A DNA stretch of 64,000 bases. Source: Hippasteria phrygiana (lineage: Eukaryota; Echinodermata; Asteroidea; Valvatida; Goniasteridae). The DNA is taken from NCBI GenBank assembly GCA_037893225.1, contig JAZGUH010000022.1, positions 372,001-436,000 on the forward strand. Direction: 5' to 3'. A program made the translations under genes and the position numbers. Under the pieces are notes generated by a model. It was not told the origin of the DNA. It ran no database searches and saw only the letters and a program-made list of their open reading frames with translations. Position 1 is the stretch's first letter. The number at the start of each line of letters is the position of its first letter. Positions 1-64,000 of the stretch are shown in pieces.

Positions 1-402
1 TCTTGTTGTCACCGCGCCAAAGAAAGAGTGTGAGAGGCAGAGAAGATGAGCCCAGCACATTTGGCGGAGAAAATGATCCGGGCATAAAATAGGCCGGCAG
101 ATGGTCGCTGCCAGCTTGTCGAGAGCTGTACAGAGTAAATGAACAATTTGCTGTGGGAAAGTTGTACACACCGATCATATCAAAGGCGTTGCTTCTGCAA
201 CAAGCTGATTTGATATAGAATTCACGTCGACACTGTGTCATTCTGCATACAAAAAGCTTGTGCGTTAACCAAGGCTGTGGTTGTGGGTTTGGAAGCAACG
301 GCCCTACACCCGGCAGACCCGAAAGTGATTTAAATGTGGAGTCTGCTCTGATTAGCTCTGATGTAATATTTTGGTGGATACGAGCGACCCCCGTGTGTGA
401 CC
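1..402 (+). promoter_or_regulatory. 5' leader and upstream region of the ELK-type channel exon
   Basis: This stretch lies immediately upstream of the channel start codon. An in-frame TAA at 364-366 shows that coding does not extend upstream through it, so ATG 403 is the first usable start. Some of it is presumably 5' UTR. I see no clear TATA box or initiator and cannot place the transcription start. Confidence 0.4.
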
Positions 403-478
403 ATGCCTGCGCGAAAGGGTCTCCTAGCTCCGCAGAATACCTTCTTGGATACCATAGCCACGCGATTTGACGGAACCC
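403..478 (+). CDS. First coding exon of an ELK-type voltage-gated K+ channel (KCNH3/4/8-like)
   Basis: The exon encodes 25 codons plus one nucleotide, beginning [20 protein letters not shown] and ending RFDGT. From established knowledge of the EAG/ERG/ELK (KCNH) family, this is the N-terminal PAS-cap, the short amphipathic segment before the PAS domain that modulates channel gating; it is nearly identical to the vertebrate KCNH8 N-terminus. ATG 403 is the first in-frame start after a TAA at 364. The exon ends at a consensus donor (GTAAGT, 479-484) after the first base of codon 26, which agrees with the length of the vertebrate first exon as I recall it. The protein would be a plasma-membrane K+ channel with PAS, six-helix and cyclic-nucleotide-binding-like domains, but no PAS or pore exon was recognised downstream. 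The rest must lie beyond the window or in small exons I missed. Family assignment is strong; the exact paralogue is not assigned. Confidence 0.9.
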
Positions 479-484
479 GTAAGT
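479..484 (+). promoter_or_regulatory. Splice donor of ELK channel exon 1
   Basis: GTAAGT directly follows the conserved RFDGT coding end, leaving a phase-1 intron. No acceptor joined to a recognisable PAS-domain exon was found to the right, so intron 1 is probably very long and may cover the rest of this window. Confidence 0.85.
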
Positions 485-2484
485 ATGACCCCGTGTTATA
501 CTGTCGTATAGTGTTACCATACTCGTTATCTGCACCTCACAGAAATACCTCCGACGTTATTTTATCGACAAGTCAAAACCCATACAGATTGTATGACAAC
601 CTATATATGTTTGACTATATCCTATTATTAAAGCACAAACTCAATTCAATTTGTCATTGGTCTGTTGTTAATGCTTTAATTCATTTTGGGACTCAAGCAC
701 AATATTCATCAGAAGCACAATGCTCACTATTAAACGTCGTCACACTCATAGGCCTACATGCACAGTTCAAAAACGTTTCAAAGTTTGTCCAACAGACCAG
801 TGTTTATCCCTCCATTAATTTTGTGTTTGTTATGTCTTTAACTGCATGAAATACACCGAGAAGGTATGTAGGAAACAGTTTCACAAATATGTATACACAA
901 CACGAGCGTAAGCCAATTGATACCGGTAGACACAATCTCATATTATATCGTCAACAATGGCGAACCACCAACTATAACAATCCAACTACCGGTACCGTAC
1001 ATCCAGAGAAAAAGATGAGACTGCATGGAACAAAATTACCTGAAACGCAAAACATCACCCTATTAACTTGTAACGCTGTAGCCTTAAATATTGACTATTT
1101 GTATGTAAACCACAAAATGTAATTATTTAGGTCATTAAACCGTCTCTATTTTACAGAACTAATCACTCAAATAAGCCACGGGAAAGATTCAATAAGCATA
1201 CGGCCGGAAACACCATTAACCCGTGGCGGAAAATTATCAGTTAGACGCGTAGGCGACAGACATAGATAAAAGACTTCTCCTTTTTGCAACTACAGGCGAA
1301 GTTTCTGCATGACTGTTATTAGAGAAGGGTAAATTATTCCAACTGTAGTAATGCGGGTACTAACTATCAAAATGTCATGTATATATACATATTAAGGTGT
1401 GTGTATTCTATACGTCATAATACGTGTCAAGTGATTATGATATATCTTTGGGTTTACGAAGTGTGTTTTTCTTAAAACGCGTTTACTGGACTACAAAAAG
1501 AGGAACGCATGTGACATGTTGGTCTATTGTGAGCCAGAGGGATCGTGGTTCTTGTCACATTACAGCACTGACTCGTCGTCAGCTTTTGTTTAGACTGCAT
1601 TACCTTGCCTGGTGATGTTCTTCATTACATCTGATGAAGTAGTTGTTGCTACGAAAGCTTTACGGAAAGTTTCGCCCTAGCTAATCATTAAAGTGCTATA
1701 TAATGTTTCCCATGTATAATTGCCTGACTATACGGCTATACCCACACTTAATATTGTGAGCCACATAAGCCGTTCATGTCGTGGAATATTTGTTGATGAA
1801 TTACAAGCGAGAAGTAGGGAAAACGGTGTCGTTACATGCACCTATACATCGTCTCACGTCTTACGGATCGTCTGCTTTGTCCGCCATGTCGCAAATGACT
1901 TGAAACGGCTTATTAGCATATATAATAACGTTATGGGCACGCAGTGCCAGTCAGCATCGAAAACGCACTGCATGCGTAATGCGCCTGTTATGCAGAAGGA
2001 AGTCAGAATTTGCATTTTCAAAGGACATCCGTGACTCTTTGCAAACACGATCCCAGCTTTTCATTTGGAGCTAATGCTGTATAGGGTTACCCGTCTTACC
2101 AACCTATTTATGCTCAAACTATACCGTATGAGTTTCGCCGAAGAAATGGATTGCAAGTTGTCTAAGCGCTTAGTTATGCAAAATATTTTACCGATCTTTC
2201 GCATTTTGGTGTTGATATCACCGCACGTCACTTGATAAATTCATATAAAAAGGGCAGAATATTTGACCGATAAACATAAGTTTTCAAGGGAACTCCTTTC
2301 TTCCTTTGTTTTAAGTTCTCGGCATGTATTTACTTTCAGGTAATTTATTATGACACAATTACCTATAATGATAATGAGCAGAGAGTTTCAAAATATAGGA
2401 AGTGCTTTCGAAATGTGAATAAGGTTTTCTCCCGCTTGTAGAGAAAACGCACGCGAGTGAAGGCTTTGATAAAATAAAATATGA
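485..2484. other. Intronic DNA without recognised genes
   Basis: A/T-rich sequence with only short chance reading frames. The one structure noted is a hammerhead-like core at 1621-1675, listed separately. Confidence 0.5.
1621..1675 (+). other. Hammerhead-ribozyme-like core, probably degenerate
   Basis: The segment CTGATGA is followed by GTAG, a six-base loop, CTAC and GAAA, which matches the order of a hammerhead core with a 4-bp stem II (one extra A before the stem). A CTTT/AAAG hairpin follows and could be stem III. I could not find a matching stem I, so catalytic activity is doubtful. Similar words occur at 13681-13718 and 37296-37332 on the minus strand. Confidence 0.25.
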
Positions 2485-2883
2485 TTTTAAATCAAACCTA
2501 ACCTGCTATAAATCAGCGTGCAAACATCAAAAAACAAACTACTGAAATATTACGAAATACCGTACTAGCAGTCTCACGCATCATGTGAAATCATGGCACC
2601 TGGGGTGCTGTCGTTTAAACAAAATGCTGGGAATTTATATCGTTTTCCAACGATTGTCTGCCGAAAATTGTTGGAAATAGTCTAAATTTTCCGACATGAT
2701 AATTACCTGAAAATGCTCCGTTTTGTTTAAGGTATGGTCAGGGAACCAGACTACTAGAACGTATTTTTTTTCTCTGTTTCCCAGCATCTATGCACACAAA
2801 ACTTTAAACAGGCCAGTTTTATAAAATACTAACCCCAAATCCATTTATTTCTGAAAATTACATCAAAAGCAAACTACCTTTAA
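2485..2883. mobile_element. Diverged copy of a TTAA-ended palindromic DNA element
   Basis: This matches the copies at 8954-9458 and 34334-34813 through shared blocks: the ATTACGAAATACC segment, the TGAAATCATGGCACC segment, TATATCGTTTTCCAACGATT, a TATAAAATACTAACCCCAAA block and an end reading ACTACCTTTAA. The left end is eroded and the GC-rich central hairpin is missing, so it is either an older copy or a subfamily lacking the hairpin. It carries no coding capacity. Confidence 0.7.
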
Positions 2884-5260
2884 ACAAAACGGTAGCGTAA
2901 AGCTCAACCCTACATGATGGGTGGATGTTTATGGACCAACTTGCCTGCCTTTTAAATGAACAAATGATGTTGAAAAGGGTACATTTAGTTGGAACGATTC
3001 AAAAGCCAACTGGCTGAAATGCATATCAACTAGGTATACAATCCGCCGTGTTACAATGAAATGCAGTCTGACAAGAGTGAGACTGCACATAAAATTTAAG
3101 CTTTCCATTTCGGGGAAAACTGCAAGATTGTTCATTTTTTTATGACGTCACTATACAGTATTTACGACAACTTTTGAAATTCTGCCTTAATTTCTGCCTG
3201 AGGACAACGTATTTCCTCACATAATCCTATCCTTACTTCAGCAAAATTCGCACTGGTTTTACATAAAGTAAAATCCAACCATTGGATTGTTTTACTACCT
3301 GTCGCGGTGTCAAAATTCTGAAAGTTCTGAAAGTTCAAAGTATGTGTGTGTTTACGATTTTTGATATTGAATGCGAAGATATCGAATGGGTTTATTTCTC
3401 AAACTTCAATCTTCGATGACTTTTTGTTGAATATTATAATAGGAAGACATTCTCAGATATAAAATTCACTTAAATCGGTACTGCTAATAAATTAATTGCA
3501 GAGTGAAGTTTGGACTATGTAGGATTTTGATACCGTACGTTTTTACACAATGGCTGTTAAGGTTGTACGAGCTTCTTTTTGCCAAGAGAGCATCTCAACA
3601 GATACGTATTGTCAATCACTCACACTGAGTGATGGCGACGGAAAACACGTGTACCGTAGCCTACTTTGTACCCCCATCTGGTTGGAAAATAAGCACAACT
3701 AATTCAAGACATGTATCCACAAAGGAGTTGATATTTGTGTCTCCACAATAACATGTAGAAGAAAAAGATACGAGATAAATTAGGCAAATTAAACTTTTAC
3801 AATCAAACATGTTTAGTGTCCCCGACAACTTTCTTTTCAGCGCCTACAAGCGTGTTTTTTTGTTTCTAGCATATCTAACAGCAATGTATTGCATGTTTTG
3901 AATCAATTTGTGGGACTCTATAATGCCATCTTAAAGAAAACGGCCAGCCATCTTGGAAAATATTATCTGGCATGATCTAAATTCAGAAATAGAAAGGACT
4001 TGGCGCTACACACGGTTTTGGAAGTCCCGTGACAAAAACTAAAGGCTGGTCCAGTTTCAAGAAAAGAAGAGAAGAAAAGACACAAGAAACAAATAAACAG
4101 ACAAAAACAATCAATCTCCCAAACACGCAAACACGCAAACAGGCAAACAAACGGACAAACAAACAACAAACAGTCAATTTGTATACCACGGTTCTTATTC
4201 AAGAAGGTACGTAAACATCCGTATTTCTATTGACAGAGGTATTTAATGCCTTTGAACAAACGTCGGTTTTATTTATCGTTTTCCTTGAAGATTTTTTTTC
4301 TTTCTGTAATCTTAGGTAATGATTTGGAGTTTTATCTTTGAACTTTACGTACTTCATTTTAAGTTATCAAAAATCTGCCATTGTTTGCGATGGCGCATCT
4401 TTTTTTTTCGAGTTGTATTTGATAACAGATTCCCAACTGACCTCGTTCCCTCATCATATGCATATATTCAGAAACGTCTAAGCTATTGACATTACGACAG
4501 GCTTCTGCAGCAGCGAATGCCTACACTATTCATCTAATTTGTGGATTGTTCACAGACGCCTAAGGGTATACTTTCCCCATGCTATTGAACAAGTTGAATT
4601 GTTTACCCTCTCGAATTTGCAAATTTTTTTCTTTAAAAACAAACAAACACATTTTGTTTTCTCTATTTTGGGCGTTTTCAACTCTATCGAAAAAGATGTT
4701 TTTATTCTTGTTTGCTTTTCGCGCCTCTAACACACACAGGCCTAGATCCGCCACGCGGGAACTGAATTATTTGACTCAAGTATGATTCGACAAGTATGAT
4801 TCGATAACTAAAAGTCGATACGCATTCAAAGGTGAATAACTTGTGTATTGCTATAGAAAATAGCAATTTAACAAAATATTTTTGAGGTGAAATTGGATTG
4901 TTTATGAGGAAACAATGAGAATTCAAATACTCATCATCGCATGACTGAAGTCTTCATTGCATTGTTTATCTTTGCTACAATTTTAGGCCAACCCTTTTCA
5001 ATCAAAAATGGCAAAGGGTATCCCTTGATATATAGGAGCATTGAGTTTATTGTATTTATCGAGGTCCGTCCGGAATTATTGAATTCGACAAATTCCACTT
5101 AAAAGACGAACTATAGTTTTTGGCTTTTTAGAAAGCATGACAGTTTGAATTCCGGCATTCATTTTTTTGTTATTTAGTAAATAAACAGTAATGTGGGAAC
5201 ATGCTTGAGTCTGTCGCAATTTTGGATGGCATGCACGTTTGGTATCGTAATAAGAAAATA
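2884..5260. other. Non-coding DNA with a CAAA-rich simple repeat
   Basis: No gene recognised. A low-complexity purine-rich stretch of CAAA and CAAAC words lies at about 4080-4175 and explains the overlapping K/T/N-rich reading frames there. Confidence 0.5.
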
Positions 5261-5264
5261 AACG

Positions 5265-5425
5265 TCAAACAATCCACAAGGGGAAACTGATTAGGTAAAA
5301 TTGAATACATTTTCAAAGTGAAGAAGGAAAACTGGCAGGAGCGGGATTCAATTCTGGAGGTCGCAGGTTCGAATACCGCTCTTGCCAGTTTTCTTTGTTC
5401 AATTTGAAAATGTAATTTAGAAAAA
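5265..5425. repeat. tRNA-derived SINE copy forming a head-to-head hairpin
   Basis: The left half reads as the reverse complement of the SINE (AACTGGCAGGAGCGGGATTC), and the right half reads forward with a B box (GGTTCGAATACC) and the shared CTTGCCAGTTTTCTTTG tail. The two halves are complementary over tens of bases, giving a long imperfect hairpin at about 5314-5412. The family is the one seen at 6895-7305, 9661-9757, 21593-21939 and 57331-57640. Confidence 0.75.
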
Positions 5426-6894
5426 AACAATACTTTAGATCTTTCATATTCCTCTTCGCATCAACAAGTGGAAATCATCAATTCCGTAATGAATATTCCA
5501 CAGATTGCATTTGCCACGGCCCAGCCCCTGGGTATTTCAAGACGGTTTAACTGTGTAGTATTTGACACCCGTGTTGTACAGCTTCGCCGACACTGACATC
5601 CGCGAGGACATGTTGTTTGCCAGTGTAGCCGCCTAGTCTGCCTAAAAATCCCATGCATTAGCATCAGGTGGTTTATAGATTAAGGAGAATTGGTTTGGAG
5701 AAAATGCATGGAGCGAGCTGTTATTATTTAGTGCGGCCATGGCGTATCATTATCATATTTATGTACATGCCATTAGAGCTTACATGTAGCCTATAACGCG
5801 CGTATATGACTTGAATATACTGGTGAGCATGGTTCAGACCATATGTCTGTATAAATTTTCATTCGTGAATGTCATGGCTAGCTTGCTTGGCAGCTTAACA
5901 TATCAATCAAGTACCGTTCCTCATTGATGGCATGCAAAAAAATCAATGGTCAAAATGGGATGTGGTTTGACAATGTTCCATTGTTATAGGAACAAAACAG
6001 ACCGCATGGGTTTGAAATTAAATTCTAAATAATTTGGTAAAATATTTGGTAAAAACATTGATAACAACAAAAGATCAAGTCAACAAAATAAATCTCCAAA
6101 CAGCAGTGGAAACCAGCTTAGGCCCACGCGTTTCAGGAAATGATTTTTGACTGAATCCGGCCAATATTCTTTCCATTTAATTCCCTGGACCAACAAGTGG
6201 CCTTTAATGCTGCTCAGTTAAAGCTGAACCTATTCCATTTGCCAGGGGCACGGCTCGGCAACGGCATATATATATACTCGACGGCCATGTGATGAACAGT
6301 GCATATATCGTAAATTCTGCCTCGGCTATGAAAATTTCATTCGCTTATACGTCTAACCAGGTACAACTATATACGGCTCTTAAATGCTTCCGAAATTGTA
6401 AACAAAAATGTAAAAATATCAATAGTGAGGCTGTACAACAACAAAAGCTAAAACCGAGTGGGTGGAGCCCCAAATTCCCCGCCCCCACTCCCAAGCCACA
6501 CGCCCAATACCCTCATTAACCGACAAATTACTTGTTTCCAAATATATTTTAGTTTTTGCGTGTCAGTTGTATACATTTCTACTCGCGGTCTCCCTATATC
6601 TACAATGCATGTAATACCTAAATAGCTTGTATATTCTAGCCGACACTTGTCTCCTACCCAATTTTAGCAGCCTTTGACGGCCCTGGAAAAAATGCATAAT
6701 TACACCATAACCTACCCATAGCGCCTGCTCTACTTAATGGGATATATTTAGCATCACAATTAGCACAGTGAGATTCAGGGTGCCAATACATCATGATGGC
6801 ACACCCAGGCGGACCTCTCTTCTTACGCACTTTCAATGCGGTGCCGTCATGAACACGTTCAGTCATGAACACTGAAAGTCGTCAGACAAGCCAC
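5426..6894. other. Non-coding DNA
   Basis: No gene or recognisable repeat beyond short reading frames in several phases with no family resemblance. Confidence 0.45.
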
Positions 6895-7305
6895 AAGGGA
6901 AACTGACTAGGTAAATTTGAATACATTTTTAACGTAAACAAACAAAGAAAGCCGCTCCTGCCAGTTTTCTTTGTTTACTTTTGAAAATTTTTGAAAGTGA
7001 ACAAAGGAAACTGGCAGGAGTGGGATTTGAACCTGCGACCTCCATATTGTCTTACTGGTGCTCTGCCAATAGAGCTATCTTTCCCTGCATGTTGGCGGTC
7101 TCCCAAATTGTCAGTGTCTGTTCGGCAGGCGCTAGTCAGAAGTCATAAACTCATAATGCCATAGGCCTACAGCCAGGGAACACACTCCAACTTTACAATA
7201 CAACCTGGGAAGCGACATTGTCGGTATCACTCATTGAGGACACGACTTTTAATATCGTCAAACCAACCACATGGAAACTGACTAGGTAATTTTGAATGAA
7301 TCAGT
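6895..7305 (-). repeat. tRNA-derived SINE, near full length, reverse orientation
   Basis: On the minus strand the order is: body (CCCTTGTGG-like end, CAACCTGGGAAGCGACATTG complement, GACTAGCGCC), A-box region with an AGAGCTATCTT complement, B-box complement (GGATTTGAACC), then the tail ACTGGCAG/GAAACAAAG. The same tail is repeated in inverted order at about 6945-7000, as in the copy at 5265. This matches the copies at 21593-21939 and 57331-57640 over about 300 bases. The RNA polymerase III promoter boxes are present, but no functional tRNA fold is expected. Confidence 0.8.
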
Positions 7306-8953
7306 CACTTTCTATTAGCAAGGTTTTTTTTTTAACGCATCCCTTCTTTCGGGCTATATATTGCAGGTAATCGATTTTCAATCAAGGTTACTTTTTAATT
7401 TTTACCGAAAGGAAGCCACATTTGGTCTAATATCTTTAAAGTTAACAATACACGTTGTCATATAAAAACCATGACATCTCATGATCTTCCTATATCCTCT
7501 GCGTGGAATCGTAAACTACGCCCTTGTACTTTGGCATGACAGCTACTAACACGGTAGTGGATTAATCAGGTATACCAAATTAGGCCTATACTGCCGGCCT
7601 TGAACAATAATCTTGGAAGAATGGGATCGTCGGGTTGAAGGTGCAGATATATATATATAGGCCTATATCTCACATTTCACACATTTCACCACAGACGAAA
7701 GCCTCATGATCAGACAGTTTCAAACACTATAGAGTTCCGAAGTGTGACGTCAGGTGCCATGACAACTGGTTCCCCAAACGTCTGTAAATATAAAAGGTTG
7801 CTGAGTGCTGGGCGTTGTGCAAATGGTTGTTTGTGTGAACACTTATACGCGATGTCGAAACTGTTCCTTTGTTAATAACCAGTCATGCATAACATTATTG
7901 ACATGAAGATCGCTAAATTAATCTGGTTTTAAATACTGTTGTGACATCATCTCTTCGATACTCTATAACATTCCTATTATGAGTCGTCAGTAAAACTTTG
8001 AGGCGTCAGACATTTGAAACCTTTTTCCATGATCAAAGTATGTTTCGGTTTTGTTTTTAACATCCAATAGCGCAAGTCCTATTGACAGTTTCTGTCCTTA
8101 CATCTTTAAAATGATAACATTAAGAAAGTCAGACTGTTTTTCATTGATGGCCAACCCGTATACACAATCCTTTCAAAGTTGTTAGAATGCTCGGTACGAT
8201 GGTTATTGTTTGAAAGGCGATTGTTTGAAGTCAATTATGAAATGGTTATTAATGATCGTTTCATCTAGAACTAAAAGTACACGCATAAAAGAATCAAAAG
8301 CACAATGTTGTGTATTAGGCCTATATTGGTAACATCAAAACAAAAAAGCCAATCTGTTTTTAGACAAGTTGTGACAAACTCTCATAATAATAATAATAAT
8401 CGTGGAGAAGCGAAGAAGTGCACACAGCCCGTGGCAGGCTGTTCAGATGTATTGATCTTCTCGCCGATGAAGGAATAACATAATATACGTACGTCCTGCT
8501 TTATCTCCAGCGCTTTAAGCGCTAGCCGTCACCTCCTCCTAACCTTAATGTTTTTCTAGGTTTATTCCCCTTATCACGTGGAGCGTCACTACGCAAATAA
8601 ACCTTGTATTTAGCTGTGGGCTAGAAAGAGACAAAATCGGTCTGTATTGTTCCAGTTGTCAGTGCGATAACCTACTTCGGAGTGTCCAACATGTCTAAAT
8701 CAGTTACTTTGCAGATAAGCGCGACATACCGTGAAATTATGATGGCTGTCATTATAGGTTAAAGACGTTTGCTTGGAAACGTAAACGGTCCACTTGCTGA
8801 TGGTAATTAAAGAAGATGTATCGCCATGTCTAAAGATTGGCTTTATTTCTGTGCTTAAAAGCAGAGAGACCTGATTTAGATTTTCGTTGTCAGTATGCAC
8901 AATATACTCCAATCTAAAAATAATATTGTGTTTTTTAAATACAGATCGGCGGC
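7306..8953. other. Non-coding DNA with a short AAT microsatellite
   Basis: No gene recognised. An (AAT)n run sits at 8384-8400 and a small TATATA run at about 7650-7660. Several TAGGCCTA octamers occur (7162, 7581, 7659, 8316). Confidence 0.45.
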
Positions 8954-9458
8954 TTAAACGTAGTGTACACGATTGCTAATCCTCCAATTTTGTGTTTACT
9001 GAATGATTACGAAATACCTTACCAGACTGTAAGTTAATAGTAGTCTCAATCATCCTGTGAAATGATGGCACCGGGTGTGCTGTCGTTTTCAAGAAAAGTG
9101 GAAATTTATATCGTTTTCTAACGATTTCCAAAGGAAATCGTTGGAAAACTGCCCTGTAGCCTTTAGTCAAGGCGCGCGTGGCTACCCGGACGAGTGACGC
9201 GCCCCGGACATGCTGGCCATGCCGCGCTGGCATTCGGGGCGCGTCACGCGTCCAGGTAGCCACGCGCGCCTTGACTAAAGGCTATCATCCGCCTGACGGT
9301 TGAAAACGAGCGCCGTTTTTCTCTCGTTTTTTTCGCAATCCAACAACGCAAAACTTTGAACAGGTCAGTGGAACGATATTTCCTATAAAATACTAACCCC
9401 CAAATCCGCCCATTTCTAAATAATTGCAACAATGACCAATCATGTACACTACCTTTAA
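8954..9458 (+). mobile_element. TTAA-ended palindromic DNA transposon (MITE/foldback), copy 1
   Basis: The ends read TTAAACGTAGTGTACACGAT and, reverse-complemented, TTAAAGGTAGTGTACATGAT, so the inverted termini start at TTAA, the target used by piggyBac-type transposases. The centre (9157-9284) is a very GC-rich hairpin with arms of about 50 bases that start and end with AGCCTTTAGTCAAGGCGCGC. A second small palindrome (CGATTTCC/GGAAATCG) lies at about 9120-9142. The reading frames across it are by-products of this symmetry. An inverted copy lies at 34334-34813. Non-autonomous; assignment to piggyBac rests only on the TTAA ends. Confidence 0.85.
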
Positions 9459-9660
9459 CAGGAACGAATCAGCATGAACATGTTGGATAAAAATCCCACA
9501 AATATTACGCCATGAAGTTTAGGTTTTTTAATATCTTTCATTCAGACGGTTGAATATTGAACAAATACTGAATCGGTTGGGAAAAATATCCGCATCTTGC
9601 CTGGGTGTACCCCTTTTCAGATGCTGTGTCCGTGCTTTTTTGGGCGTGGCAGCTAATTTC

Positions 9661-9757
9661 ATCAAACCACAAGGGAAATTGACTCGGTAAATTTGAACAA
9701 ATTTTAAAAGTGAAGAAAGAAAACTGGCAGGAGCGGGATTTGAACCTGCGACCTCCG
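9661..9757 (-). repeat. tRNA-derived SINE fragment
   Basis: The fragment holds the body end (CCACAAGGGAAATTGACTCG), the tail AACTGGCAGGAGCGGGATTT and the B-box complement (TTTGAACCTGCGACCTCC). It stops just before the A-box part, so it is truncated. Same family as the copy at 6895-7305. Confidence 0.8.
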
Positions 9758-12240
9758 AAATACCGTACCGAATTGCTAATTTGTTAGATGATACGAGCTT
9801 TCCAATCAGACTTTCCACAAAAATCGATTGAAGTTAAGTGCGACCACCTTTTACGTTCACACGCGCGCGTTAGGTCACGCGGGTCATTCCGGATAAAACG
9901 TCATTGTGCACATGCGCAGTTGAAATACCGAACTGGCTTATTGAAACTATCAGCAAGAGCACGAACATTGCACCTTTAATAACCGCCAACAAGAGGTACC
10001 GACCTGGGAATGTTTCTATTGGTAGGAGCATGGAGGAGTAAGAACACATGTTCATCCATTTAAATTAAATCGCTCTCTTTGCTTTATTTTCCGGCCAAAA
10101 AGGCTTTCCATGTGTGCACTTGCCGACTATTTGATTCAACGCAGGGGCACGCGCCGGGATACGATTTCACTGTAGATTGGCCATTGTTTGTTCTACGTAT
10201 TCGCAAGATACATGTAAATATATAAATGTTCAAACCGCAAGCCATAGATTTATATATGCGGGCTGGGAGATCAAATATCACGGAGGGGTAGTAACCCCAA
10301 GACAGGGGTCCACTGTACTAGGCTGTCACAATTGTTGGCATTTTAATTGGGAATGGGAAGGACTCGGGGTGGTTCAGCGTTAATTTGGGCTGGGGGGAAT
10401 GGCCGATTATAATTGAATGGAATCATCCTTTCAGCTCGGTTCAGTTACATCCCTGCGAGTGACTGATATTGATAACAATACAGGCATTTACGAAGCGCTC
10501 TTAGGACATACAACTGAAAACTCAGACCGCAATCGATCATCAGCGAAGAAAATAAACAGGAAAGACAGCGTGTAAAACTCAACCACGCAGGCACCAGGCC
10601 AAAGATCACTTCATCAGTTAAAGTTCGTGCGGATGAATTGCTACTTGGCATCACTTATAGCAATTGGCGACTGAACACAAAGCAGTACTGATTATGTTTA
10701 TGTCAATGGTATTATTTGTTTACGTGCAGGTCTCGGTACCACACACTGACTAGTCAAGCGACGGACTCATTATAGTCTGTCTTTGCAGTGCTGCGAGTGA
10801 CAAATTGAGGTCATTTTGTTTTATTATAAAAAAAAATCGTCAATATGCTACGTAAATAAAAAACATAAAAAATGTAAATCGAAATGCTTCTGTTTTTCCT
10901 TCGCAAGACCATATTATTGTAGTTTTCCAGCTAAGCGCAGTCAGAAATTAATTTCATATACGTGTGCGTGGAAGCACCGTTTTCTTGCAAAATCTCCTTG
11001 GATTTTCGGGTTGAATTTCACAACGCTCTATTTGCTAAGTGTAGGCCTAGGCCTAATCTTTGTAAGGTGTTGCAATGCTTTATACCCACTCAGTAGAAAT
11101 CGGCCTTGGCCATCAACTGCTTTTTAAAATGAGCGATGACACGTAGGCCTACTACACTACATTCACATCACATCACGAGATGGACAACACTGACAGACGT
11201 CGTATGTCTTGGTTGGGTGCCAATGTATCACCCCCCCCCCCCCCCCCCCGTATCGTTACCATGACTCACACAACCAACGTTAGGATTCAATCTTATATAA
11301 ATTCAATCTGCACGTTAATTGGCGCGAAAGCGCAGAACTAATAGCAACGGCAATTGCCCATGCCTGCCCCCCATGACTCACAGTATACGGGCCTATAAAG
11401 GCCTACATAGGGAATTTAGCAGGGTGTGGTTCTACTGGGGAAGGTAGTTCCCTCCCCCCCCCCCCCCCAAAAAAAACACCGAAAAACAACACAAACAAAT
11501 ACAAAAACAGAGATTATTTAGCTCCTGAATTAAGCTTTTAGTTTTAGTCAACGGAATTTTATGAGCATATAGGGAGCGATCAAGCAAACTCAGTCTGAAA
11601 TAGGCCCTGGTCAATTTTGGGATTTTTACATATTCATTTGTAGCGTACTTCAAGCTCCATATCAGTGAAAACCCCATGTGAATACGACATTTTGATTTTT
11701 CCACTCGGAACATATTTTGGCCCATATCTCAAAACAAGGATTGACCAGTTCCGACTAATTTCGCTTGATCGCATCACATATTATTTTGTGGAATATTGAC
11801 CCAAATAAGTCGAAGATTTAAAAAAAAATTAAAACTGAAATCCAGATGCTCAAAATTTAGTCAGATTTTTAAGCTCTTTCCACAACACCCCCTCCCAACA
11901 ATTTAACATAAACACTATCAAGACTATAAACACCAAGGTCAGTTTTGTCGTGACTTCATAGTGATGATTTTTGGTTGTTGGCTCCTATATGTCTTAATGA
12001 GAATGTCTCCGATTGTTATTACCATATGTGATATTACCTCATCGCAAACTGACTTGAGCTTCATTCGTTTCCATTATACTCAGATATTGGCTATGTATAC
12101 TCTGAAAGAAAGGGCACCTTTTCAGCCTTGAAGACTCCTTCCTCCCCGTGTTTGATATACGATGGAAAAATAGTTTTCCATCATATCACACACCAGATTT
12201 TTTTCATTACTTCGTGAATTTTTTATATACCGGTATATGA
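9758..12240. other. Non-coding DNA with poly-C runs
   Basis: No gene recognised. Poly-C runs lie at 11231-11249 and about 11453-11468. A short palindrome (GATGGAAAA/TTTTCCATC) lies at about 12160-12188. Confidence 0.45.
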
Positions 12241-12249
12241 ATAGAATCG

Positions 12250-12535
12250 CTGTGGCCTGGTGGCTTAGTGCATCGGACTCAATATCTCGGTGATACTGCA
12301 GATTGTGGGTTCGAGACCGGCTGGGTCATAGTGCTTATATCCTTGAGTAAGGCACTTTGTCACAAGTTGATACTCTCCACCCAGGAGTAAATTGGCACAT
12401 GTGAGGGCAGTGATGGTTATGTGTTTGTTTAGCCCATGTGCGCTTAACTTGCAGCCGGAGCTGTATACTTCCCAGGGAGTTGAGATTCAGGAATGATTAA
12501 TGGGCCTGATGAGCAGGGGTATTAATAATAATATT
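12250..12535 (+). repeat. tRNA-derived SINE, second family
   Basis: An A-box-like TGGCTTAGTGCATCGG (from 12261) is followed about 45 bases later by a B box GGTTCGAGACC (12308-12318). The body (GAGTAAGGCACTTTGTCACA, GGCACATGTGAGGGCAGTGA) ends at GGTATTAATAATAATATTA. A reverse copy lies at 17710-18045. The 3' part with ATT repeats resembles the tails of L2/CR1-type LINEs, suggesting such a LINE as mobilising partner (inference). Confidence 0.75.
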
Positions 12536-14984
12536 ACATGTAATATAAACTGTGATATAGTTTACTATTTGTGCGTTCTTAAATGACGATTATTACATCC
12601 GCAATGTGTTTTATGTCACAAAAGTCTGATCTCCTGGGAGCACTACAGCTTGTCCATTGAAACGGACAAAGTTCACACCGCAGGCAGAATTCAAACTCAG
12701 CACGTGTACTTTTTGCAGATGCTCAGTTGCGGACGCAGGAATGGCCATTAATTCAATAGAAACATTTCTAAAAATGAGAGGAAAAACACCCAAAATAGAC
12801 TCTGCTGTTTTCATTCTACAACTACGACACCTGGGAACCTCTCCGTGTAATGAGATCATTCTTATATTTTGGAAGAGGAACTTCGAATTCTTGAGCACAA
12901 AATTGCAGTATCGCGTGCGTGATAATTCAATAGGAAATATTGCCCCTGTGAGAATTGCTACGGGATTGGTAGATGTAGCCCGACAAATAAGAAACCCGAA
13001 ACTCTAATGTGATTACCTCCGGGCCCCGCAAGAAGAAGAAAACATCGAAGAAACCTCTTCGTCTAACAAAAAAACTTACAATGGCTGTTTTGAAGAAATC
13101 TCGCGTGGGACAAAGTCTTTATGAGACAGAGAGAGAGAGAGAGAGAGGAAAGGGAGGCAGGAGAAAAAAATCCACAACAACATGGTGAAATTTCTGTCTT
13201 GAACGAAAAGGACGAACTGAAGAAGTTTGCAGGCCCGATTTTGCCCTGGAGCGATGTAATCTTTGCGGACGGAGCAACCAAGTTGTTGAAAAATAAGACG
13301 ATGGGACATGTGAGGAATCTCAAGATGAGAGGAAGGAGAATAAGGAAGAAGGATGTTCAGGCCGTGGGGACCTGTATGACTTGAGGAGCTGAACCTGATC
13401 TCCAATGCTAGAACACTGATATCTACACCCGAGAAGCCTGCATTGAGACCCGGAAGTAATGCACGAGGCCCCGAGGAGGCGATTTGGGCGAAAGTCGCTT
13501 AGCTTCGTATAGATTGTACGACGAAAAAGTCATCAGATCTCAAGCTACAGGAGAAAGGATGCGCATTGCATTAACCACCTGCAAAACACGTCATTAATGA
13601 GGTGAAGGTTGCGGTAACAACACGTGTAAATTTATCTTTTTTTAATAAGTGTTTGTTGGTTTTGACAAGAACAGGTAACTCAACGTTTCGAAGAGTATGT
13701 TCTGACCATCGTCAGGACACAGTGCAAAAGCAAACAAATTCTCAGTTTCACAAATATTTTCACTTTCACCCGAAAGAGAATTTGACAATTGACACCATGT
13801 TTTGTTTTGTTTTTATGGCAGACGCTCTATAGGCACATTCACATGAAACACGTTCATATTTAACTGTTGATTTTCATGTTTGCCTTTTTAAAGATATAAG
13901 ATCAAAATGTGGCTACTTTTCCGTAAAAATGAAAAGTCTTGGCTAAAAATCAATATCAGGCAATGTAGCCTCAAATTTGGCCCCAAATAAGACATGCATG
14001 CAAAACCACGACTAACCTAACAATACAAAAGTATTCATGAAAAACGTGTTACGAGTAGATATAGGCTTAAAAGTTCATAACTCACGAGCATTTAAGGATC
14101 AGTCTGATATTTTGCGTATAAAACAGCCGTCGCACGAGGGACATGTAAAGACTCCAGACTTCTAAAACTTGATTAGATAGAACCGACGCTTACATTTGAC
14201 AAGGAGATGATTGGTGGTTGATCTTTCATTAAAAAATAATTTTCTCGTTACTTCCTTAGCTGCCTATGAAATTCCCTCTAATAAAAGTATAGGATTCTGT
14301 CCACTATCTTGAAGCCGGAGGCAGTTAAAGACATCAAGCATATCCGCTACGATTTTCTTGATATAATTGTGTTAGAATGAAAAAAAAAAAAACGTTAATG
14401 TAATATAGTTAACTGCATAGTTCAAACATTTAATTTGATGAGAAGCTAATATTTGGCAATCAAATACTTATAACGCATATATATTAGCGGCTGTTTAATA
14501 ATTAAAAGATCAAACTGATAAAATTGTTCTTTCAGTCATATTTATCTGACTCGACATATCACATTTATCTGACTCGACACAGTTCTATTATCTATTATCC
14601 CTCATCCTTTTTACCCTACAAAGAGAGTTTTATCTTCTTGTTCCCAAGGTAAAGGGGTTGGTTCTCGGTGTATTCTGGTATCTGGTGTTTAATGCATGCT
14701 GGCCCTCTTCCATGTCTCAACCTCTCAGAATCAGGTCTAAATACAGGTCTAAATCACCTTGTAGGTCGTGGCGGCTTGATAGTAAGGTTCCCGAACCCTG
14801 GGGTAATGCCTGAGTAGGCTGACCTGGTCAGCACGCGTAAAGTGTCGGTGTGGTTGTCCTCGCAGCCATATCCGGCTGCATTCCCGAGGCATTAGGCAAT
14901 GCGTGTCGTTTTGTTCTGCTGTGAGTCCCGCTATAAGCAGTCACTTGTGGACGATGCCTACAGTGGTACTACATCTCTGCTCCC
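12536..14984. other. Non-coding DNA; no supported gene
   Basis: A (GA)n run lies at 13124-13146. Overlapping frames on both strands at 12611-13007 and 13063-13405 show no family resemblance I recognise. A hammerhead-like core remnant is at 13681-13718. A 24-base tandem duplication with the word TTTATCTGACTCGACA lies at about 14535-14580. Confidence 0.4.
13681..13718 (-). other. Degenerate hammerhead-like core
   Basis: On the minus strand CTGACGA and CGAAACG occur about 20 bases apart, the two invariant blocks of a hammerhead core. The intervening stem II is poorly paired. The same arrangement recurs at 37296-37332, so this is a repeat family, perhaps related to Penelope-type retroelements that carry such motifs (inference). 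Confidence 0.2.
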
Positions 14985-15690
14985 ATTTTGGTATTCTTTC
15001 TCATGGCGTCAAGTAATTTTTGCGGCAATCATCAACCTGCTTCCGTAAACTTGTCTACCCTGACTGAGTCAGGAATTCTTTCGCAATGCACTAACTTGAT
15101 AGCATTGCTAACTCTGCACTCAATAGCAATAGGTCTTCGATTCCTCCTCTATTCCAAGGGCCTGTGGTTCTCACTTCTTCGGTGGATAAAGCCAGATTTG
15201 TTTGCCCAACAGTTTGCCTCCAACTCTACATTAGAAGATGGAAGACATCCTTTTCTAGACTTTCCACTGCGGACCTCAAGTAACATCAAAGTTTCTATGA
15301 TAACTCCTAGAAAGGTTGCCAAGATCACTGTCTTCAGAAGTGCTGAGATTTCATCACTTCTGTACACTAATTCGGTGCTTTTTGCATCTTGGGAAGATCT
15401 TTCAGGGTTTCCTTAACCAACAACTTCTTGAGCATCTCGAGTTCAGAAATCTTCTGAGTGATGCTCAAGATGGTTTCAGGCACTCTAAGTCTACGGGAGA
15501 CCTCTTTTCTCTTCTTACAGGGTATTTGGATTCCGCCTTTGATAAGATTTGACACCACGATCTGCTCAATAAACTCAAATGGTACGGTAATCCAGGTCTT
15601 TTTTATGCCATTCTTGCTGACTTTCTCTCTAATCGCCAGATAAAGGCTGCGCTAGATGGCCATTCGTCATCTACCTAATAGTTAATGCCT
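14985..15690 (+). pseudogene. LINE reverse-transcriptase fragment with internal deletion (Jockey/CR1-like)
   Basis: The first part (14988-15320, one frame) encodes the pre-RT segment found in LINE ORF2 proteins, including FASNSTLEDGRHPFLDFPL and MITPRKVAKIT. After about 15320 the frame shifts and the sequence resumes at a later RT block: LLEHLEFRNLLSDAQDGF, then RHSKSTGDL, the FRxxxST-type block of RT. The following part (to about 15660) continues in another frame with LLNKLKWYG and LADFLSNRQIKAALDG. The segment that would normally link them, with the ASGPDGIP-type motif, is missing. The catalytic YxDD block is not present, so it is a dead copy. Relationship to non-LTR RTs is clear; the clade is less so. 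Confidence 0.8.
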
Positions 15691-16977
15691 GAGGGGTCTA
15701 ACCTTGAAACCTATTGAATACCCGACGACATCAGATATCAATCATCCTTGGAACAACAGTAGCAATTTCAGAGCTATTTGTGTACACTATAAATAAGACA
15801 TCTCATGATTGTCCGGATTCATTCTTGAATGGAAAAAGAGTCTTTCATATGTGAAGAGGCGAAAAGAAAATTTAGTAGTTTGGAAGATCAATATTCATTC
15901 TCAATGGAACCATGCACCTACCTTATGGGCCTACGTACACTGTAAAAGGAAATCCCGTAAAGTCACAGGTTTTCAGTCACAGACTATCACCGTATTTTAG
16001 TTTGAACGGGTTTTGAACGTAAAATCTGATGTTCTCCGACACGAATTTATTACGCACAACAGACCAATCTGAACTGAGGAAATTTGTGTTCACACAAGTC
16101 ATGTTATATTGCAGTGTTTCGTCCAAAAACACGATTTCTTGACTAAAATATTTATTATTTAAGCAATTCTACATAGGAATTTAGACTTTTTGTTAACAGA
16201 GGTGAAGAATCGCATTACATCTTCTTTTGTATTCAAATATTGAATTTTTTCATCAGAAACCGTGACTTCATGATGGCAGGATAAGGCTGAAAATAAAGCT
16301 AAAGCGCGACATTAGTTAGTGTGTAGTGTTTAGTAAATTACTGTAGCATTTGTACAATTGATATCTAGAGTAATGTACATATTGTATAATAAATCACGTC
16401 TATTTAGTCTGGTTCCCATTTCTGTAAATTCATGATTACTTACACCAAGTTTCCAGTACATGGGTGAATTTTTTTTATACCCTGTATTTTTAGGGGAATA
16501 GCATGGTTATTTTAAGAGACAGCAACGTAAACAAAACAGAGTTCATGAGTCGCAGCTTGCACCGCTTTTTTACGGGATTGCGCTGGCGTCCAAACTGCCA
16601 GGAAATTCCCGAAAAAAAAACGGTGTATTTTTGTACAGTGACAGTTACCGAACCACTTTACTGTATTACATATCAGAGGAGGTTGATTGCTGAGAAAAAT
16701 CTGCGTCATTTTTTATTTTTATGTAGATTAAGGTATGTTACAATAAATCTGATAATTATTTCTGCTATGAAATAATAAAAACAAGTTACTTTTGAGAATT
16801 GCTTTTATCGAGTCCTGCCTGGAAATTTCTCTCAGCAATCAACATTCTCTTTAATAATGTGCGCATGCTCTTTGCTTTTCTAAAACAAAACTGCAGCATC
16901 TGAATAGCAATACCAGCTTACATGTGCATAGCCCAAAAGCAGTGCAAGAAACCACTTAGATCAAGGTTTCCACATTC

Positions 16978-16980
<3 letters not shown>
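15691..16980. other. Non-coding DNA
   Basis: No gene or repeat recognised; short unrelated frames only. Confidence 0.4.

Positions 16981-17024
<44 letters not shown>
16981..17024. repeat. AAT microsatellite
   Basis: About 14 tandem AAT units. No adjoining LINE tail was recognised. Confidence 0.95.
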
Positions 17025-17025
<1 letters not shown>

Positions 17026-17708
17026 TATAGTCTGACCGGTTTATTATGCCAAGAAATCGTGCTGGTGTGGATCATAAGACGATTATCGGCGTTATGTGCG
17101 TTGCAATTACCGTCCCAATTGTCTCCGAGATGCTTCTTCCAAAGCAGACACTCTAAAATGTATACTTAGCCTAGCATGATAATATCTAATCGATGGGATT
17201 GCTTGAGAAGTCTGATTTTTAATGGACGCGCCGAGCCAGGAATGATATGTTATCGATGGAGTTTTCAGGATACGCCGGGCATTACCGGCCAAGATTTAAC
17301 ACGATGAATAGAAATTGATGTGATGGAAGAGAATGCAGGGTACACGTACACCTGATCAAAGAATTAATGGCCTGCTGTAATTGCTGATGGTTATCGGGAC
17401 ATGTCAATACAAACGTCTCCTCGGTGCGGCTATGGCGTTGTTGCATTTGTTAATAGACGGTACGAGACGGAATATATTCAGTCTGATTGATAAACACAAT
17501 GACATAAACTTGTCCTTGTTGAATTTGTTTTTAATTCCAAATTCTTAAGTGACACAGCAATACTTCAACGCTTCAAAAATTTGGAAATTATATGCAGAGA
17601 CAAGTCTTGGACACACCGTGGACGCAAAGCTTAAACGATTCTTTGGCTGGTTGTATTAGATACTTCGGTGGGTATTTGTATTTGATGTAGCACTTAAAGC
17701 AGAATAAT

Positions 17709-17709
<1 letters not shown>

Positions 17710-17745
<36 letters not shown>

Positions 17746-18045
17746 TAGATTTGTTAAGCGCACATAGGCCTATCTATTCTGACGGTGCTCAAGGCGCTAC
17801 GTGATCCCTGCTCATCAGGCTTATAAATCATTCCAAAAACCTTTTTGGCTCCCTCGCGAGCATGACCACTGCTAATTAAACATGTCACCATAATACTGCC
17901 CTCACAATTGCCCATTTACAAAGTGTCTTGCTCAAGGCCACAAGCACCACGACACCTGCTGGTCTTAAACCCACACTCTGTAGTATCACCAAGACCCTCA
18001 AGAGATACACTAGACCACGAGCCCACAGTGCTCCACGGATCAGTA
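17710..18045 (-). repeat. tRNA-derived SINE, second family, with ATT tail
   Basis: Reverse copy of the SINE at 12250-12535. On the minus strand the B-box region (GTGGGTTTAAGACC) is followed by GAGCAAGACACTTTGTAAAT, GGCAATTGTGAGGGCAGTAT, GCCTGATGAGCAGGG, then GCGCTTAAC and an ATT microsatellite (17710-17744). The GGCGCTTAACAAATC plus ATT-repeat ending resembles L2/CR1 LINE tails. Confidence 0.75.
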
Positions 18046-18261
18046 GCAACTGCAGGCATAACTGAAATAAAGATATGCTTAATCACGGCAATGTCAATTA
18101 CGTAGGTAAACATATCCAGAAGAGCAATTTAGAAATGCCATGTGCCAAGTCGCATAGAAAAATAATTGGGATATTTTCAGAAGCTCTCCAAACTCCACAG
18201 CAAGTTTGGAAACAAGTTTGGAAACAAGTTTTTCACAGCAAGTTTGGAAACAACGGGAACG

Positions 18262-18400
18262 GGGCTCTATTTCATAAAATTTTTGAATATTCCTACCTTG
18301 TACTTAGGAAGAATAATTGTTCCCAAGTCCAGGACGTAGGAACAATTATATTTCCTAAGTCCAAGATTGGAATATTCCTAACTTTTATGAAATAGAGCCC
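18262..18400. mobile_element. Small foldback MITE (139 bp)
   Basis: It begins GGGCTCTATTTCATAAAA and ends with the reverse complement TTTTATGAAATAGAGCCC. The two arms stay complementary for about 60 bases each, so nearly the whole element is a hairpin with a roughly 20-base loop. No clear target duplication. Just upstream (18190-18252) the word CAAGTTTGGAAA is repeated three times. Confidence 0.85.
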
Positions 18401-18855
18401 AGAGTTTATCCTCCCGCCGATGTGATGGCTTACCGTATACTAAGCCAAAGCTTAATGTCAAGCGAGCTCTGTCGCGGCGCTGCCGAATGTTCTTACAGGT
18501 GCCCGGAGAAAACATAAGCGCTCTAATCTGGCTTCCAGCCAAAAATGGCAAACGCCAAGGTGCACCGATAGAACACATGCACAGTCGTTTAAAACCATCC
18601 ATGAAAAAAATCAATTCCAAAATAATGTGGCCCGTGGATGACGTTTGACAAGGAGATCAAGTCGAAGCCTGCATGTACGGTGCATTATTTTACTTATTGT
18701 ACACGACTGCATCCACGTACAGACTCGGACCCCCATGTGGGGTCCGTGGGGTCCACAAAACCAGTCCACGTGACATGTGTGGGGTAACTTTAAACTTGTG
18801 GGGTTAGTTGTGGCTGAATGTAGGGTTAGTTATAACAAAGGAAAGGCCCCAGGAG
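18401..18855. other. Non-coding DNA
   Basis: No gene recognised. A small palindrome (GGACCCCCATGTGGGGTCC) with repeated GTGGGGT words lies at 18727-18800. Confidence 0.4.
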
Positions 18856-19356
18856 CAGCGGCGGTGATTTCTCGTCAAAAGCGCACAACGAGCTCGTTGT
18901 GCAATGACGTCACCCTTATTGTATTTGTTTGATTTGTTTTATTGTTATCAACCATGTACGAAGTACTATGGGGATGCTAAAAATAGGTAAACTTTATACT
19001 TACCTCTTGAAATACAAACAACAAATATTGGAGATTACATATCCATCCTTGAGCAATATTTTTTCGGAAGAACGCATAATCAGTTCAACTGTTATTAGAG
19101 AGATCTATAATGGGAAATTTTGTTTTGTATTTGGTGTCTCCTATTTCTCCTGTGAAATTTTTGAAAATGTGTGCTGATGTTTGTGTTTTGGTGCACACTG
19201 GTGCATGTAAAAGTCAATGCCCAATGGCAAAATATTGGGGGGGGGGGGGGGGGGGGGGCACTGCCATAGCCGTCCCCTCCACAAAAAATATTGGGGGGGG
19301 GGGGGAACGTGTCCCCCCGTCCCCCCCCCCCCCCCCCCCCGGGATCGCCGACCATG
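18856..19356. mobile_element. hAT-like non-autonomous transposon with perfect 8-bp target duplication
   Basis: The element starts CAGCGGCGGTGATTTCTCG and ends GGGATCGCCGACCATG. It is flanked on both sides by CCCAGGAG (18848-18855 and 19357-19364), a perfect 8-bp target duplication as made by hAT transposases. It contains a block shared with the copy at 39459-39702 (GGTGCATGTAAAAGTCAATG and AAAATGTGTGCTGATG) and three long poly-G/poly-C runs (about 19239-19340). No transposase is encoded; the glycine/proline-rich frames here come from the homopolymers. Confidence 0.85.
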
Positions 19357-19364
19357 CCCAGGAG

Positions 19365-20372
19365 TCTTATCCGCTGGTAGGTCCGCATACCTAATTTGGA
19401 CATGGTTGTCTATTTGGAAATGAACGGGTATATATTTTGTTCTGCGTGGAAAGATCAATTTATTCGTGTCTCGGTTGAACAGAAGGTATAATCAGGTGGT
19501 ATTTCAATTACTGCTGTCACACCCAAATTATGAGTCTAATGTAAACATGTCTCGTTACACAATTACTACTTTCTTAAATTGTGAAAGCATGACGTCTGTA
19601 GCTGTAACTATGTGTAGGCCTACTTGATAAACTTGACAATGCGCTAAAGTCTCACGAATGATAAGTGCAACATAGGCCTAAGTGGTAAAAAGCCATTCGT
19701 TAATTGCAGGTGACTGCCGGTTACATGGATGAACCGGCTATAAAACGGTTTTTTAATTCCCTGTAGATGATTCTGCCCTCCATTTTCTCGTCAGTTACTT
19801 GTTGGATGTCTTTGTTTCACCCAAATATTGTTAGTAAAACAAAATAAAATAGTACTTACACTTCTAAAAGGTATCCAACTAAAAATACTCATTTTAAATA
19901 TGGAGAAACATTCCATAAAAGAACACGTTATGGTTAGTTTGTCTTTAAACTGTTACATATTATAGTCAATATTTTCTTGTTTAATCTGAAGGACTAAGCA
20001 ACATATAGTATAGGCATATAGTACACCATGTGATATCTCGTGTGGGATATATGAGACATAGTCCTGATTATACAAGTGGCGATTGCATTTGCCGGGTCAC
20101 TGCATAACGTTGTGCGTTTACAAGACCAGTGAAAATGTATACAGAAATACCAGCACAATAATGAATAATAAAATGTAATGAGATCAAATGCAAACAAAGA
20201 CTACGTTGGAACACAGAAGGAAAATGGCTACTGCTGTTACAGTAAAAATAGAACATTGTGAACTATTTCAATGTTGTGTCTTTCTTGGGATCCTAGAAAC
20301 GCACCGAGAACGAGGATTTGGCAATTCCTCATAAACATTACCTCGTATAGTTACCACCGATTCGCTATTTGC
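19365..20372. other. Non-coding DNA
   Basis: No gene or repeat recognised. Confidence 0.4.
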
Positions 20373-20753
20373 GGCACCAGCAAGCGAAATCAGACATAAG
20401 TTGGAAATTGTGAAAATTGAAATTTCCATTCCATAATAAAATATATATTGTAAGCTTTGTAATGGTGAAAAAAATTACTGTTATACGATATTTTGGTTTT
20501 GGAATAGAGCCATAAACTCAGCATTGAGAATGGAAAATAACATGTAGTTTACACGATTTTTTTCGAAATTGTACACGTTTAATGGTCTCAACACAAAAGC
20601 AAACCAGGTATTTTTAAATTAAATATCCTTTAAACTACACTATTTTGAAGAAGAAAAAACAGGAAGAGCGTGATTTTTGGACGATTTTCATATAAATTGC
20701 AATTACTCAAAAATAGGTCATGCAACTTATGTCCGATTTCCCTTGCGGACGCC
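20373..20753. mobile_element. MITE with about 35-40 bp terminal inverted repeats
   Basis: The left end reads GGCACCAGCAAGCGAAATCA followed by GACATAAGTTG. The right end, reverse-complemented, reads GGCGTCCGCAAGGGAAATCG followed by GACATAAGTTG. The interior is A/T-rich and non-coding. No clear target duplication, so the superfamily is undetermined. Confidence 0.75.
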
Positions 20754-21308
20754 ACATTTGTATATTTTCATTAAATTTTCATATGAGTATTATCAACTTT
20801 GATTTTTATTTGTTTCCATGATGAATTAGTGTACTAACACATGGTACAGGTGTTGAAATCCTAAATCTGCGTAGTATTTGAACAGATAAAATTTAAAATT
20901 GTATTAACATAATTCCCTCTACTGTAAGTGTTCAGTTCATTTAAGGTTAAATGTTATTACTGTTTTATAAACGGGAGGTTTCCTTTTATTGAGTTGCTGT
21001 TTTTACTTCTTCACAGGTCCCATACAGGCCATGTTGAAGCTAAATCCAGAATCTTTAAGATATGCACGAGCAAAGTAATCAATGAGGAATATTGCATTTC
21101 CGATGTTAATATTTCATGTTCCAAATTCTATTTGTGGCATACGTACAGAACGGTACATGGGATTTGTGCAAATATACTGGCACCAGTTTAAACACGGCGG
21201 CATGAAACGCAATATTAGATCAATACGGAATGCTTTTAGAGTCTTGTCTTTTAAATTGTTTATCAAATAACGTATATAGACCTCGGTGTTGCATATAGTG
21301 GCTTGCAA

Positions 21309-21421
21309 TAAGTGCGTTTTACGGTTCGTTTTGTGTCCGTTGCGTTTTTAGCCTATAGCTTACGCAATACGCATCTAGACCCCCAAAACGCGCGGAGACG
21401 TAACGGACTGAAAACGCACTG
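21309..21421. repeat. Imperfect foldback
   Basis: AGTGCGTTTTACGGTTCG at the left is partly complementary to CGGACTGAAAACGCACT at the right. The match is imperfect and short. Confidence 0.35.
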
Positions 21422-21592
21422 ACGGAAATCCAGTCAAGATGGCATGCAGTAGAAATATATTCAGTGGTTTTACATTTGGCATATTTTACGGATAAACACC
21501 GATATACCCACTGCCTACCCGCATGCATTAGGATAACATATGATGTGCTCAGAATAATTATTACAAGCCAAATCCCCACTTAAGTATTCTTA

Positions 21593-21939
21593 CTGCCAGT
21601 TTCTTTGTTCACTTTGAAAATGTATTCAAATTTACCTGGTCAGTTTCCCTTGTGGATTGTTTGACGAATTATAAGTTAAAAAGTCGTATCCTCATTGAGT
21701 GATCCCCACAATGTCGCTTCCCAGGTTGTATCGTAAAATTGGGTGTGATCCCTGGCTATACGGCATTCTGGGTTTATGACTTCTGACTAGCGCCCAGCCG
21801 AACAAAGATACTGACAAAATTATTTGGGAGACCGCCAACACAGGGCAAGATGGCTCAGTTGGTAGAGCGCCGGTACGGTAACCCGGAGGTCGCAGGTTCG
21901 AATCCCGCTACTGCCAGTTTCTTTGTTCACTTTGAAAAG
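21593..21939 (+). repeat. tRNA-derived SINE with 28-bp direct repeats at both ends
   Basis: A tRNA-like head (A box TGGCTCAGTTGG at 21851, B box GGTTCGAATCC at 21895) is preceded by a body of about 230 bases. The unit is bracketed by nearly identical direct copies of CTGCCAGTTTCTTTGTTCAC plus TTTGAAAA (21593 and 21911). The bracket sequence belongs to the family, so it is a shared end, not a target duplication; the unit may be one period of a tandem dimer. The copy at 57331-57640 matches closely. Confidence 0.85.
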
Positions 21940-21949
21940 GTTAAATAAT

Positions 21950-22600
21950 ACGCAACTACAAGAAACTATACAAAACATATCTAGGTGTCAATATCACACA
22001 AGACCTCTCATGGAAATCACACGTTGAGAGCACAACGGCCATAGCAAACAAAACTCTGGGTTTCCTCCGCCGTAACTTGTAATCATGTTCAAAAAATATC
22101 AAAGACATGGCGTACAAGACACAGGTACGGCCAATACTTGACTACTGCTCTGCTGTATCGGACCCACACACAAATATCATTGACAAGCTTGAAGCGGTCC
22201 AAAATGGAGCAGCTCGGTTTGTTACGGGGATCTTCAGCAGAAGGAGCCATAAAAAAGGACCTACACTGGGATAACCTAGCTACTAGGCGGAAAGTTGCAC
22301 GACCCAAGAACTTCCATTAAGCACTTGGGGGGTCTCCTCGCCATTCCGGCAAGAAACATCCTGCGTCCGGTCCAACGGTCTACCAGACAAACCTCACCTA
22401 CCGCCAATAACTTCACACCTATCCAAGCAAACACGAACTGCTACAAGACTCATTTCTCCCACGCACATTAGTGGACTGGAACTCACTGCCTAAAGGGATC
22501 ACAACAATTCAAGATAAAGAAAGTTTCAAGTCTCAAGTCAACATACATGTCAATATCATCTGCAAGAAAGAAGAAACCACGTCAACCAAGTAAACAGCAA
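21950..22600 (+). pseudogene. LINE RT carboxy-terminal fragment
   Basis: Frames encode YLGVNITQDLSWKSHV, then ANKTLGFLRRNL, YKTQVRPILDYCSAV and LEAVQNGAARFVTG, the post-RT region typical of Jockey/CR1-type LINE ORF2 proteins. A stop directly follows FLRRNL (22079-22081), and frameshifts follow. Near 22455 another frame gives FLPRTLVDWNSLPKGI, the family's usual ending. It joins directly to the SINE at 21939, so the LINE is 5'-truncated there. Non-functional. Confidence 0.85.
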
Positions 22601-23760
22601 AACATCAAATTCATGCGCACAACCGACCCTACCCGTGTGACCCTCGAGAAGCGGGTGTTGGTGCAGTATCTATCAAGACAAATAAAGTGCAGTATTAAAA
22701 ACTAATGCTGCAAAAGAATTGTTCTAAATTCTATTATATAAGGCATACGACACGGACGGTTTTTGCATGACGCAACAAACTCTATCGTGTGGAGCAAGGT
22801 TGAATTGGCTGGAACTGCATTTCGTGTTGAATCGCAAATGTAATGGGTATAATTTTCAATAAAAACAAGATTGTGTCTAATTACAAAACACAGTTTTAGA
22901 GTGTAATCTTATCATGAAAATCGACAGCAAGCAAGTAGCACAGCATTGACACCTCCAAAATGATGAGGAGGAAAAAACGTGGAAAAGACTATAGCTTATC
23001 GGTACCAAGTGTCAAGAGCAGTTGAGTTTTTCCGACACACTGTGTTTTTGAAAACTGAAGGAAAAAACACTTTTGAAACACCCCAAATATCTCACCACGG
23101 TAAATAAAACTGTCCCTTTGAAAACAACCTATATTTCTCGAATTAAGGTTAGGGAATAAAGCACGAGGGGTGAGAGCTTTAAGTGCACGTCGTCTCAAGT
23201 TGCGCCCAGTAAACGGTGTGTTTGTGGTGCGTGCCACGCGGCCAGGTCAACGCGGAAAGCCTCTTCCTTGTATATTGACTCAGCTTCGTTGAAGGAGAGT
23301 TAAAGTCTTCTCCTCTAACTCATTCATTATTGGGCAGAAGGGAAAAAGGTGGAAGCTTTTTGGTTGTTATGGATTCCGTCTGCCTTTCTTGTCGACTTCT
23401 GGTTACTATGATCATTAATCATCATCACTGTCATCTCTCATGCACATAGTCCTAGACTTGTCATTTCAGTCAGGGTCGAGACTTTAAGAGGGGTGGATCT
23501 TGGATGTCATTGGTCTATGTGAAGAAACCACGCATCCTCTCAGAATTGTGAATTTTATGAACCGTTTTGTGTGTACGTTTTCTTACGTGCTGCACCACTT
23601 CCGATTTCATTGTTACCTAGATGTGACCTGTTCCAACAAAATTGGAGGAATGTATATTAACATTTTGAAAATCAAGATTACGGTATTTCCTGAAAGTATA
23701 GGTTGTAAGCTTTAATTTGATATATTATGTGTTGATGTACCTCATTCCTAGCCCAATATA
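22601..23760. other. Non-coding DNA
   Basis: No gene or repeat recognised after the LINE remnant. Confidence 0.4.
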
Positions 23761-23945
23761 CAGGGTGAATACAAAAGAACGAAACCGAGATATTATTGCT
23801 AATTGTAACAGAAGTAGGGCACATGTGAATCAAAGGGAGATATCCTCTGTTAGGGTTGAATCTCCTCTTTAAAATGACACCCTGATCATGTCATTACATT
23901 CACGGTTGACTGAGCAGTGACCAATTTTATGAAAGGGTCAATTAA

Positions 23946-24900
23946 AGCCCCCTTTACACAGGGCTGCGACCTTTGTACCACCTATGAGCGACCAAAAAAT
24001 GGCCAGGACGCTCAATGGTCGCCTAAACCCAGAAAATCCTGTTTCTATGTAACTGCTCCAGCGATCCTTGTGCCTCCCTTGAACCACCAAAACTGCAATT
24101 TTCGGGCATTTTCATGTCGAGCTACGAGCGACCTGTGCGTCCACTGAGCCACTTGCCTGCCTCCCCTGTGCTTCCCCTGTGCAACCTACGGCAACCAACG
24201 CGATTATAGGCAACATAGGCGACCCCCGAGCAATGTTTGGGCAACCATTGAGCCTCCTCTGTGCCATCATCGGTGACCAACGGCAACTAACGGCGATCAC
24301 TGGTCGACCATTCAGCCATGCTTCTGCCTCCTATAGGCGACCCTTGAGCATTGTTTGGGCGACCCCAGGCGACTGCTGGGCAACCTGGAGTGCCTGGGTA
24401 TATGCCCTGATTCTGGCGCTTTTCCATCAGTTTCATCCTAGGAGGCAGAAGGGAGGCAGAAGCATTGCCATGGTGGCTCAAGGGTTGCCGTGGCCGCCGA
24501 ATGCAGGCACAGCGGTCGCCACAGTCATTGTTCAATGCACGCTATTGGTCGGCCAAAGGAGGCACAAGGGAGGCACAAGGGAGGCAGAAGCATCGCCCAG
24601 ATTGACGGTAAAATTTGCAACAGAACGCATCTATTACGTGGCGACCATTGGCCGACCATAGTGCATCCATTCTGCAACCACGGCAATGCTTGTGCCTCCC
24701 TTCTGCCTCATTTGAGCCACCTTTGAGCAACCAACCTCCTCGGCGACCTTTGTGCGACTGTTTTGAACATGTTCAAAAATGTACGGCGACCATGTCGACC
24801 ATGGCGTCCATGGCGATGTCTGAACATCCTGTGTACCACATTTAAACGACCTAGGCAACCATTCGGCCTCCTTTGAGCCTCCAACGGCGACGTCGCCAGT
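23946..24900. repeat. Word-repeat region (GGCGACC / GGCAACC / GTGCCTCC / GAGCCTCC)
   Basis: Short words such as GGCGACC, GGCAACC, TGAGCCTCC, TGTGCCTCC and GAGCAATG recur every 10-20 bases in changing order. After about 24430 they also appear as reverse complements (GGAGGCAGAAGGGAGGC, GGTTGCCGTGG), giving local inverted repeats between 24420-24500 and 24665-24730. Frames of up to 160 codons cross it on both strands but look like by-products, with no recognisable domain. Confidence 0.7.
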
Positions 24901-24903
24901 CCC

Positions 24904-25060
24904 TGTTTTGTGTTGGTCATTGTGTTCCCGGAATCTCAGGAATTATATTTAGAAATCTAGGGGGATGTGTTAGATAACAATAATCTGGAGTGTGCTTATG
25001 GTATAGGGATACAAAAGGGTGGGGGGGGGGGGTACCCCTTTCCCCCATATCGTGCAGGGT
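24904..25060 (-). mobile_element. Truncated copy of a small GATATGGG-ended MITE
   Basis: It matches 25159-25351 and 33650-33811 in inverted order (TGTGTTGGTCATTGTGTTCC, GGAATCTCAGGAATT, CTATACC-type block) and has one terminus, CCCCATATCGTGC. The other terminus is missing at the join with the word-repeat region. Confidence 0.75.
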
Positions 25061-25158
25061 ATCACAAGTCGACATCCTATGCGGGCAACCTGGTGTGATT
25101 CGCTCGGCAGTGATGGGCATGCGACACCGTGCTCAGATTTGAGAAAACGGTATACCCA

Positions 25159-25293
25159 TCACGATATGGGGCAGAGGGGTACCCCCCTTTTGTGCCTATA
25201 CCCTATACACTCTCCAGACTATTATTACCTAACACATCCCCCCTAGAAATCTGAAAAGAATTCCTGAGATTCCGGGAACACAATGACCAACAC

Positions 25294-25331
<38 letters not shown>

Positions 25332-25351
25332 CCCGCTGCCCCATATCGCGC
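25159..25351 (+). mobile_element. Small MITE nested in the composite element
   Basis: The ends read TCACGATATGGGGCAG and, reverse-complemented, TGCGCGATATGGGGCAG. The core (CCTATACCCTATACACTC, GAGATTCCGGGAACACAATG) matches 33650-33811. It contains a 30-base poly-G run (25300-25329). It lies inverted relative to the truncated copy at 24904. Confidence 0.8.
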
Positions 25352-25655
25352 ATCATATGTGGTGAAATCTCTTTTTCCCCCACCTGGCTTGATTGGCAAC
25401 CATAATAGCGTTTCACTCTGTGACAAATGACACCACAAAAACCACAATTGAAAAGTGGCGCAATTCCCTAAATAGACCCTTTCATAAAAGTAGTCACTGC
25501 TCAGTCAACCGTGAATGTAACGACATGATCAGGGTGTCATGTTAAAGAGGAGATTCAACCCTAACAGAGGATATCTCCATTTGATTCACATGTGCCCTAT
25601 ACTTGTGTTACAATTAGCATTACTATCTCGGTTTCGGTTTTTTGTATCCACCCTG

Positions 25656-26806
25656 TGCAACCTTTTGGAGTTGTCAGAGTATCGACCCCTTATTTGGAGA
25701 AAATGAAGCTTAAGTTTGTGATCTGTGCACACTATAAATTGAGTGTGCACAGTTTAAACTGGATTCAGTTTAAAATCTTTGGGATATGATAGAATAGGGT
25801 TTTTCAAATGTACAGTTGTTGAAATCCGATATTAATTGACTTTTCAGTGAATTTTTTTGGTTTCTGCTTGTAATTAAAAAAATCCATAGTGCGAATTATT
25901 TTGTGCTGCCAGGTCACATATATGCAAACAAGAAGTACAGTCATGTGACTGTGTCACGTGAAATTCGGCTTGTATTAAATCCGGACTCTTCACCCATGCC
26001 GTATACAGTTTGATATGCGACAGAAAATTGTGCACAGGATTCTGCATGAGATTATGATATACATAATTTAGCTCTAACCCTGAACCTATCCCTCATACAA
26101 ACACTCACGCTATCTATTATCCTAATTTTTAAAACGGTGGCTTAAAAAGAAAACCAGTTACCCGCATCATTATCCTCTATAAACACTGTTGGGTTTTTTG
26201 TGAACCTTGTAGGCCCCTATGCAAAATATGATCAAAGAGTCATTATTTTGTGGTGTTAGAATTTCGTGCAACGTAATGCATGGATGACTTGGCACGCTCT
26301 AGAAACTGTGTTTATAGCAATTAAACACAATCTTGCTATCGGTCTGTATAACTTGCTATCGGTCTGTATAACTCTGTAAAGCTAAATATTACGTGTCCAA
26401 TTCCTAAACATCAATGTTCAATGGCTAAACACTATCTGTCAATACGCTAAACATGTTTAGTATGTAAACGTGTTTACAAACGGAAAGTGTTTAGAAAAGT
26501 GTTTAATTGCTAAACGATTTGCAGTGCATGTTTTAGTTATTGCTGTTGAACAATCTAAATTAACTTTTTTGCGAGGATTACGACTTTATATTAGTGTAGT
26601 ATTCAATAAATGTGACTGTATAGAAACTGCACTGTGGAGGTTTTGTTTCAATGAGTTCTCAACTTGAAAAAAAAATAAAACCTATTTTTTTATCACGAAT
26701 TTAGAGGCTCCAAGGCATGATGATTCATTTAATGTGTTAATTTTGCACCGTAAATTTGTCTTCTCGTTATCACTCATCAATGGTACTTTATACTTCAGAA
26801 GTGAAC
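25656..26806. other. Non-coding DNA with TAAACA/TGTTTA word cluster
   Basis: No gene recognised. A tandem duplication of CTTGCTATCGGTCTGTATAA lies at 26331-26372. From 26405 to 26520 the word TAAACA or its complement recurs many times, including palindromes CTAAACATGTTTAG and GTAAACGTGTTTAC. Confidence 0.5.
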
Positions 26807-26814
26807 GTGACTAG

Positions 26815-27058
26815 CAGTGGCGTAGCCAAAGGGGGGGGGGGGGGGCAAAGGGGGGAAACTGCCCCCCTGTGGGAACTCTTGCCCCTCCTCTTGCCCCCCC
26901 CCCCCCCCCTCTGGAAAATTGGGATATGCGTTACTATAGCGAATTTGCGTTACTATATGCGTTACTATAGCGAATTTCCCCCCTTGAAAATAGCCATGCC
27001 CCCCGTTCCCCCCCCCCCCCCCCCCCCCCCCTCTAGGAAGAGCCTGGCTACGCCACTG
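26815..27058. mobile_element. hAT-type MITE with perfect 8-bp target duplication
   Basis: The ends are CAGTGGCGTAGCCA and its inverse TGGCTACGCCACTG. Both sides carry GTGACTAG (26807-26814 and 27059-27066). The 8-bp duplication and the CAGTGGCGTA terminus are typical of hAT elements. The 244-bp interior holds poly-G and poly-C arms that could pair with each other and a tandem GCGTTACTATAGCGAATTT block. No coding capacity. Confidence 0.92.
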
Positions 27059-27066
27059 GTGACTAG

Positions 27067-30000
27067 TAAGTGCGTTTGCAGTGCATAATGCTTCAAATAC
27101 GTCCGATGCTTTCCAAGTGAACAAAATTTGACATATTTTCCCATTATTATGACAACAGAACATTGATTGGGTTCTTCAAGTGCATTTTATGATGAAATGA
27201 CGTCTAATGAGACAGTTACACCAATTAGGCTTCAACTCCGGACACAAAATGGCTCTCACGTGAAATGATGCATGTCGTCTCAAAGTATACAGTTCTATTT
27301 TCGCTGGTGCAGTATGCAACCATATTATTGTGTCCATTCTGGTTTCATACATGGATGTGGCTTTGCTGGTGCCAAGTTCACGACCCGCTCAGCACACATT
27401 TTTGTGTGTGCTAACGGAGCCATTGCTCATTTCACGTAGACCGTAAGCAGTAAGCACAGCAAAACGCTTAAGTATTTCGAATACACGACCTGACCGTGAA
27501 ATACCGCTAATGTTAGCCATTTTGTTTTCAGGTTTAGTTTGTACAACTTTTCTGCGAACTGTTAAGCAGTGTCATGACATTGGCCCCTCGTAATAAAAGC
27601 TGTAGTGATAGTTAGCTAGCTCGCGCGCGATGTCAGTTTCGGTACCGTCTGCAACATTGACGGCTACTAAAAAAGTTGAGTACAATTTCCCATCTAAGTG
27701 CACAAACGGAGAGGGTAAAACCTGATAAATGTGTATAGCACAGGCTAAAGGCTTCCGAGGAAAGTCTCTGCCAACCTCTTTTGCGATAGAAACGTCAATT
27801 TAGAAAATTACCGCAGGTTTCATTTACAACTCGTTATGTCTGACTCATAGCTACATGTTCAGGTTCCCCCAAATCGTTCGTATATACTTCCAAAATATGG
27901 CTGACTCCTCTTAAAATGAAAACAACCTACATTCTCCGATGTGTAGAAAAAAGGCCTATACCGGTACTTAGTGCAAGCCCCTCTAATGGGGATTCTGCAT
28001 GAGCATCATTTATTAATGTTCGGTGGACACACCGATCATCCAAGGTAATTATACATCTAAAAGTGCTGTCCGGTGCATTTATTTTTCACTGAGATGCACT
28101 TAGTCCGCCCATAATAGCAGCACTCCATAAGGAATCCCGTGTACCACGCCTGGTAAAGTATTTCAGATTTAGTTGCACTTTGGTTTACTGTTGACTTTTG
28201 GATGTAACATTTGCCAGTATAGCGCTGTTTATGTTCCGATACAGTGCACGCAAAATAGAGCACGCTAAGTCTCGCAAATTCACGATCGCTTTGCACGTGA
28301 ACTCCTCAGTAGTACCAATACAGACCAGTCTAGCCACGGACTCTATAAAGTACTGTCTTTACGCATTAGCAATGTGCGTGATCGACTGACCGGACGTCAA
28401 GATCATTTCTAAATTATTATTATTTTGATTATCACAGGAGCGATCATGCCATTATGATGAACCAATCAACTGATATTTGTAATTTGCATATACATGTATT
28501 GTAAATTGTATACATTGAGCTTACCGCTTGGCCTTCAGCACAGAATTGCCTGGAAAATTGTAATTATTAAAAAGTTAAATTGCTGTTCAAATTACCAGCT
28601 AATGGGTTCGCCATAGACTATCTTTCAGTTAATTAAATCAGTTGATTTTATAATATCTACAATTAAAGCCGCTGTGCCCGTGGTTTGACTAAAAAAGTCA
28701 GTTTCATGGATTTATCCGACTAAGGACTTATTGGGTCCATTTGCTCTTCCTTAAATTGTTTGTGTTAAGAACATTTTATTTGATAACCTGAGTGACGAAT
28801 TCAGTTGGGATTCTACCAAGGTGTTCATAAGTAACTCTATATGCGAAAAGAACTGTGAAACCTATAGCCTATGTAGTTTATGCTTCTGCGTTCTGGAAGT
28901 CAACGGGACCTTTTTGGGCATATTGAAAGATCATATCTCATTAAGATGTTCTTAATCGTTCATTTTCGACTTACGTTGTGATTGTTACTTTGAGGGTTTT
29001 CAGGCGCTACCCTGATACCTTGCAATTATGAACAATGCGATAAAGAGGCAGTGGCAAGTTAGAAACAGGAGTCTCTTTTTGAGTACTTTTGTATTGGAAT
29101 TACATCAGCAATTCCGGACAGGAGAAGAGTAGTATATGGGGTTCTCACTCAAAAGATTTTTTTTCAGGAGTCAAGATTCTAATTTGAAGTATTTCGAAGT
29201 AGCTACCCATCAATTTTTATCAAATGGTTTTATTTGGAGTTTGTTACAGGAGATGCAAAATCACTGCTAATCGTTTGCCAAAACCAGATAATGGAACAAA
29301 CTAAGGTACTAAGTATATCAAGTTCATGAATATCTACACCTAATGTTCTCTTAGAGTGGTCTACATGTCATGAGATTAACATAAGTGGTGGCCAAATCGC
29401 TAACTCACCTAATTTCCTTCCTTTTTATATAGCCTTGACCCGCTAAGTGAGGCATAACCATCCTTAAAGGTTTGGTTATAGCTTGTGAAGTCCATGGGGG
29501 AACCTTCATTCCGCTATGTTACATCGCCAGGCCGCGGGGTTAATGTCTCGATATTACGCCCTGTGGCCTGTTACGCCGAGGTCTCCAGCAATGCGTAAAA
29601 GTGAACAATCAGGCAAGCTTTAAAGGAGGTGTCTGAGTCACTCGCCCAACGTCTTTCGTCGTGCAGCCATGGCTCGTGAAGCAATATGAATATCTCCCAT
29701 CCAATTGAGGGAGAACGTTCCTTCAAAAGGACAAAACAGAAATCGAGTCTTGACGTAGCGAGCAATATGTTCGCCATGCCGCGCGCACCCTTACTGCATC
29801 GACAGAGATATCAAATTGAACGAGATTCGCCCACAAGGAAATATGCGTTTAGCTCGCATCTGACGTGATTGGCCTACATCGAACCCGACACAAGAAGCTG
29901 TATTGATAATACGGTCTACTGATTTACCCATCCTTATGTATAGTGCCCTGACGCCCTATGTATACAATAAAGTACCATCTCAGATTTCATGAAGGTATCA

Positions 30001-32189
30001 AAAGTAATTAGCATGTAATTCTATGACCAATCTCAATACGGCTTTGGAAAATAAACAAAATTTACCATTGTCCTCACTCTAAGCATTTGTCCAATTTCAT
30101 TGGCAAAAGGTAATTAAACTATGGTCTCTAAGGTTGAGATGACACAATTGAAAAAAGAAAATGTTAATTTTAATCATCTCACGCGCCGCGCGCCACAAGC
30201 ACCAGAATTTGTAGTTAACTATTGCGCAAGGATTACAATTCTTTTCAATGTGGTATTCATTTAAATCCATGCCGCTAAGAGCTACTGACATCAATCAGTA
30301 AAATATCTTGAATATTATAACTTCCTACATTGCAAAACTTGTGATGTTAAATTCATATACCATGTGGTATCTATATTGAACTATTCGTCCACTATAAGTA
30401 AAGCATGGTGCTGATTTAACACCGCAGTTTTTGAGGTGTATAATAAGACTTGCATGAACATTTACGGAACCCGTGTAGGAATCTCCAAGTCACTTTGCCA
30501 ATGTGCACCCCTCGTTATATAGAAACTGGTATACGTCGCGGCTCTTTTCCTGTTAAACAGTGTAGAGACACAGGTTGTCAAAGCACACACTTACATTATT
30601 TACACTTAGTATATTAGGTCCTTAGCTGAGCACTTCAATTCCACAGCAAATATGGCCAACTCATAAAATGGCGCCAGGTAACGGAATACATTTTGGGCGC
30701 GCGGTGAGTCATGGGCGAACGACTATCGTCAAGCCAAAATTGAACTTTCGGGTGTAAAATTAATGAACTGCCTTTGAGGGATTCACGTGGTGTTTTGCCA
30801 GGTTTTCATTTTTACCCCAAAAATCATTTCAAAACGCTATTGGAGATCAAAACTATTAATTAGTCAATCAAGTACTCATGTTTAATAATTATGCATGACT
30901 GTCCTCCAAAAAGAAAAATGTGAAACTTTTCTCAGTTACGTGTTATTCCCTGTCACCAACACAGCATACAATTTTGAATCTCTGTGTATCCACGCATTTA
31001 TCGAAATTCAAATGCCGTATTCAATTTATCCTAGCAGCTGGTAATGTTTCAGTCTGATGTTTTTGTTTATAAAATTACATATATTAACTAATATGTGCCA
31101 TTCTTACAGGGGACCAGTCGGAAGTCGCAGGCTCCTCCGTTTTGAGCTACAGCCAAAAATCCATTTTCAATTTTCGTTTTATTGCTTAAAATGCTAGTTT
31201 ATGTAAAATAACATCATACTGTGTTTTCGTTGTTTTTTTTAGTACAATAACATGTTTTAAAAGAGATTTTAGTAAGGTAACTCAATGATAATCACCGTAA
31301 TTTGTGTTTAGTTTTCTTCATAAGATTCGATATTTTTCGGTTCATGTACATCGCCGTTTTCAATGCAATCATAACAAACTTGGTATCAATTTAAAGCTTG
31401 TGATCTAAACTCTTCATTGATTTGCCGATCTGACCGATATTTCCCACAGATAAACCAATGAGAGACACCTTTAGGAGATACCAAGGCTACCCCCTAATCA
31501 TGATCCGTTCAGCGGTGCAGAAATGAAGGACAAACTTTATCGCTTGATTTCTACAATAGTGCTGAATCATCTAATAAAACTAAAATTATCATAACTTTCT
31601 TATTACTGCTCCGATTTTAATCATTCTTTCATCGTTTTAAAGCTTATGATGTGTTCTTTCCAATGGTATATAAATCTAGATTTTTGTTTAGATGGTTCTC
31701 TATTGAAAGCGTCACATATGGAGTATTTGTTTACCTATTGAATCCTTTTAAATATTATTTGTAAAGGAGGAGGACCCTTCATGATAGCATGCCGGTAGTC
31801 TTCAATAATAATATTATCAAACTGATAAGGCTATTCCGTTAAAAGAAGACTCTAAATTAATACCTAGAATATACAAAAAGTATGTATTTTCTGTTAAGAA
31901 GCCCTTTAGTGAAAACTAACTCAATGCTTCAATCGCGAAGCGCGCAAGCATTAAATCCCACGTAGCATAAGCATGGCATTTTGTCACCGGCTCCGCTGAG
32001 CCAAAGATCGCCGGCACGCTCATCATGTGAACATCCTCAACTGTAATTTGGAAGAATTATTCAAACCGTGTGTAAAGGATAATCCGTCAAGCAGGAAAGC
32101 GTATCCCCTCGATCTCTGCACGCATGTTCTTCTGTCTAGTGTGTCCTTCGAGTTGACAGGCAACCCGCAAATGAAACTGGTGACTGTTT
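27067..32189. other. Long gene-poor, A/T-rich stretch
   Basis: No gene supported. It contains a diverged AACACCGCAG repeat (30335-30445, listed separately). Short frames on both strands have no family resemblance. Confidence 0.4.
30335..30445. repeat. AACACCGCAG-type inverted repeat, copy 1
   Basis: CATGTGGTATCTATATTGAA and TTCGTCC-type centre are followed by GCATGGTGCTGATTTAACAC. The same words recur at 42590-42830 and 44980-45065, where the halves are mirror images around a GAACNATTNGTTC-like centre. The best reading is an old MITE family. Confidence 0.55.
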
Positions 32190-32194
32190 CATGT

Positions 32195-32425
32195 GCGAAG
32201 GGGGTCAGGTTGGCCTTGTGGTACTTTCCTTGCCTTCCACCGCTGTGACCCGGGTTTAAGTCCCACCAGGGCCGAAGTCCCTGCCTGACTCCGTTGGTTT
32301 TCCCCTGAATATCATTCTGGGGTTTCCCCCACCTCTAAAACTGAAATTTCTTCGTCGTCTCCCAACAGGTTTCTTCAGGCCTTCGGGCTACAGTGCGATA
32401 CGCGCTTTTGAGAAATCCTTGGTTA
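32195..32425 (+). repeat. tRNA-derived SINE, third family
   Basis: The order is A-box region GTCAGGTTGGCCTTGTGGTA, B box GGGTTTAAGTCCCACCAGGG, then CCCTGCCTGACTCCGTTGG, GGGGTTTCCCCCACCTCTAA and CAGGTTTCTTCAGGCCTTCG. Reverse copies at 48005-48235 and 53985-54185 match in the same order. Confidence 0.8.
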
Positions 32426-33649
32426 CATTACCAGAAATAAATAGATAAAGACAAATTTAATAGCATCAAATACATCTCTTGCAGTATTCATGCTGCATGT
32501 TACTATAATTATGAAAATTGATATTTTATATACGACGAATACGCCCACGCAATGTGCCGCACATATATTGTTATATTGCCCTTGCAGTACCGACAGCAAA
32601 ACGCATCCAACGAACCCTTCCTTGTGACACCAAGCTTACACCACTTGGCTGCAAATTATTAATAATGAAACAACAATATTTATTTCTCATATACAGCAGT
32701 TTCGAAAACAAATCAACATATATCATCTACTTTTATAGTATATCAAATATAGCTTGGTACTGACTAAAATATCCCCTAATCTTGGTTTTCCTGACAACAG
32801 AACAAACAATATTTTGACAATATTTTTCAAAGGCGCTGAACATGTTCAAGTTCCTTTCTCAATTTTCACACCACAGTTCACAAACAGACGGAAACATTTG
32901 TAGGTTAAATTTTGGAGGAAGAATAAAAGAGAATTATCGTGCAATTCAGCTCGTACCATGTTGTAAAATGTAAACACGGAGTACTTTTTACTGAGCAAAA
33001 TCGATCTGCAGTCCCCATAATATATGGATCCTACATCGCATACGGTTCCAGGCTTTCGTCGGCTAAATACCATGCAGACAGTCACCTATATTTACATGTA
33101 GGCCTACTCTTCAAGATTCTCATCTCACGTAGTCAGAATGTCGAAATGTCATGACATGTTGTTAACTGGTTGCAAAGTTGAGTCTGTAAACTCAAGAGTC
33201 GATGTCATACGAAATTTGATCTAAACTGTAATTATTGTGTCACTTCGTTGAGCAATACAATTGCAAAATATTAAATGACGACTTCAATACCTTGTTAAAA
33301 CGAAGTTTTCTCCCTGTTTAAACATTAATTTTAAACTAATTTTCAACCCCATCCTTGTTTTTAAATGCGGGTGTAATTTGGTTAAACAGTATAATTCTAT
33401 AATTATTACGTCATCGGAACCAGTCTGGTTCCCGGTCCCTCGATAATTTTGGCGACACAGGATCCACGTCTGGAGCTATAGTTCAGTTGCTTATTAAAGT
33501 TTAGGGGCAACGTTTTATTCCAATGGTGTTAAACAACTTTCAAATGATATTAAACAAAGGTTTTAACATACCCACATGACAGAGGCTCGACTAACAGCAA
33601 ACCGTCTCGAGTATTTGTTGAATATTTTGATTGTTTTTTTCCAATATTC
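32426..33649. other. Non-coding DNA
   Basis: No gene or repeat recognised. Confidence 0.4.
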
Positions 33650-33811
33650 AGCAAGATATGGGACCCAGGGATACTTCCTCTTGTCCCTATACCCTATACA
33701 CACTCCAGACTATTGTTACCTATCCCCTGAATATCTGAAAGGAATTCCTGAGATTCCGGGAACACAATGACCAACACAAAATAGGGGATTCCTTCTGTCC
33801 CATATCTTGCT
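33650..33811 (+). mobile_element. Small GATATGGG-ended MITE, solo copy
   Basis: Terminal inverted repeats AGCAAGATATGGGACC and, from the right, AGCAAGATATGGGACA match at 15 of 16 bases. The interior matches the nested copies at 24904-25060 and 25159-25351, so this solo insertion defines the element's true ends (162 bp). It lacks the long poly-G run of the nested copy. Confidence 0.88.
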
Positions 33812-34090
33812 TTTCAATGAGGTTTAAATTGATACAGCCAACCTTTAGTCGTAACTAGCAGAGGAAGGCCAAAATGAAGTGGCAGTATCGCCGATAGGCG
33901 AGGTGGTAATTCAAATGCCAATGTATCATCCTTCATATCGACTTAATCAGGTTAATCACAATAGTTAACAAAATCCAGCCTGCGATATACATGTATGTGC
34001 TCATGAGATGTGCGTATTCCTACGGCACAGCCGGTCGGCCTTGCATCCTTAATTACTCCTTAGATCCAGTGCTGCTACACCCACGCACCC

Positions 34091-34279
34091 AGTCATGTAA
34101 ACGGGTGCAATCGTGGACCTCCCATTGTTCCTCTTTTGTTTATACTCTAACTTTTTCGGAAGGCCTCCCATTGGTTTTGTACACGATTTTCAATCGTGGA
34201 CGTTAGGTCAAACGTGGACCCCTTTGTCTACGCCCGAATTCTTTTGTCCTAGGTCCACGATTGCCGGCATATACAAACT
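34091..34279 (+). repeat. 189-bp dispersed repeat, copy 1
   Basis: It runs from AGTCATGTAAACGGGTGCAA to GCCGGCATATACAAACT and is essentially identical to 58769-58957, 24 kb away. It contains repeated words around CGTGGACC and CCCATTG. Near identity implies recent spread. Confidence 0.9.
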
Positions 34280-34333
34280 CACCCATACTCCTACCACTTC
34301 CCATCCCTGAAAGAGTATTTGACAAAACAGGTT

Positions 34334-34813
34334 TTAAACGTAGTGTACATGATTGGTCATTGTTGCAATTTTCAGAAATGGGTGGATTTGGGGGTTAGTA
34401 TTTTATAGGAAATATCGTTCCACTAACCTGTTCAAAGTTTTGCGTTGATAAATGGCGAAAAAAAAAACGAGAGAAAAACGGCGCTCGTTTTCAACCGTCG
34501 GGCGGGTGATAGCCTTTAGTCAAGGCGCGCGTGGCTACCTGGACGCGTGACGCGCCCCGAATGCCAGCATGTCCGGGGCGCGCCACTCGTCCGGGTAGCC
34601 ACGCGCGCCTTGACTAAAGGCTACAGTGCAGTTTTCCCAACGATTTCCAGCTGGAAATCGTTGGAAAACGATATAAATGTCCACTTTTCTTGACAAAGAC
34701 AGCACACCTGGATGATTGAGACTACTATATAATTAACTTACAGTCTAGTAAGTATTTCGTTATAATTCAACAAAACAAATTGGAGGATTACCAATCATGT
34801 ACACTTCCTTTAA
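34334..34813 (-). mobile_element. TTAA-ended palindromic DNA transposon, copy 2
   Basis: Reverse-oriented copy of 8954-9458, with TTAA at both ends (34334-34337 and 34810-34813). The central GC-rich hairpin at 34510-34623 is shorter than in copy 1. A perfect 24-base palindrome with half-site AACGATTTCCAG lies at about 34639-34662. No coding capacity. Confidence 0.87.
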
Positions 34814-34984
34814 GTTAAGGAATTTTGCACTGGTAGGTGGATGTTTAATCGTGAAAGTTTTAATACCATGGCGAGACCTCTCAAAAAAAAAAGTCTGGCG
34901 AGTACGTCCAAAGATGTCTTTTGTAATTCCCCCCCCCCCCGGTATAACCGACCACTGACCAAGTTGTTTGGTTTTATTACGATC

Positions 34985-34986
34985 TC

Positions 34987-35027
<41 letters not shown>

Positions 35028-36470
35028 TATTTATATTGCGCCAATTCCATACAATGTACACCAGCGCATAACAAACATGAAAACATAAAACAGATAAATA
35101 CAGATAAATAACAATTGTCTTAAAAGGACATGCAACAATCGTTTAAACATTAAAATTGTTGACAATAAACCAAATAATCTAGTGAAAGCAAAAAATGGAT
35201 AACAAATAAAGATCATTAAAAATACATTGAAACATTTGTAATTTGCAGATAAATAACGAATTACAAATAGATAATACAAGATCTCATACAGACACAATTA
35301 ATTGGTAAAAACATGACATTTGTTTACCATAAATGAAGTAAATTATCAAGTGAGAGCATGAATAAAAAGAATAAGAAATAGCTAAACGTAACATTAAATT
35401 ACATGAATCAGTGTCTCGGTACATTCCTTTGATAAATATTTCCTCATTCGTCTAATTTTATGCAAATAATAAAAAGCACTTCCACAAACTTTAGTGACAT
35501 GAGTTTTCATTGTCATATTGGCATCAAACCATGCCCCTAGATTACGGGCAAATGAAACAGGGGAGACAATAGACTGCCCTACCTGTATACCATCCAATGT
35601 AACTTTAGATAATTGCTGACGGGTACCAATTATCAAGAACTCTGTTTTACTGTCATTCAAAAATAATCCATTATTAATAAAACATTGTCGTACATCCTGT
35701 ATGCAAACTTCCATAGCAGAAAGAGCAGACTCCTGACTACCTGCTTCATCGGGACAGAATGATAGATACAACTGAGTATCGTCTGAGTAACAGTGAATCT
35801 GTGGATGATGAGCTTTGACAATATCAAACAATTGACTGGTATACAAAATAGAAAGCAAGGGGCAAAGACATTACCATTGTGGTATTTCCCATTCAATATT
35901 GCGTTTACCTGACAATTACCATTAATTAAAACCCTTTGAGATCTATTGCCTAGATATGAACAAAACCAATTGAGGGCTGTACCGTTAACTCCAAAACGTG
36001 ATTGGAGTATGCTCAATAAAACACTATGATCTAGTGTGTCGAATGTAGCACTTAAATCTAATAAGACAAACCGTGAAACATGCTTTTTGTTCATAGCCAT
36101 TAACAAATCATTATGAATTTTCAAAAGAGCCGTTTCAGTACTATGAAATTTGCGATGAGATGACTGAGTCAATTCAATTCAATTCAATTCAATTCAATGT
36201 TATTTCGTCACAATTAAAAACTTTAAAAGTGAAATTCATCTTCCTAATGTGCACATAAAAAACAATATGGATATACATGATTTCGAGTCAGATAAGACTG
36301 TAATTGACATGCCACAGCTCTTTCCAATAGTTTTGAAACAAACTGTAAATTACAAACAGGTCGAAAGTTCTCCACCTTAATCTCGAGTCCTGGCTTTTTT
36401 AACAGAGGCAGAACTGCTGACTTCCACATGGATGGAAAATGCCCAGTTTTTAATGAAAGGTTAATCAACT
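34985..36470 (-). pseudogene. LINE (L2/CR1-like) with RT domain, 3' UTR and ATT tail, broken
   Basis: On the minus strand, 36468-36260 encodes LKTGHFPSMWKSAVLPLLKK, ENFRPVCNLQFVSKLLERAV; 36165-35880 encodes RKFHSTETALLKIHNDLL and LDLSATFDTLDHSVLL (RT block with the first catalytic Asp position); 35858-35394 encodes HCYSDDTQLYLSF with the YxDD active-site block and FLNDSKTEFLIIGTR. A frameshift lies near 35865. A foreign insert interrupts it at about 36168-36258. The end of the RT protein is deleted after 35394, but the typical 3' end (GGCGCAATATAAATACATT plus ATT repeats, 34988-35040) is kept. Dead copy; LINE identity is clear. Confidence 0.9.
36168..36258 (-). mobile_element. Short retroelement tail inserted in the LINE
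   Basis: The segment contains GTGACGAAATAACA followed by five or more TTGAA units (36170-36198). It splits the LINE coding sequence between the LERAV block and the FHSTETALL block. A TTGAA-repeat tail of this kind is typical of L2-clade LINEs or their SINEs, so this is probably a nested, strongly 5'-truncated insertion. Confidence 0.6.
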
Positions 36471-39458
36471 CGCTGTTAATTTAGATCATGCTGTTGTTTT
36501 TTTAGTTGTTTTTCTATTTAGTGACGCATAAGACACCATTTGTTTTGAGTTTATACTTTGTGAAACCGAATTAAGAATCGTGCACGCTTGAAAGATACAG
36601 GCATTGCCCGCGGCGCCCGATTACGAATCCAGCTATAACAAACCACAAAAGAGGATCATCTTCAAGGCGCTGTCTTTTGATAACCGGCCGGATATTGTGA
36701 AATTCTTCTCACTAGCTCTGCTTTTCTAATCACGCACACCGGCGAAATCTTCACTTTATTGCAAATATTGGATTTAGAGGTTGGGGGGCTTGCAGGATTG
36801 AAACCTGACTCGGGAAGATAATGGCCACAATCTTCTTCTTTTTTCTTCCGGGCAGAGCAGACGCTGAATTATTACATCAAAGGAAAAGCGAATCTGTTCA
36901 TTTCTCTTCAAAGTTAAACTAGGAACAGGTGTACCATTGTTGGTATCATTGTTGCAATTTTGTTATTGCCTTAATTAATTACTTGTTACTCATTTACCCA
37001 TTCATTATTGCAGTGTTTTGGGTTCATATCTTGAGTGAAAAAGATAATCAACTGCTTAGAATTTCTGCCATTGTGAATTTTTTTGCATAAACTGAAGGAA
37101 CAAGATGACGTCATCACTGAACTGACCCAAAAGCTGACGTCATGCAAGTATGGTGTACGGGAGGCCGAGATGCTACTGACAATTCATATCGATATATACA
37201 GTATATAAGGCTGCCGCAAGAAACACTTGCGGATACACTACATATAGTGACTAACTCTAAAAAGTGTGGTTCCTTGACGAACCGGAGGTATTAATCCGAC
37301 GTTTCGATCAGTGTGCTGTGACCATCGACAGGAGAGAACCTCCACCACGCAAAGCCATAAATCACATTTAAGAATAAAGTAATATCATTCAATATCGAAG
37401 GGCTTCTAATGGTTTCATGTTGCTGTCTCAACTTTCTCAGTTATTTGCATTTTCTTTAATTGCCTTTGAAATGATACTTTTAAAGCAATTTCATCAAAGA
37501 TCTCAGGTTCCTTCATTTGGTTGTATTCGTTTATTATATGATTTTGCCTGTCGTGACTTGGAACTTTATCTTACAAAGTGTACCTCTCACTTTAAGTATT
37601 GAATCTATATAGGCTTATATTGCCAATTTTAACTTATTTAAAGTGCAAATTTTGTTGCAATCAACAACTGCAGATTACTGTGAATGTCAAGTGTCGTGAC
37701 TGGTCTATAACGGCAAATGGTGAACAGTGAGGGACATTGTCACTGTTAATGACAGCGACCACGCCCCTACAGACAGCGACCACGCCCCTAATTCTAAAAC
37801 GAGTTGATTAGTACATCATGCAATGTTTAGTAGCCTATAAGGTGACACGTATGAAGCAACTAACAATAGCTCAGCCGTGGATTTATTTTCTTTTGTTCGT
37901 CTTGTTTGGCATTCTTTTCAATGAATTCGTCAAATCTTTCGGAAATTGCTGTGTTCACTTTTTGTGTTAAATTAGAAGCATGCATGCTAGTATTTGCAAG
38001 AGCTATACCAACATCTCTGCGTACGAGATGATATACCTTTAAGCTAGATCGCTCCCAGGTACCACAAATAACTGCGAATTAAATTTCTCAGAAAGAGTGG
38101 GACGAATTGCCCTGAACAGCCCTTCCGTCTAACCCTGGCCATGGGTGCACGTACCTAGTATTTTGGCGCACTACAAACCAAATTGAAACGACTTTATGGA
38201 CGAGGCAATCATCTCTGTATACCTACCGTCTTGGTTAGAACTCCACCCCCCTTCCCACACACCCACACACCTTTTGTCGTTGTGATACAAGCTACAAGGG
38301 GCGCACGTTGTGTAACTGCAAGGTGGTTCGTGTGGTGAGATAGAGGCGGGCAAATTCTAATCAAATTATGCAGTCTCGCAACAGACGACCGATGCGTCTG
38401 TGCATTTCGCTTGCTTTAATCTCGCAGTTTGCGAAAAATGAATGATACTCACGTTTATTATACAAGGTCATGCTTTGTGTGTTTAATCCATGACCATCCA
38501 GAACTTTATTAACACAACCTTCGCCGTTTAGTTATTGAGATGGGTTCAATATTCTTTTATAGTATTAAAACAAAATTTAAAATGGAGTTGCCAATTTCGT
38601 CTTTAGATGCCTGAACGGTTTGATAGTTTACCAAATACGAACGCTGTGAAAATAATGTCAAACAGAAGTAATTCAGATCTTATACCGAGACATGAATCAG
38701 CCGCCTTTTTTCGGCGAAATGTGTCATCTGTGCCAACGCATTCTGATGAGTTCGGTTTGCGTAGATAGAGATTGCGTGTATGCCGGTTTGCATTGTGTGC
38801 ACAGAATACATACTTGTCCATTACGAGCTGGGTTAGATTTGGGGCAATTTACCCGTTGCCCCGGCTTGGGAACCAAACCAATAATAGTAGGTTTAGGCAA
38901 GATCCAGACCGTGCAATGCGAAACAACTCCCACAGGCGGTATGGTTTACAGGCTACATCAAGGGTCTCTTTTTGGAGTGCACTTGCATTATGGGGGTATA
39001 TAGGGCCTACTTGCATATCAGGGAATTACATTTTTGGTCTCGAAGACAAGAGGTGGGCTGGGATGCCTATAGCGTTTATATCGTCAAAGCTCTTTTAAAG
39101 ACGGTTGTTGACAAAAATGACAGTTTAAAGTTGAAGACGCATGCATACTTTAACGTTTTCCAAAATGATTGTAATGGCATGTGTCACACGGCAACGACAA
39201 ATATAAACGAAATCAGTTGAGTGGCGGAACTTGGCGGCACTGGAAGAGGGAAAGCTGTCCTCCCCATTCCCTCGGCAACCTAATTTAGAATTTAGAAAAA
39301 AGGAGAGCTTAAGAAAATAATTTCCATTTGAGATTGTAGCTTTGTAGTCTTCGGGACCCCCCCCCCCCCCCCCCCCAACAAAAAAAACAATAAGGGGGAG
39401 GGGGCATATCATGGTACACTTTACTGTAATATGATTGGCAAGTAGTATGGTTGGTAAC
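36471..39458. other. Non-coding DNA
   Basis: No gene supported. A hammerhead-like remnant is at 37296-37332. A direct duplication of GACAGCGACCACGCCCCT lies at 37752-37789. A poly-C run is at about 39357-39376. Confidence 0.4.
37296..37332 (-). other. Degenerate hammerhead-like core
   Basis: On the minus strand CTGTCGAT, GGTCA, an eight-base loop, TGATC and GAAAC follow in order. GGTCA and TGATC can pair as a 5-bp stem II (one G-U pair). The first block should be CTGANGA and has one changed base. Related to 13681-13718. Confidence 0.25.
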
Positions 39459-39702
39459 ATGGGCGGCGATCCCAGGGGGACGGGGATATGTCATACCGGA
39501 CGGTACATTTTATGGGTCATTGGCTTTTACATGCACCAGAATGCAGCAGAATGCACCAAAAATCACAAAGATCAGCACACATTTTAAAAGATTTCACAGG
39601 ATACCCGAGCCTGAGACAACGAGTACAAAACACTTAACAATTGTTTTTGGTTGTGTGCTTCCCCCCCCCCCCCCCAACTTGACGAGAAATCGCCGCCGCT
39701 GA
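39459..39702. mobile_element. hAT-like MITE related to the 18856-19356 element
   Basis: Starts ATGGGCGGCGATCCC and ends GAAATCGCCGCCGCTGA. The flanks are TTGGTAAC (39451-39458) and TTGGTAAG (39703-39710), a 7-of-8 target duplication. Internal blocks CTTTTACATGCACCAGAATG and ATCAGCACACATTTTAAAAG are shared in inverted order with the element at 18856. A poly-C run is at about 39661-39675. Confidence 0.8.
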
Positions 39703-39710
39703 TTGGTAAG

Positions 39711-40460
39711 CAACTGAATTAATTTACGTACAACGCGAAAATTTAAAGTTTCTAGACGACTTCAGTTTTTTGTTTACGCGCAACACACTAATCCCAAATT
39801 AAGTAAACTTAAATTAAGTAAACAATACACGTAGCTACTAAATCTTTAACATGTTTTTAAAGTGTCTTGTCATGACATCGTTTTAAAAAAAGACTGTTAA
39901 AAAGATTATTAAAGCGGACGGTAATTATTACCATGCGTTTTAATAAAGGCCTAAAGGTCCTAAAATCGCCAGCTACGGGTGAATAAGGTTAAACGGGTAA
40001 CGCCATGACAGATTGGCAATAATAAAGATCTCCTGCAACAGAAAGTTGTTTTGATGGCCCTTCACGCACGTAGACAAATGTCACGGAAAACTGAGTTGGT
40101 CGGCACCATAATCCGGTCATCTTATTCCAACTCCAAAATGTTTAATCCAAAATGGCGTCGTAGCAACGGATTCAGCTCTCGCCAGTAAAAGCCTCGGAAG
40201 ATTTGTGTTTCTTCTGGCGCCTCGGGTCCTAAATACAAGCCCTGTATGTATAAATTGATATCAACGATCCGCTGAGAAATGGCACAACGCCCCAAAGGAT
40301 CAGCTGGTATAGCAAGCCAAGCATGATTATTGTCATCGGAGGGAGTATGGGTTCCATGTTATTACAGGCAAGCAGCGGTTTTTTTGTTAGAGTGTTTGGT
40401 TTGTGGGCTATCAGTTCGATTCTAAGACACTGGGAATACCGGTACATTGGGTTGTAGGCC
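39711..40460. other. Non-coding DNA
   Basis: No gene or repeat recognised. Confidence 0.4.
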
Positions 40461-40462
40461 TA

Positions 40463-41494
40463 CATTGTAAAAAAATGTCTGGTATTTTACAATTTTACAT
40501 CAAAAGTGATGGCAGCAGAGACGCCAGACATTTTGCTGTTTTTTTCTATTTTTACAGCACATGTTATAGATATTTTCTGCAACATTTGCGTAAAAAATTG
40601 TTACACTTAATTTGTAAAATTACTTTCGTCTGTAAATTGTTTATGCAATAAAGCAGTCATTTGCGTAAAAACAATTATAAGTTAAATACCATGAGAACTG
40701 TAAATAAACAATTGTGCCATTTTGAGTCCACAGTCGATGTGCAATTTTATGAACTTGTTTGGCAATATGGCTAGCGAACTTTAATGTGTCACCTGAAATG
40801 TCAATCAGTGTTAATAATAGCACTGTGTTTCTTATACCTGATTAGCACATTACCCGATTCACAGTTGTACTTCAGCAATGTTAGTAGCGGACGTAAATGT
40901 TATATATGTGTATTGGCTTTCCCCTCTACTGCAGTCACGGCTGATACATGCGAAAATGCCTAACGTTTATTTTTTGGTGGGCAAATTTTATCTTTGAGAC
41001 TATTAGTAGCTTAAAATAAAACACTTTACACACGAAAGCATTTAAAAGTTATCACAACAACTTCTAACCCTTACGCCGAAAAATAAAAATGGTAAAATTG
41101 CTCGTCAAGAGCAAGTTATGCTCATTCGGGGTCAACATGCAAATAAAGGGTCAACGTGCACCGACGACTCTAATTTTACTGTTTTTTTTACAAAGGACAC
41201 TGTAAATATACAAAATGCTGTTAAAACACGGAAATTTGGCGGAACTTTAACGGAATATATTGATAAAACATCACATTGGCTGTAAATTTAATGCCAACCC
41301 ACGTATTTTAACAAAATATCTTACTTTGTACCGGGTATTACTGTTTTTACAAAATAATACTGTAAATATACAAAATTCAGTTAAAACACGGAAATTTAAA
41401 GGAAAATTGTATTTTTTTTTACATCAAAAGTGCTGTAAAAACCAATTACAGTACAGATCTGTTAAAAATTCTCTTTAAGATATTTTTTACAGTG
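40463..41494. mobile_element. TA-flanked element with CANTGTAAAAAAT termini
   Basis: Begins TA-CATTGTAAAAAAATG and ends ATATTTTTTACAGTG-TA, giving short inverted termini next to a TA dinucleotide on both sides, as in Tc1/mariner-type insertions. The 1,032-bp interior holds a directly repeated block (ACTGTAAATATACAAAAT then GTTAAAACACGGAAATTT) at about 41200 and 41360 and many TTTTACA/TGTAAAA words. No transposase was seen. Confidence 0.75.
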
Positions 41495-41496
41495 TA

Positions 41497-42400
41497 CATG
41501 GGACTACCCGTGATATCCCTTTCAATTCTTCCAAGATCTGCTTCTACTTATATCTATAAATATCTAGTAAAGGCTTCTGAAATGATACACATGATGAAAA
41601 CTGCTCATTTGAATCATCACAAAATAAGTACCACATTATAAGCACCCCTTGCGCATGCATTTGAAATCTTTCTAGAATGTACATAGAAAATCGATTGAAA
41701 ATGCATAACTTCCGTATCTTAAACTGGACATTTATCATAATACACATACTCTACACGACTAACCATGACGACTATTTAATGAGCGTCAAGAAAGCTTAAG
41801 CAACAGTTTTCAAACAATCCCAGCACAATCGGCAATTCATCAGCTGATGAACTCGCCACGAATCAGTCGTGGATGCCGCGTGTAACGCACAGAGGCGCCC
41901 ACGACGTGAGAGCATCAATCACGTTCGTATGTCCCCAGGGTCATGGGAGTTGCTCCCCCGTCTTTGTACCGTGGCGTATCCGGGATTTCATGTCGTTGGG
42001 ATGGCCAGGTATGGCATTTCTGAATACCTGCCAATCTCGACAAAATAATTTGTCCAAGTTGGCTGATGTGCGCAGTGTGACTTTGAGGCCGCGTCCCGTG
42101 CGAAGGGTCTTTTAACGGCGTCACTGATATCGACGCTATCGGGTGTCAAAATTACGAGAAATTTGATGAATGTGTTCCTTCGAGAAAAATCATACTTAAT
42201 CAATGTCAGGTTACGGGGAGCTTTTCATGTAACCTTTGTAACTACAGTTTAAATAGTAAATGGTTGCTACCTTTTTCCGGGATTGTGTTGGTTGCACTGG
42301 ACTTTCGCAGTTAATGATAACGCCTAAGAGATGTGAGAATATTACAACGCATACAAGGTTCATTTGTTGGTGTGGACATGCGTGGACATTTTTGTGGAGA
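41497..42400. other. Non-coding DNA
   Basis: No gene supported; overlapping frames at 41873-42203 on both strands show no recognisable domain. Confidence 0.4.
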
Positions 42401-42405
42401 TTTGG

Positions 42406-42512
42406 GCGGCAGTGATTTTTGTAAACATTTTATTGGCGCATAGTAATAAAATGTAAATTTTGTAGCTAAAAAGTCGGAGGACATGTCCTCCGGCCCCAGA
42501 TCGCCGACCATG
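42406..42512. mobile_element. Possible remnant of the GGCGGCGAT hAT-like family
   Basis: GGGCGGCAGTGATTTTTG at the left and CCAGATCGCCGACCATG at the right resemble the termini of the element at 18856-19356. No target duplication was found and the interior is not shared, so this is tentative. Confidence 0.3.
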
Positions 42513-42589
42513 GATGTGAAGAATTTACACATGTACAGTTTTGTTTTGTTGTAATGAGAGACTTCAGATTAATGTGGGATCTTTACTAA

Positions 42590-42830
42590 TCAAATGGTTC
42601 AATATTGATACTGCATTGTGTTGATTTAACACCGCAGATTTTACAATGCGGGGTAGTATTCTACTTTTCCGTCTTGTCCAACTACTTTTCCAACGTTGGA
42701 TGGAATCCATGGTTAGTGTCACTTTTGACACTAAATAAATAATCGATGAAATTAACACCATGCGGTATCTGTATTGAATAATTTGTTCAATTTGCGCATG
42801 GTATTAATCTAACGGCACAGTTCTTTGCAG
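42590..42830. repeat. AACACCGCAG-type inverted repeat, copy 2
   Basis: The sequence contains GATTTAACACCGCAGATTTT, AACACCATGCGGTATCTGTA, TTGAATAATTTGTTCAA and GCGCATGGTATTAATCTAAC. The halves are mirror images around the TTGAA/TTCAA centre, as expected for an old MITE. Related copies at 30335 and 44980; a partial word recurs at 43143. Confidence 0.6.
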
Positions 42831-44979
42831 CATATGAGGTTTTGAATGAATCGAGGTATACAGAGAATGTTTACAGTCACGCCATTATGAGAAAGATTAT
42901 ACAAAAGAGCCGAATAATTTTCAGAAGAAACAGAGCGTAACGCCACTTTTTGGTCAGTATACTTATTCTCATCATTTTGAGAACTAATGCAGAAGACAGT
43001 CAGATACTCGCCAAAAGCTATAGACAACCTAGCCTATGAATAATCCTACTATTTCAAGTTAGGTTCTTACTCTATCCTTCTTGGTTAAGGCTTAATTTTA
43101 ATTCACTGAGAAAGCCTACGGACTTTATTTATTTTGCATGTAGATTTAACACCGGGGTACCTTTTAATGTCATGGGGTACACAATCCTATTCGATTGTAA
43201 GTTATATGCCTTAAGAGCGCCACTGTTGACACCAGAAGTGTTTGTTAATTTCGGTTGCAATTCATGGCATGAACCTATGAAAGGATATCGAAATTAACAG
43301 TAAAGAGGGACTAGGAATAACAGCACACCAAAAGTTGAAGAAAAAAATCATAAATATTATCAGTTGATTGTATGGACTATGTAAACAACAACGTGCAAGA
43401 ATAAGAATAGAAACGCTATCTAACAAAATAGAACGCTTTAAAGTAGACGCATATGCATATACGGACACAATTAAAAATATTACGTACCGGTACGCATCCC
43501 TGCACTTGTCAGGCGAGGAGTGGCAGAGTAATTCATTATGGAAAAATTCTATAAAAACTGCAAATACCTTTGTCAATATTGAACTCTTTTCATGGCAGTC
43601 AGTAATAATAAATGCACGAGGGTGATTGACCACAATGACAGTACACGGAGTAAACAATAATTGTGTCCATCTTACAAAAAGAGGGTTTTGCATATATAGA
43701 TGTTTCTAACAGTTTACCGCTGTTAAAATGAGTGCCACTTCTACAATACGAAGTGCATAAACAGACAGCTAAAAAAATATACAGCTATACAGGGTGCGTC
43801 AAAATAACAAAAGCTGTTTATTTAAAAAAAAACGTGCATAATATCCTTTATATAATTTGATGGTTTATTTACTGAAAGAAAACATTGATTGATAATGAGC
43901 TACGATTTCACTCATATACTCTTAAAATGAAAGCAACAAGTGTTTTGTTGTTATTTTAATTTGTTGTTCTACTCTCTGTATACGAAATATACATAACGCT
44001 ATCATTATTGTATGATTTATACAGCAATAATATTTTAAACAACCGTTTTGGTCAAGCTACTTTGGTTGCTAACAATCTCGTATTTAGAGTCTACATCCTT
44101 TGGTGGAATTATTTCCTCATCTTTCGGTACAATTTTTCTCTTAATAGTGGTTTATAGTAAATATGTGGATGGGGATTTTTAAAGGAAAAAAAAAACAGTC
44201 CAAGAACCTGTCTTTCAGCTTCGGCATAATACCAGGACACCCCAGAAAAGGTACAAACTGTGTGCAAACGAATGTGGCATTGGGTAGCTAGTTTGGATGT
44301 GAAAGTGGGGGGCCACGTACTTCGTGCACACTTCGTTTTTCTTCTTATTGTTTATGTCAATATCCCGTCGGCCCTATAAGTTATTTTCTTCACAAATTCG
44401 TTCCAAAGTCCAGGGAGAAGAATTGATCCAGAACACGTCCCGGGCGGGCTGGGTGCACTGATAAATCACCGCAGATATTAAATATAAGCTGTCGATTCTT
44501 TTTTTGTTTACATGACTAAAAGCAACCCCCCCAAATTGTTCAAGTAACTAACAGCGCTCTTTGATGAAACCAAAAACTGCAAAAATATAGGAAGTAAGGA
44601 TTTGAATCTTAAATTTAGAAATTCAACGCTGTGTCCTTACTTATATCTTCATGAAACCAGGCGAAAGATGGTAACATTGAGATAGACATTGTTTAAGGTT
44701 GTTGTTTTATAATTGTCTATATTGTTTATATTATATTATATTGGCTGTATTGTCTATATTGTAAAATATTGTCTATAATTATCAGAAAAATTGTTTTTTA
44801 ATGTGACTACATTATAAGAAGCTAGTTAATAGTACATTTACTCAAACTAATCTGAATCCATGCGCATCCGCAAGGGAATTAAAATTGGACATTAAGGCGC
44901 CTGAGATGATATAAAATGTCCAAAAGTACAAAGTATTCGCTACATTTGCAATGTTGCCTGCCACTAGCGTACACTGCAA
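42831..44979. other. Non-coding DNA
   Basis: No gene supported. A 143-codon open frame on the minus strand (43693-43262) is hydrophobic and low in complexity, with no domain; a chance frame is most likely. AT-rich short repeats (TTGTCTATA, TATTATATTA) lie at 44700-44780. Confidence 0.4.
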
Positions 44980-45065
44980 AAACCATGCAATATCTTTACT
45001 TGAACCATTCGTTCAATGTAGACACCGCATGCATCGTGTTAATCTAACACTGCAGTGTAAAACTG
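44980..45065. repeat. AACACCGCAG-type inverted repeat, copy 3
   Basis: AAACCATGCAATATCTTTAC, GAACCATTCGTTCAATGTAG and ACCGCATGCATCGTGTTAAT form a mirror-image pair around GAACCATTCGTTC. Related to 30335 and 42590. Confidence 0.55.
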
Positions 45066-45107
45066 TGACGCATCTATACTATCTATTAAAAAAAAAAGCC
45101 ATTTTAG

Positions 45108-45324
45108 GACATGTAAAAGCAGCATGACTCCGCAAGTTGTCTCTGTGTCAAAAGTGCGTCCTGTCGACCTGATGTCCATAAACATGAGAACACAAACCGG
45201 TCAGGGTGTCAAGATGATGCGGTCGAGCACTACACAGTGCATCAATGAAGATTGCCTAGAGCTGGATCTCAAGAAGCTGGACATTACCAAGGGCGATGGC
45301 TTTGGCCAAGAACGGCTAGCATAA
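45108..45324 (+). CDS. Possible terminal exon fragment, unknown family
   Basis: An open frame from about 45108 to a TAA at 45322-45324 has coding-like codon choice, with G or C in many third positions (for example CTGGATCTCAAGAAGCTGGA), unlike the A/T-rich surroundings. Its C-terminal part reads LDITKGDGFGQERLA. A weak acceptor-like TTTTAG precedes it at about 45102-45107. I recognise no domain. It could be a last exon, a gene fragment carried by an element, or chance. Confidence 0.2.
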
Positions 45325-45654
45325 AATGGCGCCAATGTTGGGCAACTATACAAACCGCGGTGTATAATTTACATCAAGTTTACATATTTCTGTCTTGAAT
45401 CAGCGTTATCTGGATTATCGTCATGGACTTGAGGTCCGAACCAGTTAAAGTGTATACTTAAATTCCCTATGCATTGATCCGTCTCTCTTCGAATGAAAGC
45501 GAGGGTACCCTTGCAAAAGAAAGGAACTTTCGCATCTCTAGTCCTTTTAAAGCTAAGCTATTAAAGCAGTCGAGCATGCCATAGCAGCCCAACCTTGCAA
45601 GGGTCAATATGCCCTTTTCATGTGACGTCATTAGTCTAAATTAGACGGCCAAAT

Positions 45655-45687
<33 letters not shown>

Positions 45688-46302
45688 CTGAAAAGCTATG
45701 CGTGCAGCGTGTTTTAAGCTGCGCGCCCCTACTATTCATGTATTATCGAGGCGGTCCACACGAGGTGCCATTATTTACACCCAGCGCTATCTTGTCACGG
45801 TATATAAAAAATTACTGTTCCTTTAAAGGTGAGTCAGGTGGGCGTTGCACGACTCATCCTCTCTTGTACGTATACGCGGTGTTTGCTTACGCGCAACAGG
45901 AACACGGAGATCACACGGCCACCTCCGCGCCTATCCAGACATGATGGTAAGAGGGGTCTGCTGGCAATCCATTTTCTTCTCTAATTACTTGAATTTGACG
46001 CGCCCAGAATAGACCACCAACTTGGACTTTATCCTGCTAGGGCATCACGCATCGTGATAGCCCTGATATCTTGATGAAGAAAGAGTGCATTATACTTTTA
46101 CGTGCCTGTCGTGGCGCCTATCAAAATAATTATGCATATTGACCTGCGTGGAATATTTTTCATAGTCCTTCGTAGAATGATGCTTCGTTTTCTGTACAAA
46201 AGGTTATGGCGTAAACGTGTGAATTTATTTTATATGTGAAGTATAGTAGCATAATGTGACCCAACCTGACAATATGAGTCACGGATCGCCAAAGCTACTT
46301 AA
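45325..46302. other. Non-coding DNA with a TAG microsatellite
   Basis: (TAG)n at 45655-45687; otherwise nothing recognised. Confidence 0.5.
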
Positions 46303-47067
46303 TGGGTGCGTTCGAGTACTTATCCGGATCGACTCGGGTGAAGGCAGACGGGTCAGCCACGAGAGCTGGGATAATAGAACGCTCAAACGCCCTCTCCCTG
46401 TTGATGTCACCTTGCACTTGAGTCGGCCATGGAGGAATAAGAGTCGGCGATTGTGTAGTAACGGGCACCGCTTTATTTTTGATCCATTTCGCGTCAAGGT
46501 TGTTTTTATCATTTCAAAATGAATTTATCAACCTAAAGTATACTCCTCTCAATTCTAATGACATCATTTTGTGTAATTCTGAACAGTTTCTTGCGGTATA
46601 AAATGCAATTTTCTTACGTGTTTTGCGGTTGGTGTCTTGCGAATCAGTGCGGTTTTCGCTATGTTTATTTTCGTGTTGCGTTTTGTCATCTTCGTTGTCG
46701 TTTTACCACAAAATTTCCCTGAAAAAATTAAAACCCTGCCCTCTGTCTACAACATACCTGTTGGTTTTTAATGTCGCAATCTAGTTAAGTCCAATAACTT
46801 AAAAGTGGATTTTGTTCTCTTATAGGAACAGGGTCCTTAACTTCACAATCGCCCTTAAGGTCAGCCATTTTTAATTCCCGCTCCAGTAGAATTTGTGGGT
46901 AATCTGACTTAACTACGCATGCGTGTGACGTAATTCCACCAGTGACTCTGCTCCGCGAGCAGGGTCTGTGGTGGCTGCCCCGAGTGAGCTCCGGGTATGA
47001 CATCAGAGCTGATCGAACGGCACGGGTCTAACCCGAGTCGACCCGGGTGAGCTACTCGAACGCACCC
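46303..47067. mobile_element. TAA-flanked DNA element with about 40-bp terminal inverted repeats
   Basis: The left end reads GGGTGCGTTCGAGTACTTAT followed by CCGGATCGACTCGGGT. The right end, reverse-complemented, reads GGGTGCGTTCGAGTAGCTCA followed by CCCGGGTCGACTCGGGT. TAA lies on both sides (46300-46302 and 47068-47070), matching the 3-bp duplication of PIF/Harbinger elements. No transposase was seen; frames inside it are unrelated to known families. Confidence 0.8.
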
Positions 47068-47070
47068 TAA

Positions 47071-48004
47071 GTTACATGCCTTTAAAGATTACTTATAAAG
47101 TGGAAATCAATAGGAACTGTCAAAGTCTTCTCAATTTCATAATCATCAGGATGTAAAGCAAATTGGTTCATCAAAGTGAACAGTTGAGTTTGCTATTTCT
47201 AATATATATATAAGCCCAAAAAGTCAAACAACTCATTATGACTCATTTCGCAGGATCTAGTCACAATTTCACATTGGAAGGGAAGAAAAATTATTCGCCT
47301 CCACACGCTGAATACCCCGATGTGGAGTTTCTTTCAGCCGAACTGGCAGATGGACAAAAGAAAAACGCCCCTGGAACATGAATGTCATGGTTAATCATGA
47401 TGACTGCAGGAGATGTAACCCACATACGACATAAGTAAAACAGCAATGAGTATCAAGCACGCGGCCCGCACGACTCCAGACAATGTGGTTATTCCTATGA
47501 ATGGGTGCACAGGAAGGAGCGGAGACAGTCAGTGTGGTATATATTCATCCTCATCAGACTGCAATGATTTTGCGATTAAGCTGTTGTCTTCAGACCGTTC
47601 CTGAAATTATCCGGCAGGGAAGAAGAAGAAGACAGGTTTCTGCCGGGGTCTTGTTCAGGCTTCTCTCATTGACCATCACATCTTAGGGAGAGTGGGCGGG
47701 TTTTATTTTTTACTTAACATTGAGGATCCAAGTATTTTTTTTTTTTTTTGCAACTGATTATTCTAAACCGAAACAACGATCTAAGGATAAAAATGCAAGT
47801 GATCTCAACAGTCAGTGTGGCAATAATTGTGCACGATCCTTTACAACGGCAAATTTAGAATCCAGAGTAAAACAAAAACCGACACGCGTGAGTAACCCGA
47901 TAAAGCAATAAACTGTGTCCGATAAATATGTATGACCGAGGTCAGTTTACAATAATAATTGCAGACAATTTAAGATGGCTGCCACCAGACCGTTAAAAGT
48001 AAAG
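47071..48004. other. Non-coding DNA
   Basis: No gene supported; short poly-T run at about 47736-47748. Confidence 0.4.
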
Positions 48005-48235
48005 GATAATGCCCGAGGTACGCGCCATTCGTGGGTAAGAATGGTGCCCGAGGGCGAAGAAGGAAATCTCAGATTTTTGCGGGAGGAAAACCCCAGAACA
48101 ATTATTCTTGGTGAAAATCCACGCAATCAGGGACTGAAAACCCAATCCACATAGTGCACCTGGTGGGAATCAAGCTGCAGAGGTGGAACGCGAGTAAAGA
48201 ACCACTACACCAACGTCAACCTGACCGAAGCAATC
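48005..48235 (-). repeat. tRNA-derived SINE, third family, reverse
   Basis: Contains the complement of the family order: GGGAGGAAAACCCCAGAA, CAGGGACTGAAAACCCAATC, CACCTGGTGGGAATCAAGC and an A-box complement near CAACGTCAACCTGAC. Diverged relative to 32195. It abuts a GATT microsatellite at its head. Confidence 0.7.
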
Positions 48236-48239
48236 AAAG

Positions 48240-48240
<1 letters not shown>

Positions 48241-48281
<41 letters not shown>
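48241..48281. repeat. GATT microsatellite
   Basis: About ten GATT units beside the SINE head. Confidence 0.95.
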
Positions 48282-48282
<1 letters not shown>

Positions 48283-49554
48283 AGAGGAAAATAAGTTGCA
48301 TACATCTTTCCGGTGTGCTAAAATAGACAGACAGAATGTGCTGGCACGATTCTAATCATGTCACGTAGAACACTAGTGATAGGCCTAATAAAAAAAATTA
48401 TTAAAAAGAACACTTACCCTAGACACTGTATTATCTGGTATTCTGTCCAAGTTGTCTGTTGTGTGGTATTATTTTCCAAGGCCTTGCGAACTGATCTGGG
48501 TTTTTTTGGTGGGTTATCAGTGAAAAGGATTTGTCAAAACTGATAATTAGATTGGAAGGAACCGAGTGGTAGTAATAGAACGTGACTCAACCTTGACCCC
48601 GTCAATTTGAAAATACACCATCGTTGTTTCATTTTTTGGGGGTTTCAGCCAGCAGCGGCGATTTCTCATCAAGGTTGGGGGGGGGGGGGGGCGGAGGAAA
48701 AAGCGCAAAAGCAACAATAATAAGCCAGTTCGGTATTCCTACTGCGCATGTGCACAACAAGATTCAACGATTATTTTTCTCTCGGGATAAACGTGGCAGA
48801 TAAATGCACACGAGGCCAAGGGGGACGTGGTAACCGAGGATGCATTCTGTGCAGTTTTCGTGCAATCGAAAAGACGATGGAAACAAATTTTGTTAGAACA
48901 AAAGTTTGGACACACAATACACCTGAAAACACTTCGCTGTCCATACGTTTTTGTTTTAAATGTTACTTTGGAACACGACGATCTCTTTAAATTTGCTGCG
49001 GTTTCTCTAGATGAACTTATGGTAGTTGGAGGAAAACTTATAAGAACTCACGAAATGCCATAGTTTTAGGGAAAAAATGAAATTGTCTCAGAATTCGATA
49101 AACCACAAACTTGCGGTGTTTTCGCATCAACAGATTCCAATTCATATCCCTTTAACGCGTGGCTGTAGACAGGAAAATAAAAAATATAAATTCCTGCCTT
49201 TTGGTAGATCTACCGTGAAATTACTTTTTGGACATCAAAATTAATCTGTGAAATTCGGCAAGGCCTATACTATTTGTTGAAGCGAATCTGTGGAAATTTC
49301 AATGGAATTATATCTAGCGAGACATACATAACTGTGGCCAACAGCCATTTTGCGTTAAAAGATACAGAGCTTACCATTATAGAACAACTAATAATGCAGT
49401 CACCCATCATGTGGAGACTGATTTAAACCAAGTTGCGAAAATTGAAAGACTTTTGGGTGTGAAATTTGCTCGATGTCTAGTAAAGGTTTTTAAATATTGT
49501 ATTTACCCTTGGGAATTCCTGCTAGCCAGTTTCTTTTCTAATAATTTTGACAAT
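48282..49554. other. Non-coding DNA with a solo hAT-like terminus
   Basis: CAGCGGCGATTTCTCATCAAGG followed by a poly-G run (48664-48692) matches one terminus of the family at 18856. No opposite end was found. Two overlapping frames at 48748-49063 have no recognised domain. Confidence 0.4.
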
Positions 49555-49558
49555 TAAA

Positions 49559-49790
49559 GCAAATACGTCGGTGAAGGGCAAAAAAAACCTATTCATGTAT
49601 ATTAAATTTACATCACCCGACGCAAATTCCATCTTATGAACATTTCGGTGGTCGAGTGGTAAGACGTCTGCACTAGAAAACAGGAGGTCGTGGGTTCGAG
49701 TCCCACCCGAGTGGTTTTTTTTCTTCAAATAATCTCTCGGAGCAACACTGAGTAGACAGTGTTTATAAAATACGTCGGTGAAGGGCAAAA
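49559..49790 (+). repeat. tRNA-like SINE between 22-base direct repeats
   Basis: A tRNA-like core (A box TGGTCGAGTGGTAAGACG, B box GGGTTCGAGTCCC, about 49650-49710) is followed by TTTTTTTTCTT. AAATACGTCGGTGAAGGGCA plus further A residues occurs as a direct repeat at about 49560 and 49769. The repeats could be a long target duplication or shared family ends. The acceptor stem pairs poorly, so it is not a functional tRNA gene. Confidence 0.65.
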
Positions 49791-49870
49791 ACCATAATGT
49801 TATATTAAAGCAACTTCTGCCATCGACGATGTGGTAGGATTAGTCGAAATAGTATATGCATATACAGTGA

Positions 49871-49918
49871 GTCTCCTAAATTGTCAGTTTTCGTTCTTCT
49901 GAGGCGCTAGTCAGAAGA
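49871..49918 (-). repeat. Fragment of the first SINE family body
   Basis: GTCTCCTAAATTGTCAGT and GGCGCTAGTCAGAAG match, in reverse, the body segment at 57480-57530. Confidence 0.7.
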
Positions 49919-52154
49919 AAGATAACAAATATTGAAATGAAGCGGGAAAGAAAACAACGGGAGTAACGGCAGATGCTATACCATCTCAATTTATCTTGGC
50001 TGCAATTATGCGTATCCAACATAATAAAACAGAGAATATTAAGATATCAGAAAAAAAACCAATCGGTTTCTTTGGTTGTAGCGTTGCACAAAAATTGAAG
50101 TTTATGCACTAAAAATTCGAAGCCACACGCATAGGCCTAGATAATGTTTGAAGTACTCGTTCAGCGTGCAGGGAGGATTAGTATTCAAATGCCAAGAGTA
50201 AACAATTAAAGCACACACGGTATAAGCGCTCAGTCAATTCGGTTACGGGTTCATTAAAATTCATACAGAAATCCACCTGTCGTACGTATTGGTAACGTGC
50301 ATTTACTTTTTGGTGTGACATTACGTGGAATGAATATTACATGCTTTCAATATACAATGTGAATGCATTTTTAGAGAACGTTTTTAGTGAACTGAAAAAG
50401 TACAGAGAGGAATTGTCATTGTTCATTTCACGACATCATTATTCTCAGACTCATAGTTAAAGCAACTACATGTATTAATACACAAAACAACAATCAGTAG
50501 GCATCGATGTGATTTTGCAAGAGCCCTCGTGTGAAATGGTCTTAGCTCTTCTGCGCTGTACGATAACACACTTAAATATCAACCTGTCCTTAAGGAACTC
50601 TGCCGGTTTCCAATTTCCTAGAGGGACTTGGACCTAAACTCTACAATGTTTTCCCAGTGTGGAGTAGTTTTTCTTTTCCTACATATACCAATTAAGGTAA
50701 CACAAATTACAGGGATGAGTCTGGCTCGTGGGAAAAATCACTGATGTTGCGATGGGATTCAAGGAGCAATGATATATGTTGAACCATGGAATTATGCGCA
50801 AATAGATAAATAGATAGAAATAAATTCACTGACAAGACTCATACTTGGAATTGGGATTTAAAAATTCCCTCAAACAAAAGATTCTCATGCCGATACTAAA
50901 TGACAATAACGATTGGGTTTCTTTGTGCACACAGGTTCCAAGACTCAATAAATTACTGTTAAATCGGGTGATGCATTGCGCAGTGTTCAAAATTACAAAT
51001 TCAAATTCATGGTGCAAAACTGATCAGAAATGCACCGGGCGTGTCTGCACGATGTGTTATGTTATCAGTATTGTTGACGCGTGGAACGTGGCGAAAACAA
51101 ATGAGGACGTGGGGGATCTCACACGGCAGCGATGAACACAACGAAACATTATGCCCCATCTTGCGCGATCAAGTGGCAGAGAACTGACATCTGGCATTCT
51201 GAAAGGTGTGCGGGAAAACAGTTGTTCCTTATAATGAAGAAGACCTAATGGAGACAGTACAATCCAATTACATTGAGGCGAATGGCCGGGAATAGATTGG
51301 GCTTGCTGAGTCAGCGGCAGGAAACCCAGGCAGAATCATATTTTATTTATTTATTCTGGAGTTCTCTGAAATGAGTTTGTTGTCTCGCCAGCGCAACAAC
51401 TCCATCATGAAAGCAGCCATAGTACCTATTAAATAATGATGAAACATGACGAAACACTTTTAGGCAATCACGAGGATGGTGTTAGGTGTATATCAAGATG
51501 TTGAAGAAGTCGCCAGCGTTTTGTACTGCAATTACTTTTGACTTTGCACCTGAAACTGGATCGGCTGTTTTGCATGTACGTCATCGGTTTCGGTTTAAAG
51601 AACACGAGGGAAAGTGCAAAGCTGCATTTGAATCAGCTGGAATTTGCTGATGGATCTATCTGGGTCCTAATTTCATATTTTTAATATTTTTAATACACGG
51701 CAGTCAATTCCAGACATCTGATTGTTGAGGCCGGGCGACTATAGCTGGTACAAGCTGGTTTATTAAGAGTTAAACAAGACACACACTGCTCTGAAATCCC
51801 CCATGTAATCTCTTTGGTTAGTAAACTAACATATTTCCAAAGTCTGATTGTAAACATTCTGCTATAATGTGTACTATTTGTAGAGAGAATTAGAGGAAAA
51901 ACCAAAGCATCGACATCCGGACATTCAGACTGGCGCCGCATATACTGCAGCCTGTACGCAACCAAAGTGCCGTGGGCACCACTCTGAATTCCACCGGTCC
52001 GACTTTTCCGAACCAAACTGGCGTCCCCGAAATTTATTTTCGTCGGTGATTTTCGGTCAAACGACGCATTTTCAAGGGATGATAGTGTACATTATTATAT
52101 TCTACTTTTGAATGACCTTTCCAACCAGAGCAATTTTAGGACGAACGCTTCTTG
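49919..52154. other. Non-coding DNA
   Basis: No gene or repeat recognised. Confidence 0.4.
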
Positions 52155-52525
52155 TAGGCACTTCGATCAATGACTATGGTCAATTCTCAAAATTGGCTTC
52201 GGCTTTGGCGTTGGCTTCTGGTAATCTCAGTTCCTCACATGTGGCAAGATTTCGGGCATCTTTTTGCTACATGCACACCAAGGTCTTCGTTTGAGCCCAG
52301 AGCCGGAACTGTCAGCATTCAAAGCTTCTGAGTGCCACTGGAGTTGGGCGATAGCTGAAGACGAAGCCGAAGCCAAATCTGAAGCCAGGTTTGAAAAATG
52401 GCCCTGTGGTTAACTATAGTCGAAGATTGTTGGACTAAGGCTGCGGCTTGAAATTACACACATGTCTATGGTCGTGGCTGCAGCCACATCACATAGACTT
52501 GTGTGTAATATCAAGCCGTAGCCAA
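52155..52525. repeat. Pair of adjacent foldback structures
   Basis: In 52439-52523, GGCTGCGGCTTGAAATTACA is complementary to TGTAATATCAAGCCGTAGCC around a centre containing the palindrome GTGGCTGCAGCCAC. In 52155-52430, TTGGCTTCGGCTTTGGC faces GAAGCCGAAGCCAAA, and GACTATGGTCAA faces TTAACTATAGTC. Both look like foldback MITE relics. Confidence 0.65.
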
Positions 52526-52731
52526 GTAATTCGGACACGGCCTAACTTTACCAAAACAAACCTGGTTAGTCAACCACGTCTAGTGGACCATTAATTTGTA
52601 ATCAGCCTACATGGTATGGTCGCTCTAGTTATAGAAACATTGCGCGTACTAAACTGTGACAAGTGAAGTGGGGACCAGTGAAACAGTACCGGTCGTTTGA
52701 CAAGCTATTGTTCACTCTTGGACGTCATTGC

Positions 52732-52898
52732 CAGTAGCGTATCCAGATTTTTGTGCTAGGGAGGGCAAACAAATCTGAACCGTCTTAACTTAAACAATAT
52801 TTCTTTTTGTTTTTTAATACGCCTCAAATGCCGCCAGGTGGCATGCCCCCCCCCCCCCCTCTTGCGCTCCCCGCCCCTCCCCCGCTGGTACGTCACTG
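52732..52898. mobile_element. Degraded hAT-type MITE
   Basis: Left CAGTAGCGTATCCAG and right GCTGGTACGTCACTG are degraded versions of the CAGTGGCGTAGCCA terminus at 26815. It contains a poly-C run at about 52846-52858. No target duplication is visible. Confidence 0.5.
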
Positions 52899-53261
52899 AG
52901 ACCCAATGCGCAGGTGTAAGGTACGTCAAGAATCAACCCACCGGTTAACCAATATTCCTTGATCAGATTTGCTGATTGTGTCGCTTTAATACCTGTGTCC
53001 TCCTGGAACCACACATCTCTTTAGAAATACTTTACTCTACAATATGTGTGTCTGCGAAATGTCTCTCTATAGTTGTACTCACTACCATGTAAAACCTCAA
53101 ACAGCGTTTACTTCTGCTTATCTTTGTTCATACCATGATATACGATAATTCAAACCACAAACGTTCGTGTTGTGCGCACCTACAAATTACAAAACATCTG
53201 AGGCGTATCGGTGATTAAAAAATAAGCTTCCTTTATCCACGTCACATCTTGACATGCTTAC

Positions 53262-53508
53262 CAAGCAATATGATTTGCGTTGGCAGCTATGATACCAGCA
53301 TTGGTGATAAACACTGGGATGTGTGAGTCACTGTACTTTTCCCCGGTTAATGGAAGATCCACATGATCAGAATTGCATGTTATGAGTTCTGTCAGTACCC
53401 CAGCCATCCTTTGGAGTGCTTTGCACAACAAGAAACTGTGCATGTCTTGGCTTGGCTGGCAAGCCTGTATAACCGAGTCGTGGTCATGAGAGGACTTGAT
53501 TTTCACAA
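53262..53508 (-). CDS. Internal protein-coding exon candidate, family unknown
   Basis: A 247-nt block on the minus strand is bounded by an acceptor (pyrimidine-rich CTGTCTTTTAG just upstream) and a donor (GTAAGC just downstream). Between them is one open frame of 81 complete codons, with two extra nucleotides at each end. It includes QPSQDMHSFLLCKALQRMAG, LTELITCNSDHVDLPLTG and SHIPVFITNAGIIAANANHI, which looks like a folded-domain sequence: mixed composition, a hydrophobic strand, and no low complexity. I do not recognise the family. It lies about 2.3 kb downstream of the THAP exon on the same strand. Direct joining to that exon is out of phase, so the two belong together only if another exon lies between. 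An independent gene is equally possible. Confidence 0.6.
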
Positions 53509-53582
53509 CTAAAAGACAGATATCGACTTGGTTCGAAACCGAACTGTATTGTCGTGTTGTTTGAGCTCTTCATTAAAGAGGA

Positions 53583-53789
53583 TTATATAACACCTGAATA
53601 AATCCCCGTCATCTGATTGGTCGATCGTTGATCACGTGCATGGACTTATTCTTCCCAACGCACGGCGCGGCTGCACCGCAAAAACAGAAGAGTTCTCTTC
53701 AACGGTGAATAGAACTTCCATTGCACGGTCACATCATCGGCCGCGCTCTGACCAATCAGATGACGAAGATTTATTCAAGGGTTGTATAA
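53583..53789. mobile_element. MITE with about 40-bp inverted termini containing CCAAT boxes
   Basis: Left TTATATAACACCTGAATAAA and CGTCATCTGATTGGTC; right, reverse-complemented, TTATACAACCCTTGAATAAA and CGTCATCTGATTGGTC. The inner end of each arm carries ATTGGTC/GACCAAT, a CCAAT-box-like site. It lies 75 bases upstream of the exon candidate at 53508. No obvious target duplication. Confidence 0.8.
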
Positions 53790-53984
53790 AACAAATAATT
53801 AATATTGTGCAATGGAAAGAACAGTTTCATTCGGTGAATGGAACATTGCATCTGTCACCTCATGAAATTATTCTTATATACCACTGCACTCACAAACATT
53901 CATTATTTGTATACTATACCATTCCTTTTAGTCCAGCCTCAAAGGATGTCATGAGTTAAAAATCTGCCTTATCGTTAATTTTTT

Positions 53985-54185
53985 AGCACTGTAGCTCGAA
54001 AGCCTGAAGAAACCTGGAGAAAGACGACGACAAAAATTAGAGGTGGGAGGAAACCCCAGAATCTGGGGAAACCCACGGAATCGGGCAGGGACTGAAAACC
54101 TAATCCACGTGTCGGCCCTGGTGGGATTCGAACCTGGCGTGGGAAGTACCACAAGGCCAACCTGACTCCCAACCTGATTAACTAT
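53985..54185 (-). repeat. tRNA-derived SINE, third family, well preserved
   Basis: Reverse-complemented, it reads GTCAGGTTGGCCTTGTGGTA, B box GGTTCGAATCCCACCAGGG, GATTCCGTGGGTTTCCCCAG, GGGGTTTCCTCCCACCTCTA and CAGGTTTCTTCAGGCTTTCG, the same order as 32195-32425. Confidence 0.82.
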
Positions 54186-55686
54186 CACGGCTATAAAGTA
54201 CCGAAATCTGACATCAGTTGGCATTGCATTGACGTCATCACTTCGGTACTCCAATGGTTGAAATCAAAATACACCACGGTGTTGTGGCATGGTGGGCTTC
54301 GTATACAATCTTCTCGAAGATGACTGCATTTCAGAAGGAAAATATTTCTCAAGAGGATTGGTACGGATACTATCGTTATACGCAGTAGGCTTCCAGATTA
54401 AAACTCATCAATTTGGTTTGTGATCATTACCAAAGCTATATTATCAGTTGCGTAAATCCGTGTCGACGAGGGGGGATGTGGGATGGCGATGGGGGATGGC
54501 GAGTGGGGTGACCATAATCCCGGCTGACCAAAGAAATTCGAAAAGCGGGGGTGGGGGGGGGGGGGGGAAGAAGGAGGGGGGGGGGGACTGGAGACAATAT
54601 GACACTAGGGGACGCTGTTCACAATACAAATGTCTGGTTACCCTATGTAGGCTGTGTACATTAATGCAAATATGCACACTTATGTCCCTATGCCTGACAA
54701 CATAATGGTATACATTTAAAGTTATTGTACTGTTTGTTTTGCGTTTATTAAAATATATTTTGACTTTCGGAAAGTTACCTCGAAATCAGCATTTGTTTTG
54801 TTTCTCACCACACAAACCTGGGGGGATGATCCAATGGGCCACTCCCCCCCCCCGGTCAAAAAGTGTGTGTGTGGGGGGGGGGGGGGGGTATATACCCCCA
54901 TACCCCCGTGATTTACGCCCATGTATATCATTCCTTTTTATTGATGCCTTTGTATGGCATTGGGCTACGGCTAATTCACAGAAGACGGGGGAACCAATAT
55001 ATTTCTGGATCCCAGATATCACGAGGAACGAGGGACACGAATTAATTGCAGCTGAGAAGCAACAAAAAGAAAAGAATAAACAACGAATGAATTGCATTTA
55101 CTCACAACATTATCACTCGGATATACTGAACGAAAAAGGCTATTTCTGAGACAACATTTCGTGTCTGGATCCTTTGGATTTGTAGAAACAGGCAACATTT
55201 TGAGTGTGGACAATTGATTTACGAAAAAGAATATTTTCATTCTTAAAATTAGAAACACATTATTTTTTAGTAAAAATGTGGATTAGAAATGCCTCAGACA
55301 AGTATCAGCGGTTTTTTTCTACATAATTCCTAAATATAATGATATTCTGTCAGAGCACAGTTTTCAATTCTACGTATCAAACATGGTAATGGACTATTGT
55401 TTTGAAAAAGTATGGCAGAAAGGCATTCAGTTGGAAAGTTGACGAACGATCCTTTATGTGCAACCATGCACTTACACTTAAAGGAACCATGCTTCTCAAA
55501 TTGACAGTATCACATTTTATTTCATAAATAAATTCATTTATATGTATTAAATGTGAATTAAAAGCCAAACTGGTTCAAGCGAAGTTTTAGTGTGATTATT
55601 TGCCGCTCAAAATTTGACCCCCCTTTATGAAATTTGTTGAGACTAAAATTGAGGGCGCTGTTCGTGACGTAGACCGAGGCACCAAA
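54186..55686. other. Non-coding DNA with G-rich runs
   Basis: No exon recognised here, although introns or later exons of the THAP gene would be expected on the minus strand. Poly-G tracts are at about 54552-54590 and 54873-54888, and poly-C at about 54845-54853. Confidence 0.4.
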
Positions 55687-55781
55687 ATTCATGGATCGAC
55701 TCGACAGTCTGGACCCGGCCCGTATACACACACTAGGTCTACACGTGCAATTTCGTAAGTTGCAACAACAACTAACATCGA

Positions 55782-55787
55782 ACTTAC
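55782..55787 (-). promoter_or_regulatory. Splice donor of the THAP exon
   Basis: On the minus strand GTAAGT follows AAATCAGG. The open frame runs on past it, but the extension has no THAP-family character, supporting exon end at 55788. Confidence 0.7.
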
Positions 55788-56132
55788 CCTGATTTTCTCC
55801 CTTTTAGCGAAGGCTCCACGGGGAATGGGCCGTTTAACTGCTTTCGCCTTTATCTTACTCACATCTGGGAACTTTGTTGGGATGGCAGTGGACTTGAGCA
55901 TATTTTTAATGGTCATCCCAAAGGATTTGAAAATACCAGTATCGAAACACGACGGCTCAAAGTGGTCGCTACATAACGCTGAAAAGCTGCTGGGGCCGGA
56001 CCTCTTTGCTCTTGTCACCTTCACTTTCGCCGTCCAAATTCTCCGATATTTCGCTTCAGTTGGAAATAAATGAAGGCTTACTCCACCCGTCGTTGTTTTG
56101 CTGCACCCAGCAGCCACACACCTTGTCGGCAT
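55788..56132 (-). CDS. THAP-domain zinc-finger protein, first coding exon
   Basis: The exon encodes 115 residues in a whole number of codons. The N-terminal 90 residues form a THAP domain, a C2CH zinc-dependent DNA-binding module shared by THAP transcription regulators and P-element-type transposases. Visible are MPTRCVAAGC (zinc ligands Cys5 and Cys10), HLFP at 21-24, the conserved Trp33, LCSDHF (ligands Cys54 and His57, C-x4-C-x43-C-x2-H) and the closing AIPTKF at 83-88, the family's AVPTIF box. A basic tail (KIKAKAVKRPIPRG) follows and may be a nuclear localisation signal. ATG 56132 is chosen over an upstream in-frame ATG (56246) because THAP proteins start directly at this motif. Later exons were not identified, so a host regulator and a domesticated or intact transposase cannot be told apart. 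It is antisense to the ELK channel. Confidence 0.9.
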
Positions 56133-56290
56133 GGCCGTAAAACACTTATTTTGCTTAGATTTTGGACGAAGAATTTTCGCCGTACAATGTACGCACAATG
56201 CATACCCGTGATGAATGGGTAATGTGCCTCGATCTACGTCACACACTTATGTTAATGAGGGTCCCACTCAAGGGGCGGAGTAGCTTAGAC
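56133..56290 (-). promoter_or_regulatory. Leader and likely promoter region of the THAP gene
   Basis: An open frame continues upstream of the THAP start to 56246 but has no family resemblance, so this is probably 5' UTR. A GC-box-like GGGGCGG lies at about 56272. The start of transcription cannot be placed. Confidence 0.35.
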
Positions 56291-57330
56291 AAACATTTTC
56301 AATTTTTTTTTCTCATATTTAATTTGGGAAATAATTGTCTCTGGACACAAAATATCATTGTCAAGATAATACTTTATTGTTTTAAGCGGGAATAATGCAA
56401 TATAAATCCTAAATCATGTTTCCTTTAAGGTATGATGGGAACCATATCTAGAGTGGTCAAAGTTGACAATTTTGACATGATATAGCCCATTATTTTCGAA
56501 TTCCTTTTTGATACACTTAGTACATAGTGTCAGACCGTGTCTATGCCGTGTCTATACTATTTCTTTCAGTGTGACTTGTCTGATTGTTATGCGGACGGAA
56601 ATAAGGTTCACCAAAGCACACAGACTTCAATTAGTTTCCTGTACTGATCATGAGCGAGGACTGAAGCTCCATCTTGGGCCGTATTTCTACCAAGACTCCC
56701 CTCATCCGTCTTGAGGAGATTCCATGGTGCAGACACAGTGTTTTTAATTCCCTCAGAACGGATGTGCAGAGTTTGTCTGAGGGCAAGGTTGACTATTACA
56801 AGCAAGGGCTCTTGGTTGAAGCCCAGTAGCTCCCTTACCTCTTATTAAAAGTCCTGGCCTACCTCCCAAAATCGCATCTTTTCTTGCTACTTCGTAGCCA
56901 AGGGTGACAGGCCACTCGTGCTTAAGTCAACAACAATCAGCCTTCTCTCGCACTCCTCGCCGCCCACTTAGGATGCAATTTAATTAGAAATCTACCTCAT
57001 CCCCGACTCGGGCAAATTTTTGTCTACGGAAAATGATATCTTAACTGGAGACGACTGGTGAGAATGATGCTAATATGATTGCAGCTATCCCATTTACTGT
57101 GGCCAGGACTAAGAGTGTTTCTGTACGAACCCAGAGGGGTTCTTCGGCTGCGACAATAAAGAAGAGCACGGCGCTTTGCTATTAGGCTACACGGTCCATT
57201 GTTTACTTACCTCTTGTAGCTCCAAGCTATACGTGTCACGTTACGTCATTTTCGTGATGGAAAAGTTACTTTGTAACTATAACTGTTACTAAAAGTAAGC
57301 TCCATGCACAATCCTCTGACTGTTTTTATT
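56291..57330. other. Non-coding DNA
   Basis: No gene or repeat recognised. Confidence 0.4.
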
Positions 57331-57640
57331 CAAATTTAGCTAGTCAGTTTCCCTTGTGGATTGTTTGACGAATTATAAGTTAAAAAGTCGTATCGTCATT
57401 GAGTGATCCCACAATGTCGCTTCCCAGGTTGTATCGTAAAATTGGGTGTGATCCCCGGCTGTACGGCATTCTGGGTTTATGACTTCTGACTAGCGCCCAC
57501 CCGAACAAAGATACTGACAATTTGGGAGACCGCCAACATAGGGCAAGATAGCTCAGTTGGTAGAGCGCCAGTACGGTAACCCGGAGGTCGCAGGTTCGAA
57601 TCCCGCTCATGCCAGTGTCTTTGTTTACTTTGAAAATGTT
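57331..57640 (+). repeat. tRNA-derived SINE, first family, near full length
   Basis: Body from CTAGTCAGTTTCCCTTGTGG through CTTCCCAGGTTGTATCGTAA, then a tRNA-like head with A box TAGCTCAGTTGG (57549) and B box GGTTCGAATCC (57593), then the GCCAGTGTCTTTGTTTAC end. It matches 21593-21939 with few differences, so the family was active fairly recently. Confidence 0.88.
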
Positions 57641-58754
57641 TTATGTTTAGTTAGAGAGATATCTTGATAAGCGTATTCCAGGGCCAAAGTGGCTTTCAAA
57701 TTTAAAACCATATCACCAACAACATATATACATATACATAATACACTATCATCATTATCTAGGCTGGGTTCATTCAATGTATCCCTCCCTAGGCCAATTA
57801 TTCTTGTTGGTCTGCTAATGAACAAACAAACAGTCAAGCCACACCAAGAAAATTCAATTAAGAACTCTGACATTCTGCAACCTCGTCACCAGGAACCAAT
57901 AATTTCGTCAACATAAAGAGCACTCATTAAAGTCGTAGGCTGTTTGGGGACTGCAGTGCACCCACTTCGGGGATGAGCGCACTTTCTCAGAATCCGTAAA
58001 TCAGTTTCACAACACTGGACTCTAACACCTGCAGAAAAAATGAGTTCGTGCCAAGGAAAGGTCGGACGCCTCGAGCTCGGTGGTTCTTCAGAAATACGCC
58101 ACAGGTTTTCGGCCGCGACTTCGTTCACAGACATTTTTCCAAGAGTTGTTTTTACTGGTTCGGGTCTCATTTGCTTATTTCCAATTACCCCCTAACACCT
58201 GAAGGGGTTTCTCCTGAAAAAAAAAGATCTCGGTCCCTATTTAGATTCGCCCACGAAATGCAATTATGTAATTATTCTGTGCCCGCATGAAATCAAACCG
58301 CTAGAGCTCAATTTTTGATCCGCTACTGGCGATACAAAACATTTTGAGATGGACCTAAATATGAGAAACGCAATCTATATAGAACCAAAATTTAGAAACC
58401 ACAATTTAGAAAACAGTTTTGAACTTTTCTACTCCAAACGACAAGATGCGAATCTATCTTCCCACGAAGCTGCAATAGACCATGCGTATCATACATTTGA
58501 GTTATTACAAAGTGCAGCCCACAAACACACTGCTGGGCCCTTTTGACGATGTTTAACTTATTAATCCACTCACAGTTTTAAACCTGTACAAATATCGCTT
58601 TGGAATCCTTATGTTTAAATTTGAAAACAACCCCTATCATGTATAATCAAATCACTGTTGTTATTTTTTCAGAAATAATGAAGTCCACTTCCATAATACA
58701 AGAACTCAGCTGCCGAGCTTTATACTGGGAAGATGAGAACAGCTTTATTATAAA
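57641..58754. other. Non-coding DNA
   Basis: No gene recognised; a (CA)n run at 58755-58769 adjoins the next repeat. Confidence 0.4.
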
Positions 58755-58768
58755 ACACACACACACAC

Positions 58769-59160
58769 AGTCATGTAAACGGGTGCAATCGTGGACCTCC
58801 CATTGTTCCTCTTTTGTTTATACTCTAACTTTTTCGGAAGGCCTCCCATTGGTTTTGTACACGATTTTCAATCGTGGACGTTAGGTCAAACGTGGACCCC
58901 TTTGTCTACGCCCGAATTCTTTTGTCCTAGGTCCACGATTGCCGGCATATACAAACTAACTGACACACACACACATGTGTAAACGGGTGCAATCGGGGTC
59001 CTCCTATTGTCCCTCTTTTGTTTGTACTTTAACTTTTTCGGAAGGCCTTCCATTGGTTTTGTACACGATTTTCAAACGGGGACCTTTCTCAATCGGGGAC
59101 CCTATTGTCCTCTTTTGTTAAAGTTCCCCTATTGAATGCAAAAACAAACTTACTTACCCA
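58769..59160 (+). repeat. 189-bp repeat copy 2 and a diverged tandem copy 3
   Basis: 58769-58957 is essentially identical to 34091-34279. After a CA-repeat spacer a diverged unit starts at 58975 (GTAAACGGGTGCAATCGGGG) and runs to about 59160 with the same word order (TTTTTCGGAAGGCC, CCATTGGTTTTGTACACGAT), where CGTGGACC words are replaced by CGGGGACC. Frames in it are duplicated between copies but are not genes. Confidence 0.88.
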
Positions 59161-59545
59161 GTCGTGTTTTACTATACAACTGAAGACTCAAGCTGTTCTC
59201 TTCCATTGTTCCCATTGTTTGGACTTAAACCTATTCTCAACAAGTCCCATAAGACTTGTACATTAAAGTTATATACCGAGGACTTTTGCTCAGGTCCTCA
59301 GTTGTATTGTGATAACTAATCCCCTATTGTCCCAAGTCCTCAGACGTAATGGATAACCTATGCACGTTTCGAGGATTTCTTAACCCGGAGGTCGCAGGTT
59401 CGAATCCCGCTCCTGCTAGTTTCTTTGTTCACTTTGAAATTGTTTGTACTTTAACTGTTTTGCAACAGCTCCCATTCGTTTTGAACAGGTTTTCTGATCG
59501 AGGACGTCCTCGATGACACTCCTGTCCTCAATTAGCCAAGATTGT
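59161..59545. repeat. Degenerate continuation of the repeat with a SINE fragment inside
   Basis: Words such as CCCATTGTT, CGAGGAC, GTCCTCAG, TTTGTACTTTAAC and CCCATTCGTTTTGAACAGG echo the preceding units. At 59381-59440 a SINE fragment of the first family (AACCCGGAGGTCGCAGGTTC, then CTGCTAGTTTCTTTGTTCAC) is embedded. Confidence 0.55.
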
Positions 59546-59984
59546 TTCCCATGTGTGTCCTCGATTTATACCATAAACATGCCCTCACACAAAAATAACA
59601 CAAGAAAAACAACAACAAAAGTTACAGACATGAAAGCCCGTTCCCTCCGGAACAAAATTACCCCAATAGGCGCATTACATTGTTTTAACAAGTAGTTGCA
59701 AAAAAAAGTCATTTCCGGTGAATTATAGCTCACGACAGCATTTAGGACTGTTTTGTGCTCCAATATTAGATCTGTAGTTCGCATAGTAATGTAATCTCTA
59801 TGTAGCGCCTTCAGCACTGCGATCATGATGGATATGTGCACTTCACAAATCTACATTATATTTTACATTCCTTTAATTTCTTCAGTATTTTTTTGTACTT
59901 ATTTTATAAGGGTTAACTTGTTTAATTTTGTAATTGCATATACACTCAGTCAGTGACTTTTTATCCTTTGTTTTTCGTATGGTG

Positions 59985-60450
59985 TTAAGGAACCAGGCCC
60001 CATACAAAATCACCCAGTATCAACCAAATCGCAGTCTCCGGTCATCATCAAAACGCCTCCTTCACCAACCACATATATAGAGGACGCACTGCGTTTTTAA
60101 GTGATCGTGCATTCTCGTTCTCGGCTCCTAGACTCTGGAATGCTTTACCGGCCTATATTCGCGACTCTAACTCATTAGATAACTTCAAAAAAGCTCTAAA
60201 AACAAATTGCCGTTAGCTACTAGCTAGATAACCGTTTCGATGTACTACTTTTTAGCTTTGAAATTTTTTATCACCAAGTTTATTATCCTATAATGTACTT
60301 CTTTATTAGCTTTTTAATGGTTTTCTATAATTCTAATGTTTTTAGTCTTAAGGAGTGTTTATTTTTTAGAAATGTCTTGTTTTTTATTGTACAGCGATTT
60401 GAGGTCTTGTATTAAGATGGAAGGCGCTTTATAAGTAACTATAATACCTG
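59985..60450 (+). pseudogene. LINE 3' end: RT protein tail and 3' UTR
   Basis: Frames encode QPNRSLRSSSKRLL, then SDRAFSFSAPRLWNALPAYI and SLDNFKKALKTN, the closing segment of L2/CR1-type LINE ORF2 proteins, followed by a stop at about 60214. The 3' UTR runs to GGCGCTTTATAAGTAACTAT at 60423-60445, the usual tail word of this group. Strongly 5'-truncated, non-functional. Confidence 0.88.
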
Positions 60451-60747
60451 TTAATGGTCCCTTAAGGAGACATTTTGTCATCATTCTTATTACCTTAAGG
60501 AGACTAGTGACATTAGGGAGACATTGAAATGTCTCCCTAATGTCACAGCCCCTTTAAATATTGAGAATTTTACTGTCGGAACTGGGTTGTATCGATAGAG
60601 GATGGTCCAAAACATAAATATACCGGAATTCGTGGGGGTAGGATAAGGGGAAAGTTGGGTTAGGTTACATTAAAGTCGGGAAAAAAGTTGTGCACAAGTC
60701 TATGGGAAAGTCTCCCTAATGACCCATCGCCGGTAATTATAATAATT

Positions 60748-61080
60748 GGCTTTTCCGACACTTCCAGTCGGAAAAGGCCTTGTTTTTGTCCAGATTTTTT
60801 TTTTTGGCTTTTCCGACAACCAGTCGGAAAAGGCTTTGTTTTTGTTCCGATTTTTTGGCTTTTCCGAAATTTTTCGGAAAAGGCTTTGTTTTTGTTGTGA
60901 TTTTTTTTTGGCTTTTCCGAAATTTTTCGGAAAAGGCTTTGTTTTTGTTCTGATTTTTGTTTTGGCTTTTCCGAAAACCTTCGGAAAAGGCATTGTTTTT
61001 GTTCTGATTTTTTTTTTTTTATTGGCTTTTCCGAAAACCTTCGGAAAAGGCATTGTTTTTGTTCTGATTTTTTTTTTTTT
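60748..61080. repeat. Six tandem units, each with a TTTTCCGA/TCGGAAAA hairpin
   Basis: Units start at 60748, 60806, 60857, 60910, 60964 and 61024 (spacing 51-60 bases). Each has GGCTTTTCCGA, a short loop, TCGGAAAAGGC(C/T/A)TTG, TTTTTGT and a poly-T run. The last two are identical over about 60 bases. Stem sequence is conserved while loops vary (for example ACCAG, AATTT, AAACCT). Frames on both strands are periodic by-products. Confidence 0.92.
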
Positions 61081-61290
61081 ATTTCTTCTTCTTCTTCTTC
61101 TTACTTTAGTTCTATCCCAAATCCCATAGACTTTGTACACGAATTTTATAGGTGGCACTTTGGTCACTAAACAATCTCAGATCTTAATCAAACTTAACAC
61201 AAACAAAAACCCTAACCTGAAATTGTATGCCGAAGAGTGACGTCATAATGACGTCATCACGTGATTTTTTATGATTTTTTGAATTTTGAA
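61081..61290. repeat. Start of the higher-order CRE-rich repeat block
   Basis: A CTT microsatellite (61084-61102) leads into TCTATCCCAAATCCCATAGA, a block that recurs at 62835, 63302 and 63514. It ends with a TGACGTCA pair near 61240. Confidence 0.8.
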
Positions 61291-62255
61291 AATCGTAACA
61301 TTCTTTTCAATATATCTAGCGAACAAAACAAGATATTTTCAAAATTCCTTTTGTTATGGCTTTGGTATGTCTCAAAGATATGCCCTAAAAAGCGAAAATT
61401 GTGTGACGTCATGATGACTTCATCAAAAATTTGTTTTTTTTTAAACGCATGTAAGTGTCAATCCGATTACAAAAATGTATACATTGAATTTTTCTGTACG
61501 TAATTCCAAAATTTCATGATCGTGGCTCACTCAAGTAAGAAATAACAGCCATTTCAAAATTTAGACCAAATTCAATATAACACAAAGGAATTCTGGGACG
61601 GGCAGATAACCATGGGTATTATGTGCTTGCTGTTTATAAAAGGGGTTGATTTCTAGTCTTTTTTCAAGTCGCTGATTTTTTTAAGTTTTAAAATCGTAAC
61701 ATTCTTTTCAATATATCTAGCGAACAAAACAAGATATTTTCAAAATTCTTTTTGTTATGGCTTTGGTATGTCTCAAAGATATGCCCTAAAAAGCGAAAAT
61801 TGTGTGACGTCATGATGACGTCATCCAAATTTTTTTTTTTTTTAAACGAATGTAAGTGTCAATTCGATTACAAAAATGTATACATTGAATTTTTCTCTAC
61901 CTAATTCCAAAATTTCATGATCGTGGCTAACCCAAGTAAGAAATAGCAGCCATTTCAAAATGTAGACCAAATTCAATATAACACAAAGGAATTCTGGGAA
62001 GGGCAGATAACCATGGCTTAAAAGTGCATGCTGTTTATAAAAAGAATTGATTTGTAGTCTTTTTTCAAGTCGCTGAATTTCTAAATTGTTTAAATCGTAA
62101 CATTCTTTTCAATATATCTAGCGAACAAAACAAGATATTTTCAAAATTCTTTTTGTTATAGCTTTCGTATGTTTCAAAGATATGCCCTAAAAAGCGAAAA
62201 TTGTGTGACGTCATGATGACGTAATAAAATAAATCTGTTTTCAAGTCGCGAGAAT
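61291..62255. repeat. 401-bp tandem repeat, about 2.4 copies
   Basis: The word AATCGTAACATTCTTTTCAA starts at 61291, 61692 and 62093, an exact 401-base spacing both times. Each unit holds ATATATCTAGCGAACAAAAC, GATATGCCCTAAAAAGCGAA, a TGACGTCA pair (partly decayed) and GGAATTCTGGGA. The third is cut off by about 62255. Confidence 0.92.
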
Positions 62256-64000
62256 AGTGCCCATAGCATTGTAAACGTTTTCTTTCTTACTGGCCACTTT
62301 GGCTACTTTTAAACTTGGCAGACACTTACCCCAACTGCTCACAATGTGTGCCGACCTTTTACGTCATGATGACGTCATCACATGTCACGTGACGTCATCT
62401 TAAAGATGATTTTTCAAGGGCCCATATCTAGAGAGCCGTAGGTCCGATTTCCTTTAAACCCGGTATGTTGGTAGACCACCACGTGTTATAGATGAAAATT
62501 TACGTGACGTCATGATGACGTCATCATACGATTTTATAGTAATTTTAAAGTTTTTGAACATTAAAGTTTCTTAAAGCCATATCTCATCAACAGAACATGC
62601 TAAATCCAAAATTCTTTTTGGAATAGCTTTGTTAGCTCCTATATTCTTTCACATACATGGGAAAATGTGTGACGTCATCATGACGTCATCAAAAATGTTC
62701 TTTTTTGAAACACATATAAAGGTACGTGCGATCGTCATAAAAATTGCAGGGTAGGTAGATAATGCTACTAGCATGTCAAATCCAAAGTAACGTCATGGTG
62801 ACGTCATCGGCTGATTTTCTATGAAATTTTTAGTTCTATCCCAAATCCCATAGACTTTGTACACGAATTTTGTAAGTGGCACTTTGCTCACTAAACAACC
62901 TCAGATCTTAATCAGGCTTAACACAAACAAAGACCCTAAGCTAAAAATGTATGCCGAAACGTGACATCATGATGACGTCATGATGACGTCATCACGTGTC
63001 ACGTGACGTCATTTTAAAGGTGCATTTTTCATTTTATCAATGAAAATTGTGGTGACTTCATGATGACGTCATCATATCATCTTATATTAATTTTTAAGTT
63101 TTGTTAGCTCCGATATTCTTTCATTTCAATGTGAAAAAGTGTGACCTCATCATGACGTCAAAAATGTGCTTTTGAAAAACACATAAGAATAGGTCTGATT
63201 ATTATAAAAATTGGTGGGTAGGTAGATAGTGCCAGTAGAATGTAACATCCGAAGTGACGTCATGATGACGTCATCTTCTAATTTTCTATGAATCTTTTTG
63301 TTCTATCCAAAATCCCGTAGACTTTGTACACGAATTTTGTACAAATCACTTTACTCACTATAAACATCAGATCTTAATCAAACTTAACACAAACATAGAA
63401 CGTACGCTGAAGTTTTAGGGTGGAAAAAAAAACACGGAAAAGCCTTGTGTTCTGTTTCAAACAGACACAAACCTCTAGTTTTTTTTTTTGTTTCTTTTTT
63501 TTCCTATTTTAGTTCTATCCCAAATCTCATAGACTTTGTACACAAATGTTGTCGCGGGCACTTCGGTCATCAAACAACCTCAGATCTTAATCATATTTAC
63601 CATAGACATTGACCCTCAACTGAAATTATATGCCGAAGAGTGACGTCATGATGACGTCATCACGTGTCACGTGACGTCATCTTAAAGGTGCATTTTTCAA
63701 GGGCCCATATCTAGAGAACTGTAGGTCCGATTGCATTCAAATATGCTATGGTGGTAGACAAGTACGTGTTATAGATGAAAATTCAGGTGACGTCATGATG
63801 ACGTCATCATACGATTTTATAGTAATGTTTAAGTTTTTGAATCTTAAAGTTTCTTAAAGCCATATCTTATTAGGAGAACATGCTAAATTCAAAATTCTTT
63901 TTGTAATAGATTTGTTAGCTCCTATATTCTTTCACATAAATGTGAAAAATGTGTGACGTCATCATGACGTCATCAAAAATATGCTTTTTTGAAACACATA
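62256..64000. repeat. Higher-order repeat with paired CRE palindromes, runs off the window
   Basis: Two long blocks are related at an offset of about 1,282 bases (CGTAGGTCCGATT near 62437 and the same context near 63719). They share CAAGGGCCCATATCTAGAGA, GTGTTATAGATGAAAATT and many TGACGTCATGATGACGTCAT pairs. Shorter internal copies start at 62835, 63302 and 63514. Near 63435 CGGAAAAGCCTTGTGTTC echoes the hairpin units at 60748-61080, suggesting both belong to one element or array. No coding frame is present. Confidence 0.88.

What the first reader, a model, noticed from the sequence alone, without database searches (positions are those of the whole stretch)
61232..64000. Dense array of paired CRE palindromes (TGACGTCA) in a higher-order repeat
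More than 20 copies of TGACGTCA occur in under 3 kb, many as TGACGTCATGATGACGTCA (two sites 11 bases apart, about one helical turn), often followed by CACGTGTCACGTGACGTCA, which adds CACGTG E-box palindromes. TGACGTCA is the CREB/ATF consensus and CACGTG binds bHLH factors. Chance would give about 0.04 sites in this length. The repeat could sequester factors, act as a giant enhancer in the channel intron, or be an element whose protein recognises this site. These roles are inference; the pattern is visible.
Basis: partly seen in the sequence, partly recalled or inferred. Interest (0 to 1): 0.75.

Follow-up and report, generated by a model that had tools for sequence, protein, structure and literature searches.

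The report
Satellite-like repeat with conserved twin CRE box
The end of this animal DNA window is a mosaic repeat whose diverged pieces are joined by a nearly unchanging 23-letter box of two perfect CREB/ATF-type sites, which suggests that the box either does something or is kept alike by recombination.

Summary
Of 34 exact TGACGTCA in the window, 27 lie in 61238-63972, against 0.06 expected in shuffles of that stretch. They form one unit: a box G-TGACGTCA-T[G/C]A-TGACGTCA-TCA, found 15 times, two sites 11 bp apart, in one orientation judged by the flanking letters. Three boxes are followed 20 bp on by a further site in a CACGTG-type extension.

The boxes separate four kinds of diverged module (L, B, C, D) in a higher-order repeat that runs off the window. 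CRE bases of matching boxes differ at 3-5%, whether flanks differ by 11% (recent copies) or 22-24% (older ones). For the nine best-supported old pairs it is 8 of 192 against 243 of 997. Pure passengers are disfavoured, although the youngest copies show no such difference.

Best reading: a satellite-like repeat with a conserved docking box for a bZIP (CREB/ATF) protein, similar in logic to the CENP-B box. Strong rival: local gene conversion at a palindromic hotspot. Binding, chromatin and genome-wide copy number could not be tested. No channel gene was found, so the intron-enhancer idea lacks support.

The parts
60742..61080 (+). Hairpin tract: six copies (about 54 bp period) of GGCTTTTCCGA..TCGGAAAAGGC; a degenerate remnant recurs near 63425-63500
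   Evidence: a stretch with two units folds with z -7.5; remnant by eye
61105..61236 (+). Module L (leader), copy L1; further copies 62812-62960 (L2), 63279-63417 (L3), 63507-63639 (L4), diverged copy 62253-62356 (L0)
   Evidence: z 4.2 to 29.7 among L copies
61237..61259 (+). Box 1: G-TGACGTCA-TAA-TGACGTCA-TCA
61272..62229 (+). 401-bp tandem unit (old C, then a D-like part, plus extra sequence), 2.4 copies, each C end carrying a box (61404, 61805, 62206)
   Evidence: (93% matches), D1; the D-like part is only weakly supported (z 3.5)
62359..62397 (+). Box with E-box extension, one change in each (TTACGTCA; CACATG)
62398..62503 (+). Module B, copy B2; further copies 63012-63051 (shortened) and 63680-63786
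62505..62523 (+). Box core, B/C junction
62529..62668 (+). Module C, copy C4; further copies 63077-63140 (shortened) and 63812-63952
62670..62688 (+). Box core with TCA spacer, C/D junction; same spacer at 63142 and 63954
62694..62786 (+). Module D, copy D4; further copies 63161-63253 and from 63973 to the window end
62962..63011 (+). Expanded box: three 11-bp units (first with TGACATCA) followed by CACGTGTCACGTGACGTCA
63641..63679 (+). Box plus CACGTGTCACGTGACGTCA, all exact; contains the 10-bp palindrome GTCACGTGAC
63788..63972 (+). Box, module C6, box: last complete module before the window end

Best explanation
This is part of a satellite-like higher-order repeat in the genome of an unidentified invertebrate-like animal. 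Its modules have diverged strongly, but each normal junction keeps a 23-bp box with two full CREB/ATF (bZIP) sites 11 bp, about one helical turn, apart. Shown here: the box, its single orientation, its sharp edges and its slow divergence in older comparisons. Partly shown: modules B and D, and the two C groups, share ancestry; B with C is doubtful and L may be separate. Inferred: the box is a docking site for a host bZIP dimer pair (CREB/ATF-like), in some units also for a bHLH factor at GTCACGTGAC, and it persists because binding matters to the repeat's chromatin or transcription, as the CENP-B box does in alpha satellite (recalled). The likeliest outcome of binding, by precedent, is recruitment of silent chromatin or transcription of the repeat by an ATF-2/Atf1-type protein.
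For: All 15 boxes read on the + strand: mean agreement 0.97 and 0.98 at the two CREs, against 0.51 and 0.56 in the 28-bp flanks (baseline for random placement in the array 0.42). CRE-base differences: 11 of 224 (recent), 9 of 192 (old within type), 8 of 240 (between types), against flanks 168 of 1489, 262 of 1076 and 148 of 682. With no box used twice: 2 of 64 against 104 of 427, and 3 of 80 against 107 of 421. Only the nine pairs with z of 6 or more: 8 of 192 against 243 of 997; 5 of 12 box comparisons without difference against 0 of 208 flank windows. Flanks come from local alignments with gaps left out, which understates their divergence. 26 of 27 exact sites read RTGACGTCAT. All 30 slots of the 15 boxes have at most one change, so none of the altered sites is restored on its other arm. 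CpG changed in 4 of 21 comparisons inside CREs and 24 of 50 elsewhere. Precedent: Atf1-Pcr1 at two CRE sites helps to establish heterochromatin at the fission yeast mat locus (PMC9389250, passages); dATF-2 is needed for Drosophila heterochromatin (PMC3444692, passages).
Against: Only one array in one genome. The youngest copies (401-bp unit) show no slower decay at the CREs: 4 of 48 against 46 of 635. Comparisons share copies, so p-values are too small. Several between-type alignments are weak: B with C reaches z 4.5 at most, while reverse-strand controls reach 5.4. Boxes were found by likeness; by eye every junction with its normal modules on both sides had one, and box-less ends adjoin rearranged sequence. 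C has other conserved blocks. TGACGTCA is also over-represented outside the array (7 against 0.74-0.83). No binding protein, chromatin or expression data. Gene conversion restricted to the box would look alike.
Confidence: 0.45

Rival explanations
1. The box is kept alike by recombination, not by selection for binding. CRE palindromes act as break or exchange points; repair from a neighbouring box erases mutations in the only stretch that all junctions share, and drives module shuffling and box expansion.
For: Box divergence does not rise with flank divergence. A triple 11-bp unit at 62962 shows slippage or unequal exchange inside a box. Homology of the third 401-bp copy stops close after a box (62229, 62241; box core ends at 62224). 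Four box-bearing stretches fold as hairpins with z -2.5 to -4.5. The CRE-like heptamer ATGACGT is a meiotic recombination hotspot in fission yeast through Atf1-Pcr1 (PMC9775316, passages).
Against: Old C/D pairs show no steady gradient of identity away from the box: leftwards 0.95, then 0.45 and 0.50, later up to 0.95; rightwards 0.75, 0.79, 0.74, 0.50, later up to 0.90 (10-bp bins, four pairs). The shortened B and C copies are deleted inside modules, not at boxes (by eye). PMC9775316 also reports an exact TGACGTCA in ade6 that is not bound and does not promote recombination.
Confidence: 0.27
2. Passengers: an old monomer happened to contain the paired palindrome, and amplification copied it.
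For: All boxes have one orientation and B and D are related, so descent from one monomer is plausible. The youngest copies show equal decay.
Against: Older comparisons show roughly 5- to 7-fold fewer differences in the box (ratios 0.19 and 0.15; 0.042 against 0.244).
Confidence: 0.15
3. Part of a mobile element (foldback or hairpin-rich non-autonomous element), with the box as binding site of the element's own transposase or integrase.
For: Hairpin tract and L module occur together twice (60742-61236 and about 63425-63639). The window has a LINE reverse transcriptase piece and a THAP ORF.
Against: No terminal repeats, target-site duplication or element ends could be identified. The only likeness elsewhere in the window at E 0.01 or better is an 87-bp, 67% match of L to two dispersed repeats. 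No ORF of 100 aa or more lies inside the box array; those over the hairpin tract and first L matched no Pfam family above cut-off, and one spurious shorter ORF found no relative.
Confidence: 0.1
4. Array enhancer, or decoy for CREB/ATF, acting on a nearby channel gene.
For: Sites are full consensus and densely paired.
Against: No channel family in 46 of 46 ORFs of 100 aa or more; short exons not excluded; the stretch is built as a repeat.
Confidence: 0.03

Closest known systems
Alpha satellite with CENP-B box (recalled, not fetched)
   Same: Higher-order repeat of diverged monomers in which a short protein-binding box is better conserved than the monomer
   Different: Box sequence unrelated (twin 8-bp CREs against a 17-bp CENP-B box); modules of very unequal length; centromere location and binding protein unknown here
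Ca_SR8, a 150-bp satellite of Caenorhabditis auriculariae (PMC13370393, passages)
   Same: The published FISH probe holds TGACGTCATCA, as in the second half of the box; similar monomer length
   Different: The probe shows one site, not a pair; a nematode satellite eliminated from somatic cells; its full unit was not seen, so homology is untested
Fission yeast mat-locus CRE sites bound by Atf1-Pcr1 (PMC9389250, passages)
   Same: CREB/ATF sites as starting points of silent chromatin
   Different: Two sites at one locus, not a repeat family; binding is known there and unknown here
ade6-M26 CRE-like recombination hotspot (PMC9775316, passages)
   Same: CRE-like sequence recruiting bZIP proteins and promoting recombination
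   Different: A single created site in a gene; no array

Membership tests
Satellite or higher-order repeat DNA | Head-to-tail copies of a unit, with multi-module units repeated as blocks | tested here: met
   401-bp unit, 2.4 copies, 93% matches; block from the end of L to the start of D repeated about 1283 bp apart at 88% (B to C part 89%)
Satellite or higher-order repeat DNA | Long arrays, many copies, typical chromosomal location | not testable with these tools
   Window ends inside the array; whole-genome search did not complete
CENP-B-box-like satellite | Short box conserved beyond the rest of the monomer | tested here: met
   for older copies; not seen in the youngest copies
CENP-B-box-like satellite | Box bound by a dedicated protein at centromeres | not testable with these tools
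   No binding data; box is not the CENP-B box (recalled sequence)
CREB/ATF binding site | TGACGTCA with suitable flanks | tested here: met
   27 exact sites, 26 as RTGACGTCAT; the preference for these flanks is recalled
CREB/ATF binding site | Occupancy in vivo | not testable with these tools
   none
Foldback or DNA transposon | Inverted terminal repeats and target-site duplication | tested here: inconclusive
   The 25 longest of 47 inverted pairs shown in 60700-64000 are box-centred pairs and hairpin-tract pairs; no element ends recognised; target-site duplications were not searched for systematically

The most novel reading that the evidence does not exclude
An animal satellite-like family has made a twin-CRE box its conserved docking site, so that a CREB/ATF-type protein, a signalling and stress responder, marks satellite chromatin (silencing, or stress-induced transcription) through a fixed pair of sites one helical turn apart, in part combined with an E-box palindrome.
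Probability: 0.22. Interest if true: 0.75.

Novelty: new variant of a known kind. Interest (0 to 1): 0.5.

Why it matters
The CENP-B box is the standard case of a short protein box that outlasts the rest of a satellite monomer (recalled). A second, unrelated box made of textbook CREB/ATF sites would tie satellite chromatin to a signal-responsive factor family already linked to heterochromatin in yeast and flies (PMC9389250, PMC3444692, passages), and would make that link testable in another animal lineage. If gene conversion explains it instead, the array is a natural record of CRE-centred recombination.

Tried and rejected
Searched the 19-mer TGACGTCATGATGACGTCA in viral contigs (0 stretches) and in prokaryote genomes (19 stretches). 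The 19 prokaryote loci hold only 2-5 TGACGTCA in 8 kb, so they are not arrays. CACGTGTCACGTGACGTCA gave one viral contig, whose 2451 bases held contain one TGACGTCA. Two further patterns gave nothing in viral contigs. Phage records gave nothing. One spurious ORF of the array found no protein relative. The 19-mer is in no paper of the library, and TGACGTCA with 'satellite DNA' and 'tandem repeat' together in none. The other searches gave precedents; no listed title or shown abstract start describes this repeat. Passages of four papers were read, none in full. No eukaryote genome collection was at hand.

I first took the three boxes with spacer TCA (C/D junction) as inverted, and reverse-complemented them; one of these rows was mis-framed and fell out, so that profile used 14 rows and its flank agreement was too low. 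The flanking letters showed all boxes in one orientation (last lines), and repeats the profile on the + strand with all 15 rows. On checking I also saw that B-C and old D-D likenesses (z 4.5 and 3.5 at most) do not exceed the best reverse-strand scores (5.4); the conservation test was therefore repeated with the nine pairs of z 6 or more, with the same outcome.

Taxon: the only named relative of the THAP ORF (1 of 5 hits) is from Acanthaster planci (53%); the best organism-named hit of the reverse transcriptase among the 120 listed of 301 is from the coral Oculina patagonica (59%). The taxon stays open.

Full report
OBSERVATION. The window holds 34 exact TGACGTCA; 27 lie between 61238 and 63972. 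Dinucleotide shuffles of 61232-64000 alone give a mean of 0.059 and never more than 2 in 1000. CACGTG occurs 7 times there (mean 0.46, maximum 3). Outside the array TGACGTCA occurs 7 times against about 0.74-0.83 expected, so the octamer is somewhat common in this DNA in general; some other palindromes are too. No copy of the 23-bp box with 5 or fewer mismatches lies outside the array; the best has 6.

ANATOMY. The sites are not scattered. There are 34 slots (27 exact, 7 with one substitution), sixteen neighbour spacings of 11 bp and three of 20 bp. On the + strand 15 boxes, the triple at 62962 counted once, read G-TGACGTCA-T[G/C/A]A-TGACGTCA-TCA: G before it in 13 of 15, and T, C, A after it in 14, 13 and 12 of 15. 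The middle spacer base is G in 11, C in 3 (all at C/D junctions) and A in 1. Agreement is 0.97 and 0.98 at the two CREs, 0.51 and 0.56 in the 28-bp flanks, and 0.42 for random placement in the array. In 3 of 15 the box is followed by CACRTGTCACGTGACGTCA, which holds the palindrome GTCACGTGAC; this 10-mer occurs three times in the array and not in the rest of the window. That this form resembles the TFEB/MITF-type E-box is recalled.

The boxes separate modules: L (copies near 61105, 62253, 62812, 63279, 63507), B (62398, 63012, 63680), C (61272, 61673, 62074, 62529, 63077, 63812) and D (61429 and 61830, weakly supported; 62694, 63161, 63973 onward). The order is L-box-B-box-C-box-D-box-L; the first block lacks B and carries the 401-bp C-D-like expansion. 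With boxes excluded, B and D are related (z 3.4 to 7.0) and the two C groups clearly so (z 6.0 to 7.2). B and C (z up to 4.5) and old against new D (z 3.5) do not exceed the best reverse-strand scores (5.4), and L shows no clear relation to B, C or D (153 pairs, 60 shuffles each). A tract of six hairpins (60742-61080) lies just before the first L, and a remnant lies before the L copy at 63507.

If the sites were passengers they should decay like the modules. For recent copies of the same module, CRE bases differ at 11 of 224 and flanks at 168 of 1489. For old copies of the same type the figures are 9 of 192 and 262 of 1076; between types, 8 of 240 and 148 of 682. Sets in which no box is used twice give 2 of 64 against 104 of 427, and 3 of 80 against 107 of 421. 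Of 27 box comparisons in the old and between-type groups, 12 show no difference and 25 at most one (counted); of 243 ungapped flank windows of the same shape, 0 and 12 do. With only the nine pairs of z 6 or more: 8 of 192 against 243 of 997, and 5 of 12 box comparisons without difference against 0 of 208 windows. Against this: in the youngest set, the 401-bp unit, the CREs differ as much as the rest (4 of 48 against 46 of 635); module C has other well-kept 10-bp blocks; and the comparisons share copies, so no p-value is quoted. Detection bias was checked by eye only: every junction with its normal modules on both sides has a recognisable box, and the box-less ends (after the D-like part of the 401-bp units, before the second and third C, and after L at 63417) adjoin different sequence.

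MECHANISM. Two explanations fit a box that stays alike while modules drift. The first is selection on a binding site: sharp edges, fixed 11-bp spacing, RTGACGTCAT in 26 of 27 exact sites, and no compensating change on the other arm of any of the 7 altered sites. The second is gene conversion or exchange at the shared palindromes: a triple box at 62962, a homology break close after the box at 62206, and hairpin potential. The lack of a steady identity gradient away from the box on either side and deletions inside modules rather than at boxes weigh mildly against the second. A bZIP protein could do both: in fission yeast Atf1-Pcr1 at CRE sites helps to establish heterochromatin at mat (PMC9389250, passages) and makes a CRE-like site a recombination hotspot, although an exact TGACGTCA in the same gene is neither bound nor a hotspot (PMC9775316, passages).

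CONTEXT. No channel gene was found: all 46 ORFs of 100 aa or more listed were scanned against Pfam, plus four shorter ones. A THAP domain (E 9e-13) passed its cut-off; a reverse transcriptase piece (E 8e-6, below its cut-off) is supported by 301 protein relatives. Three other matches were below cut-off (Aldose_epim 0.0088, Androgen_recep 1.2e-5 on a proline/glycine-rich ORF, PI_PP_I 0.0055). No tool result names the organism; that it is an animal is inferred from the THAP ORF, the LINE and the tRNA-like repeats.

COMPARISON. By construction the array is a higher-order satellite-like repeat, and the conserved box recalls the CENP-B box (recalled). A nematode satellite, Ca_SR8 (150 bp), has a published probe holding TGACGTCATCA (PMC13370393, passages); whether this is more than coincidence cannot be said, since its full unit was not seen. 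The 19-mer is in no paper of the library searched.

VERDICT. A real, well-delimited feature. It is a new variant of a known kind (repeat with a conserved protein-site-like box), with a plausible but untested link to CREB/ATF proteins.

Noticed in passing
60742-61080: Six tandem hairpins GGCTTTTCCGA..TCGGAAAAGGC with about 54-bp period; a remnant of the same tract lies near 63425-63500.
   Followed up: partly
60507-60546: Perfect foldback with 18-bp arms, z -10.7.
   Followed up: no
55692-56246 (-): ORF with a THAP domain (E 9e-13); the only named relative of five is from Acanthaster planci, 53%.
   Followed up: partly
35397-36178 (-): A LINE-like reverse transcriptase piece (35397-35870) overlaps an upstream ORF in another frame (35660-36178) that looks like its continuation by eye but matched no Pfam family, so possibly a frameshifted copy.
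   Followed up: partly
7012-7084 (-), 21844-21916, 49645-49710, 57542-57614 (+): Four tRNA-like matches in Rfam, possibly tRNA-derived SINEs.
   Followed up: no
1-61231: Palindrome TAGGCCTA occurs 15 times against 0.49 expected, TACCGGTA 6 against 0.52.
   Followed up: no
34101-34307 and 58779-58979: Dispersed repeats whose translations are near-identical; an 87-bp part of each resembles module L at 67%.
   Followed up: partly
37106-37142: Two exact TGACGTCA 29 bp apart, outside the array.
   Followed up: no
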